Below are positions 1 through 38,376 of a DNA stretch of 38,376 nt, piece after piece. The notes under the pieces were generated by a model. The model ran no database searches and was not told the DNA's origin. It worked only from the letters and a program-made list of their open reading frames with translations. The position numbers and the translations under genes were made by a program. This stretch comes from Nitrospira sp. (GTDB lineage: Bacteria > Nitrospirota > Nitrospiria > Nitrospirales > Nitrospiraceae). Position 1 is the first letter of the stretch. Each line of letters opens with the position of its first letter. Location: assembly GCA_023248215.1 (NCBI GenBank), contig JAHFEW010000035.1, positions 1 through 38,376 of the forward strand, read 5' to 3'.

Positions 1-952
1 TAATGAGTTCGCCGAGGCCATACAGGGGAATGAGGCGTCCCCCATAGAATAACTCGCCGGTGAGGATTCCCATGGAGAATCCCCCCAGGAGCCAAGTCGT
101 GAAGGTCTTGTGGAACGAGAGGCTGAGTGTCATCGTCGCAGGTCCGGCACTGCCGGCCCAGGTGATGCGCCACAGTTTGGGCCAACGAAAAAACCCCGGG
201 GCAAAATCGTCGTCCAGAACTTCTACGTGCAGATCCTTTAACCGCTCCGGCACCTCGCCGAAGACCGAAAACCCCGTGAGCTGGGCAATCAGCGGCGCCA
301 GCCGTTCGCTCCGGTGGCTGTGGAGGTAGAGATCTTCCGACGATCCGGCCAGGAGGTAGAACCCTTGGAAGGCATTCCACCTCCCCCAGTAAGTTCTGGT
401 GAGCCGGTTGAAATTCGGCATCATGACGTATTCGTAGATCACACGCCCCGGGATCGTGCGGCCATGCCAGGTAAGCTCCGCGGGACCGGACCCCATCCAG
501 GTGATGCCGCCGGTATGCTCCTGTTCTGTGCGATGGGACAGACGTCCGATCTTGAGGAGTAAATCATTTTTAACGCTCGTGATCGTGAGCCCTGATTCCG
601 GGGTGCCGTCGAAGTGAAAAAACGGGGAGTTCGGTATGCGCGCAAGTTCCCTCTGGGAGTTGGGATAGGCGCCACTCCCGACGGTCTCAACCCATCCGGT
701 TCGTTCATCGTGAAGGACCACCAAGTGCTCGGCTTGATACGCGGCGCCATCGCGCCCGCGATTGGTATCCAGGGCAAAGGCCACTCGTCCCTGACTGTCC
801 GCACCCACGAAGGAGACGTAATCCGACAGGTAGATGAGAGACGAGGCAGTCAAGGGATCGGCCGGCGGGATGGCTTCTGCAGCCCGTGTGAGGATTGCGG
901 GGGCAGCACAGACAGCAATGAGAAGGCCACGGCGAAAAAAAACTGAGGATGG
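1..952 (-). CDS. Secreted lipocalin-like protein (AttH/CrtC-like?), cut by the window edge
   Basis: The reverse strand is open from 952 to base 1 with no stop, so the C-terminus lies outside the window. The translation starts with a signal-peptide-like stretch (FRRGLLIAVCAAPA, then AEAIPPADPL) followed by beta-rich sequence with a GRVAFALDTNRGRDG motif, AELTWHGRTIPGRVIYEYV and a late LYGLGELI. This resembles AttH/hydroxyneurosporene-synthase-type lipocalin-like proteins, but the assignment is weak; secreted hypothetical protein is the safe name. The start is a problem. An in-frame TGA (plus-strand TCA at 953-955) closes the frame, and there is no ATG, GTG or TTG before the signal peptide. An A8 run at 935-942 lies between. 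If that run were one base shorter, the frame would join a GTG at 966-968. Either a rare start codon is used or there is a homopolymer indel. Confidence 0.6.
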
Positions 953-1155
953 TCAGTTCATTCCACACTGCGGGTACCCGTGGATACGAAGCAACGATGT
1001 CGGCTACGTAGTGTGACGATGCGGCGGGAAGCCTAACGAGAACGACGTGGCTTGTCAATCAGGGAGCAAGAGATCTGGCATGGGAGGCGGTATGCTCGTA
1101 GCGGAATGCCCCTCTGAAAGGGCAGGTGATCAGGATAGGTCGCTCCAGGCCGCGG

Positions 1156-2052
1156 TTAGTCCAGCCGGTTTTTGAATGTCAGTTCGGCCACGGCAGACTT
1201 ATCCAACTCGCCCTTGCCGAGGTCAACCAGCCGCCGATATTGTTCGTAGGTGGCTCTGGCCAGGGGCAGATCCACGCCGATCTGTTGAGCCAACGCCAGG
1301 GCGATTCCGGAGTCTTTTGCCGCATGGGCGGCGGAGAAGTAACAGTCGTGGGCACGTTGCTGCATATCTTCGCCGTCGGTCTCCAGCACCCGGGAGTTGG
1401 CGCCGGTCTGGGAGAAGACTTCGCGCAGCATTGTGAGGTTCAAGCCCAGGGCCGATCCCAATCCGAGCCCTTCCGCCAGAGCAGCCGTGTTGGCATTCAT
1501 CACCATGTTGACCAGGGCCTTCACTTTGGCGGCTTCGCCGGCCGGTCCGATATAGCGTAGGTGGGCGCTGAGATCTTGGAGCAGCGGTCTCGCGCGTTCG
1601 AACACATCCGGTCGGCCGCCGCACATCACATACAGGGTTCCTTGGCGCGCCTGGGTAATGCTGCTGGCCATGCAGGCTTCGAGACTCTGGCCGCCCTCTT
1701 GCTCCACCAGGGTTTGGACCTCTGTCTGGATGTCCGGAGAGAGCGTGGCGCAATTGATGAAGAGGCGGTTTGCGGCCTGGCGCAACAAACTGTCCGGTCC
1801 CCCAGCTGAGTAGATCTGGCGCATGGCCCCATCGTCCGACACCACCGTGAAAACCGTATTGGCCAATCCTGCGAGGCGCGCTGGTGTAAGGGTTGCTTCA
1901 CACTCCAGTTCCATGGCCAGGCTCTCTGCACGCTGTGCGTCGGCATCGTATACGGCTACAATCGGATACTGGAGGTCATGTAGTCTCCTGGCCATATTGG
2001 CCCCCATGCGCCCCACTCCCACGACTCCGATACGATAGCCAGATTTTGTCAT
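1156..2052 (-). CDS. 3-hydroxyisobutyrate dehydrogenase-family NAD(P)-dependent reductase
   Basis: This is a 298-residue member of the 6-phosphogluconate/3-hydroxyisobutyrate dehydrogenase superfamily, normally cytoplasmic reductases or dehydrogenases of beta-hydroxyacids (including glyoxylate/succinic semialdehyde reductases). The N-terminal Rossmann nucleotide-binding motif GVVGVGRMGANMARRL is visible. The all-alpha C-terminal domain contains the GxxGxxxKxxxN-type helix (GPAGEAAKVKALVNMVM), whose lysine is catalytic in the family. Length fits the family (about 290-300). The start was set at 2052 because AGGAGG lies 6 bases before this ATG; an upstream ATG at 2073 has no comparable site. The substrate cannot be read from sequence. 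The gene stands alone, with no obvious operon partner. Confidence 0.88.
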   Translation of the reverse strand: MTKSGYRIGVVGVGRMGANMARRLHDLQYPIVAVYDADAQRAESLAMELECEATLTPARLAGLANTVFTVVSDDGAMRQIYSAGGPDSLLRQAANRLFINCATLSPDIQTEVQTLVEQEGGQSLEACMASSITQARQGTLYVMCGGRPDVFERARPLLQDLSAHLRYIGPAGEAAKVKALVNMVMNANTAALAEGLGLGSALGLNLTMLREVFSQTGANSRVLETDGEDMQQRAHDCYFSAAHAAKDSGIALALAQQIGVDLPLARATYEQYRRLVDLGKGELDKSAVAELTFKNRLD

Positions 2053-2217
2053 CCGCAACCTCCTGGGAAACATGCTACCCTGCGGCTGGAAACGGAGTGT
2101 AGCACAGTCCTTTCAGACGCAGGAATCGTGGCGACTGGTCCTGCCCCGAGGATGGGGTAGGAGGGTGTCGCTTCTGCGTCGGTCGGCCGCGAAGTCGAAA
2201 AAGGTAAGGGGGCTGTC

Positions 2218-2409
2218 ATGCAGCAGAGCATAATTGGGTATCACCTTGATGAAGAAGGTCATTGGGTGGCCGATCTTCGCTGTGGCCATGGTCAGCATGT
2301 GCGGCATCAGCCACCGCTGACCAGTCGTCCCTGGGTATTGACGGAGGAGGGGCGGCGGGCCTTTCTGGGCACGCCATTGAATTGTAAGAAATGTGATGAA
2401 GAGAGTTAG
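2218..2409 (+). CDS. DUF3565 family small protein
   Basis: This 63-residue protein matches the DUF3565 pattern: an opening IIGYHLDEEGHWVADL, then CGHGQHVRHQPP, RPWVLTEEGR and a terminal LNCKKCDEE. The conserved C-G-H-x-Q-H cluster together with the C-terminal CxxC could bind a metal, probably zinc; this is inference, and the family has no established function that I can name. A G-rich stretch (aagggggctgtc) precedes the ATG. It has no signal peptide and is probably cytoplasmic. It is a single-gene unit that converges on the lipoprotein gene, with a hairpin between them. Confidence 0.85.
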   Translation: MQQSIIGYHLDEEGHWVADLRCGHGQHVRHQPPLTSRPWVLTEEGRRAFLGTPLNCKKCDEES

Positions 2410-2415
2410 GCGCCA

Positions 2416-2455
2416 GGCTCCACCAGGGCTTTGTTCGGAGCGCGATGGTGGAGCC
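2416..2455. terminator. Inverted repeat between convergent genes
   Basis: GGCTCCACC at 2416-2424 pairs perfectly with GGTGGAGCC at 2447-2455 (9 bp, 22-base loop). It sits between the convergent ends of the DUF3565 gene and the lipoprotein gene and has no long T tract. It is a plausible bidirectional terminator or transcript-end stabiliser. Confidence 0.5.
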
Positions 2456-2514
2456 GAGGAGAAGGCCGGTACGCGGAGATTAAGAACGACGGTGATGCGC
2501 GACGGTGAATGCCC

Positions 2515-3345
2515 CTAGGTCCAGAGCCAGTCGAATATGGACGTCAACCATCCTGTCATACTCGAAAACCAGGAATCGTTCTGGGGGGCCGATGGAGCAC
2601 TGCTGTTTGGGGACGGTGTGGTGACGGGCGCTTGTGCGGTCTTTGCGGGGATGCTCGGAGGTGCGGGTGCCGCCGCAACGGCCGCTGTTGACGGGGGGGT
2701 GGCTGCCGGTGGATTCACGCTGGCGGCTGGCGAAGCGTCCAGCTGAGAGGGTGCCGGCGCGGGGGATGAGGACATCGACGAGTTGTCCATCTGGGGGGAC
2801 TGGGGAGTGATGACGGCAACCATGTGCTGCTCCTGAGGGATGCCCTCTACGGTGGTCACCCGAGCTTCTGGGCCAGTCGGCGTGTTTGCCATCTCTTGTT
2901 CATGCTGCGCGGTAAGCGCCTCCAACCGCTTCTCGTACCGCTTCGTCTCGGTGATTTCTTTTAGCATGGCCTGATGCCGGGCGCGTAATGCGGCAACGTT
3001 GTGCTGGAGGGCCGCCAGTTTGGCCTGGTTGGTTTTCCGGATCTGGTCGAATGAGGTTTGAATCTTCTTCAACTCGCTCTTCAGATTGCCCAGTGTGCGC
3101 TCGTCTCGCTGGTTGGCAGCGTGGGTCGCATCCCGTTGTTGTTCGAGGCTCTGGATCTCAGCCTGGGCCTGAGCGAGTTCGTTAGAACGCGCCTTTGCCT
3201 CGTGTCTGGCACTCTCGTAAGTCTGTTGTGAGACACAGCCTCCCAGCGTCAAGGCCGCGCTTCCGACCATCCAACACAGGGCGACCCGTCGGATGTTCTC
3301 TAGAGAAGCGGCGATGAGTGTTCGGCGTAGGGTGATCGATTGCAT
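2515..3345 (-). CDS. Coiled-coil lipoprotein with Pro/Ala-rich linker and Trp-rich tail
   Basis: This 276-residue predicted lipoprotein has a long N-region and hydrophobic segment ending in the lipobox LTLGGC (Cys near residue 36), so it is probably acylated and membrane-anchored facing the periplasm. Residues about 45-165 are a heptad-rich coiled coil (QAQAEIQSLEQQRD, LGNLKSELKKIQTSF). Residues about 190-250 are a low-complexity Pro/Ala/Ser linker. The last about 20 residues form an aromatic, tryptophan-rich amphipathic tail (SWFSSMTGWLTSIFDWLW). The GTGAGGAA site before the ATG supports the start. I do not recognise the family. The architecture (anchor, coiled-coil stalk, flexible linker, sticky tail) suggests a structural or tethering role in the envelope, which is inference. 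Confidence 0.8.
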   Translation of the reverse strand: MQSITLRRTLIAASLENIRRVALCWMVGSAALTLGGCVSQQTYESARHEAKARSNELAQAQAEIQSLEQQRDATHAANQRDERTLGNLKSELKKIQTSFDQIRKTNQAKLAALQHNVAALRARHQAMLKEITETKRYEKRLEALTAQHEQEMANTPTGPEARVTTVEGIPQEQHMVAVITPQSPQMDNSSMSSSPAPAPSQLDASPAASVNPPAATPPSTAAVAAAPAPPSIPAKTAQAPVTTPSPNSSAPSAPQNDSWFSSMTGWLTSIFDWLWT

Positions 3346-3523
3346 GGGACATTCCTCACAGGTACGTGCAATGCCAAGAACCGCAAAAGGCGATCCGCTC
3401 GTGCGGAGCCATGTTGTTCCAGATTAATTTTTCAGAAAAGTCGAAAAACGGCAAAAGATTTCGGGAAACCTGCAGAGAGCTCACGAGAGAGGGGCGAGGT
3501 GTCGACTGAGTCTAGGCTTCGAT

Positions 3524-4624
3524 TTATTGAATCGTCATGCAGTCTGCTGGACAGGGCGCCTGCATATCGAGCCCGGCTTCATGCCAGGGGTGGAGCAAGG
3601 GGCCGCTATAGCGATAGCCGCCTAGAACCGGGTCGGTGGAAAGAAGTAACGGCGTATCCAAGTCCAGCACGTCGAATCCGCCCCGTCCCAGCACCAGGCT
3701 GAAGGAGCATCCCATTGCGATTCGGGTTTCCACCATGCCCCCAACCATCAGGCGCAGCCCGGCGGAGCGGGTGAACGTGGCGATCCGGAGAGCTTCAACC
3801 ACACCGGTTTTCATGATCTTGATGTTGATGTAGTCGGCAGCCTGCAGCTGGGCCACCCGGCGCGCATCGTCCAGTGACCGGACCGACTCATCAGCCGCCA
3901 CGGGAACACCTGTCAGTTGGCGAATAGCCCGAAGGCCTTCAAGATCGTCGCGGATGACCGGTTGTTCGAGGAGCACCAGATGCCCTCCAAACCTTTTCAC
4001 GCCGCTGACAAACCGGATACAGTCTTCACGTGAAAAGCCTTGGTTGCCGTCTCCGATAAAACCGATGTTCGGGAGCGCGTCGTGTACGGCTTCCAGCCGC
4101 CGAATATCTTCTTCGACATCCTTCCCCACTTTCATCTTGAAAAGGCGAAACCCCTTAGTATACCAGCCGCGAGCGAGCTCCAGCGTCCTCTCCAGATCGC
4201 AGATGGGAATGGTGATGTCGGTTTCGCGATCTCGGACATCGGCCGATCCCCATAGTTGCCAGAGTGGAATGCGTAGCGACCGAGAATGGGCGTCGAGCAT
4301 GGCCGTTTCCAAGCCGCAACGAGCGGCAGGATAGAAGGGGGCCTGTTCCTGAAGCTTGTCTGCAATGGATTGATAGTCGGCCACGGATTGTCCGATCAGG
4401 GTAGGGGCGAGCCCAGTGGCTGTATCGAGGCAGGATGCTCGATCTTCACCTCCGACTTCGGGAAAGGGCGCGGCTTCCCCAATGCCTTGAGTCCCATCGC
4501 GCAACGTGACTCGCATGAACAGGTTCTGCGCCGTCACCCGTTCGCCGGTGGCGACGACGAACGGATCGGTGATCGGGACATCGATCGGCCAGATCTCAAT
4601 GCGCTGTATGGTGTTGGAACTCAC
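3524..4624 (-). CDS. Dipeptide epimerase-like enolase superfamily enzyme
   Basis: This 366-residue member of the muconate lactonizing enzyme/dipeptide epimerase branch of the enolase superfamily would be cytoplasmic and Mg-dependent. All expected residues are present: the KxK acid/base motif (FKMKVG, K163 and K165), metal ligands D192 (GDGNQG), E220 (LEQP) and D245 (ADES), and the second catalytic lysine K269 (NIKIMKTG). The layout is that of L-Ala-D/L-Glu epimerases, which act on muropeptide-derived dipeptides; the exact substrate is inferred. The open frame extends upstream into the previous gene, so I chose GTG at 4624 (VSSNTIQRIEIW), 26 bases after the stop of the sulfite-oxidase-like gene, implying one transcript. 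No clear ribosome binding site is visible, so translation may be coupled. Confidence 0.85.
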   Translation of the reverse strand: MSSNTIQRIEIWPIDVPITDPFVVATGERVTAQNLFMRVTLRDGTQGIGEAAPFPEVGGEDRASCLDTATGLAPTLIGQSVADYQSIADKLQEQAPFYPAARCGLETAMLDAHSRSLRIPLWQLWGSADVRDRETDITIPICDLERTLELARGWYTKGFRLFKMKVGKDVEEDIRRLEAVHDALPNIGFIGDGNQGFSREDCIRFVSGVKRFGGHLVLLEQPVIRDDLEGLRAIRQLTGVPVAADESVRSLDDARRVAQLQAADYINIKIMKTGVVEALRIATFTRSAGLRLMVGGMVETRIAMGCSFSLVLGRGGFDVLDLDTPLLLSTDPVLGGYRYSGPLLHPWHEAGLDMQAPCPADCMTIQ

Positions 4625-4650
4625 AGAGGTCGTTGTGGTCGGAATTGTGC

Positions 4651-5295
4651 TCAGCCGTAGCGATCGTTTTGCCAGGGGAGGGCGCTGTTGGAGTAGCCAC
4701 GCACCTCCCAGAAGCCTTTCTCGTCGCGATCTGAGAAGGTAATCTCCTTGATCCACTTGGCGCCTTTCCACGCGTAGCGCTTGGGGATAATCATGCGTAC
4801 CGGGCCGCCGTGCTCTTTGGTGAGCGGACGACCGTTCCATTTGTAGGTGAGAAGCACATCCCTGTCGTTACAGGCATCGAGAGACATGTTGGTCGTGTAA
4901 TCGTCATAGGATTTAAACAGCACAAACTTGGCGAGGGGACGCGGTTGGACGACAGCCATCAGTTGCTTGAAACTCACCCCTTCCCATTCGTTGTCGTAGC
5001 GGCTCCATGATGTCACGCAATGGAAATCGGAGACATCCTTGAACTGAGGTTGCCCAAGGAAGTCCGTCCAAGTCCAGGTTACGGGAGTCGTCACAGCGCC
5101 ACCAATGGTCAGTGTCCATTCCGAGAGCGGAATATCCGGTTTCTGGCCGAGGTCCAGTACCGGCCAGGTTTCCACGAGGTGTTGTCCGGGAGGAAGCCGG
5201 TCGTCTCCCTCGTAGAATACCTCGCGTTCTTCCCCACCGCGTCGAGCCTTCGCCCAGTTTTCCTTGGTCTTTATTAAACGATCATTTTGATCCAT
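4651..5295 (-). CDS. Sulfite oxidase-family molybdopterin oxidoreductase, cytoplasmic type
   Basis: This is a 214-residue protein with the oxidoreductase molybdopterin-binding fold shared with sulfite oxidase and MsrP/YedY. The invariant Mo-coordinating cysteine is seen in DFHCVTSWSR (Cys93), followed by LFKSYDDYTTNMSL, the substrate-side HGGPVRMIIPKRYAWKGAKW and EVRGYSN, all typical of COG2041. There is no Tat or Sec signal, so unlike MsrP it should stay in the cytoplasm; its physiological substrate is unknown. The start at 5295 (MDQNDRLIK) has GGGAGG upstream, whereas an earlier in-frame ATG does not. The dipeptide-epimerase-like gene follows 26 bases downstream. Confidence 0.87.
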   Translation of the reverse strand: MDQNDRLIKTKENWAKARRGGEEREVFYEGDDRLPPGQHLVETWPVLDLGQKPDIPLSEWTLTIGGAVTTPVTWTWTDFLGQPQFKDVSDFHCVTSWSRYDNEWEGVSFKQLMAVVQPRPLAKFVLFKSYDDYTTNMSLDACNDRDVLLTYKWNGRPLTKEHGGPVRMIIPKRYAWKGAKWIKEITFSDRDEKGFWEVRGYSNSALPWQNDRYG

Positions 5296-5551
5296 GCCCG
5301 GCCTCCCTGAAGACAGAGTAGGACAAGATGCCAGGATCTTACAAGGCCGATGCAATAGATGGGTGCGTCTTGCGACCTGGGGAAGGTCCCCTCAATAATA
5401 TGCTGAGGCCTATCTCTTGTGGGCTTGGAGCGGATTGAACAAAATCTTGGAGGGGTTGGGGGCGAGAATCGCTGATTTTAGAAATGGGATGAAGGCGGGG
5501 AAGCTACACCCTGGCACCCGCAGGCCCGTGGTTCTGTCGGCGCGGGTTAGA

Positions 5552-5701
5552 TCAGACGTGAAGTCTGGTCTCTCGTTCGCACCAGCGCTGCGGGCGCATC
5601 AACGTACCCAACGCCGCGATGGCGCAGATCGTCGCCAACAGAAGAAAGCTTGCAATGAGGAAAAATCCACCCTTCATATCGTGCATCGAGAGAGGCCCCA
5701 T
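5552..5701 (-). CDS. Small single-pass membrane protein
   Basis: This 49-residue gene reads from ATG at 5701 (MGPLSMHDMKGG) into one hydrophobic segment (FFLIASFLLLATICAIAALGTLM) and a short basic tail (RPQRWCERETRLHV). It is a good candidate for a one-helix membrane protein with the N-terminus outside or inside undetermined. GGGGGGTGA ends a few bases before this ATG; another ATG at 5716 is in frame but lacks a site. It lies 32 bases downstream of the small zinc-ribbon gene and may be co-transcribed with it. No family was recognised. Confidence 0.5.
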   Translation of the reverse strand: MGPLSMHDMKGGFFLIASFLLLATICAIAALGTLMRPQRWCERETRLHV

Positions 5702-5733
5702 GACTTCACCCCCCATGGTCTAATTGTACCACT

Positions 5734-5928
5734 TCAATCAGTGTGCCAACCGCATCCGCAACGCCATGATTCTTCGGGTGATTTCTTCCTCAGGCGGAAA
5801 GAGCATTGGGGACAGGGTCGCATCCATACATGGGAGGTGGTGTCGCACATCGCCTGTGAGGCTTGGACCTGGTGTGGAACCATTTCTATTAGCATAGCAA
5901 CGTCCAGAAGTTCGATAAATGCGTCCAT
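5734..5928 (-). CDS. Small zinc-ribbon-like protein
   Basis: This is a 64-residue product starting MDAFIELLDVAML. The C-terminal half carries two cysteine pairs, CPQC and CGCGW, separated by 17 residues, a zinc-ribbon-like arrangement. The start at 5928 is favoured by GGGGAGG about 9 bases upstream rather than the earlier ATG at 5955. The N-terminal half is probably helical. No known family can be named. The small membrane-protein gene follows directly on the same strand. Confidence 0.5.
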   Translation of the reverse strand: MDAFIELLDVAMLIEMVPHQVQASQAMCDTTSHVWMRPCPQCSFRLRKKSPEESWRCGCGWHTD

Positions 5929-6197
5929 TGACAGATTACCTCCCCTCATGCCCAAGCTTCAATAGATCTTTCGGAGGGACGGGCAGCGTTCTTGAGCCGC
6001 GCGGCCGGGAATGGTCGGAAACAGAGGCGCCGGGTGAGTCCTGCTGACGGCTAGAGTGGGTAGGAATATGGCGGATCTTTTCATTCCTCCATGATGCAAA
6101 CAGTCACCTCTTTCTGTAAGCTCTGTGTCCCTCTTTCGACCAATGGGTACGGTCGCTTCGGGTGAGTGAGAGATTGACACATAAGTGAGGAGACAAC

Positions 6198-6935
6198 ATG
6201 ATACCGATCCAGGATGCAATGACCACTTCCATAGAATCGGCCACATCTCAGAAAAATGGCGGCTTCGGCAAACTGTTGTTGGGGCTGTCAGTCGGTCTCG
6301 GAGTCGCCGCTTTTTTCTATTTCGACCTCGGCCGCTACTTATCACTCGATGGGCTGAAGTCCAATCGGGATCATCTGCTCGCATTCACGGAAGCCAACTA
6401 TTCAGCTGCGGTGGCTATTTTTGTAGTCGCCTACTGCACGGTCGTCGGGCTGTCATTGCCTGGCGGGGCGATCATGACGCTGGCCGGAGGATTTCTATTC
6501 GGCAGTGTGCTGGGGACTCTGTATGTGAATGTTGGCGCGACCGTAGGGGCTACATTGGCGTTTCTGGTGGCTCGGTATCTTCTCAGGGATTGGGTCGAGC
6601 AGAAATTTGGGAATCGGCTGGGTCCCATTCAGGAAGGTTTTGCCAAGAACGCGTTCAGCTACCTCATGACCTTGCGCCTGATTCCGCTGTTCCCGTTCTT
6701 TCTGGTCAATATGGTGTCGGGCCTGACCCGAGTCAGAGTCGGAACCTACATGGCGGCAACATCTTTGGGGATCATTCCCGGTAGTTTCGTCTTCGCCTTT
6801 GCGGGCCGCCAACTCGGTACGATCAACTCGCTCAAGGAAATCGCTTCGCCCAATGTGTTGATGGCGTTTACGCTTTTGGGGCTCTTGGCGCTGGTGCCCA
6901 TCCTCTATAAGAAATTCGCCGGCAGGTCGGTCTGA
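6198..6935 (+). CDS. TVP38/TMEM64 family membrane protein (VTT domain)
   Basis: This 245-residue polytopic inner-membrane protein belongs to the VTT/SNARE-associated family related to DedA. After a polar N-terminus, the hydrophobic segments include about 25-43, 68-85 and 90-128, then a re-entrant-like region and two C-terminal helices ending near residue 240. The conserved VTT features are seen: GLSLPGGAIMTLAGGFLFG, GATLAFLVARYLLRDWV, RLIPLFPFFLVNMVSGLTRV and the GIIPGSFVFAFAGRQLG motif. VTT proteins are implicated in lipid scrambling and membrane homeostasis; the cargo here is unknown. GAGGAG lies close upstream of the ATG. A MerA-like flavoprotein and a DUF3047 protein follow closely on the same strand, suggesting an operon. 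Confidence 0.92.
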   Translation: MIPIQDAMTTSIESATSQKNGGFGKLLLGLSVGLGVAAFFYFDLGRYLSLDGLKSNRDHLLAFTEANYSAAVAIFVVAYCTVVGLSLPGGAIMTLAGGFLFGSVLGTLYVNVGATVGATLAFLVARYLLRDWVEQKFGNRLGPIQEGFAKNAFSYLMTLRLIPLFPFFLVNMVSGLTRVRVGTYMAATSLGIIPGSFVFAFAGRQLGTINSLKEIASPNVLMAFTLLGLLALVPILYKKFAGRSV

Positions 6936-6990
6936 ACAGCGCGCTGATCCCTAACGAAGATCGAAATTGACATATGAAAAGGCGGCCACA

Positions 6991-8577
6991 ATGCCTACTC
7001 AACACAGGAATCACCCGTCCCCGATGAATGCCGAGGGAGAGAGCTTGGTTTTGCCGAATGACGAGCACAACCAGAAGTTGGTTGAAAACGTGCATCCGTC
7101 CAATTGGGTGAATCCCGAGCCTAGCGGTCGCTACAACATCGTGGTGATCGGGGCAGGCACCGCAGGGTTGGTCACGGCGGTGATTGCGGCCGGCGTGGGT
7201 GCGAAGGTGGCCCTTATTGAACGTCATCTGATGGGAGGAGACTGCCTGAATGTGGGTTGCGTTCCGTCCAAGGGGCTCATTCGTGCGGCCAACGCGTGGG
7301 CAGAGATTCGGCATGCCGAGGAGTTCGGTCTGCACATCCCGCCGGGGGTGAAATATGACTTCGGTGCGGCGATGGCTCGCATGAGACAGCTGCGAGCCAG
7401 GATCAGCCATAACGATTCAGTCCATCGGTACAAATCCCTGGGTGTCGATGTCTATATCGGCCAAGCACAATTCGCCGGACTGGATACCGTACTGGTGGAG
7501 GGACCCGCTGGGGATCGGACGCTGACTTTCGTGAAGGCTGCGATCTGTACAGGCGCCAGGGCCGCTGCTCCCGCCACCCCAGGGCTAGAAGAAGCCGGTT
7601 ATCTCACGAACGAAACAGTGTTTTCTTTGACGGAACGGCCGGCTCGTATCGCTGTCATCGGTGCGGGACCGATCGGCTGCGAGTTGGCGCAGGCGTTCGC
7701 CCGCTTCGGCAGCCAGGTGTATTTGATTGAGGCGATGCACGGCATCATGCCCAACGAAGATCGGGATGCGGCCGAGATTGTCCAGCAGTCCATGGGCCGC
7801 GATGGTGTCACCTTGCTCTGCTGCGGGAAGGATTTGACGGTCACGAAAACGGCCGGTGGCAAGCGGCTCTCTGTTGATTCGCATGGGCAGCAATACGACG
7901 TGACCGTCGACGAAATTCTGGTGGGCGTCGGACGGACACCGAACGTCCAAGGGCTTAGCCTGGAGGCCGTCGGGGTTGAATATGACAAATCCGGCGTCAA
8001 AGTAAATCACCGGCTCCAAACGACCAACCCGCGCATCTATGCCGCAGGCGACATTTGTTCGCGATACAAATTCACACACGCTGCGGATGCGATGGCGCAG
8101 ATTGTCATTCAAAATGTGCTCTTTCCGCATCCCTTCGGACTGGGGTATGCCAGCATGGAATCCTTGATCATGCCCTGGTGTACATTCACCGAACCGGAAA
8201 TCGCCCATGTCGGTCTTTACGAGGCGGATGCGAGGAAGAAGGGGCTTGAGGTGGAGACCTACACCTACATGTTGAATGAAGTGGACCGGGCCATCCTTGA
8301 CGGTGAGGAGGAGGGATTTGCCCGCGTCCACATTCAGAAAGGGACGGACAAGATCCTCGGGGCCACCATTGTAGCCTCACACGCCGGTGACATGATCAAT
8401 GAGTTCTCCGTCTTGATGAAATCCGGCGCCGGGGTCAAAACAATCGCGGCTACCATCCATCCCTATCCCACCCAAGCCGAAGTCAACAAGAAGGTCGTCA
8501 ATCTCTGGCGCAAGGCGCACTTCACTGCACGGACCAAAACGATGCTGACCAGGCTCTTTGCCTGGTTGAGACGGTAA
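6991..8577 (+). CDS. Mercuric reductase-like FAD-dependent pyridine nucleotide-disulfide oxidoreductase
   Basis: This is a 528-residue class I flavoprotein disulfide reductase. It shows an FAD-binding GAGTAG (about 54-59), the redox-active pair in GGDCLNVGCVPSK (Cys85 and Cys90), the NAD(P)H-binding GAGPIGCELAQ, the second FAD contact IYAAGDIC and the C-terminal dimer-interface motif ATIHPYPTQAEV with the catalytic histidine. It differs from true MerA in lacking both the N-terminal heavy-metal-associated domain and the C-terminal vicinal cysteines, so mercury reduction is doubtful. Its disulfide or metal substrate is unknown. About 45 extra N-terminal residues precede the FAD domain. The ATG at 6991 has AGGCGG upstream; a TTG at 6967 is an alternative start. 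It lies between the VTT and DUF3047 genes. Confidence 0.88.
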   Translation: MPTQHRNHPSPMNAEGESLVLPNDEHNQKLVENVHPSNWVNPEPSGRYNIVVIGAGTAGLVTAVIAAGVGAKVALIERHLMGGDCLNVGCVPSKGLIRAANAWAEIRHAEEFGLHIPPGVKYDFGAAMARMRQLRARISHNDSVHRYKSLGVDVYIGQAQFAGLDTVLVEGPAGDRTLTFVKAAICTGARAAAPATPGLEEAGYLTNETVFSLTERPARIAVIGAGPIGCELAQAFARFGSQVYLIEAMHGIMPNEDRDAAEIVQQSMGRDGVTLLCCGKDLTVTKTAGGKRLSVDSHGQQYDVTVDEILVGVGRTPNVQGLSLEAVGVEYDKSGVKVNHRLQTTNPRIYAAGDICSRYKFTHAADAMAQIVIQNVLFPHPFGLGYASMESLIMPWCTFTEPEIAHVGLYEADARKKGLEVETYTYMLNEVDRAILDGEEEGFARVHIQKGTDKILGATIVASHAGDMINEFSVLMKSGAGVKTIAATIHPYPTQAEVNKKVVNLWRKAHFTARTKTMLTRLFAWLRR

Positions 8578-8585
8578 GGGGCTAT

Positions 8586-9323
8586 ATGTTGCGCACATGG
8601 CCTGTCCTGCTCACGCTGCTGTTGGGGACCGCGGCGGTCGGCCTGGCGCAAGGACCTGCGCTGCTGGAGGTCGGAAAGTTCTCGGCCGCGACCGAGGGCA
8701 GCACGTTGCCGGACGGGTGGAAGCCGCTGACCTTCAAAAAGGTCGAACGGCACACACAATATGAGGTGGTGAAAGACGGCTCAACGGTCGTAGTAAAAGC
8801 CATCAGCGAGGCGTCCGCCTCAGGCCTGACCAAAGAGGTGAAGATCGATCCGCATGAATACCCGATCGTGCGCTGGCGGTGGAAAGTGGAGAATTTGCTA
8901 CAGAAGAGCAACGTGAACCGCAAGGACGGCGACGACTATCCCGCACGGCTCTACATTACGTTCGCCTATGAACCGGACAAGGTGGGGTTGGGAAGAAAAC
9001 TCAAGTACAAAGCCGGACAGGCGCTTTTCGGAGAGATTCCCATCGGCGCCCTCAACTATATTTGGGATGGCAAGAGTCCGATCGGCGCGATCGTGGATAA
9101 TGCGTTCACTGATTTTGCCAAGATGATTGTGGTGCAGAGCGGAGCGCAGCGAATCGGCTCCTGGATTGAAGAAGAGCGCAATGTCTATGAAGACTATAAG
9201 CTGGCCTTCGGAGAGGAACCGCCTGCGATCAATGGTGTCGCGATTATGAGCGACACGGACAACACGAAGGAGCGTGCCGTTGCCTATTACGGCGATATTG
9301 TCTTTGCTCAGGCGTCGAGGTGA
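8586..9323 (+). CDS. DUF3047 family exported protein
   Basis: This 245-residue protein has an N-terminal signal peptide (LLTLLLGTAAVGLAQG) and the typical DUF3047 pattern: LPDGWKPLTFKKV, an SASGL motif, PIVRWRWKVENLL, DGDDYPARLYITFAYEP, LNYIWDGK, IVVQSGAQRIGSWIEEERNVYEDY and the near-terminal GVAIMSDTDNTKE...YYGDIVF. The domain is predicted beta-rich and carbohydrate-binding-like, and its biochemical role is not established. It should be periplasmic. AAGGGG precedes the ATG. It begins 8 bases after the flavoprotein stop, so the two are probably co-translated from one mRNA. Confidence 0.88.
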   Translation: MLRTWPVLLTLLLGTAAVGLAQGPALLEVGKFSAATEGSTLPDGWKPLTFKKVERHTQYEVVKDGSTVVVKAISEASASGLTKEVKIDPHEYPIVRWRWKVENLLQKSNVNRKDGDDYPARLYITFAYEPDKVGLGRKLKYKAGQALFGEIPIGALNYIWDGKSPIGAIVDNAFTDFAKMIVVQSGAQRIGSWIEEERNVYEDYKLAFGEEPPAINGVAIMSDTDNTKERAVAYYGDIVFAQASR

Positions 9324-9356
9324 GGGAAAGGCTGGAAGGCTGGAGATGCAGAAGGC

Positions 9357-9389
9357 GGAGGAGCCGACCTATGCAGGGCCGGCCCCTCC
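9357..9389. terminator. GC-rich hairpin between convergent genes
   Basis: Bases 9357-9369 pair with 9377-9389 (11 of 13 positions, 7-base loop). The hairpin sits just after the DUF3047 stop and before the convergent end of the small exported protein gene. It is a likely bidirectional terminator, though there is no clear T tract. Confidence 0.5.
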
Positions 9390-9430
9390 AAGACACCAAC
9401 GAACTGATGTGGGTTCGCAGAGTCAGCGGG

Positions 9431-9838
9431 TTATTGAATTGAGTTTGCGAAGCCACCGTGGGTAATTTCAGCCCGAATAGTGTCGCCCACCTTCTTGTTG
9501 CCTCGCAGGTGTTTGGTGCCCTGCCCGACGTGCACCTTCATTTGGTTACCGTCAAAGTCTTCGACCACGTAGGTCTCCCCCTGGATATTCTTGATGGTGC
9601 CGCCGACTGTTTTCCAGGCCACTCCGGGTTTGGAGTCATGCTGGCCGGGTTTTGGCGCAGGAGCCTGTTCAGGAACAGAGCCCAACAGGGAGGAAGCTGC
9701 CGCTGCCGATGTAGTGGTGGCATGTTTCGACTGCTTGCCCGTCTTTTCTTTCGCCAATGCAGGGGCGACGATCAAGGCGACGGCAGCGAAGGTGGCCGCT
9801 ACCATTGTGAGCATTGAGGGCTGGGCTTGCACGTTCAT
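9431..9838 (-). CDS. Small exported protein with OB-like C-terminal domain
   Basis: This 135-residue protein starts at 9838, where AAGGAGG lies 6 bases before the ATG. It has a signal peptide (MLTMVAATFAAVALIVAPALA, cleavage near AKEK), a Ser/Ala/Lys/Pro-rich linker and a C-terminal domain of about 60 residues (VGGTIKNIQGETYVVEDFDGNQMKVHV...KVGDTIRAEI) with the strand pattern of a small beta-barrel, as in periplasmic OB-fold proteins. No enzymatic residues are obvious. It is the only minus-strand gene inside the plus-strand run from 6.2 to 13.2 kb, and its function is unknown. Confidence 0.8.
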   Translation of the reverse strand: MNVQAQPSMLTMVAATFAAVALIVAPALAKEKTGKQSKHATTTSAAAASSLLGSVPEQAPAPKPGQHDSKPGVAWKTVGGTIKNIQGETYVVEDFDGNQMKVHVGQGTKHLRGNKKVGDTIRAEITHGGFANSIQ

Positions 9839-10037
9839 AACGATCCTCCTTGCAATGAATACGGCTGAGTGTCGGTGAACCATTCAGCAAGCCGTATGCC
9901 TGGAAAAGAGGGGTGCAAAGTGAGGGATTGCACGGATTTGTGCCGATTGCGTTGCGTTGTGCTGAACAGGAGCGCCGGGAGTGGGGAAAAATGACAAGTC
10001 CCGTTCAAATATGGTCACCGGTACCACAGGATTCACG

Positions 10038-11024
10038 ATGACGCCGAAACATCTGCTCACCGTAATCTCCGACCGAGCCAAACCTCATGTTAGGGCGGCC
10101 GGTATTGGCCACCTTCCAGGTCACCCTTCGGTGCAACTCAGCCTGCGGCTATTGCGATCTGCCCTAAACCAAGGACGGTATGAACTCAGCCGGGAGGAGA
10201 TTCGAGCGGTATTTGAACGCCTCTATGCCGAAGGCATTCGGTTTGTCCTTCTCCAGGGTGGAAAGCCGCTCCTGCGTCCCGACCTGCTCGACGTGGTTGA
10301 GGATCTGACTTCCCTCGGGTTGCACGTGAGTGTGATCACCAATGGAACGAGGCTGACGAAGGACCTCGTCGCGAGGTTTGCCGTGCTGCGCCTTCCCTTG
10401 TCGATCAGCCTGGACACGCTTGATCACGCTCGATATCGTCAGATCCGAGGGGCAGATCAATTGCCGCAGGTCTTGGCCGAACTCGATTTGCTCGATGACT
10501 ATCCCGGCCCGAAATTTCTCACCTGCATCGTGAGCGAGGTGAATCGTGATGAGGTGCCTGGGGTTGTGCGATTTGCCGGACCGCGAGGTTTTATTCCGGT
10601 GGTGGGAGCCTATCACTGGAAGGTGGGTCTCTATGGAAAAGAGGATCCGGGATTGGTGTACGACCGCTCGGCGGCCGTTCATGTGTTCGAACGGCTGCTG
10701 CATGAGGGCCTGATCCCTGCCGGGTACTTCCGGCAATTTGCCAACGATAACGTGACCTGGTTGCGAGGCCAACGACTTGAACCCTGCGATGCGGGACGGT
10801 ACAGTGTCGCGATTGATGCGTCAGGGAATGTGGCGCCTTGTTTGGCCTTCCCATCCGTGGGGAATCTCCTTGAATCATCCTATCGGGAGATCCTCAGTCG
10901 CTTCGACCGAGCTGAGATTCAAACCTGCTCCGATTATTCTACGTGCAACCGGTTCGACGGGGGGATGGTAGGGACGATTCTGCGGCATCCGATGACGGCC
11001 TGGCGAACACCGGTGTCGTTCTGA
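10038..11024 (+). pseudogene. Radical SAM/SPASM-like protein, Fe-S motif out of frame
   Basis: Most of the reading frame is a radical SAM protein: EGIRFVLLQGG, LHVSVITNGTRLT, LSISLDTLDHARYRQIRG, and a C-terminal region with EPCDAG, NVAPCLAFPSVGN and TCSDYSTCNR cysteines that look SPASM-like. In this frame, however, residues about 16-42 are nonsense. The expected cluster motif is in the +1 frame: ATG at 10087, then VLATFQVTLRCNSACGYCDLP, with cysteine codons at 10132, 10144 and 10153, ending at TAA 10165-10167. Joining the parts (CDLP to LNQGRYELSREE) needs one extra C at 10162-10164 and a compensating change near 10083-10090. The GGEP motif also reads GGKP (AAG at 10263). As sequenced, no product would carry the full CxxxCxxC radical SAM core. 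It may be a real pseudogene or a pair of sequence errors. The start at 10038 has AGGA upstream. Confidence 0.75.
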
Positions 11025-11040
11025 TTAGGAAAAAGCGACG

Positions 11041-11808
11041 ATGCGTCAGACTCTGATCGGCCTTCTCATCCTTCTGGCCACTGGTTGCACGACCGTTCCA
11101 ACCTCATTCACTCCGTCGAACCCTATTCCTCCCAGCCAGTTCTCCCACGAGGAATGGCAGGACTTGTTGCGCACGTATGTTCGAGACGGCGCGGTTGACT
11201 ATCCGGCCATCCAGAGACAGGGGCGCCTCACGTCTTATCTGGCTCTGCTGGATCGCGTGGATCCGAACCAATTGTCTGGAGATAACCGGCTGGCCTTGTG
11301 GATCAACGCCTACAATGCCTTTGCGGTGAAGGGCATCCTGGACCACTATTCGCCGGGGACTCTGTTCGGCCGGTATCGGTACTTCATCGCGCGTGAGTAC
11401 CAGGTTGGTGGACAGACCGTGAATCTTTACAATTTGGAACGCGAGATTCTTATCGCCCAGTTCCACGAACCACGGATGCACTTCGCGATTGTCTGTGCCT
11501 CGGCATCCTGTCCGAAACTCCAGTCGTGGGCGTACGAGGGCCAGCAACTTGATCAACAACTGAATCGGGTCACGAGTGAGTTCGTCAATGATCCTTCACG
11601 CAATCGGTTTGACCGGTCGAAAAAAGTGGCCTCTCTGTCGATGATTTTCAAATGGTTTGCGAAGGATTTCGAGGCCCGCTCCGGATCAGTCCTGAATTTC
11701 GTGAGGGAGTACGTGCAGGACACATCGTTGAAACAGGACCTGTTCGCAGCCGACTATACCGTGGAATTTCTCGACTACGATTGGAGCCTGAATGGACCGC
11801 GACCTTAG
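11041..11808 (+). CDS. DUF547 family lipoprotein
   Basis: This is a 255-residue protein with a lipoprotein signal (LIGLLILLATGC, Cys16) and the DUF547 domain: WQDLLRTYVRDGAVDYPAI, LALWINAYNAFAVKGIL, VNLYNLEREIL, MHFAIVCASASCPKL and the distal LSMIFKWFAKDF. DUF547 has a conserved histidine/cysteine region (HFAIVCASASCP) compatible with a thiol-type hydrolase or transferase active site, but no reaction is established. It is anchored on the periplasmic side. It starts 16 bases after the radical SAM gene and is followed 17 bases later by the ferritin-like gene, so the genes very likely form one operon. Confidence 0.9.
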   Translation: MRQTLIGLLILLATGCTTVPTSFTPSNPIPPSQFSHEEWQDLLRTYVRDGAVDYPAIQRQGRLTSYLALLDRVDPNQLSGDNRLALWINAYNAFAVKGILDHYSPGTLFGRYRYFIAREYQVGGQTVNLYNLEREILIAQFHEPRMHFAIVCASASCPKLQSWAYEGQQLDQQLNRVTSEFVNDPSRNRFDRSKKVASLSMIFKWFAKDFEARSGSVLNFVREYVQDTSLKQDLFAADYTVEFLDYDWSLNGPRP

Positions 11809-11825
11809 CTGTACAGGAGCATGGC

Positions 11826-12461
11826 ATGCTGGTATTGCCTGGTGAACGGGTGCCGATCGCCCGGCTGCTGGCCTTTCTCGAACATGGCGAACGGATGGCG
11901 AATGCCTGTGCCCACAGCCAGGCGGCACTGGCTCCGGACTCCAAGACACAGCGGTTTTTAACGACCCAGGCGCGGCAGGAAGCGATGCATGCCGCGATCT
12001 TTCGCGGAGCGATCGGGTGGCTCGCTCCGCGCCACCTGGGTGATTCTCCGCTCCTGCCGGCCCTCGAAGAGTATCGCCGACTCCTTACTGAGGCGCTTGA
12101 ACGAGGAGATTGGCTGGAAAGTATCTTGGCCGAGCAGGTGATTCTCGAAGGGTTGGGGGAAGCGATTCTGACTCGTATTGAGACCGGCCTGGAAAAGCGG
12201 CATGCGCCGTTCCGCAGGCTGCGCCTGATGCTCCTGCATCAAGAGGAGGCCCATCATGAGTTCGGGCGGCGCCTGTTGGAGCGAGCGATGGCAGATGGGA
12301 CCACAGGCCTGGAGGGGCTCCGCCGGCGCACGCAAGACTACCTGGCACTGACTGAGTCGATGGTCCTGCCGCTCTGCGATCTCTTCGAGACGATCGATGA
12401 GGATGCCTCTGCCTGGGCCGCGGATGTCCGCACCTTTCTTCCCAGTTGGTTGACGGCATGA
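11826..12461 (+). CDS. Ferritin-like di-iron protein of unknown function
   Basis: This 211-residue, almost entirely helical protein starts at 11826 (MLVLPGERVPIARL), where AGGAG lies 6 bases upstream; the frame is open further back only through overlap with the DUF547 gene. It carries two ExxH motifs typical of ferritin-like di-iron sites, EAMH (52-55) and EAHH (141-144), plus Glu22 and Glu103/Glu108 on the intervening helices. That set fits a four-helix di-iron carboxylate centre as in oxygenases, oxidases and aldehyde-deformylating-type proteins. The substrate is unknown; proximity to the radical SAM and glycosyltransferase genes suggests a tailoring oxidation, which is inference. Its stop overlaps the glycosyltransferase start (ATGA). 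Confidence 0.75.
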   Translation: MLVLPGERVPIARLLAFLEHGERMANACAHSQAALAPDSKTQRFLTTQARQEAMHAAIFRGAIGWLAPRHLGDSPLLPALEEYRRLLTEALERGDWLESILAEQVILEGLGEAILTRIETGLEKRHAPFRRLRLMLLHQEEAHHEFGRRLLERAMADGTTGLEGLRRRTQDYLALTESMVLPLCDLFETIDEDASAWAADVRTFLPSWLTA

Positions 12462-13162
12462 TCTCCGTCGTCATTCCCGCTTATAACGAAGAACGCGCGC
12501 TCCCCACCACCTTGCGACAGCTGCTTGAGCAAGCCGGTGACTATGAAGTCATCGTCGTCGATGGAGAGAGCAGCGACGGGACGTGTGAGGTTGTCCGGCA
12601 ACTCCCGCTCGATCGCCAGTGTGCAATCCCCAGTCGACTCACGTTAATCAGCGCACGGAAAGGACGGGCCTCGCAGATGAATGCGGGCGCCAAGGTGGCT
12701 CGGGGCGAGTGGCTGCTGTTCCTCCATGCTGATACGGTCCTGCCGGTCCAGGCGTTGAGCCGGCTCAACGCCTTGGAGTCGGATCTCGGGATCCTGGCCG
12801 GCGGGTTTCGTCACCAATTTTCTGGATCAGACTGGCGGCTCCGGATGATCTCGTCGCTCGACAATTTCCGCTGTATCAGGAGCCGTATTATTTACGGCGA
12901 TCAGGCGCTGTTCGTACGGAAGTCTTTGTTTGAGCGGCTCGGCGGATTTCCCGATCAGCCCATCCTGGAAGACGTGGCATTTTGTGAAAAGCTGCTGCGG
13001 GTGACGACGCCGGTGCTCCTGTCTCCGCCGGTTGTGACGGATGCCCGCAAGTTCCTTAGGATGGGTGTCTGGCGGAGTTTCGTTCGCGTGCTGCTCATCA
13101 TCCTGCATGTGGAATTCAAGTTCCCCTACCTTCCACGGGGATTTTTTCAAGATATTCGCTGA
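12458..13162 (+). CDS. Family 2 glycosyltransferase, TIGR04283-like (rSAM/selenodomain-associated transferase 2)
   Basis: This is a 234-residue GT-A transferase. It shows the opening ISVVIPAYNEE, VIVVDGESSDGT, ISARKGRASQMNAGA, the metal-binding LLFLHADTVLP (HAD in place of DxD), AGGFRHQF, YGDQALFVRKSLFERLGGFPDQPILEDVAFCEKL, and a basic, hydrophobic C-terminus. The RxxQMNxGA and FLHADT motifs point to the TIGR04283 group, which recurs near radical SAM genes and has been linked to arsenosugar-type pathways. Neither an ArsM nor an ArsS homologue is seen here. The ATG overlaps the stop of the ferritin-like gene by four bases, so translation is coupled. The sugar donor and acceptor are unknown. 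Confidence 0.85.
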   Translation: MISVVIPAYNEERALPTTLRQLLEQAGDYEVIVVDGESSDGTCEVVRQLPLDRQCAIPSRLTLISARKGRASQMNAGAKVARGEWLLFLHADTVLPVQALSRLNALESDLGILAGGFRHQFSGSDWRLRMISSLDNFRCIRSRIIYGDQALFVRKSLFERLGGFPDQPILEDVAFCEKLLRVTTPVLLSPPVVTDARKFLRMGVWRSFVRVLLIILHVEFKFPYLPRGFFQDIR

Positions 13163-13163
13163 C

Positions 13164-13197
13164 CGCCACTTCCCTCGGGCCCTGCCGCGCAGTGGCG
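13164..13197 (+). terminator. Hairpin after the glycosyltransferase gene
   Basis: CGCCACT (13164-13170) pairs with AGTGGCG (13191-13197), with an additional self-complementary GGGCCC-containing loop. It begins one base after the TGA stop. There is no T tract, so it is a weak intrinsic terminator candidate. Confidence 0.35.
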
Positions 13198-13233
13198 CCA
13201 GCTCGGCCCCTCCTCAGCAAACCGCCAATTTCG

Positions 13234-13262
13234 TTGTCAACGCTCTCGACCCCTTGTACGTT
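13234..13262 (+). promoter_or_regulatory. Possible sigma70 promoter of the small exported protein gene
   Basis: TTGTCA (13234-13239) and TACGTT (13257-13262) are separated by 17 bases and lie about 44 bases before the ATG at 13306. The -35 matches five of six consensus positions; the -10 is weak. Confidence 0.3.
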
Positions 13263-13305
13263 GGAGCGGGTAACAGCGGAGCATGAGGTAACCAAAGGAG
13301 GATGT

Positions 13306-13623
13306 ATGCAGAAGGTGATCTGGAGCGCAGCATTGTTGTCGGTCTGTGCTATGTCATTGGCGTTTGCCCAAGCGGAAACGCCGGTCATCGATCAGCGTCA
13401 GGCCAATCAGGAGAAGCGGATCGATCAGGGGATTGCCAGCGGTCAGCTGAATCAGCGGGAAGCCAATCGTCTGAACAATCAGCAGGAACATCTCAACAAG
13501 ATGGAAGACAAGGTGAAGTCCGATGGCGTCGTGACCAAGAAAGAGCGGGCCCGGATCAGCCGCGCGCAGGATCGCAGCTCGCGCCATATCGCCCGTCAAA
13601 AACACGACCGCCAGCAGCAATAG
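13306..13623 (+). CDS. Small exported Gln/Arg-rich helical protein
   Basis: This 105-residue protein has a clear signal peptide (VIWSAALLSVCAMSLAFAQA). The mature part is polar and helical, rich in Gln, Asn, Arg and Lys, with two related segments: VIDQRQANQEKRIDQGIASGQLNQREANRLN and later VVTKKERARISRAQDRSSRHIARQKHD. The pattern (INxRQxxQxxRIxxGxxSGxLxxxEAxRL) is recurrent in small periplasmic proteins of environmental bacteria, but no function is known. AAAGGAGG lies 4 bases before the ATG. It is monocistronic, ending in a strong hairpin at 13723-13752. Confidence 0.82.
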   Translation: MQKVIWSAALLSVCAMSLAFAQAETPVIDQRQANQEKRIDQGIASGQLNQREANRLNNQQEHLNKMEDKVKSDGVVTKKERARISRAQDRSSRHIARQKHDRQQQ

Positions 13624-13722
13624 ACTGCTAACATAGCGCCACGGCCTGCCGTCGAGCGAATGCTCTGGTCGGGCCCGAAAAAGTCGGGCTATAGCGTTCG
13701 TTCTCTCTGTCGAATTGCAACG

Positions 13723-13752
13723 TGCCGTCCACAAGCGAGATTGTGGACGGCA
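13723..13752 (+). terminator. Strong 12-bp stem-loop
   Basis: Bases 13723-13734 pair perfectly with 13741-13752 around the loop GCGAGA (13735-13740). The stem is followed by TTGTTGCTTCT. A shorter hairpin, GCCCGA/TCGGGC with an AAAAG loop, lies at 13673-13689. Together they separate the small exported protein gene from the tRNA nucleotidyltransferase fusion gene. Confidence 0.6.
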
Positions 13753-13872
13753 TTGTTGCTTCTGCAACCGGACCTGTTCCCCGGCCGCGAGACAGCATGG
13801 TCAGGGTGTCCTCGCGAGCCCGGCGCTACCTCATTTCTTCGGAGGGTAAGACTGAATCGGCCCGTTCGATCC

Positions 13873-13881
13873 TGCTAGAAT
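13873..13881 (+). promoter_or_regulatory. Extended -10 promoter, leaderless arrangement
   Basis: TGC plus TAGAAT (13876-13881) ends 6 bases before the ATG at 13888, and no Shine-Dalgarno sequence is present. Transcription starting about 7 bases after the -10 would begin on the start codon. Confidence 0.5.
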
Positions 13882-13887
13882 GCCGGT

Positions 13888-16554
13888 ATGGATCTGATCA
13901 CGACGCATCTGAACGCGGACTTTGACGGGTTGGCCTCGATGGTCGCCGCCCGGAAGCTCTATCCCGGAGCTGTACTCGTATTTTCTGGCGGCGCGCAGGA
14001 GGCCGTGCGGAATTTTCTTGCTACACATGAGGTGACCATCAGCCGCCTCAAGGACGTGGTATTGGAACAGGTACGACGGTTGATTCTGGTGGATGTCCAA
14101 GAGCCCGAGCGTCTTGGCACATTGAAGGTGCTCAGTTCACGCGCGGACGTGGAAGTACATATCTTCGATCACCACGGAGCCGGTGAGATTGACGGGGAGC
14201 AGCGTCCATCCCCATGGCCTCTGGTCACGCAGCGGCACGTGCAAGCGGTCGGCGCCACGACCACGCTTCTCGTCGAGCGCCTGAAAGAGCAGCACATGGC
14301 GATCACGTCCTCTGAAGCGACGATTCTGGCGCTTGGTCTGTACGAAGAAACGGGATCGCTTGCCTACCCGTCGACGACCCCGCGGGATCTGGACGCCGCA
14401 GCCTTTGTGCTGCGTGCGGGCGCCGATTTGAACCTCGTCGCTGAGACCCTGCGACATCCGCTGGACCCCGATCTGATCGCCTTGCTGAACGACCTGCTGC
14501 AGTCAGGCGAGATCTACTATCTGGAGGGCCGAAAAATTCTCGTCGCGGCAAGCACCTATGATCGCTACAGGGGTGACCTTGCTGAAGCGGTTCAGCGACT
14601 GGCGGAATTGCAGGGTCTCGACGCTGTCATCGCCGCCATTTCGCTGGATGAAAAGGTTGAAATTATCGGGCGGAGCCGGCGGCCTGAGATTGATGTGGCG
14701 TGGATTGCGCGCGAATTCGGCGGAGGCGGGCATGCCGTGGCGGCAGCCGCCAGTGTGAAGGGCCGGACGTTGGTCGAAGTTCAGGAGCAACTGAAAATTC
14801 TCTTGACGCAGCGATATCGCCCCGCCTTATTGGCTCACGATGTCATGACGAAGCCGGTGAAATCGATTGCCGCGGAGGCGACAGTCTCTGAAGCGGAGCG
14901 GGCCATGACGACGTATGGAGTTAACGTGTTGCCCGTTCTCGATCAGAAGGAGCGGTATGTCGGAATCATTTCACGGGAGATCGTCCAGAAAGCTCTGTTT
15001 CATCGATTAGGGGATCACCGGATCGAGGACCTCGCCAGGAGCGATCAGTACAGCGCACAGCCGGACACGCCCTTTCATGACATCGAAGCGCGGATGATCG
15101 AACTGAATCAGCGTTTCGTGCCGGTGCTGTCCGGCGAAAAAACGGTGGGGGTCATCACGCGGACCGATTTGCTCCGCAGCCTCCACGACGATGTGCTCGC
15201 GGCTGCTCGTGCCAAGCCAAAATCGTTGATGGGGCTCGAATCCATGGGCGGCGTGCGGCGGCGGGATGTCGGCGGACTGTTGCGCGATCGGATGCCTCAT
15301 ACCGTGCTGCACCTGTTGCGGACGGCAGGCGAATTGGCGGAGCGACTCGGCTATTCAGCCTACGTCGTCGGAGGGTTTGTACGGGACCTGCTGCTCAACA
15401 TCGACAACCTCGACGTTGACCTGGTGGTAGAAGGCGATGGGATTGCGTTCGCGCGCGCCTTGGCCAAGGACAAGGAAGGCCGCGTCAAGGTTCACGAGCG
15501 TTTTGGAACAGCGGTGGTGCTCTTTCCAGATGGCTTCAAGCTGGACGTGGCGACGGCCCGCACGGAATATTACGAGTACCCGACCGCCCTGCCGACGGTC
15601 GAGCAGAGCTCCATCAAGAAGGATCTCTACCGCCGTGATTTTACCATTAACACGTTGGCGGTCCGGCTCAATCCCCGTCCCTTCGGCCAACTCATCGACT
15701 TCTACGGAGGCCAGCGCGACCTCAAGGAACGTATCATCCGGGTGCTCCATAGTTTGAGCTTTGTGGAGGATCCGACCAGGGTCTTTCGCGCGATTCGTTT
15801 CGAACTGCGGTTCGGCTTTCGTTTGAGCAAGGAGACGCTGGCGTTGATCAAGGGCGCGGTGAAGATGGAGTTGTTCCATCGGCTCTCCGGCCAACGGTTG
15901 CTGGATGAGCTACGGCTCTTGTTTTCCGAGCGGGCGCCACGGAATGCCGTCCGCCGACTGGCGGACCTCGATCTCTTGCAATTCATCCATCCGAAGCTCG
16001 AATGGTCCAGCCGCCTGGACCGGCGTTTGATCGAGTTGGAAGAGGCGTTGGACTGGTACCGGTTCTCCTGTCTCGATCGGACGATCAACCGATGGCTGGT
16101 CTATGCGATGGCGCTCGTCGAGGTCTTGCCGGATCAATCGGTCGACGACGTTCTCACACGATTCCCTTTTACGGAAGAGGAACGAACCGCGGTCAACGCG
16201 GCCCGCTTTCTCACCCATCAGGTCTGCCGGCAACTGAGCCTGCGTATGCCCCTTCGACCGTCGGAAACGGTTCGGTTGCTGAGCGGCCTCTCGGACGAGA
16301 CGCTTGTGTTTTTGTTGGCGAAGAACAAATCGGAATCGGCGAAGCGACAGCTCTCGATGTTTCTCTCCACCTACCGGGATGTAAAACCCTCTTTGACCGG
16401 CAAGGACCTGAAGGCGTTGGGACTGAAACCAGGGCCGCGGTATCGCGCGATCTTGAGTCGATTGATGGAGGCGCGTCTGGACGGAGAGGTCAATGACGAG
16501 AGAGAGGAGCGAGAACTGGTCAAGCGGTTGGTCGAGGAGGACCGTGCGGGCTAG
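13888..16554 (+). CDS. DHH-CBS-poly(A) polymerase/tRNA nucleotidyltransferase fusion protein
   Basis: This 888-residue fusion has these domains in order. A DHH phosphoesterase domain (HLNADFDGLAS at 7-17, IFDHHGAGEID around 92-102) is followed by a DHHA1-type domain with FGGGGHAVAAAA (277-288). Two CBS repeats (about 315-440) come next. The class II nucleotidyltransferase head has GGFVRD (495-500), the metal-binding DVDLVVEG (509-516) and RRDFTINTLAV (582-592). The RNA-binding neck begins FVEDPTRVFRAIRFELRFGF. The polymerase part adds A or CCA to tRNA 3' ends; the DHH part resembles nanoRNase/RecJ-type exonucleases, so the protein may couple removal and addition at RNA ends, with CBS repeats sensing adenylates. 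Similar A-adding or CC-adding fusions occur in Aquifex, Geobacter and relatives. Which nucleotides it adds cannot be told here. Confidence 0.92.
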   Translation: MDLITTHLNADFDGLASMVAARKLYPGAVLVFSGGAQEAVRNFLATHEVTISRLKDVVLEQVRRLILVDVQEPERLGTLKVLSSRADVEVHIFDHHGAGEIDGEQRPSPWPLVTQRHVQAVGATTTLLVERLKEQHMAITSSEATILALGLYEETGSLAYPSTTPRDLDAAAFVLRAGADLNLVAETLRHPLDPDLIALLNDLLQSGEIYYLEGRKILVAASTYDRYRGDLAEAVQRLAELQGLDAVIAAISLDEKVEIIGRSRRPEIDVAWIAREFGGGGHAVAAAASVKGRTLVEVQEQLKILLTQRYRPALLAHDVMTKPVKSIAAEATVSEAERAMTTYGVNVLPVLDQKERYVGIISREIVQKALFHRLGDHRIEDLARSDQYSAQPDTPFHDIEARMIELNQRFVPVLSGEKTVGVITRTDLLRSLHDDVLAAARAKPKSLMGLESMGGVRRRDVGGLLRDRMPHTVLHLLRTAGELAERLGYSAYVVGGFVRDLLLNIDNLDVDLVVEGDGIAFARALAKDKEGRVKVHERFGTAVVLFPDGFKLDVATARTEYYEYPTALPTVEQSSIKKDLYRRDFTINTLAVRLNPRPFGQLIDFYGGQRDLKERIIRVLHSLSFVEDPTRVFRAIRFELRFGFRLSKETLALIKGAVKMELFHRLSGQRLLDELRLLFSERAPRNAVRRLADLDLLQFIHPKLEWSSRLDRRLIELEEALDWYRFSCLDRTINRWLVYAMALVEVLPDQSVDDVLTRFPFTEEERTAVNAARFLTHQVCRQLSLRMPLRPSETVRLLSGLSDETLVFLLAKNKSESAKRQLSMFLSTYRDVKPSLTGKDLKALGLKPGPRYRAILSRLMEARLDGEVNDEREERELVKRLVEEDRAG

Positions 16555-17156
16555 GGGAGTATCTGCTTATCGGTCTCAAGCTTGCCGAACAGATCGTTCA
16601 GCGCCGCCTGGACCGATTTGTTGATCGGACCTTCATCGTCTTCCCTGGAGCCTCGGGAGACGACGCCGAATGCCTTGCCAAAACCGGCATAGGTCGCGAG
16701 GGCCCTCCCATTATGAGGGTCTTTTAGGACCGCGTCGACTTTCGCGATGTAGGTATGGTTAAACTTAAATCCGAGACCGGGATCGATGTACAGAAAGATC
16801 CGTAACACCACAATCACATCCGCCCGCCCGTCACGCACGACCTTGCGGAAGGTCTGACGAGCGGTCACATAGTCGACAATCGACTTGTCCCACTCCTGCG
16901 CGGATATGTTGGGAACGGATTTGGCCTGCGTCACCGTGTTTTGTAAATCAGGATCCGCCCGAAGCGTCGCTCCTGGTTCCACCATATAGGCGGCAAGTTC
17001 CGTCAATCGCACCTGCGCGGTATAGGGGAGCGATGATTTCGTTGGGAGAACCGGCGCCGGATGAAAGGTGAGTGTGGTACAACCGATTGCGAGCGTAACT
17101 ATCCCCATTGCCATGTAGATGACAAGCTGACGTTGGTGCTGACCTCTATGTGTCAT
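16551..17156 (-). CDS. Lipoprotein of unknown function
   Basis: This is a 201-residue protein with a hydrophobic N-terminal helix ending in a lipobox (VTLAIGC, about Cys26). It then reads as a mixed alpha/beta periplasmic domain (LPYTAQVRLTELAAYMVEPG, RADVIVVLRIFLYIDPGLGF, HTYIAKVDAVLKDPHNGRALATYAGFGKAFG). The DVIVVLRI...A.VDAVLKDP...LATYAGFGKA pattern resembles outer-membrane-associated lipoproteins that bind small ligands, but I cannot name a family. Its TAG stop overlaps the TAG stop of the convergent tRNA nucleotidyltransferase gene in the palindrome CTAG. No strong ribosome binding site precedes the chosen ATG. Confidence 0.75.
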   Translation of the reverse strand: MTHRGQHQRQLVIYMAMGIVTLAIGCTTLTFHPAPVLPTKSSLPYTAQVRLTELAAYMVEPGATLRADPDLQNTVTQAKSVPNISAQEWDKSIVDYVTARQTFRKVVRDGRADVIVVLRIFLYIDPGLGFKFNHTYIAKVDAVLKDPHNGRALATYAGFGKAFGVVSRGSREDDEGPINKSVQAALNDLFGKLETDKQILP

Positions 17157-17290
17157 GCGATCAATCCGTCTGCAAGTCGTTTTTGTCCTGTTTTCACCAT
17201 ACTACCCGTACGAGAGGGACTGCAACCATACCACGGACCTGCCATGGGCGGCGTCGGACGCTGAGAGGGTATGGATGGCCTCACCGCTAG

Positions 17291-17532
17291 GTGTATTTCA
17301 CCCTTGCCACGATTTCTCACAACCTCTGTGACGCGCTGACGGATGGCGGCCTCGGCGTCGCCTTCTTCGCGCCGTTTGACGAGACGCGCTGTTTCTTCTC
17401 ATCCCATCCGGTCGTGGTGTTGCCGCTGCACTGGCGGGAATTCCTCTCATCGAGGGGCGCAGCCGTTTTTCTGCCGAGGTGCCGTGGCTCTGGATTCCGA
17501 GTCTCGTTCTGGTGGGGGCGGGATGTAGCTGA
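17291..17532 (+). pseudogene. Remnant of a YdjM-type membrane-bound metal-dependent hydrolase
   Basis: The plus strand from 17291 encodes FTLATISHNLCDALTDGG and LGVAFFAPFDETRCFF, followed by HPVVVLPL. This is the hallmark of the C-terminal half of YdjM/DUF457 membrane-bound hydrolases (H...DALT.GG.G....PF...R.FF...P). At about 17454-17457 the frame shifts: the natural continuation RSRFSAEVPWLWIPSLVLVGAG is in the next frame and ends at TGA 17530-17532. A TAG at 17288-17290 closes the frame upstream and the N-terminal half with its HxxxH region is missing. It is therefore 5'-truncated and frameshifted, consistent with loss of one G from the GGGG run. It is unlikely to make a functional product. 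Confidence 0.65.
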
Positions 17533-17736
17533 ATCGTCGGGTCCGGGCTATGGAGAGATCCGGGGCGACAGCATTCCAATCATTGCAGGTCAACCAGTGC
17601 TGTCCCTTGGTCAATGTGAACGGGTGTAGCAGGAACGTGGTCGTGCGGGAAGATGGGTGGAACCGATTGCAGACATACCCACAAGCGGGTAGGCAACGTG
17701 AAGTCCCGCAACGGAGCAATCGCGCGTTACGAAGAG

Positions 17737-17937
17737 TTAAGCCAGCGGCTCAACTGGCTCGAGTTCGTCGTTCATTTCGACGGTTCGAGCCTCTTTTCCC
17801 ATCGCGGCGAGGATGCCGTCATAGACGATGCGAGCCGCATCCGACCATTTTGGATTGAATGGGCGACCAGCGAAAGCGGCTTCGGCCGCCTTTTTCTCAT
17901 CGTGGGTAATCTGTCGAGGAGCGATCATCGTGTCCAT
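17737..17937 (-). CDS. Small conserved-looking hypothetical protein
   Basis: This 66-residue acidic protein has a compact central segment (ITHDEKKAAEAAFAGRPFNPKWSDAARIVYDGILAAMG) predicted to form two helices around an NPxW turn. It has no signal peptide, metal motif or membrane segment. Function is unknown. The first ATG (17937) fits a leaderless transcript because a near-consensus promoter ends 7 bases upstream; a second ATG at 17928 is an alternative start. Codon choice and the strong promoter argue that it is real. Confidence 0.6.
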   Translation of the reverse strand: MDTMIAPRQITHDEKKAAEAAFAGRPFNPKWSDAARIVYDGILAAMGKEARTVEMNDELEPVEPLA

Positions 17938-17944
17938 ACGAATA

Positions 17945-17972
17945 ATAATAGATCGCTTCAGTGCATTGTCAA
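17945..17972 (-). promoter_or_regulatory. Near-consensus sigma70 promoter
   Basis: On the minus strand TTGACA (17967-17972) and TATTAT (17945-17950) are spaced 16 bases apart, with 7 bases from the -10 to the ATG at 17937. This is the best match to consensus in the window and is consistent with a leaderless mRNA. Confidence 0.6.
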
Positions 17973-18003
17973 GGACTCAACAAAATGAAGATGATCGCTC
18001 TTC

Positions 18004-18990
18004 CTAGAGAAACGCCCTGGAGTCAGAGACGCTGCGCGGCGGCAACAGGCGATCCAGTTCAGCGTGGGTCGACCGAAACAGATCAGAGGCCTTGTCTGGA
18101 GTAATCACCACGAACGAAAGGCTGTCTCCCGGGGACAACTGTGCCGCCAGAGAGCGGTCGGCGGCGATCATCGTCGCGAGTGTTGCATACCCACCGGTTG
18201 TCTGACAGTCTGCCATGAGTAAAATCGGTTGTCGATCGGCCGGTACCTGAATGGTGCCGAAAGTCACGGCATCGGAAACGATATCGGCCGAGGTTCGGTG
18301 TATCAGATCTGCCCCACGTAAGCGATAGCCCATCCGGTCGGATTCGGAGGTCACCCGGTAGGGACTCCCGACGAGGACCTGCAACGCGTTTTCGGTGAAA
18401 CGATCGGCTTGCGGGCCGGGCACGACTCGCACCGTCGGTGAGGTGCGATATTGTGGGCGATGCGACGCCGGAAGCGCACGGCCTACGTACTGTGCGCTCA
18501 TGGTTCCTCCCAATCCTACCCCAAGTTGGTCTCCCTTTTTAAGTGCGCGGCCTGCGAGACTTCCCCATCCACTGTAGACGTGGGTCGATCGGCTGCCCAG
18601 GATCAGCGGGCCATCGATTCCTCCCGCGATGGTGATATAGGCGCGGGCGCCCTGTCGTCGCATGCCGAACTGCAACCGGCTTCCTGCCGGCATGGGGATC
18701 ACGGTCCACATGGGGAGCGAGCGACCGTTGCTGGTTGGGGAAAGGTCTGCGCCGGTGATGGCAAGGGACAACGCCTGTTCGAATAACAGTTCCGGCCCTT
18801 GGATTGTGATTTCTAATCCAGCGGCCTGATCAGGGTTGCCGAGCAAACGATTCCCGACCACGAGGGCCCAGCGATCCATCGCGCCGCTGACCGAGACGCC
18901 GAAGCGCTGATAGCCGTAGCGCCCCAAATCCTGGATTGTGGTGAACAGGCCGGGGCGCAGGACATGGATGGGCGGCTGGTCAGGCGGCAT
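18004..18990 (-). CDS. pxpC: 5-oxoprolinase subunit C (biotin-dependent carboxyltransferase-like)
   Basis: This 328-residue protein is of the KipA/YbgK/PxpC family, one of three subunits of the ATP-dependent prokaryotic 5-oxoprolinase that opens 5-oxoproline to glutamate. Recognisable motifs are the opening IHVLRPGLFTTIQDLGRYGYQRFGVSVSGAMDRWAL, NRLLGNPDQAAGLEITIQGPEL, the AYITIAGGIDGPLILGSRSTHVYSGWGSLAGRALKKGD stretch and, near the end, the QPILLMADCQTTGGYATLATMIAAD block. The frame is open further upstream through pxpA, but the ATG at 18990 gives the family's N-terminus and overlaps the pxpA stop by 11 bases, implying translational coupling. It is the last gene of the MFS-pxpB-pxpA-pxpC operon. 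Confidence 0.93.
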   Translation of the reverse strand: MPPDQPPIHVLRPGLFTTIQDLGRYGYQRFGVSVSGAMDRWALVVGNRLLGNPDQAAGLEITIQGPELLFEQALSLAITGADLSPTSNGRSLPMWTVIPMPAGSRLQFGMRRQGARAYITIAGGIDGPLILGSRSTHVYSGWGSLAGRALKKGDQLGVGLGGTMSAQYVGRALPASHRPQYRTSPTVRVVPGPQADRFTENALQVLVGSPYRVTSESDRMGYRLRGADLIHRTSADIVSDAVTFGTIQVPADRQPILLMADCQTTGGYATLATMIAADRSLAAQLSPGDSLSFVVITPDKASDLFRSTHAELDRLLPPRSVSDSRAFL

Positions 18991-19756
18991 GGTCCAACCG
19001 TACAACGGAAATCCTTCCATCGTCGAACATGGTTCGCAACGCATGGGCCAGCCGCACAGCGCCCGGAGTGTCGCCGTGCAGACAGAGGGTGTCGATGCGG
19101 AGGTGAAGTAAGGAGCCATCGATGGCCGGGATCGTACCATCGTGGATCAGCGAGTGTGCCCGAGAGACGACCGTCGATTCATCGTGGATCAGGGCGCCCT
19201 CCTGATCGCGCGGAACCAGTCGGCCGTCGGTATGGTAGGCCCGATCGGCAAATCCTTCGGCGGCGACCGCCAGGCCCCGTGCCTCTCCGGCGGCGAGGAG
19301 TTCGGACCCGGCTAATCCGACCAGGATCAATCTCCGATCGATCTGCGCCACACCTGCGGCAATGGCGTCGGCGAGCGTGCGATCGCGTGCGCCCATATTG
19401 TAAAGCGCTCCGTGCGGTTTGACATGTGAGAGTCGAAGGCCTTCGGCCTGACAGATGGCCATCAACTCACCCACCTGTGACAGGATCATTTCCTGCACAA
19501 ATCCGTGGGACAATGGCTGCTCGCGACGGCCACGCGTCTCTCGATCCGGCAGCCCTGGGTGCGCGCCGATGGCGAGATCATGCTGCTGAGCGAGTTGCAC
19601 GGTACGGCGCATCAGTGTGGCATCACCCGCATGGGCGCCGCAGGCGATATTCACAGACGTCACGTACGCCATCAGGCGAGCTTCCACATCCAGCTGCTCC
19701 GGCGTCGCGGCTTCTCCCAGATCGCAATTGAGGTCGATGGAACGTGGGTTATTCAT
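18980..19756 (-). CDS. pxpA: 5-oxoprolinase subunit A (LamB/YcsF family)
   Basis: This is a 258-residue LamB/YcsF family protein, PxpA of the prokaryotic 5-oxoprolinase. Diagnostic sequence: IDLNCDLGEA at the N-terminus, VNIACGAHAGDATLMRRTV, AIGAHPGLPDRETRGRR, HVKPHGALYNMGARD, VAAEGFADRAYHTDGRLVPRDQEGALIHD and the closing IDTLCLHGDTPGAVRLA. The conserved acidic residues and histidines form the metal-supported active site region in this polysaccharide-deacetylase-like fold. Its ATG overlaps the pxpB stop (ATGA) and its own end overlaps pxpC, so the three subunits are made together as expected for a complex. Confidence 0.95.
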   Translation of the reverse strand: MNNPRSIDLNCDLGEAATPEQLDVEARLMAYVTSVNIACGAHAGDATLMRRTVQLAQQHDLAIGAHPGLPDRETRGRREQPLSHGFVQEMILSQVGELMAICQAEGLRLSHVKPHGALYNMGARDRTLADAIAAGVAQIDRRLILVGLAGSELLAAGEARGLAVAAEGFADRAYHTDGRLVPRDQEGALIHDESTVVSRAHSLIHDGTIPAIDGSLLHLRIDTLCLHGDTPGAVRLAHALRTMFDDGRISVVRLDHAA

Positions 19757-20445
19757 GTGTGGTCCGAAGAAAGGTCCCGGAATTCCTCCATGTCGATGGG
19801 TATAAACTGTACCTGGTCTCCAGCGGCGACCAGAAAGGGCTGGGGCCTGGTGAGACTGAACAGGTGGACCGGCGTCCGCCCAATGATACGCCAGCCCCCT
19901 GGGCTTGCCTGCGGATAGATGCCTGTTTGGCTCCCTGCGATGCCCACCGATCCTGCGGCCACCTGCTTGCGCGGCGTCGGTAAGCGTGGGGCCACGATGC
20001 GATCCGGCACCATGCCCAGATAGGGAAATCCGGGGCTAAATCCCAACATGTAGACGTGATAGGTCACGGAAGCATGCAGGGTGATGACCTGTGCGGGAGT
20101 GAGCCCGCTTTGCTCGGCGACGTCGATCAGGTCCGGTCCCAATTCCCCCCCATAGCAGACGGGAATGTGGTGGGTGGTGTGCGCAGGATCTGTCGCAGGG
20201 AATGCTGTCGCCAGAAGCAACCGCAATTGTGCCGTCACAGCCGCTGCATCGGTGAGCAGCGGGTTGAAGTAGATGGTGGCAGAGCGGTAAGTCGGCACCA
20301 CTTCCATGACGCCGGGAATCGTGGCCCGTTCCACCGTGGCGGCAAAGTCCAAGACCAGCTTGTTGGTCTGGAGATCGATGGTCTCGCCGAACTCGACGGT
20401 GAGGCCCTGCTCACTGAGCGGCACGATGCGTGGGATGACGTTCAC
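19753..20445 (-). CDS. pxpB: 5-oxoprolinase subunit B (KipI-like)
   Basis: This is a 230-residue KipI/PxpB family protein. Motifs are IVPLSEQGLTVEFGETID, VVPTYRSATIYFNPL, HHIPVCYGGELGPDLIDVAEQ, and the highly characteristic YHVYMLGFSPGFPYLG, APRLPTPRKQVAAGSVGIAG and GIYPQASPGGWRIIGRTP. With PxpA and PxpC it forms the ATP-dependent 5-oxoprolinase. The frame overlaps the MFS gene upstream; no ATG gives the family N-terminus, so I chose GTG at 20445 (VNVIPRIVPL), 40 bases after the transporter stop. The ribosome binding site there is weak. Confidence 0.92.
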   Translation of the reverse strand: MNVIPRIVPLSEQGLTVEFGETIDLQTNKLVLDFAATVERATIPGVMEVVPTYRSATIYFNPLLTDAAAVTAQLRLLLATAFPATDPAHTTHHIPVCYGGELGPDLIDVAEQSGLTPAQVITLHASVTYHVYMLGFSPGFPYLGMVPDRIVAPRLPTPRKQVAAGSVGIAGSQTGIYPQASPGGWRIIGRTPVHLFSLTRPQPFLVAAGDQVQFIPIDMEEFRDLSSDHT

Positions 20446-20485
20446 AGGTTTCTCGGCGCTGGTCCGGTGATCGAACCGCGGGTTG

Positions 20486-21766
20486 TCATTCGGGTAAGGG
20501 TTTTCCTTTGGTTTCCGGCGCAAAGGGGAGCACAAGCAAACCCAAAATGTAGATCAACGCGATGGTGCCGGCAGCCTTGTTGAAGGAGCCGAGTGTGGTG
20601 ACGAGCCAGCCGGTGACAAAGGGCGCCGCCGAGGCGAGCACGCGGCCCGCATTGAAACAGAAGCCGGCGCCGGTCGCTCGTAACCTTGTCGGATAGAGCT
20701 CGGGAAGGTAAATTGGAAAGCCGCTGAAGATGCCGTTGTTGAAGAAACCGAGAATCGGCAGCAGCAGCAGCACCTCGGCGTAGCTGCGCGGGACCGAATA
20801 GATGAGCGGCAGCATGATCAGGCTGCCGAGACACATCAACGCGAAGACGGGCCGGCGTCCGAATCGTTCGGCGAGCGGCCCGAATCCCAGGTAGCCGAAC
20901 AAGGCGCCTGCGTTCAGCGCCATGATGGCGTAACTCACATCCGTCGCCAGCGTGGCGGCGTCCTGTCCTTGGAGATCGGGCATGGCACGGACCAAGGTCG
21001 GAGCCCAATTGGTGGCACCCCAGAGTCCAAACACCGCCACGAAGGCTAAGGTCGATCCGACCAGGGTGCCGCGGCGCAATGACGGTTGGAACAACTCGGC
21101 CAGATGTTTGAGGCCGACGCTGGCCGCCCCTCTGGCACGGTCATGGGCCTGGACCCATCGTTCTGGTTCCTTCACCCACCAACGCACGAGCAAGGCGACG
21201 AAGGCCGGCAGGACTCCCACGAGAAAGAGGGTTCGCCAGCCGTAATCTTTCAGCAGGAGATTGAAGGTCGCCGCAAGAAAAAACCCGGCGGCCCACGCCG
21301 ATTGTAAAATGCCCGCGGCCCTGGCGCGTTTATCCTCCGGCCAGGTTTCTGCCACGATCGCCGCACCCGCAGCCCATTCTCCGCCGATCCCGAGTGCGGT
21401 AAGGAAGCGGTAAATTGCGAGATGCCACCATTCTTGCGCCAGCGCGGCGAACCCTGTGAAGATTGCATAAATCAGAATGGTCGCAATCAGGGTTTTGGTG
21501 CGGCCGAAGTAATCGGCGGCCATGCCGAAGCAGATGCCGCCGATGGCCCAACCGATTAGGAAAATGGAAAACACGATGCCGCCGTACCAGCCGATCTGTT
21601 CGGAGGTGACGGTGCCGCCGGAGGCACCCGCTTGCAGTAAGTCATGCAGGGCAGGATGGAGGACGATCGCATAGATGGTCGCGTCCATGGCGTCGAATAC
21701 CCAGCCGAGCCAAGCGACGAACAAGACCAACCATTGATATCTCGTCACCCCCTGGGTCCAAGTCAC
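20486..21766 (-). CDS. MFS transporter, NanT/aromatic-acid-symporter-like
   Basis: This is a 426-residue, 12-helix major facilitator protein. Landmarks are the N-terminal D-x-x-D-x-x region in the first helix (VFDAMDATIYAIVL), the loop 2-3 signature GMAADYFGRTKTL, the ALGIGGEWAAGAAIVAETWP motif typical of the sialate/aromatic acid:H+ symporter group, a central loop with PERWVQAHDRARG, and FGPLAERFGRRPVF in loop 8-9. The GTG at 21766 has GAGGAG 6 bases upstream and is preferred over an ATG at 21796. As first gene of the operon with pxpB, pxpA and pxpC, it may import 5-oxoproline or a compound that yields it; this is inferred from context only. Confidence 0.9.
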   Translation of the reverse strand: MTWTQGVTRYQWLVLFVAWLGWVFDAMDATIYAIVLHPALHDLLQAGASGGTVTSEQIGWYGGIVFSIFLIGWAIGGICFGMAADYFGRTKTLIATILIYAIFTGFAALAQEWWHLAIYRFLTALGIGGEWAAGAAIVAETWPEDKRARAAGILQSAWAAGFFLAATFNLLLKDYGWRTLFLVGVLPAFVALLVRWWVKEPERWVQAHDRARGAASVGLKHLAELFQPSLRRGTLVGSTLAFVAVFGLWGATNWAPTLVRAMPDLQGQDAATLATDVSYAIMALNAGALFGYLGFGPLAERFGRRPVFALMCLGSLIMLPLIYSVPRSYAEVLLLLPILGFFNNGIFSGFPIYLPELYPTRLRATGAGFCFNAGRVLASAAPFVTGWLVTTLGSFNKAAGTIALIYILGLLVLPFAPETKGKPLPE

Positions 21767-21856
21767 GCTGATCTCCTCTCCGTGCGAACCGGTCAATGCC
21801 GCGCCAGGCTACGGTGGAGAAAGTACGCTGTCAAGGTGAACGTGACGAAGCGGACA

Positions 21857-21865
21857 TGGTATAGT
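21857..21865 (+). promoter_or_regulatory. Extended -10 promoter, leaderless arrangement
   Basis: TGG plus TATAGT (21860-21865) ends 10 bases before the ATG at 21876. No Shine-Dalgarno sequence is present between them. Confidence 0.45.
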
Positions 21866-21875
21866 CGCCTCCAAC

Positions 21876-22514
21876 ATGCCTCGGGTGGATTACTATCGTG
21901 TCCTCGGTGTCTCGCGCGACGTCACCGACGACGACATCAAAAAAGCCTACCGGAAGCTCGTCTTCCAGCATCATCCCGACCGCAATCCGAACAACACCAA
22001 GGCCGAAGAAAAAATCCGTGAGATCAACTCTGCCTATGAGATCTTGGGCGATCCCGAGAGCCGGCGAACCTATGATCGGTTGCATTGGGGCGAGGAGCCG
22101 CGGAACGAGGCGGTGGATCCGTCCTTCATCCTCGATGAAATGGAGAAGAAGCTCTTCGATGAAGGGCGCAAGGAAGTCTTCGCCGTCCTGATGAAGATGC
22201 TGCCACGGGTGAAAGCGGAACTCGCCATGGTTCGCGAACGTACGGTCGCACAGCAAGGGTACGACTCGTTCAAGGTCCCCATTGTGGAGGCGCGCGCGGC
22301 GGAGGTGATGGACGAATTCGTCACACCTGAGATGGAGAAGCGCAAACAGCGTCTCCTCGAAGTGGCGCTTCAGATGATGGTGTCGCAGGCTGTCGTGGCG
22401 CGAGGTGACGAGGGCGGCATTCGTGCGCTTCGGGGGCAGCTGGAGGAGGTGTTTCGAAAGGGCCGGATCAAAGGCTTCATCGCCGCATTGGAGCTGTTGT
22501 ACGAACGGCGCTGA
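21876..22514 (+). CDS. J-domain (DnaJ-like) protein
   Basis: This 212-residue protein has an N-terminal J domain of about 68 residues ([25 protein letters not shown]) with the HPD tripeptide at 33-35 (QHHPDRNPN) and the helix [23 protein letters not shown]. The Gly/Phe-rich region and zinc domain of DnaJ are absent. The remaining 140 residues are helical and charged, of no family I recognise, and probably select the client or location. It would stimulate a DnaK-type ATPase in the cytoplasm. The gene is divergent from the MFS-pxp operon and appears to use a leaderless promoter. Confidence 0.9.
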
Positions 22515-22534
22515 TCGGTAAGGGGTGAAGCGTT

Positions 22535-22585
22535 AGGCGTGAGGTGCGACCACGTCGATGAGAAGTCCGCTCACCCTTCACGCCT
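22535..22585. repeat. Inverted repeat at convergent gene ends
   Basis: AGGCGTGA plus GGTG (22535-22546) pairs with CACC plus TCACGCCT (22572-22575 and 22578-22585), with a two-base bulge. Flanking text repeats the same GTGAAG/GCGTGAGG words in direct orientation. It lies between the J-domain gene and the amidohydrolase gene, its right arm touching the latter's stop codon. It could be a bidirectional terminator or a copy of a dispersed GTGAGGCGTGA-type repeat. Confidence 0.45.
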
Positions 22586-23793
22586 CACGTGCGTGCGAGG
22601 GGTCCTGCCACGAATCGCCCGCGTTGCATCACTCCCGCGATCCGATCCTTTTTCAGCAGCACTCCGATATTCCTGAGCGGATTCCCTTCCACGAACAACA
22701 AGTCGGCCTGTTTCCCCGCCGTAATGGTCCCGAGGTCCTGGTCGAGACCTAGCAAGCGCGCAGCGGCGGAGGTGCTTGTCATGATCGCCTCCATCGGAGC
22801 CATCCCCAACGCGACCATCCGTTCCAATTCCTGCGCGTTCTCCCCGTGATGGTTAAACGGGGTCCCCGCATCCGTGCCGAGTGCAATGGGGACACCCCGT
22901 CGCACGGCTGCGCGGAAACTCTTTTCATGCTGCTTCACCATATTTCTGGCTTTGGTGCGGGCGCTGTCGGGAATGCCGCAACCGGCCGGGCAAGCCGCGG
23001 TGGTGGCGAGAGCGGATAGTGTGGGCACCATGAAGACGCCGCGTTGGGTCATCATCTCGGCCGCGTCGTCGTCCATGAGTGTGGCATGTTCGATGGAATG
23101 GACGCCGGCACGCAGCGCGTTCTTCATCCCGGTGGCTCCATGGGCATGGGCCGCCACATGCCGACCATGAGCCACGGCGACTTCAACGGCGGCCGTCAGT
23201 TCTTCGACGGTCATCTGGGCGTCGTCCGGTGACGTGCCGGGGGTGAGCACGCCTCCGGAGGCGATGAGCTTGATGACCTCGGCGCCTGCGGCGAGTTGAT
23301 CCCGCACCGCCGACCGAACGGCTTCGACACCAGCCGCTTCGCGCCCGATGAAGCGGGCATGACCACCCGGCATGCAGATCGCAAGGCCTGCGGCAAGAAT
23401 GCGGGGCCCGGGAGTCATGCCGGACTCGATGGCCTGTTTGAGCGCAAAGACAGCATGGTCGCGAAAGCCCACGTCTCGGACAGTCGTAAATCCGGCATGG
23501 AGGGTGCGGCGCGCCAACTCGGCGGCTTTCAGCAGCGTGATGGCCGAGGAGTCTCGTTCCACAGCGGCGACGACATCCGCTTCCGCTCCCAAACACAAGT
23601 GGACGTGACAATCGATGAGACCGGGAAGGACGGTCAGTCCTCGGCCATCAATCCGTTGGGTTCCTTTGGGGAGACGGATGTCCCGATCCGGCCCGACTGC
23701 CACGATGCGGGTGCCGTCGATGACGAGGGTGCCTCCCTCAAGACGGTGGCCGAGGCCGTCCAGGATTCGAATCTGGCGGATGGCGATGGTCAT
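22585..23793 (-). CDS. Amidohydrolase (imidazolonepropionase/Xaa-Pro dipeptidase-like)
   Basis: This 402-residue metal-dependent amidohydrolase has a small N-terminal beta domain then the TIM barrel. Metal ligands are visible: LPGLIDCHVHL (HxH), GAEVIKLIASGG (lysine expected to be carboxylated), AAHAHGATG and SIEHATLMD histidines, and LGTDAGTPF for the catalytic aspartate. The C-terminal ADLLFVEGNPL closes the beta domain. This subfamily cleaves imide or amide bonds, including Xaa-Pro-type dipeptides; the substrate here is unknown. There is no signal peptide. Its ATG overlaps the stop of the DUF3365 haem protein gene (ATGA), placing it last in a three-gene coupled operon. Confidence 0.9.
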   Translation of the reverse strand: MTIAIRQIRILDGLGHRLEGGTLVIDGTRIVAVGPDRDIRLPKGTQRIDGRGLTVLPGLIDCHVHLCLGAEADVVAAVERDSSAITLLKAAELARRTLHAGFTTVRDVGFRDHAVFALKQAIESGMTPGPRILAAGLAICMPGGHARFIGREAAGVEAVRSAVRDQLAAGAEVIKLIASGGVLTPGTSPDDAQMTVEELTAAVEVAVAHGRHVAAHAHGATGMKNALRAGVHSIEHATLMDDDAAEMMTQRGVFMVPTLSALATTAACPAGCGIPDSARTKARNMVKQHEKSFRAAVRRGVPIALGTDAGTPFNHHGENAQELERMVALGMAPMEAIMTSTSAAARLLGLDQDLGTITAGKQADLLFVEGNPLRNIGVLLKKDRIAGVMQRGRFVAGPLART

Positions 23794-24392
23794 GGCGTTT
23801 CAGTGATGGGAATGGTGACGATGATGCCCCCCATAATGTCATTGAACTTATAGTCACGACGTGGGCTGTTGACGTGGGCATTGTGACAGGAGACGCAGCT
23901 CTCGGACACCGCCCGATCGGCGTAGATGCCTTGGAAATAACGGACACCGGCCTGTTGATAGAAACCGGTAAAGGGTTTATCGGGGACCTTCATGACCGCC
24001 TCCAATCCGCGCCGTTCGAAGTCACTGTTGGGTCCGTTCCACACGTAAATCGGCGTGAGGCTGGCGAGCCGGAAACTGAGTTTCAGATCTTTTTGCGCGA
24101 CCAGGCGCCCGGATTCGAGCAGGAATTGGGCCGGCAGGGGAAGGCCTTTTTCCTCTTTCCAATGTTCGAGCGCTTCGACCACTCCTTGGTTGTGCAACTT
24201 GTCCACGACGTTCTGTGTGTAGTTGGCGCGATTCGCATCGATCACGGCTTGAATGAAACCGGTGACACGTTCGGGTGCCACCATATCCGCCTTGTGCGAT
24301 TCTGCCACCGCGAGGGCAATGACCCAGTAGGTGACGGCGGCGACGAAGCCCGCGACCCCTGCTGCCACGATCCATAATCCGCTTCGACTCAT
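23790..24392 (-). CDS. DUF3365 (Tll0287-like) c-type haem protein
   Basis: This 200-residue protein has an N-terminal membrane anchor/signal helix (GLWIVAAGVAGFVAAVTYWVIALAVA) followed by a Tll0287-like/DUF3365 domain: FIQAVIDANRANYTQNVV, RLASLTPIYVWNGPNSDFERRGLEAV and FTGFYQQAGVRYFQGIYADRAVSESCVSCHNAH. CVSCH is a single c-type haem-binding site. The domain should face the periplasm and act as a haem-based sensor or electron carrier. The start at 24392 has GAGGAGG upstream. The ATG overlaps the stop of the preceding aminotransferase gene, and the stop overlaps the amidohydrolase start. A free-standing sensor domain between two metabolic enzymes is unusual. Confidence 0.88.
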   Translation of the reverse strand: MSRSGLWIVAAGVAGFVAAVTYWVIALAVAESHKADMVAPERVTGFIQAVIDANRANYTQNVVDKLHNQGVVEALEHWKEEKGLPLPAQFLLESGRLVAQKDLKLSFRLASLTPIYVWNGPNSDFERRGLEAVMKVPDKPFTGFYQQAGVRYFQGIYADRAVSESCVSCHNAHVNSPRRDYKFNDIMGGIIVTIPITETP

Positions 24393-25606
24393 GCGCTCCT
24401 CCTCGCCGACCGCTGTGAGTCGGTATAGGTTTCCACTACTGCTTGCACCGCGCGCCCGGGATGCCTGAGCCACCCGTGGCGGGCAAAGATCTCTTCCAAT
24501 GCATTGACCAACGTCAGGACATGCGCTTGTTGACAGGATTCGCCCATGAGGCCGATGCGCCACACTCGTCCGCGCAAGGGCCCCAGCCCGCCGCCGATTT
24601 CAATGTCGTACTCGTTCAGGAGTTCTGTTCTGACCATCGCGTCGTCGATCCGATCGGGTAGCGTGACACAGTTGAGCATCGGGAGTCGATGGCCGGCGGG
24701 AGGAAGGGGCATCAGGTCCAGTGTCTGGAGTCCGGCCATCAATGCGTCGCTATTCAGCTGATGGCGAGCGATGCGAGCCGCAAGCCCCTCTTCGTGCACC
24801 AGCCGCAAGGCTTCCCGGAGTCCGTAGAGCATGGAGATCGGGGCCGTATGGTGATAGGCACGGGTCCGATCGGCCCAATACTCGGCGATCAGGGAGAGAT
24901 CGAGATACCAACTGTGACATGGGGTCTGTCGCTGTTGGATGGAGTGGACGGCTCGCGAGCTCAGGGTGAGCGGGGCGAGTCCGGGAGGACAGCTCAAGCA
25001 CTTTTGAGTGCCGCTATAACAGGCATCGATCCCCCAAGCATCGACCTCTACCGGGACGCCTCCAAGCGAGGTGACGGCATCGACAATAAATAACGCAGCA
25101 TGGTTACGGCACAGGGCCCCCACTTCGTGCAGCGGTTGCCAGGCGCCGGTCGATGTTTCGGCATGGACCAAGACCACCGCCTTGACCGGGGCTGAGCGAG
25201 AGAGCCGGTCTTGCAATACCTCCAGAGGAATCGTCGTTCCCCAGGGTACCTCGATACGCAGAGCGGTGCCGCCGGCGCGTTCGACCATCGTCGCCAGGCG
25301 GGAGCCGAAGACGCCGTTGACGCCCACGATTGCCCGATCCCCCGGCTCGATCAGGTTCGCGATGACGGCCTCCATACCGGCAGATCCGGTCCCGGACAGG
25401 GCGATGGTAAATTCGTTATGAGTCTGGAACGTCGCGCGGAGCAGGGCCTGGATCTCATTCATGAGGGCGAGGAACACAGGGTCGAGGTGTCCGAGAAGCG
25501 GCAACGAAAGCGCGTGCAACACACGGGGGTGCACCATGCTCGGGCCTGGGCCCATGAGCAGGCGGTGTGGTGGGATGAAGTCGTGATACTGGGAGTCAGT
25601 GCTCAT
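24389..25606 (-). CDS. Class V PLP aminotransferase (alanine-glyoxylate/serine-pyruvate type)
   Basis: This 405-residue fold-type I PLP enzyme of the alanine-glyoxylate/serine-glyoxylate aminotransferase group shows HRLLMGPGPSMVHPRVLHAL at the N-terminus, the phosphate-binding SGTGSAGMEA, HAETSTGAWQPL, the PLP aspartate in FIVDAVTSLGG and the Schiff-base lysine in SGTQKCLSCPPG (about K202). The C-terminal GGGLGPLRGRVWRIGLMGE fits the same group. It would transfer an amino group to glyoxylate or a related keto acid in the cytoplasm. ATG at 25606 was preferred; a GTG at 25645 is in frame. It is first in the operon with the haem protein and amidohydrolase genes, each overlapping by an ATGA. Confidence 0.9.
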   Translation of the reverse strand: MSTDSQYHDFIPPHRLLMGPGPSMVHPRVLHALSLPLLGHLDPVFLALMNEIQALLRATFQTHNEFTIALSGTGSAGMEAVIANLIEPGDRAIVGVNGVFGSRLATMVERAGGTALRIEVPWGTTIPLEVLQDRLSRSAPVKAVVLVHAETSTGAWQPLHEVGALCRNHAALFIVDAVTSLGGVPVEVDAWGIDACYSGTQKCLSCPPGLAPLTLSSRAVHSIQQRQTPCHSWYLDLSLIAEYWADRTRAYHHTAPISMLYGLREALRLVHEEGLAARIARHQLNSDALMAGLQTLDLMPLPPAGHRLPMLNCVTLPDRIDDAMVRTELLNEYDIEIGGGLGPLRGRVWRIGLMGESCQQAHVLTLVNALEEIFARHGWLRHPGRAVQAVVETYTDSQRSARRSA

Positions 25607-25663
25607 CGTCGGAGCTGATCGCCTGTGGTCGTCATGGGAGGTCACCGGCCGGCCCGGCGGGGC

Positions 25664-25990
25664 CTAGCCCGCATGATTCACGAGCGCTTCTGCTGCAATC
25701 GGGAACAAGCGCCCTGAAAGCCGCGAGCCGGCTAAGGTGTCCTCCTCTCGCGCGAGAGCCATCGGATGGCGCTCGACCTCGCAAGCGCGGGAGCGACGCA
25801 CCTGTCGGCGGGCGGGCTCGCCGCTCAGTCGGTCGACATCCTGTTCAAGGATGCCTCCCTTCCTCACGGCTCCACGCGCAAGACACGGCCGCCTCACCGG
25901 CTCGGCGGCGTCCGCAAGCGTGACGCTCATTATTCTTCGCGCCGCGACTCCACAATTTCGCGCCGAACCGTCATGAATCATGCGGGCTAG
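25664..25990. mobile_element. MITE-like non-autonomous element with 17-bp terminal inverted repeats
   Basis: CTAGCCCGCATGATTCA at 25664-25680 is the exact reverse complement of 25974-25990, and the match continues imperfectly for about three more bases. The 327-bp interior holds only short, overlapping reading frames on both strands, one of which runs into the repeat at both ends; no transposase is recognisable. The outermost CTAG is itself palindromic and could be the duplicated target rather than part of the repeat. It separates the aminotransferase operon from the CPBP protease gene. This resembles a miniature inverted-repeat element mobilised in trans. Confidence 0.65.
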
Positions 25991-26096
25991 TATAACGAAA
26001 CAAGATGGGATTCGGCCATGGGATTGTCACTCGGCCTTTGCGGCGGGCTTCTCATAGAACGGTCATTCAGTTTCGCCTCTCGAAAGGCCGATAGTA

Positions 26097-26102
26097 TATA
26101 CT
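26097..26102 (+). promoter_or_regulatory. -10 element upstream of the CPBP protease gene
   Basis: TATACT in a TATA-rich context lies 20 bases before the GTG at 26123, and GAGG (26114-26117) sits 5 bases before that GTG. Together they support the GTG start over an upstream ATG at 26018. The -35 is weak. Confidence 0.35.
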
Positions 26103-26122
26103 CCGGCGCTCGCGAGGTTTCT

Positions 26123-27616
26123 GTGGACGCGTACGAACCAATCCTGTCGACATCGAACGAGGCCGCGCCGCCGATCCCCGTCGTCGGTGCGCCACCGCCG
26201 CCGCACCCCTACAATCCTGGTTTTTCACGGGCGATCACACTGTTGTCCGCGGTTGTCCTCTGTGCGTCGATTGCCGTGGTCGCCTGGTTGTCGTTCGATG
26301 TGCCGCGCGTCGATCGTGTGCCGGATGCCGAACGGGCTCTCAGTCACATGGTGGGTCGTTTAATGGATCTGGAGGAGGGGCTGAAGACCCTGCCGGTATG
26401 GGAACAGTTTCTCTATGAAGTCACGATGGGGAGCGATGCCAACGATCGCGCACAGGCTATCGATTGGTATCGTGAACTGGCCGAAGAGTCGCCCGATCCT
26501 TTCGTTGATTTGCACTTGGCGATCTTAGAGGGTGAGGCGGGACGCCTTCAGGATATCCAACAGAAAGTCTCGCGATGGGGACGGCAGAGCGAACCGTACC
26601 CGCTTTTTGCGAGATTTCTTCAGGCCGGCTATGTAGAGCCCCATGTGTCCCCCGCCCATGCCTTTGACCTGCAGGCCCACCTCGCGGAGCAGTCTATCTC
26701 TGGTTGGTTCTATAGCCGCCTCGCAACTCGTATCGCAGAACGGTCGGGCGACCGGCCGTTGCTGGCGACGATCGAGGCCTCTTCTCAGCAACGAGCGGCG
26801 GCCTTGTTGTGGCGCTCGCGGGCCTTTGCCGCCCTCGAACTTGCGCTCATGGTCGTGGGCCTGCTGGTTTTGGTGTGCTGGGTATGGCGGGGGAAGCGCA
26901 CCGCGATGTTTCGTGTGGGATCCGCCGAGCTTCCGCCCTTGTGGGCAGGCCGCTTGGGAGCGGGCGTCTTACTGCGCGGCGGTGCCGTCGGTGCCCTGCT
27001 GACCGTGGCGTTTCTCTATGCCGCCATCGATTATCCCTCGCTGCGGGTCTTAGCCGTGCCGTTGTCGAATCTCCCCCTGTTGGCCCTGGCCTACTATCAC
27101 TTGCTTCGGCCGCAGCGACAGACATTCTGGGGAGGGTTTGGGTTGCGCATCGAACCACGCCACCTGGGACAATTGGGACTCGCGGTTCTAGCGGTTGTGG
27201 CGGGCGGACTCGTGGGCGAGTGGGTGATGGGCCGGATCGCCGAACCGTTGAATCTGGTCAGTCATTGGACGGAGTGGTTCGATGCCGATCTCGTATGGGG
27301 GGCGCCGCCGACCCTCGCTGTCAGCCTGATGGAATATGTGCTCTTTGCGCCGGTCTTCGAAGAACTGGCGTTTCGCGGGCTGCTGTTCGGCGTGCTCCGA
27401 CGGCGCTTTCAGTGGTGGCCTGCTGCCATGCTAAGCGCGGCGCTGTTTGCCCTCGCACATGGGTATGGGTTGATCGGCTTCCTCAGCGTCTTTTGGAGTG
27501 GTCTGATTTGGGCCTGGGCCTATGAACGGACCGGCAGCCTATGGCCGGGGATGATCGGCCACGCCATCAACAACCTGCTTGTCTGTCTGAGCGTCATGGC
27601 TCTTTTGCGAACCTGA
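26123..27616 (+). CDS. CPBP family intramembrane glutamic protease
   Basis: This is a 497-residue membrane protein. After a cytoplasmic Pro-rich N-terminus there is one hydrophobic helix, a soluble region of about 170 residues, then a polytopic C-terminal half with the CPBP (Abi) core: FEELAFRGLLFGVLRRR (EExxxR), ALFALAHGYG (FxxxH-like) and GMIGHAINNLL (HxxxN/D). These are the catalytic glutamates and histidines of Rce1/CPBP-type proteases. The long extracytoplasmic insert (WEQFLYEVTMGSDANDRAQ...QQRAAALLWRSRAF) is not typical of minimal CPBP proteins and may recognise substrates. The start is taken as GTG 26123, with GAGG upstream. The substrate is unknown. Confidence 0.87.
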   Translation: MDAYEPILSTSNEAAPPIPVVGAPPPPHPYNPGFSRAITLLSAVVLCASIAVVAWLSFDVPRVDRVPDAERALSHMVGRLMDLEEGLKTLPVWEQFLYEVTMGSDANDRAQAIDWYRELAEESPDPFVDLHLAILEGEAGRLQDIQQKVSRWGRQSEPYPLFARFLQAGYVEPHVSPAHAFDLQAHLAEQSISGWFYSRLATRIAERSGDRPLLATIEASSQQRAAALLWRSRAFAALELALMVVGLLVLVCWVWRGKRTAMFRVGSAELPPLWAGRLGAGVLLRGGAVGALLTVAFLYAAIDYPSLRVLAVPLSNLPLLALAYYHLLRPQRQTFWGGFGLRIEPRHLGQLGLAVLAVVAGGLVGEWVMGRIAEPLNLVSHWTEWFDADLVWGAPPTLAVSLMEYVLFAPVFEELAFRGLLFGVLRRRFQWWPAAMLSAALFALAHGYGLIGFLSVFWSGLIWAWAYERTGSLWPGMIGHAINNLLVCLSVMALLRT

Positions 27617-27790
27617 CGAGCGTCCTTCAATCCTGCGTTCCGGGGCGTTCTCGCTCTGCCGGTCAAACCGCTCTTCGGCTCGGACCGTGCCTCATCGTCA
27701 TTCCCACTCGAACAGCCTGCGCGGTTGCCCTGTACCCGCACGGATCGGTGGCACGAGCGCGCCGACTGACATCGACTCTGCGACGGTGAG

Positions 27791-28396
27791 TTACAGGGCT
27801 CGGTGGGCGGTGACGATGAGAATTTGGGCCGGTCTCCGGCTCGTGTTCCGCCAGCAGTGGCGGTTACCTGCGGGAATGCCGGCGGCATCGCCTCGCTTGA
27901 GGTCGTGGACCTCTTCCTCGAGCGTCAATTCGACGGTCCCCTTGAGGACCACCGCCAATTGTTCTGCTTGCCGCACGTAGGGTTTATGCCCGCTCCTTCC
28001 GCCCGGTTGGATGGTAATGACCATCGGTTCCAACTGACCGTCTTTATTGAACGGCCCGAGTGCTTCAATTTTTGCACGGGACCATTCGCTCTGGACGACC
28101 GATCGTGCGTTGGAGCGGATAATGGCCGGCAAGGGCGGATCCACGGCCCGAAAGAATTCTCCCAGGGTGACGCCCAGCGCGGAGGCGATCCGTTCGGTGG
28201 AGGCGATTGAGGGCGAAGCCTGGCGCAGCTCGACTTGCGAAATGAAGCTGGGGGAGAAGCCGCATTTGTCGGCGAGCATCCGCACAGAGAGGTGGCGCGT
28301 TTTTCGTAGATGACGAACGATATCCCCGACGTGCACTTCAGCTTTGGCTGGGGAGGGCTTGGGGGCTCGGGAAGATTTCTTCGGCACGATGTTCAT
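27791..28396 (-). CDS. XRE-family regulator with C-terminal cupin domain
   Basis: This is a 201-residue transcription factor. A helix-turn-helix of the XRE/Cro type spans about 25-82 (VGDIVRHLRKTRHLSVRMLADKCGFSPSFISQVE, then LGVTLGEFFRA). A cupin domain spans about 125-195 (MVITIQPGGRSGHKPYVRQAEQLAVVLKGTVELTL, then HDLKRGDAAGIPAGNRHCWRN). This pairing is common in regulators of small-molecule or amino-acid-derivative catabolism, with the cupin binding the effector. The ATG at 28396 is preferred, with GAGTGA upstream and a TATACT-like -10 near 28422-28427; the frame is open further back but lacks support. The ligand and targets are unknown. Confidence 0.9.
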   Translation of the reverse strand: MNIVPKKSSRAPKPSPAKAEVHVGDIVRHLRKTRHLSVRMLADKCGFSPSFISQVELRQASPSIASTERIASALGVTLGEFFRAVDPPLPAIIRSNARSVVQSEWSRAKIEALGPFNKDGQLEPMVITIQPGGRSGHKPYVRQAEQLAVVLKGTVELTLEEEVHDLKRGDAAGIPAGNRHCWRNTSRRPAQILIVTAHRAL

Positions 28397-28611
28397 TGAG
28401 ATCACTCGCGATCGGGAACCCGCAGTATAGCGCACGCTCTGAACGCCCCGTTTACCTGTGTACCATGTTTCCCGGCGAGTCTCAAGCAGCGTGGGGCTTG
28501 CGCTGGCGCCATTCCCCTCCACCTGATCAGGCGCCACAGAGGTGCCAAGCCGGCGGAAGAGCCCTAGGAATTTCTCCACTGTCAGGTCAAATGCGAAAAG
28601 TCACATAATTT

Positions 28612-28636
28612 ATCTGTCCAGTACAGCTGGACAGAT
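28612..28636. promoter_or_regulatory. 25-bp palindrome, candidate operator
   Basis: ATCTGTCCAG (28612-28621) and CTGGACAGAT (28627-28636) form a perfect 10-bp dyad with spacer TACAG. It lies in the intergenic region between the divergent XRE-cupin regulator and the SGNH-like gene, next to an AT-rich CATAATTTAT stretch. The symmetry and size fit a dimeric repressor site. No downstream T run is present. Confidence 0.45.
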
Positions 28637-28800
28637 GTTAAGGTAGAGAACGCACGTTGATCTGATGAATTCGATGATTCGCCGGCATTCGGTATCCGGC
28701 AGCAGAGGGCCGTCCGCTGCTCGTAGGGAATGGTCTCGTTATGCGAGCGGTGTACTAGTGACCCCTCGATGATGTGACGCACCGCGGAGGAGGTTTGCCA

Positions 28801-30114
28801 TTGCTGAAGGACAAAGCAGCGCTTATCACGCTGGTTATTTTTCTGTGCGGATATGCCGAGTTGTGGGTAATGGGGGTGACCAGTACAGGACATCTCATCG
28901 ACAACTTGGTGGCCAGCTATCTATTGGCCTGGGCGCTCTATGTATTCGTATCCGACCTTCCGCGAAAAGAAATTCGAGCGCGCTTCGTGCTTATGACGTT
29001 GGTTGGCGCGGCGGTCCTTGGCTTGGTGGAGCTGCCGGGAGCGCTGGGTATCGTCAATTATCAAGCGCTGGTGGGCAACTCGGGACGGACCTGGTGGGAC
29101 CGCCCTGGATATGTCCCTGACCCGCAACTCGTCTACCGGCATGCGCCGCATTACAGGGAGCGCGGTGTCGTCCGTCGCGGCAATATTGGAGAAGGGCTCT
29201 GTTTACCGGCCCATCCACCCACTTCGTTCGACCTTCGTTATGACCACAATGGTTTTCGAAACGATGAGGACAGGGACCGTGCCGATGTCGCGGTGGTCGG
29301 GGATTCATATGTCGAATCCTCCATGCTGGCGAGCTCCGATTTGTTGACGGCGACCCTTGCCGCCAAGCTCCAAATTCCTGTCGCCAATCTCGGCGTCAAT
29401 GGGTATGGACCGGAACAGGAATTGACGGTCTTGAAGAGATATGCTGTCGGTCTGCAACCGAAGACGGTCGTCTGGGTGTTTTTCGAGGGGAACGACCTAT
29501 TGCAGCTCGAGAGCGACGATGATGATTCACTTGAAACCTTCCCTGAGGCTGTCTCGTGGCGTGATGAGATGTGGACGCGATCGCTGACTCGCAATCTTCT
29601 GGTGGCGACGAGCAAAGTCATGCGGGGATGTACGCCCCACCGGACATATCTGCAATATCGGGGACGTTTTCAAACTGCCGATGGGCAGCACAGTGAATTG
29701 TTTTTCTGGGAAAAGCCCGGTCCTTTGAAAGGCAATGATCGTGACCGGCTTCAGCGACTGCGGACTATCCTCACGGAGGCCTATGGCCTCTCCCGGCAGC
29801 ATGGATTCCGGTTGATTGTCGCCTTTGCGCCCACCAGTGCTCGCGTACATTACGACTTGAAGAATTTTGAGCCCTCCACGCCTGAAATGCAGGGCTGGGT
29901 CGTGAGTAATTTGCCTGAAGAATTCGAGCCCATGCTGCACGCCATTTCCCCCGAGATCCCATTCATCGACTTGACCGGGCCGCTCCGGGAAGCTGCCGCA
30001 GCCGGAACACTCACGTACTTCCCTGATGATACACATTGGACGGCGGCAGGCCAGCGGGTGGTTGGGGAAACCCTTTATCAAGCCCTTATCGATATTCGTG
30101 TGGTCAAGAGGTGA
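28801..30114 (+). CDS. SGNH-hydrolase-like membrane protein
   Basis: This is a 437-residue protein with about three hydrophobic helices at the N-terminus (ALITLVIFLCGYAEL, VASYLLAWALYVFV, VLMTLVGAAVLGLVEL), then a large domain with SGNH features: block I VVGDSYVESS (Ser about 169), NLGVNGYGPEQEL, FFEGNDLLQLE (block III Asn) and the C-terminal DDTHWTAAG with the Asp-His pair. This is the pattern of AlgX/AlgJ-type or peptidoglycan/polysaccharide acetyl-modifying esterases. No acyltransferase partner is nearby. Start: GGAGGAGG lies 7 bases before TTG at 28801, better than the GTG at 28774. It ends overlapping, tail to tail, with the epimerase-like gene. Confidence 0.82.
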   Translation: MLKDKAALITLVIFLCGYAELWVMGVTSTGHLIDNLVASYLLAWALYVFVSDLPRKEIRARFVLMTLVGAAVLGLVELPGALGIVNYQALVGNSGRTWWDRPGYVPDPQLVYRHAPHYRERGVVRRGNIGEGLCLPAHPPTSFDLRYDHNGFRNDEDRDRADVAVVGDSYVESSMLASSDLLTATLAAKLQIPVANLGVNGYGPEQELTVLKRYAVGLQPKTVVWVFFEGNDLLQLESDDDDSLETFPEAVSWRDEMWTRSLTRNLLVATSKVMRGCTPHRTYLQYRGRFQTADGQHSELFFWEKPGPLKGNDRDRLQRLRTILTEAYGLSRQHGFRLIVAFAPTSARVHYDLKNFEPSTPEMQGWVVSNLPEEFEPMLHAISPEIPFIDLTGPLREAAAAGTLTYFPDDTHWTAAGQRVVGETLYQALIDIRVVKR

Positions 30115-30940
30115 GCCGGCTGGTCGGACTAGTCCTGAGGGCTGTCACTTTTTCAATCGCAGCGAGTGCGGCGTAGAGGTCGGGATGGCGGAGCGTATGG
30201 CCGAATTGGGCGAGTACCTTGTGACTCAAAATGCGCTTTCCTAGTTCCCGATTGCCCGCGGGGCGCGGACCGACGATTCCCCATTTCCTGGACACCTCGG
30301 CGCAAATGTCTGCCCAGCGACGCGGCTGGCCATCACTCACATTGTAGGTCTCACCGGTGTGCCCGGCTTGCAGCGCGAGCAGGCAGAGGTGTGCCAGATC
30401 TTCGACATGGATCAGATTGACGAACTTGTCCGTCGGGCCGACCCGGCCCTGCCTGATCCACTCGACCGGGTTGCGTTGCGGGCCATAGATACCAGCCACG
30501 CGCAGAATGATGGCTCCGTGATGCGTACGCAAGTATTCCTCGCCTTGGACGCGGGGCAGGCTGGTATTGATAGGGCTGGCCTCATCGATCCAGGGGGGAA
30601 GTCCTTCCGCCTGATCACCGCCCGTGTTATAAGCCGACGTGCTGCCCAGGACCACCAGCCTTCGTGGGGGGCTGCAATATTGCTTGGCAAATGCCTGCAC
30701 CTGCTCAAGCGGCGTGGCCGGAAAGGTCCAGATCAGGTCGGCGTCCGGTGGCAGCGCGGACCAGGTCGTTGGCTCCGCCAGGTCGAATCGAAGGCGTGCG
30801 TGCGGCTCGACATACGTCAGGTGGACGTCAGGCCGGCGGCTGCTGGCTTGGAACGGCAGGGACTGTTGTCCGGCCAGCCGGCAGAGACTCTGCCCGGTAT
30901 AGCCGGATCCTAAAATAACGAGGGGGCGACGAGTGGTCAT
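30104..30940 (-). CDS. NAD(P)-binding epimerase/dehydratase-like (extended SDR) protein
   Basis: This is a 278-residue Rossmann protein of the extended short-chain dehydrogenase/reductase type. It shows the glycine-rich ILGSGYTGQSL, PDADLIWTFPATP, LVVLGSTSAYNTGG, LRVAGIYGPQRNPVEW, NLIHVEDLAHLCLLAL and ETYNVSDGQPRRWADI. The canonical YxxxK is not clear (the segment reads VQGEEYLRTH), so catalysis may differ from typical sugar epimerases. Close relatives are YeeZ-like or dTDP-4-dehydrorhamnose-reductase-like. A TATGAT box ends 6 bases before the ATG with no ribosome binding site, suggesting a leaderless message. Its 3' end overlaps the SGNH-like gene by 11 bases, convergent. Confidence 0.85.
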   Translation of the reverse strand: MTTRRPLVILGSGYTGQSLCRLAGQQSLPFQASSRRPDVHLTYVEPHARLRFDLAEPTTWSALPPDADLIWTFPATPLEQVQAFAKQYCSPPRRLVVLGSTSAYNTGGDQAEGLPPWIDEASPINTSLPRVQGEEYLRTHHGAIILRVAGIYGPQRNPVEWIRQGRVGPTDKFVNLIHVEDLAHLCLLALQAGHTGETYNVSDGQPRRWADICAEVSRKWGIVGPRPAGNRELGKRILSHKVLAQFGHTLRHPDLYAALAAIEKVTALRTSPTSRLTS

Positions 30941-30946
30941 CGGCGC

Positions 30947-30952
30947 ATCATA
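30947..30952 (-). promoter_or_regulatory. -10 box close to start codon, leaderless arrangement
   Basis: TATGAT on the minus strand (30947-30952) ends 6 bases before the ATG at 30940. No Shine-Dalgarno sequence lies between. It forms a divergent pair with the histidine kinase promoter. Confidence 0.4.
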
Positions 30953-31022
30953 CCCGAACCGTCCCGTGGTTTGCCGCGCGTGATTTGTGCCTTCCTGGTT
31001 CTAGTCTCCGGGGCGAGACGCA

Positions 31023-31031
31023 TGCTAGAAT
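31023..31031 (+). promoter_or_regulatory. Extended -10 promoter, leaderless arrangement
   Basis: TGC plus TAGAAT (31026-31031) ends 9 bases before the ATG at 31041; the gap is GC-rich with no ribosome binding site. The nonamer is identical to the one before the tRNA nucleotidyltransferase fusion gene at 13873-13881. Confidence 0.5.
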
Positions 31032-31040
31032 CCCGCCCCG

Positions 31041-32183
31041 ATGGCACCTTTCGATGGACGGCATACAGCGACTGAGGAGCACGTGAGCGGGTCAGCCGAG
31101 GCCCTCTCGCGTCGACGGCAAAACCTCATGGTCGGAGTGGCAGGCGGGTTGGCCTGCCTCTTTTTTGTTCTTGATCTCCTGCTGCCTCTTGGAATCGCGG
31201 ATGCGGTTTTGTACAGCGCTGTGGTGTTTCTTTCCGCCGCCAGCAGCTATCGACGGCTACCCGTCGTGGCGGCGACCGTCTGTTCCCTCCTCACCTTTAT
31301 TGCGGCCCCGTTCAGTCCGCGCGTGCCGGGTCTTCCCGTCTGGTTTGAATGGGGGAATCACCTGCTCAGCCTGTTCGCTGTCTGGGCTCCGGTCGCCTTC
31401 GTGCATCAGCGCCGCCGCACCGAATGGCTGCTGAAGGAAGTCAGTGAGCGACTGGAACAGCGTGTGGAAGAACGCACCGCGGATCTCGCCGCCAGCCGCC
31501 AGGCGCTGGAGCGAAACGAAGAACAGCTGCACACGCTGACCGGTCGGATTTTGACGGCGCAGGAAGAGGAACGTCGACGGATTGCGCAGGACCTGCATGA
31601 CGATGTGAACCAACGTCTCGCGTTGCTCATGCTGGAATTGCAGGGGGTCGATCGTCGGCTCGGCCCACTCTCGACCGAGGCCCAGGAGGGAGTCCGCAAT
31701 GTGTTGAAGGGGATGGAGGAACTCTCAGATGAGGTGCGGTATATGGCCTATCGATTCCATCCGTCCATCCTTGATGACTTGGGGTTGAAAGCGGCGTTGC
31801 AGCGCTTGCTGGATGATTTTTCAAGTCGGTCCGGAGTGAAGGCGCTGTTCGTTCACCAGCCGCTCGATCATTCCCTCGGCAAGACGGCCGCAACGGCCTT
31901 GTATCGAGTCGTCCAAGAGTGCCTCTCGAATATTGCGCGCCATGCGAAGGCCACGAGGGTGGAGGTGGAAGTGACGGTTGAAGAAGAGGGAGTTGTCGTA
32001 ATGGTGCGTGATGACGGAATGGGGTTCGATCAGATGGCGATCAACCGCACCGAGGGTGGATTGGGGTTGCTGAACATGCGGGAGCGTCTGCTGGCGGTGC
32101 AGGGGTCCTGCGAGGTGGAATCCATGCCCGGGAGGGGGACGACGGTGTCGATGTACGTGCCGTTGGTGCGGGTGGCGACATGA
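31041..32183 (+). CDS. Sensor histidine kinase, NarL/HisKA_3 type
   Basis: This is a 380-residue membrane kinase. Hydrophobic segments lie at about 30-52, 55-68, 73-90 and 105-122, with no large periplasmic sensor. They are followed by a coiled coil (WLLKEVSERLEQRVEERTADLAASRQAL) and the HisKA_3 dimerisation domain with the phospho-acceptor in QDLHDDVNQRLALL (His186). The ATPase domain shows the N box QECLSNIARHAKA, the G1 box VRDDGMGFD and the G2 box GGLGLLNMRERL. It probably senses a membrane or intracellular signal and phosphorylates the NarL-like regulator whose ATG overlaps its stop. A GTG at 31083 with GAGGAG nearby is an alternative start. Confidence 0.93.
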   Translation: MAPFDGRHTATEEHVSGSAEALSRRRQNLMVGVAGGLACLFFVLDLLLPLGIADAVLYSAVVFLSAASSYRRLPVVAATVCSLLTFIAAPFSPRVPGLPVWFEWGNHLLSLFAVWAPVAFVHQRRRTEWLLKEVSERLEQRVEERTADLAASRQALERNEEQLHTLTGRILTAQEEERRRIAQDLHDDVNQRLALLMLELQGVDRRLGPLSTEAQEGVRNVLKGMEELSDEVRYMAYRFHPSILDDLGLKAALQRLLDDFSSRSGVKALFVHQPLDHSLGKTAATALYRVVQECLSNIARHAKATRVEVEVTVEEEGVVVMVRDDGMGFDQMAINRTEGGLGLLNMRERLLAVQGSCEVESMPGRGTTVSMYVPLVRVAT

Positions 32184-32824
32184 CGTTGCCGCGGGTTCTG
32201 CTGGCAGATGATCACACCTTGGTCCTGGAGGGGTTTCGGCGGCTGCTCGATGAGCAATGTGAGTTGGTCGGAACCGTTGGGGACGGGCGTGCCCTGCTGG
32301 AGGCCATCCCGCAGTTGAAACCGGACATCGTGATTCTCGATATTTCCATGCCGGTCCTGAACGGGATCGACGCGGCCCGGGTGTTGAAGGTCAAGTACCC
32401 CCAAGTGAAGGTCGTCTTTATCACGATGCATGCCGATCCGGCTTATGTGCGGGCGGCGTTCGAGGCCGGCGCCTCCGCCTATCTGCTCAAGCGCTGCGTG
32501 GGCGAAGAATTGGGGCAGGCGATGCGCGCCGTGCGAAGCGGCAATTTCTACGTTACTCCTCTGGTCACCAAGGAAGTGGTCGAAGGCATGTTGCGCGGGA
32601 TCGATGGCGGGGCGCCGTCGGGGCCAGAGCTCACGACCCGCCAGCGCGAGGTGCTTCAGCTCCTGGCCGAAGGCCATACGGTGAAGGATATCGCCGGCAC
32701 GCTCAAGATTTCCCCGCGCACGGTCGAGTTTCACAAAGGGCAAATCATGGAACAACTCAACCTGCACACCACGGTCGAACTCGTGAAATATGCACTGGCG
32801 CAGGGGTTGACCGGCCAATCGTAA
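32180..32824 (+). CDS. NarL/FixJ-family response regulator
   Basis: This is a 214-residue two-domain regulator. The receiver has the acidic pair ADDH, the phospho-accepting Asp54 in VILDISMPVLNG, VFITMHADP, and the lysine in AYLLKRC. The C-terminal LuxR-type helix-turn-helix reads LTTRQREVLQLLAEGHTVKDIAGTLKISPRTVEFHKGQIMEQLN. It is the cognate partner of the upstream kinase: its ATG overlaps the kinase stop by four bases. It binds DNA as a dimer when phosphorylated; targets are unknown. Confidence 0.95.
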   Translation: MTLPRVLLADDHTLVLEGFRRLLDEQCELVGTVGDGRALLEAIPQLKPDIVILDISMPVLNGIDAARVLKVKYPQVKVVFITMHADPAYVRAAFEAGASAYLLKRCVGEELGQAMRAVRSGNFYVTPLVTKEVVEGMLRGIDGGAPSGPELTTRQREVLQLLAEGHTVKDIAGTLKISPRTVEFHKGQIMEQLNLHTTVELVKYALAQGLTGQS

Positions 32825-33001
32825 CGGCTCTCCTGAACCGGCCGGCATTCTCGACCCGCCCAGGTGCCCCCTCGTACCAGTCTAGGATCAGGTATGTTTT
32901 AGGCCTCTCGCCTCGCGTTGTTACGCGTGTGGTTTTTCCTTCACTTGCCTACGATACGCCTCCTTTTCTAAGCAGTGATTCGTAGGATTATGGGAAAACA
33001 C

Positions 33002-33421
33002 ATGCCACGTCCACGGGTGCTGATCGGTGATTCGTCTCGGGCCATGCTGGCCTTTTTGGAGATCCTCTTGGAGCCGCAGTTCGAGGTGATCGCTTCCGAA
33101 ACCGAGGGCGAGGCGCTGGTGCTGACTGCGAAAAATCTCAATCCGGACCTGGTTATCTTGGACTTTTCCCTTTCGTTTCTCGAAGGGCTGTCGGTCGGCC
33201 GGCAGCTTCAAGAGACGGTGCCGAGCACCAAATTGGTGTTTTTTTCGTCCCAGGAAGACCCCGCCTATGCCGCTGCGGCGTTCGAGGTGGGAGCCATGGG
33301 GTACCTGGTAAAACAGCGCACGGTCGACCTTGGCCACTATCTTGGGCGGGTGCTGCGAGGCGAACGGGTGTGCTGCCCTGACCATATCCAAAAAAAGGCG
33401 GCAAACAAGAAGAAAAAATGA
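33002..33421 (+). CDS. Stand-alone receiver-domain response regulator
   Basis: This is a 139-residue single receiver domain. The switch residues are present: the acidic GDSS region, Asp54 in VILDFSLSFLEGL, Ser82/Ser83 in VFFSSQED and Lys104 in YLVKQRTV. After Asp54 the usual MP dipeptide is replaced by SLSF, so the beta3-alpha3 loop is atypical. There is no output domain; the tail is Lys-rich (KKAANKKKK). The start is uncertain among GTG 32975, ATG 32990 and ATG 33002; I chose 33002, with GGGA six bases upstream, because it gives a compact receiver. It sits downstream of the kinase/NarL pair and may be an extra phospho-acceptor or a partner of the zinc protein that follows. Confidence 0.85.
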   Translation: MPRPRVLIGDSSRAMLAFLEILLEPQFEVIASETEGEALVLTAKNLNPDLVILDFSLSFLEGLSVGRQLQETVPSTKLVFFSSQEDPAYAAAAFEVGAMGYLVKQRTVDLGHYLGRVLRGERVCCPDHIQKKAANKKKK

Positions 33422-33437
33422 CCACTGGGTCAGTGGT
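33421..33437 (+). terminator. 7-bp hairpin at the receiver stop
   Basis: ACCACTG (33421-33427) pairs with CAGTGGT (33431-33437), loop GGT, beginning at the last base of the receiver stop codon. It has no T tract. It may separate or attenuate transcription into the small zinc-protein gene. Confidence 0.35.
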
Positions 33438-33470
33438 GAGGGGACGGATTCACGCAAGAGGAGACCGACG

Positions 33471-33671
33471 ATGGTCCGAGTGATACCGATGTGTGGATTG
33501 TGCCGACGTGTTCATGACGACGGGTTTTCGGCGAGGGGTGCGACCGGCTGGGTGGATTTTCCCAGCTACCTTGCGCGGCATGTCGTGCCGCTTTCTCAGA
33601 TACAGTTTTCATGCGACTATTGCAGCGAATGCCGTCTGTCCTACGATATTCTGAAGAGCTATGGGATGTAG
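33471..33671 (+). CDS. Stand-alone zinc-module protein (CxxC...CxxC)
   Basis: This 66-residue protein starts at 33471 (MVRVIPMCGLC), with AGAGGAGA six bases before the ATG. It has an N-terminal CGLC, a central segment with WVDFPSYLARH, and C-terminal CDYCSEC. This copies the short VIPMCxxCKKIRDDxGYW...ICPxC module often found at the end of hybrid kinases and response regulators. Here it is encoded on its own, right after an orphan receiver. It probably binds one zinc ion. The reaction or partner is unknown. Confidence 0.7.
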   Translation: MVRVIPMCGLCRRVHDDGFSARGATGWVDFPSYLARHVVPLSQIQFSCDYCSECRLSYDILKSYGM

Positions 33672-33841
33672 TGGCTTGACGAAGTCTTCCGACATCTTCT
33701 CTGGCGAACAGGTTTCTGGAAAGCAGGCCGCGAGGCGGTTTGTGACGAACGCCGTTTCCGTGACCGCCGATGACGATGTGAGTTGAGATTCGGCGAGGCG
33801 TGCCTCGGGGGAGGGCGCACGTTCCTTGTGTTCTTCTGGTG

Positions 33842-33850
33842 TGCTACGAT
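33842..33850 (+). promoter_or_regulatory. Extended -10 promoter, leaderless arrangement
   Basis: TGC plus TACGAT (33845-33850) ends 9 bases before the ATG at 33860 (6 before an in-frame GTG). No Shine-Dalgarno sequence is present. Confidence 0.4.
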
Positions 33851-33859
33851 GACCGTGTG

Positions 33860-36800
33860 ATGTCCGCCCTGCCGTTCCATCCCATCATCGTCGAATGGTT
33901 TGCGACTCGATTCGCCTGTGCGACCGATGTCCAGATGCAGGCATGGCCTGCCATTCAATCTGGTCGTGATGTGCTGATCGCCGCGCCGACGGGTTCGGGC
34001 AAGACCTTAGCCGCCTTTCTCTCCTGCATCGACCGACTGTTTCAGCAGGCCGTGAACTGTGATCTTCGGGATGAGACCCAGGTGCTGTATGTTTCGCCCC
34101 TGAAAGCGCTCAGCAACGACGTTCAAAAAAACCTGCAACAGCCGCTCACCGAGATCGGCCAGGCTGCCCTGACGGCCGGCATGTTGTTGCCCGAGCTGCG
34201 GGTCGTCGTGCGTACCGGCGACACGCCCATGATTGAGCGGCAGCAGATGCTCCGGCGTCCGCCCCATATTCTCATCACGACACCCGAGTCGCTCTTTATC
34301 CTCCTGACGGCGGAAAAAAGTCGCGCGATGTTGAAGACGGTGCGCACGGTCGTCGTGGATGAAATTCATGCCGTCGCCCCGAACAAGCGCGGGGCGCATC
34401 TGGCGTTGTCGCTGGAACGAGTGGCGGCCCTCACCGGCTGCGCAGTGCAACGAATCGGGCTGTCCGCAACGCAGCGGCCCATTGAGACCGTGGCGGAGTT
34501 TCTGGTGGGACAGCGCGCATTGCCTCAAGTGATCGATGTCGGTCATCGCCGCGACATGGATCTCGCCGTCGAGGTGCCGAAGGACGAACTCGGAGCCGTC
34601 GCCACGAATGCCATCTGGAGCGATGTGTACGACCGGCTCGCAGCGCTGGTCGAGGCCCACCGATCCACCCTTGTTTTTGTGAATACGCGACGGTTGGCAG
34701 AGCGGGTCTCGCATTATTTGGAGGAGCGGCTGCGTCACTTGGGGGAAGGGGTGGTAGCGGCGCACCACGGCAGCCTGTCGCGGCAGATCCGTCTGTCGGC
34801 GGAAGATCGTTTGAAAAAGGGGTCCGTGCGCGTGGTCGTCGCCACGGCATCACTGGAACTCGGCATCGACGTCGGGACAGTCGATCTCGCCTGCCAGATC
34901 GGGTCGCCCCGCTCCATTGCGACGTGCCTCCAGCGCCTGGGCCGGGCCGGCCATTGGGTTCACGCCATCCCCAAAGGCAGACTCTTCGCCACCACGCGAG
35001 ATGAATTGATCGAATGCGCCGCATTGATCCGGTCGATCAGAGCCGGAATGCTGGACCGCATAGAGGTGCCATCCGCACCGCTGGATGTGTTGTCTCAGCA
35101 GATCGTGGCCGCGGCCGCCACTCAACCATGGGATGAGGCGGAGTTGTATGACCTGTGTCGCAGGGCCATGCCGTATCGTGGCCTGACTCGCTCGACGTTC
35201 GACGCCGTGCTGAAGATGCTCGCGGAGGGGTTCGTCACCAGCCGAGGTCGGGGGCGAGCCTATCTCCACCATGATCGCATCAACCATCACATCCGAGGCC
35301 GTCGAGGGGCCCGATTGGCGGCCATCACCTCCGGCGGAGCCATTCCAGACACGGCGAACTATGTGGTGATTGCGGAGCCAGACGGGACGGTTGTGGGGTC
35401 GGTGGATGAGGATTTTGCCGTCGAGAGTCTGGCGGGAGACATTATTCTGTTAGGCAATACCTCCTGGCGGATCAGGGGTGTCGAAACCGGCAAGATGCGA
35501 GTCGAGGATGCGCAGGGGGCTCCGCCGACCATTCCGTTTTGGCGCGGGGAAGGACCTTCCCGCACGGCGGATCTGTCCGCGGAAGTCGCTCGCCTCAAGG
35601 CTGATATCGATCGCCGACTCGATGCCGATCCATCATCCCTGACGCCCTACGCTCCGCCGGTGCAGTGGCTGAGACAGGAATGTGCTCTCGACCAACGCGG
35701 CGCGCAACAGGCCGTTGAATATGTGCTGGCGGGCAAGGCGGTCTTGGGAACCGTCCCGACTCAGGAAACGATCGTGGCGGAGCGGTTCTTCGATGAAAGC
35801 GGCGGGATGCAACTCGTCATCCATGCGCCATTCGGCGGGCGGGTGAACCGGGCCTGGGGGCTGGCCTTGCGGAAGCGGTTTTGTGTGACCTTCGATTTTG
35901 AGTTGCAGGCGGCGGCGACGGACGAGGGCATTGTGTTGTCGTTGGGTGAACGGCACAGCTTCCCACTGGATACGGTCTTCGCCTTCTTGAACGCCAAGAC
36001 CCTGCGAGAGGTGCTGACACAAGCGGTGCTGCAGGCGCCGATGTTCATGACCCGCTGGCGCTGGAACGCCACGCGAGCCTTGGCCTTGTTACGGTTTGTC
36101 AGCGGCAAACGAGTGCCTCCGCAGATTCAGCGCATGCGGGCCGAAGACTTGCTGGCTGCCGTCTTTCCGGACGCGCTCGCCTGCCAGGACAATTTTCAGG
36201 GAGAGCGGACGGAACGCCAGATTCCAGACCATCCCCTGGCGCAGGAGACGATTCGGGATTGTCTGACCGAGGCGATGGATCTCGACGGGCTCATCACCGT
36301 GCTGGAAAAGATTGAAGGCGGCGCCATCACCTGTGTGGCCGTCGATACGCCGTTGCCCTCCGCCTTCTGTCATGAAATTTTGAACGCCAATCCCTATGCG
36401 TTTCTCGACGATGCGCCGCTTGAAGAACGCCGGGCGCGGGCCGTTGAAATGCGTCGCACCTTGCCGCCTGAATTGGCGGGCCAGATGGGCGCGTTGGATC
36501 AATCGGCGATCGACCAAGTTATCGAAGAATCTTGGCCGGTGGTGCGCGATGCGGAGGAATTGCACGATGCACTCCTGTCGTTGGTGTGGGTGCCCTGCGA
36601 GCGCATGCCCGATTGGGAGCTCTGGGTCCCCCCATTGGCAGCCGCGGGACGGTTGGTGACGGTCTGGCGTGGAGAAACGCGATTGGGCTGGGCGGCCGCG
36701 GAGTATCGTCACTCCGTTCTGACGCTGTTTCCCAATGACCGAATCGATCCGGAACATGTCCACGTGGAGCCGGTCGAATCCCCGGAACGTGAAGCACTGT

Positions 36801-38197
36801 TGGACCGGGTGGTCTTAGGCTGGATGGAAAGTATCGGGCCCACGACTGCCATGGAACTGTCGAAGACCCTGCATCTTTCCGAGCAGGAGGTTCAAGGGAC
36901 TGTTCTCAGACTCGAAGCCCAAGGGCATGTTCTGCGCGGCCGCTTCCGGCCGTCACCTCCGATTCCTAATTCACAATTCATAATTCAACATTCCGACGCT
37001 CCCGCGCCGGTTGAATGGTGTCACCGGCGGTTGCTAGCCAGGATTCACCGGCTGACGATCGGGCGTCTGCGCAAGGAGATCGAGCCGGTCTCCGCCGCGG
37101 AGTTCATACGGTTCCTCTTCCAGTGGCAACATGCGTCGCCGGGAGCACGTCTGCATGGCGAGGTCGGGCTCCTTGAAGTGGCCAAGCAACTGGGGGGATT
37201 TGAAGCGGCCGCATCGGCCTGGGAATCCCAGATCTTGCGGGTCCGACTGGCCAAGTATGAACCGGAGTGGCTCGATCGATTGTGTTTGAGCGGGGCCGTC
37301 ATGTGGGGCCGTCTGACGCCGCATCCCCGCTTGATGCAGGAGCTGAGCCCTCTGCCGGGGCGGCGAGTCGTGCCGACCAGGGTTGCGCCGGTGAGTGTGT
37401 TTGCTCGCGAGGATGCCGTGGCCTTGCTGGCTGCCGCCGGCGAGGGCATGCAGCACATGGATATCAATGCCCGCCTCGGCGCATCGGCACAGGCGGTCCG
37501 CCGCTGTCTACAGGAGCGGGGGGCGAGTTTTTTCAGCGAGGTGCTGCACGTGACTCGTCTGCTGGCGTCCGAGGTCGAGGATGGGTTGTGGGAATTGGTG
37601 GCGGCCGGCCTGGTGACGGCGGATGGGTTCGACAACCTGCGCGCGCTCATCGATCCCCGGCGGCGGCGCGCCGAGGGGCGTGGTCGGAGTTGCCGCCCAC
37701 GCCATGTCGGCGGTCGCTGGTCGTTGCTACGGACAGGCAGAGAGTCCGCCCCTGTGCCGGGAGCGACGCAGACGGAAAGTCTCGCCCGCCGTCTGCTGCA
37801 GCGGTATGGCGTGGTGTTCCGCGACCTGTTGGCGCGCGAGTCGGTGGTGTCGTCCTGGCGCGATCTGTTGGTCTGTTACCGGCGCCTTGAATTGACCGGG
37901 GAGATCAGGGGCGGCCGGTTTGTGTCTGGGTTTACGGGCGAGCAGTTTGCGTTACCCGAGGCGCTGGAATCCCTGCGGGCGCTCAAGAAACGGCCGGGGA
38001 CTCAGCAGGAGATCAAGATTTCCGCCGCCGATCCGTTGAATCTCGCCGGGGTGATTTTGCCGGGGCCTCGCATCGCCGCCGTGCCGTCGAACTTCGTGGT
38101 CTTTCGAGACGGCATGGTGATTCGAACGGTGACGGGCCGTGAGACGACCGATCGTCAAGAGCCGTCGGTCATCGAAGTAGGCCAGGTTCGAGGATAG
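33860..38197 (+). CDS. lhr: Large Lhr-type DEAD/H-box helicase
   Basis: This is a 1445-residue superfamily 2 helicase. Helicase motifs appear in order: Walker A AAPTGSGKTLAAF (41-53), VLYVSPLKALSND, TTPESLFILL, DEIH (167-170), GLSATQRP (about 200-207), VFVNTRRLAERV, HHGSLSRQIR and SLELGIDVGTVDLACQIGSPRS with QRLGRAGH. A winged-helix and Lhr-specific core follow. The remaining C-terminal half matches the length of the long Lhr proteins of Escherichia coli and mycobacteria (about 1500 residues), i.e. core plus CTD. Lhr is a 3'-5' ATP-dependent RNA:DNA helicase with a DNA-repair role. A 7-bp tandem repeat within the gene encodes an atypical NSQFIIQHS segment. The start is ATG 33860, with no ribosome binding site. 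Confidence 0.94.
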   Translation: MSALPFHPIIVEWFATRFACATDVQMQAWPAIQSGRDVLIAAPTGSGKTLAAFLSCIDRLFQQAVNCDLRDETQVLYVSPLKALSNDVQKNLQQPLTEIGQAALTAGMLLPELRVVVRTGDTPMIERQQMLRRPPHILITTPESLFILLTAEKSRAMLKTVRTVVVDEIHAVAPNKRGAHLALSLERVAALTGCAVQRIGLSATQRPIETVAEFLVGQRALPQVIDVGHRRDMDLAVEVPKDELGAVATNAIWSDVYDRLAALVEAHRSTLVFVNTRRLAERVSHYLEERLRHLGEGVVAAHHGSLSRQIRLSAEDRLKKGSVRVVVATASLELGIDVGTVDLACQIGSPRSIATCLQRLGRAGHWVHAIPKGRLFATTRDELIECAALIRSIRAGMLDRIEVPSAPLDVLSQQIVAAAATQPWDEAELYDLCRRAMPYRGLTRSTFDAVLKMLAEGFVTSRGRGRAYLHHDRINHHIRGRRGARLAAITSGGAIPDTANYVVIAEPDGTVVGSVDEDFAVESLAGDIILLGNTSWRIRGVETGKMRVEDAQGAPPTIPFWRGEGPSRTADLSAEVARLKADIDRRLDADPSSLTPYAPPVQWLRQECALDQRGAQQAVEYVLAGKAVLGTVPTQETIVAERFFDESGGMQLVIHAPFGGRVNRAWGLALRKRFCVTFDFELQAAATDEGIVLSLGERHSFPLDTVFAFLNAKTLREVLTQAVLQAPMFMTRWRWNATRALALLRFVSGKRVPPQIQRMRAEDLLAAVFPDALACQDNFQGERTERQIPDHPLAQETIRDCLTEAMDLDGLITVLEKIEGGAITCVAVDTPLPSAFCHEILNANPYAFLDDAPLEERRARAVEMRRTLPPELAGQMGALDQSAIDQVIEESWPVVRDAEELHDALLSLVWVPCERMPDWELWVPPLAAAGRLVTVWRGETRLGWAAAEYRHSVLTLFPNDRIDPEHVHVEPVESPEREALLDRVVLGWMESIGPTTAMELSKTLHLSEQEVQGTVLRLEAQGHVLRGRFRPSPPIPNSQFIIQHSDAPAPVEWCHRRLLARIHRLTIGRLRKEIEPVSAAEFIRFLFQWQHASPGARLHGEVGLLEVAKQLGGFEAAASAWESQILRVRLAKYEPEWLDRLCLSGAVMWGRLTPHPRLMQELSPLPGRRVVPTRVAPVSVFAREDAVALLAAAGEGMQHMDINARLGASAQAVRRCLQERGASFFSEVLHVTRLLASEVEDGLWELVAAGLVTADGFDNLRALIDPRRRRAEGRGRSCRPRHVGGRWSLLRTGRESAPVPGATQTESLARRLLQRYGVVFRDLLARESVVSSWRDLLVCYRRLELTGEIRGGRFVSGFTGEQFALPEALESLRALKKRPGTQQEIKISAADPLNLAGVILPGPRIAAVPSNFVVFRDGMVIRTVTGRETTDRQEPSVIEVGQVRG
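36967..36987 (+). repeat. AT-rich tandem 7-mer repeat inside lhr
   Basis: Three 7-bp units, TAATTCA, CAATTCA and TAATTCA, followed by a decayed unit (ACATTCC), lie in the lhr frame. They stand out as AT-rich in a GC-rich gene, encode NSQFIIQH, and fall in a probable linker after a winged-helix-like segment (LSEQEVQGTVLRLEAQGHVLRGRF). Confidence 0.7.
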
Positions 38198-38219
38198 CGC
38201 GCACGCTCCAGAATGGGTC

Positions 38220-38240
38220 GCCGTTGCATGAGGCAACGGC
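38220..38240. terminator. 8-bp hairpin between convergent genes
   Basis: GCCGTTGC (38220-38227) pairs with GCAACGGC (38233-38240), loop ATGAG. It lies between the end of lhr and the convergent end of the universal-stress-protein gene and probably serves both strands. Confidence 0.55.
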
Positions 38241-38262
38241 CCGGCGAGACGACGGCTCCTGA

Positions 38263-38376
38263 TCAGCCGAGCGGAGCAGGAATCGCGAGCACAGGGCAGC
38301 GCGCTCCGCGCAGGACACGCTCCGTGGTGCTGCCGCGCAAGATGTCTAACAAGCTGTCCTGACCTTTCGTCGTCAT
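38263..38376 (-). CDS. Universal stress protein, C-terminal part only
   Basis: The last 37 residues (TTKGQDSLLDILRGSTTERVLRGARCPVLAIPAPLG, then TGA with plus-strand TCA at 38263-38265) match the end of UspA-like proteins: the Walker-like G-x9-G-S/T region and the ERVLRxAxCPVLxI strand. The gene enters from the right edge, so the start is outside the window; the ATG at 38374-38376 is probably internal. UspA proteins are cytoplasmic nucleotide-binding stress proteins. Confidence 0.75.
   Translation of the reverse strand: MTTKGQDSLLDILRGSTTERVLRGARCPVLAIPAPLG

Follow-up and report, generated by a model that had tools for sequence, protein, structure and literature searches.

The accessory gene cassette analysed here has no assigned role, yet it is widespread across the order of Nitrospira, whose members are central nitrifiers. 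The question raised by the present locus is whether seven neighbouring plus-strand genes act as one system, and what such a system could make. The window, that is, the whole stretch of 38,376 nucleotides that was analysed, corresponds to contig C37 in a draft assembly of 4.69 Mb that comprises 199 contigs. In a preliminary description, the seven genes were assigned to seven families and regarded as one block, possibly concerned with a modified lipid or a metalloid compound. Domain-model searches and inspection of the window found all seven families present, and for the ferritin-like gene the nearest named relatives come from Nitrospira assemblies. Gene order was compared in 60 stretches from relatives. 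It can be observed that the order is kept across these 60 Nitrospira loci, usually running VTT, MerA-like, DUF3047, minus-strand gene, radical SAM, DUF547, ferritin-like, glycosyltransferase and polyA-polymerase-like gene. The dN/dS was low (0.07-0.17) in all genes compared. Operon-like spacings inside each half of the block are likewise kept in relatives; however, a minus-strand gene at 9431-9883, overlooked in the preliminary description, separates the DUF3047 and radical SAM genes. A single uninterrupted operon of all seven genes is thereby excluded, and the block is predicted to be at least two transcription units. The intervening gene encodes a small exported-looking protein of 150 aa, is kept in most same-family loci, and matched no Pfam or NCBIfam family. 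The stretch consists of two neighbouring, separately inherited Nitrospirales modules, namely module A, comprising the VTT, MerA-like and DUF3047 genes, and module B, comprising the radical SAM, DUF547, ferritin-like and glycosyltransferase genes.

Module A begins with a VTT/DedA (TVP38-type) membrane protein at 6198-6935 on the plus strand, recognised by PF09335 (93 bits) and by synteny. It is followed on the same strand by an FAD pyridine nucleotide-disulfide oxidoreductase at 6967-8577 (PRK06370.1-3 subfamily, 782 bits against a cut-off of 620) and by a DUF3047 protein with an N-terminal signal-like sequence at 8586-9323 (PF11249, 260 bits). The flavoprotein had been described as MerA-like. 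Its placement among disulfide oxidoreductases is upheld, but the MerA model scored 377 bits, under its cut-off of 454, and identity as a mercuric reductase was rejected. The window flavoprotein shares with MerA the enzyme superfamily and the redox CxxxxC motif (here CLNVGC), whereas it has neither the N-terminal HMA domain nor the C-terminal Cys pair, ending instead in LTRLFAWLRR. Among DedA proteins of COG0398, the commonest fusion partner is the pyridine nucleotide-disulfide oxidoreductase domain (PMC10127716). Module A fits this known pairing by analogy of domain type, with adjacent VTT and oxidoreductase genes encoding the same domain types; unlike the fusions, the genes here are separate and are accompanied by a conserved third gene, DUF3047. 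One long minus-strand ORF elsewhere in the window's own genome (L005, 1282-3324) was considered as a VTT-oxidoreductase fusion and rejected, since its translation looks like a fusion of phospholipase D-type and VTT domains. Divergent to the VTT gene of the window lies a gene for a short molybdopterin protein of the sulfite oxidase family (4651-5355, minus strand; PF00174, 132 bits), which many relatives have retained; in several genera, further proteins of this family are encoded close to module B, and others lie close to module A paralogues.

In module B, the DUF547 lipoprotein is encoded at 11041-11808 on the plus strand (PF04784, 92 bits). It carries a lipobox-like LLATGC with an invariant Cys16, and His147, Cys152 and Cys157 are also invariant in alignment A2. 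Its predicted model has a pLDDT of 92, and searches by sequence, Foldseek and VIA gave no clear relative of solved structure, the best VIA Z of 4.8 meaning little. The literature on TIGR04283, DUF547 and DUF3047 in bacteria yielded nothing useful. The last gene, at 12458-13162 on the plus strand, encodes a TIGR04283-type family 2 glycosyltransferase (218 bits against a cut-off of 182), for which ATG 12458 is the most likely start, giving a 4-base overlap with the ferritin-like stop. The ferritin-like and DUF547 genes do not overlap, since the start of the former is placed at 11826 and not at 11652: in relatives from other genera the match generally sets in only at residue 44-59 of the longer ORF, whose upstream part carries stops in many relatives. 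TIGR04283 is here a family name only, and the acceptor could be non-lipid.

The ferritin-like protein itself (11826-12461, plus strand) matched no Pfam or NCBIfam family, and its predicted model has the fold of aldehyde-deformylating oxygenase (ADO) and R2lox. E22, E52, H55, E108, E140 and H143 are invariant in a 31-row alignment and fit the pattern E-ExxH-E-ExxH, which makes them candidate di-iron ligands. The model (pLDDT 86; best Foldseek E 1e-4) is closest to ADO over the whole chain, with Z 22.7 and 2.5 Å over 201 of 211 residues, the protein being ADO-like in size also; R2lox follows, again over the whole chain, with Z about 20. Weak sequence matches were to R2, phenol hydroxylase and COQ7. 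Identity to ADO chains is only 15-21%, however, and the neighbours differ, being a glycosyltransferase and a DUF547 lipoprotein. Membership of the ADO family was rejected, since no TIGR04059 match was found in the genome at E 1e-3 while a Synechococcus control scored above the cut-off; the acyl-ACP reductase partner (TIGR04058) is absent from the genome as well. A shared fold does not imply shared chemistry here, the substrates of ADO relatives being quite unlike those of R2lox relatives. It is nevertheless reasonable to regard the protein as a putative oxygen-using di-iron oxidase with a hydrophobic pocket.

The radical SAM/SPASM gene that opens module B is damaged in the window, with its ORF still open (10038-11024, plus strand; body 10170-11024). 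Both domains score above their Pfam cut-offs (PF04055, 53 bits; PF13186, 26 bits), and the original radical SAM call is therefore correct as to family by descent, but the ORF called from 9981 does not encode CxxxCxxC in frame. In the compared relatives, CNSxCxYCxLPLN reads in one frame. Relative to all four aligned relatives, the window has an 11-bp deletion with its junction at 10078-10079 (plus strand); downstream, the radical SAM motif CNSACGYC at 10132-10155 (plus strand) is out of frame with the ORF, and alignment with relatives places a frame-restoring 1-bp deletion in a C run at 10162-10164 (plus strand). Together the two deletions remove 12 bases; the reading frame is therefore kept open, but the stretch encoding the three cluster cysteines is scrambled. 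Moreover, the SAM-binding GGEP has become GGKP, through a GAG to AAG change, in the window genome only among 21 aligned. The genome has no second close copy of the gene, its other two matches being weak. The dN/dS of the gene is 0.13-0.17 against near relatives and 0.11 between two relatives with intact genes, values that fit recent damage. Naming a substrate from known radical SAM models was attempted and rejected, the nearest (MoaA, 72 bits, and others) being far below their NCBIfam cut-offs.

On this basis, a combined explanation is put forward tentatively, with a chance that we place somewhat short of even, in which module A serves a redox or metal-stress role and module B builds or modifies an envelope glycolipid. 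In module A, a membrane lipid transporter (VTT) would be coupled to a flavin reductase in the cytoplasm, with DUF3047 as an exported partner; module A might also act alone, without a lipid role. In module B, a lipid-like substrate would be oxidised with oxygen by the di-iron enzyme, in keeping with its fold relatives, and would receive a sugar from the glycosyltransferase; outside the membrane, the resulting product would be acted on by the DUF547 lipoprotein. An optional extra modification may come from the radical SAM enzyme, which is wrecked in the window genome. Gene content and order, the separability of the modules, the optional nature of the radical SAM gene, its damage and the fold match are observations; all substrates and products of both modules are inferred, and the modified lipid first proposed is a reasonable suggestion rather than a result. 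Judged from fold and family, module B is best read as a putative envelope glycolipid tailoring set. A more specific version, which appears somewhat unlikely, has an ADO/R2lox-fold di-iron oxidase of Nitrospirales acting on an envelope lipid in one pathway with a DUF547 lipoprotein and a TIGR04283-type glycosyltransferase, the radical SAM step being optional and repeatedly lost. Such a pathway, if true, would be undescribed.

The distribution of the radical SAM gene was followed in a family set of 147 genomes, a radical SAM match being counted at E below 1e-50. The ferritin-like gene is present in 72 genomes and the radical SAM gene in 56, the latter including one gene split over two contigs and the damaged gene of the window. 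The radical SAM gene never occurs without the ferritin-like gene (56 of 56), and it is absent from 16 of the 72 ferritin-like genomes. Some of these 16 are fragmentary assemblies, but two (G012 and G077) consist of one contig each. Within module B, the dispensable gene is thus that for radical SAM. On a tree of concatenated module A proteins, a minimum of 15 state changes is required for intact radical SAM and 8 for the triad of remaining genes, counts that give no direction. Radical SAM fragments remain in four loci (L048, L085, L092 and L093), and these relics, together with the presence of the gene in another family, point to repeated loss. The pattern supplies natural experiments, with near relatives carrying four genes, three or none. 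One alternative, although unlikely, is that module B survives in this genome only as a decaying relic, with the damage to its radical SAM gene as the start of whole-cassette loss, as in the relatives that keep fragments. It draws on the double indel and GGKP, on those relics and on the repeated state changes, as well as on a near relative (L038, 5195-5716, minus strand) whose ferritin-like gene is broken by an internal deletion and a frameshift while its radical SAM gene is intact. However, the other three module B genes of the window are intact, with dN/dS of 0.10-0.16, and triad-only genomes persist in several genera, including the two single-contig assemblies.

A further alternative joins A and B in one pathway, in which the lipid-linked product of module B is moved by the VTT protein and kept reduced by the flavoprotein. 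It had been stated at the outset that halves never occurring together would not be one system. They do occur together, in fixed order, in most cassette-bearing Nitrospira, and this conserved neighbourhood argues for a common pathway, yet the halves can also be parted both ways. Module A stands without module B in L051-L055 and L086: the flanking genes are the same there, but the four genes between them are cleanly missing. Conversely, L047 has a complete module B with the MerA-like and DUF3047 genes missing, and L059 and L079 have the B genes with no module A nearby. This separability in both directions is the ground for recognising two modules. The cassette genes also occur in a second family (f2) of the order, the radical SAM gene being present in some members only, and module A lies ~5-7 kb upstream of B in some f2 genomes, an arrangement that again favours one pathway. 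Against it, A and B are parted by the minus-strand gene, with a gap of roughly 4-9 kb in several genera, and module A has paralogous copies away from B. A single pathway is considered decidedly unlikely.

The paralogues of module A bear on its proposed metal-stress role. The divergent DUF3047 copies have 54-60% identity, and among the matches listed, 9 of 30 lie within 25 kb of ArsS, several of them as full trios of VTT, MerA-like and DUF3047; the chance expectation is estimated at well under one for copies placed at random in a 4-Mb genome. In another island (L127), a module A paralogue accompanies a true MerA (570 bits), a MerR-like regulator and a MerT-like gene. An arsenic island (L126) holds a SoxC-type sulfite dehydrogenase gene (565 bits, cut-off 420) and a cytochrome c gene at 14309-16115, both adjoining a paralogous VTT, MerA-like and DUF3047 trio. 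Copies of module A are thus found alongside genes for metal resistance and for sulfur oxidation, and the metalloid idea thereby gains some support for module A, from paralogues often found in arsenic or mercury islands.

For module B, the arsenic genes point the other way. The statement that the locus contains no ArsM or ArsS holds, and both occur elsewhere in the same genome. An ArsM-ArsS pair (449 bits) lies on contig C183, with ArsS at C183:38586, and the contig also has arsC, acr3, a second ArsM and arsR, the names arsC, acr3 and arsR resting on reading of the translations. The only TIGR04282 copy is at C6:29290, next to a second TIGR04283 (241 bits), while no TIGR04282 partner is present at the window locus. 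Compared with the arsenosugar set of ArsM, ArsS, TIGR04282 and TIGR04283, the locus shares one TIGR04283-type glycosyltransferase and one radical SAM gene; it differs in having no ArsM, ArsS or TIGR04282, and in a radical SAM gene that is of another family and broken. Arsenosugar synthesis was thus rejected as the reading of module B, given the ArsM-ArsS and TIGR04282-TIGR04283 pairs elsewhere in the genome. The proposed metalloid pathway accordingly fails for module B and keeps some link to the module A paralogues. A variant arsenosugar or metalloid-compound pathway, in which the radical SAM enzyme replaces ArsS and the glycosyltransferase works like canonical TIGR04283, is highly improbable. 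The TIGR04283 score above cut-off and the module A paralogues near ArsS are consistent with it, as is one locus (L070) with ArsM and ArsS inside. Nevertheless, the genome already has the dedicated genes elsewhere, the search of neighbourhoods for arsenic genes found them beside module B in that single locus of 60, the radical SAM protein is far below the cut-offs of NCBIfam radical SAM models among the matches listed, and its gene is dispensable, missing from many relatives and broken in the window. Because ArsS is present in 132 of 147 genomes, its occurrence together with the cassette is uninformative. It should be noted that the TIGR04283 label alone does not denote an arsenosugar pathway, since arsenic genes lie elsewhere in the same genome. 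In L070, ArsM, ArsS and a phosphate-permease-like gene occupy 8499-11953, between modules A and B.

An error of assembly or sequencing as the source of the radical SAM damage is hardly credible: the assembly is a draft of 199 contigs and the 1-bp change sits in a C run, but an 11-bp deletion and the replacement of GAG by AAG within the GGE motif are untypical of read errors, and the two indels jointly restore the frame.

Several minor observations were made beside the cassette. One contig labelled Verrucomicrobiota (L103) carries an 85% identical ferritin-like gene and is probably a misbinned Nitrospira contig. Immediately after the cassette, 13888-16554 encodes an 888-aa protein with DHH/DHHA1, CBS and polyA-polymerase domains. 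Further along the window, a 1465-aa large helicase-related (Lhr-type) protein is encoded at 33800-38197.
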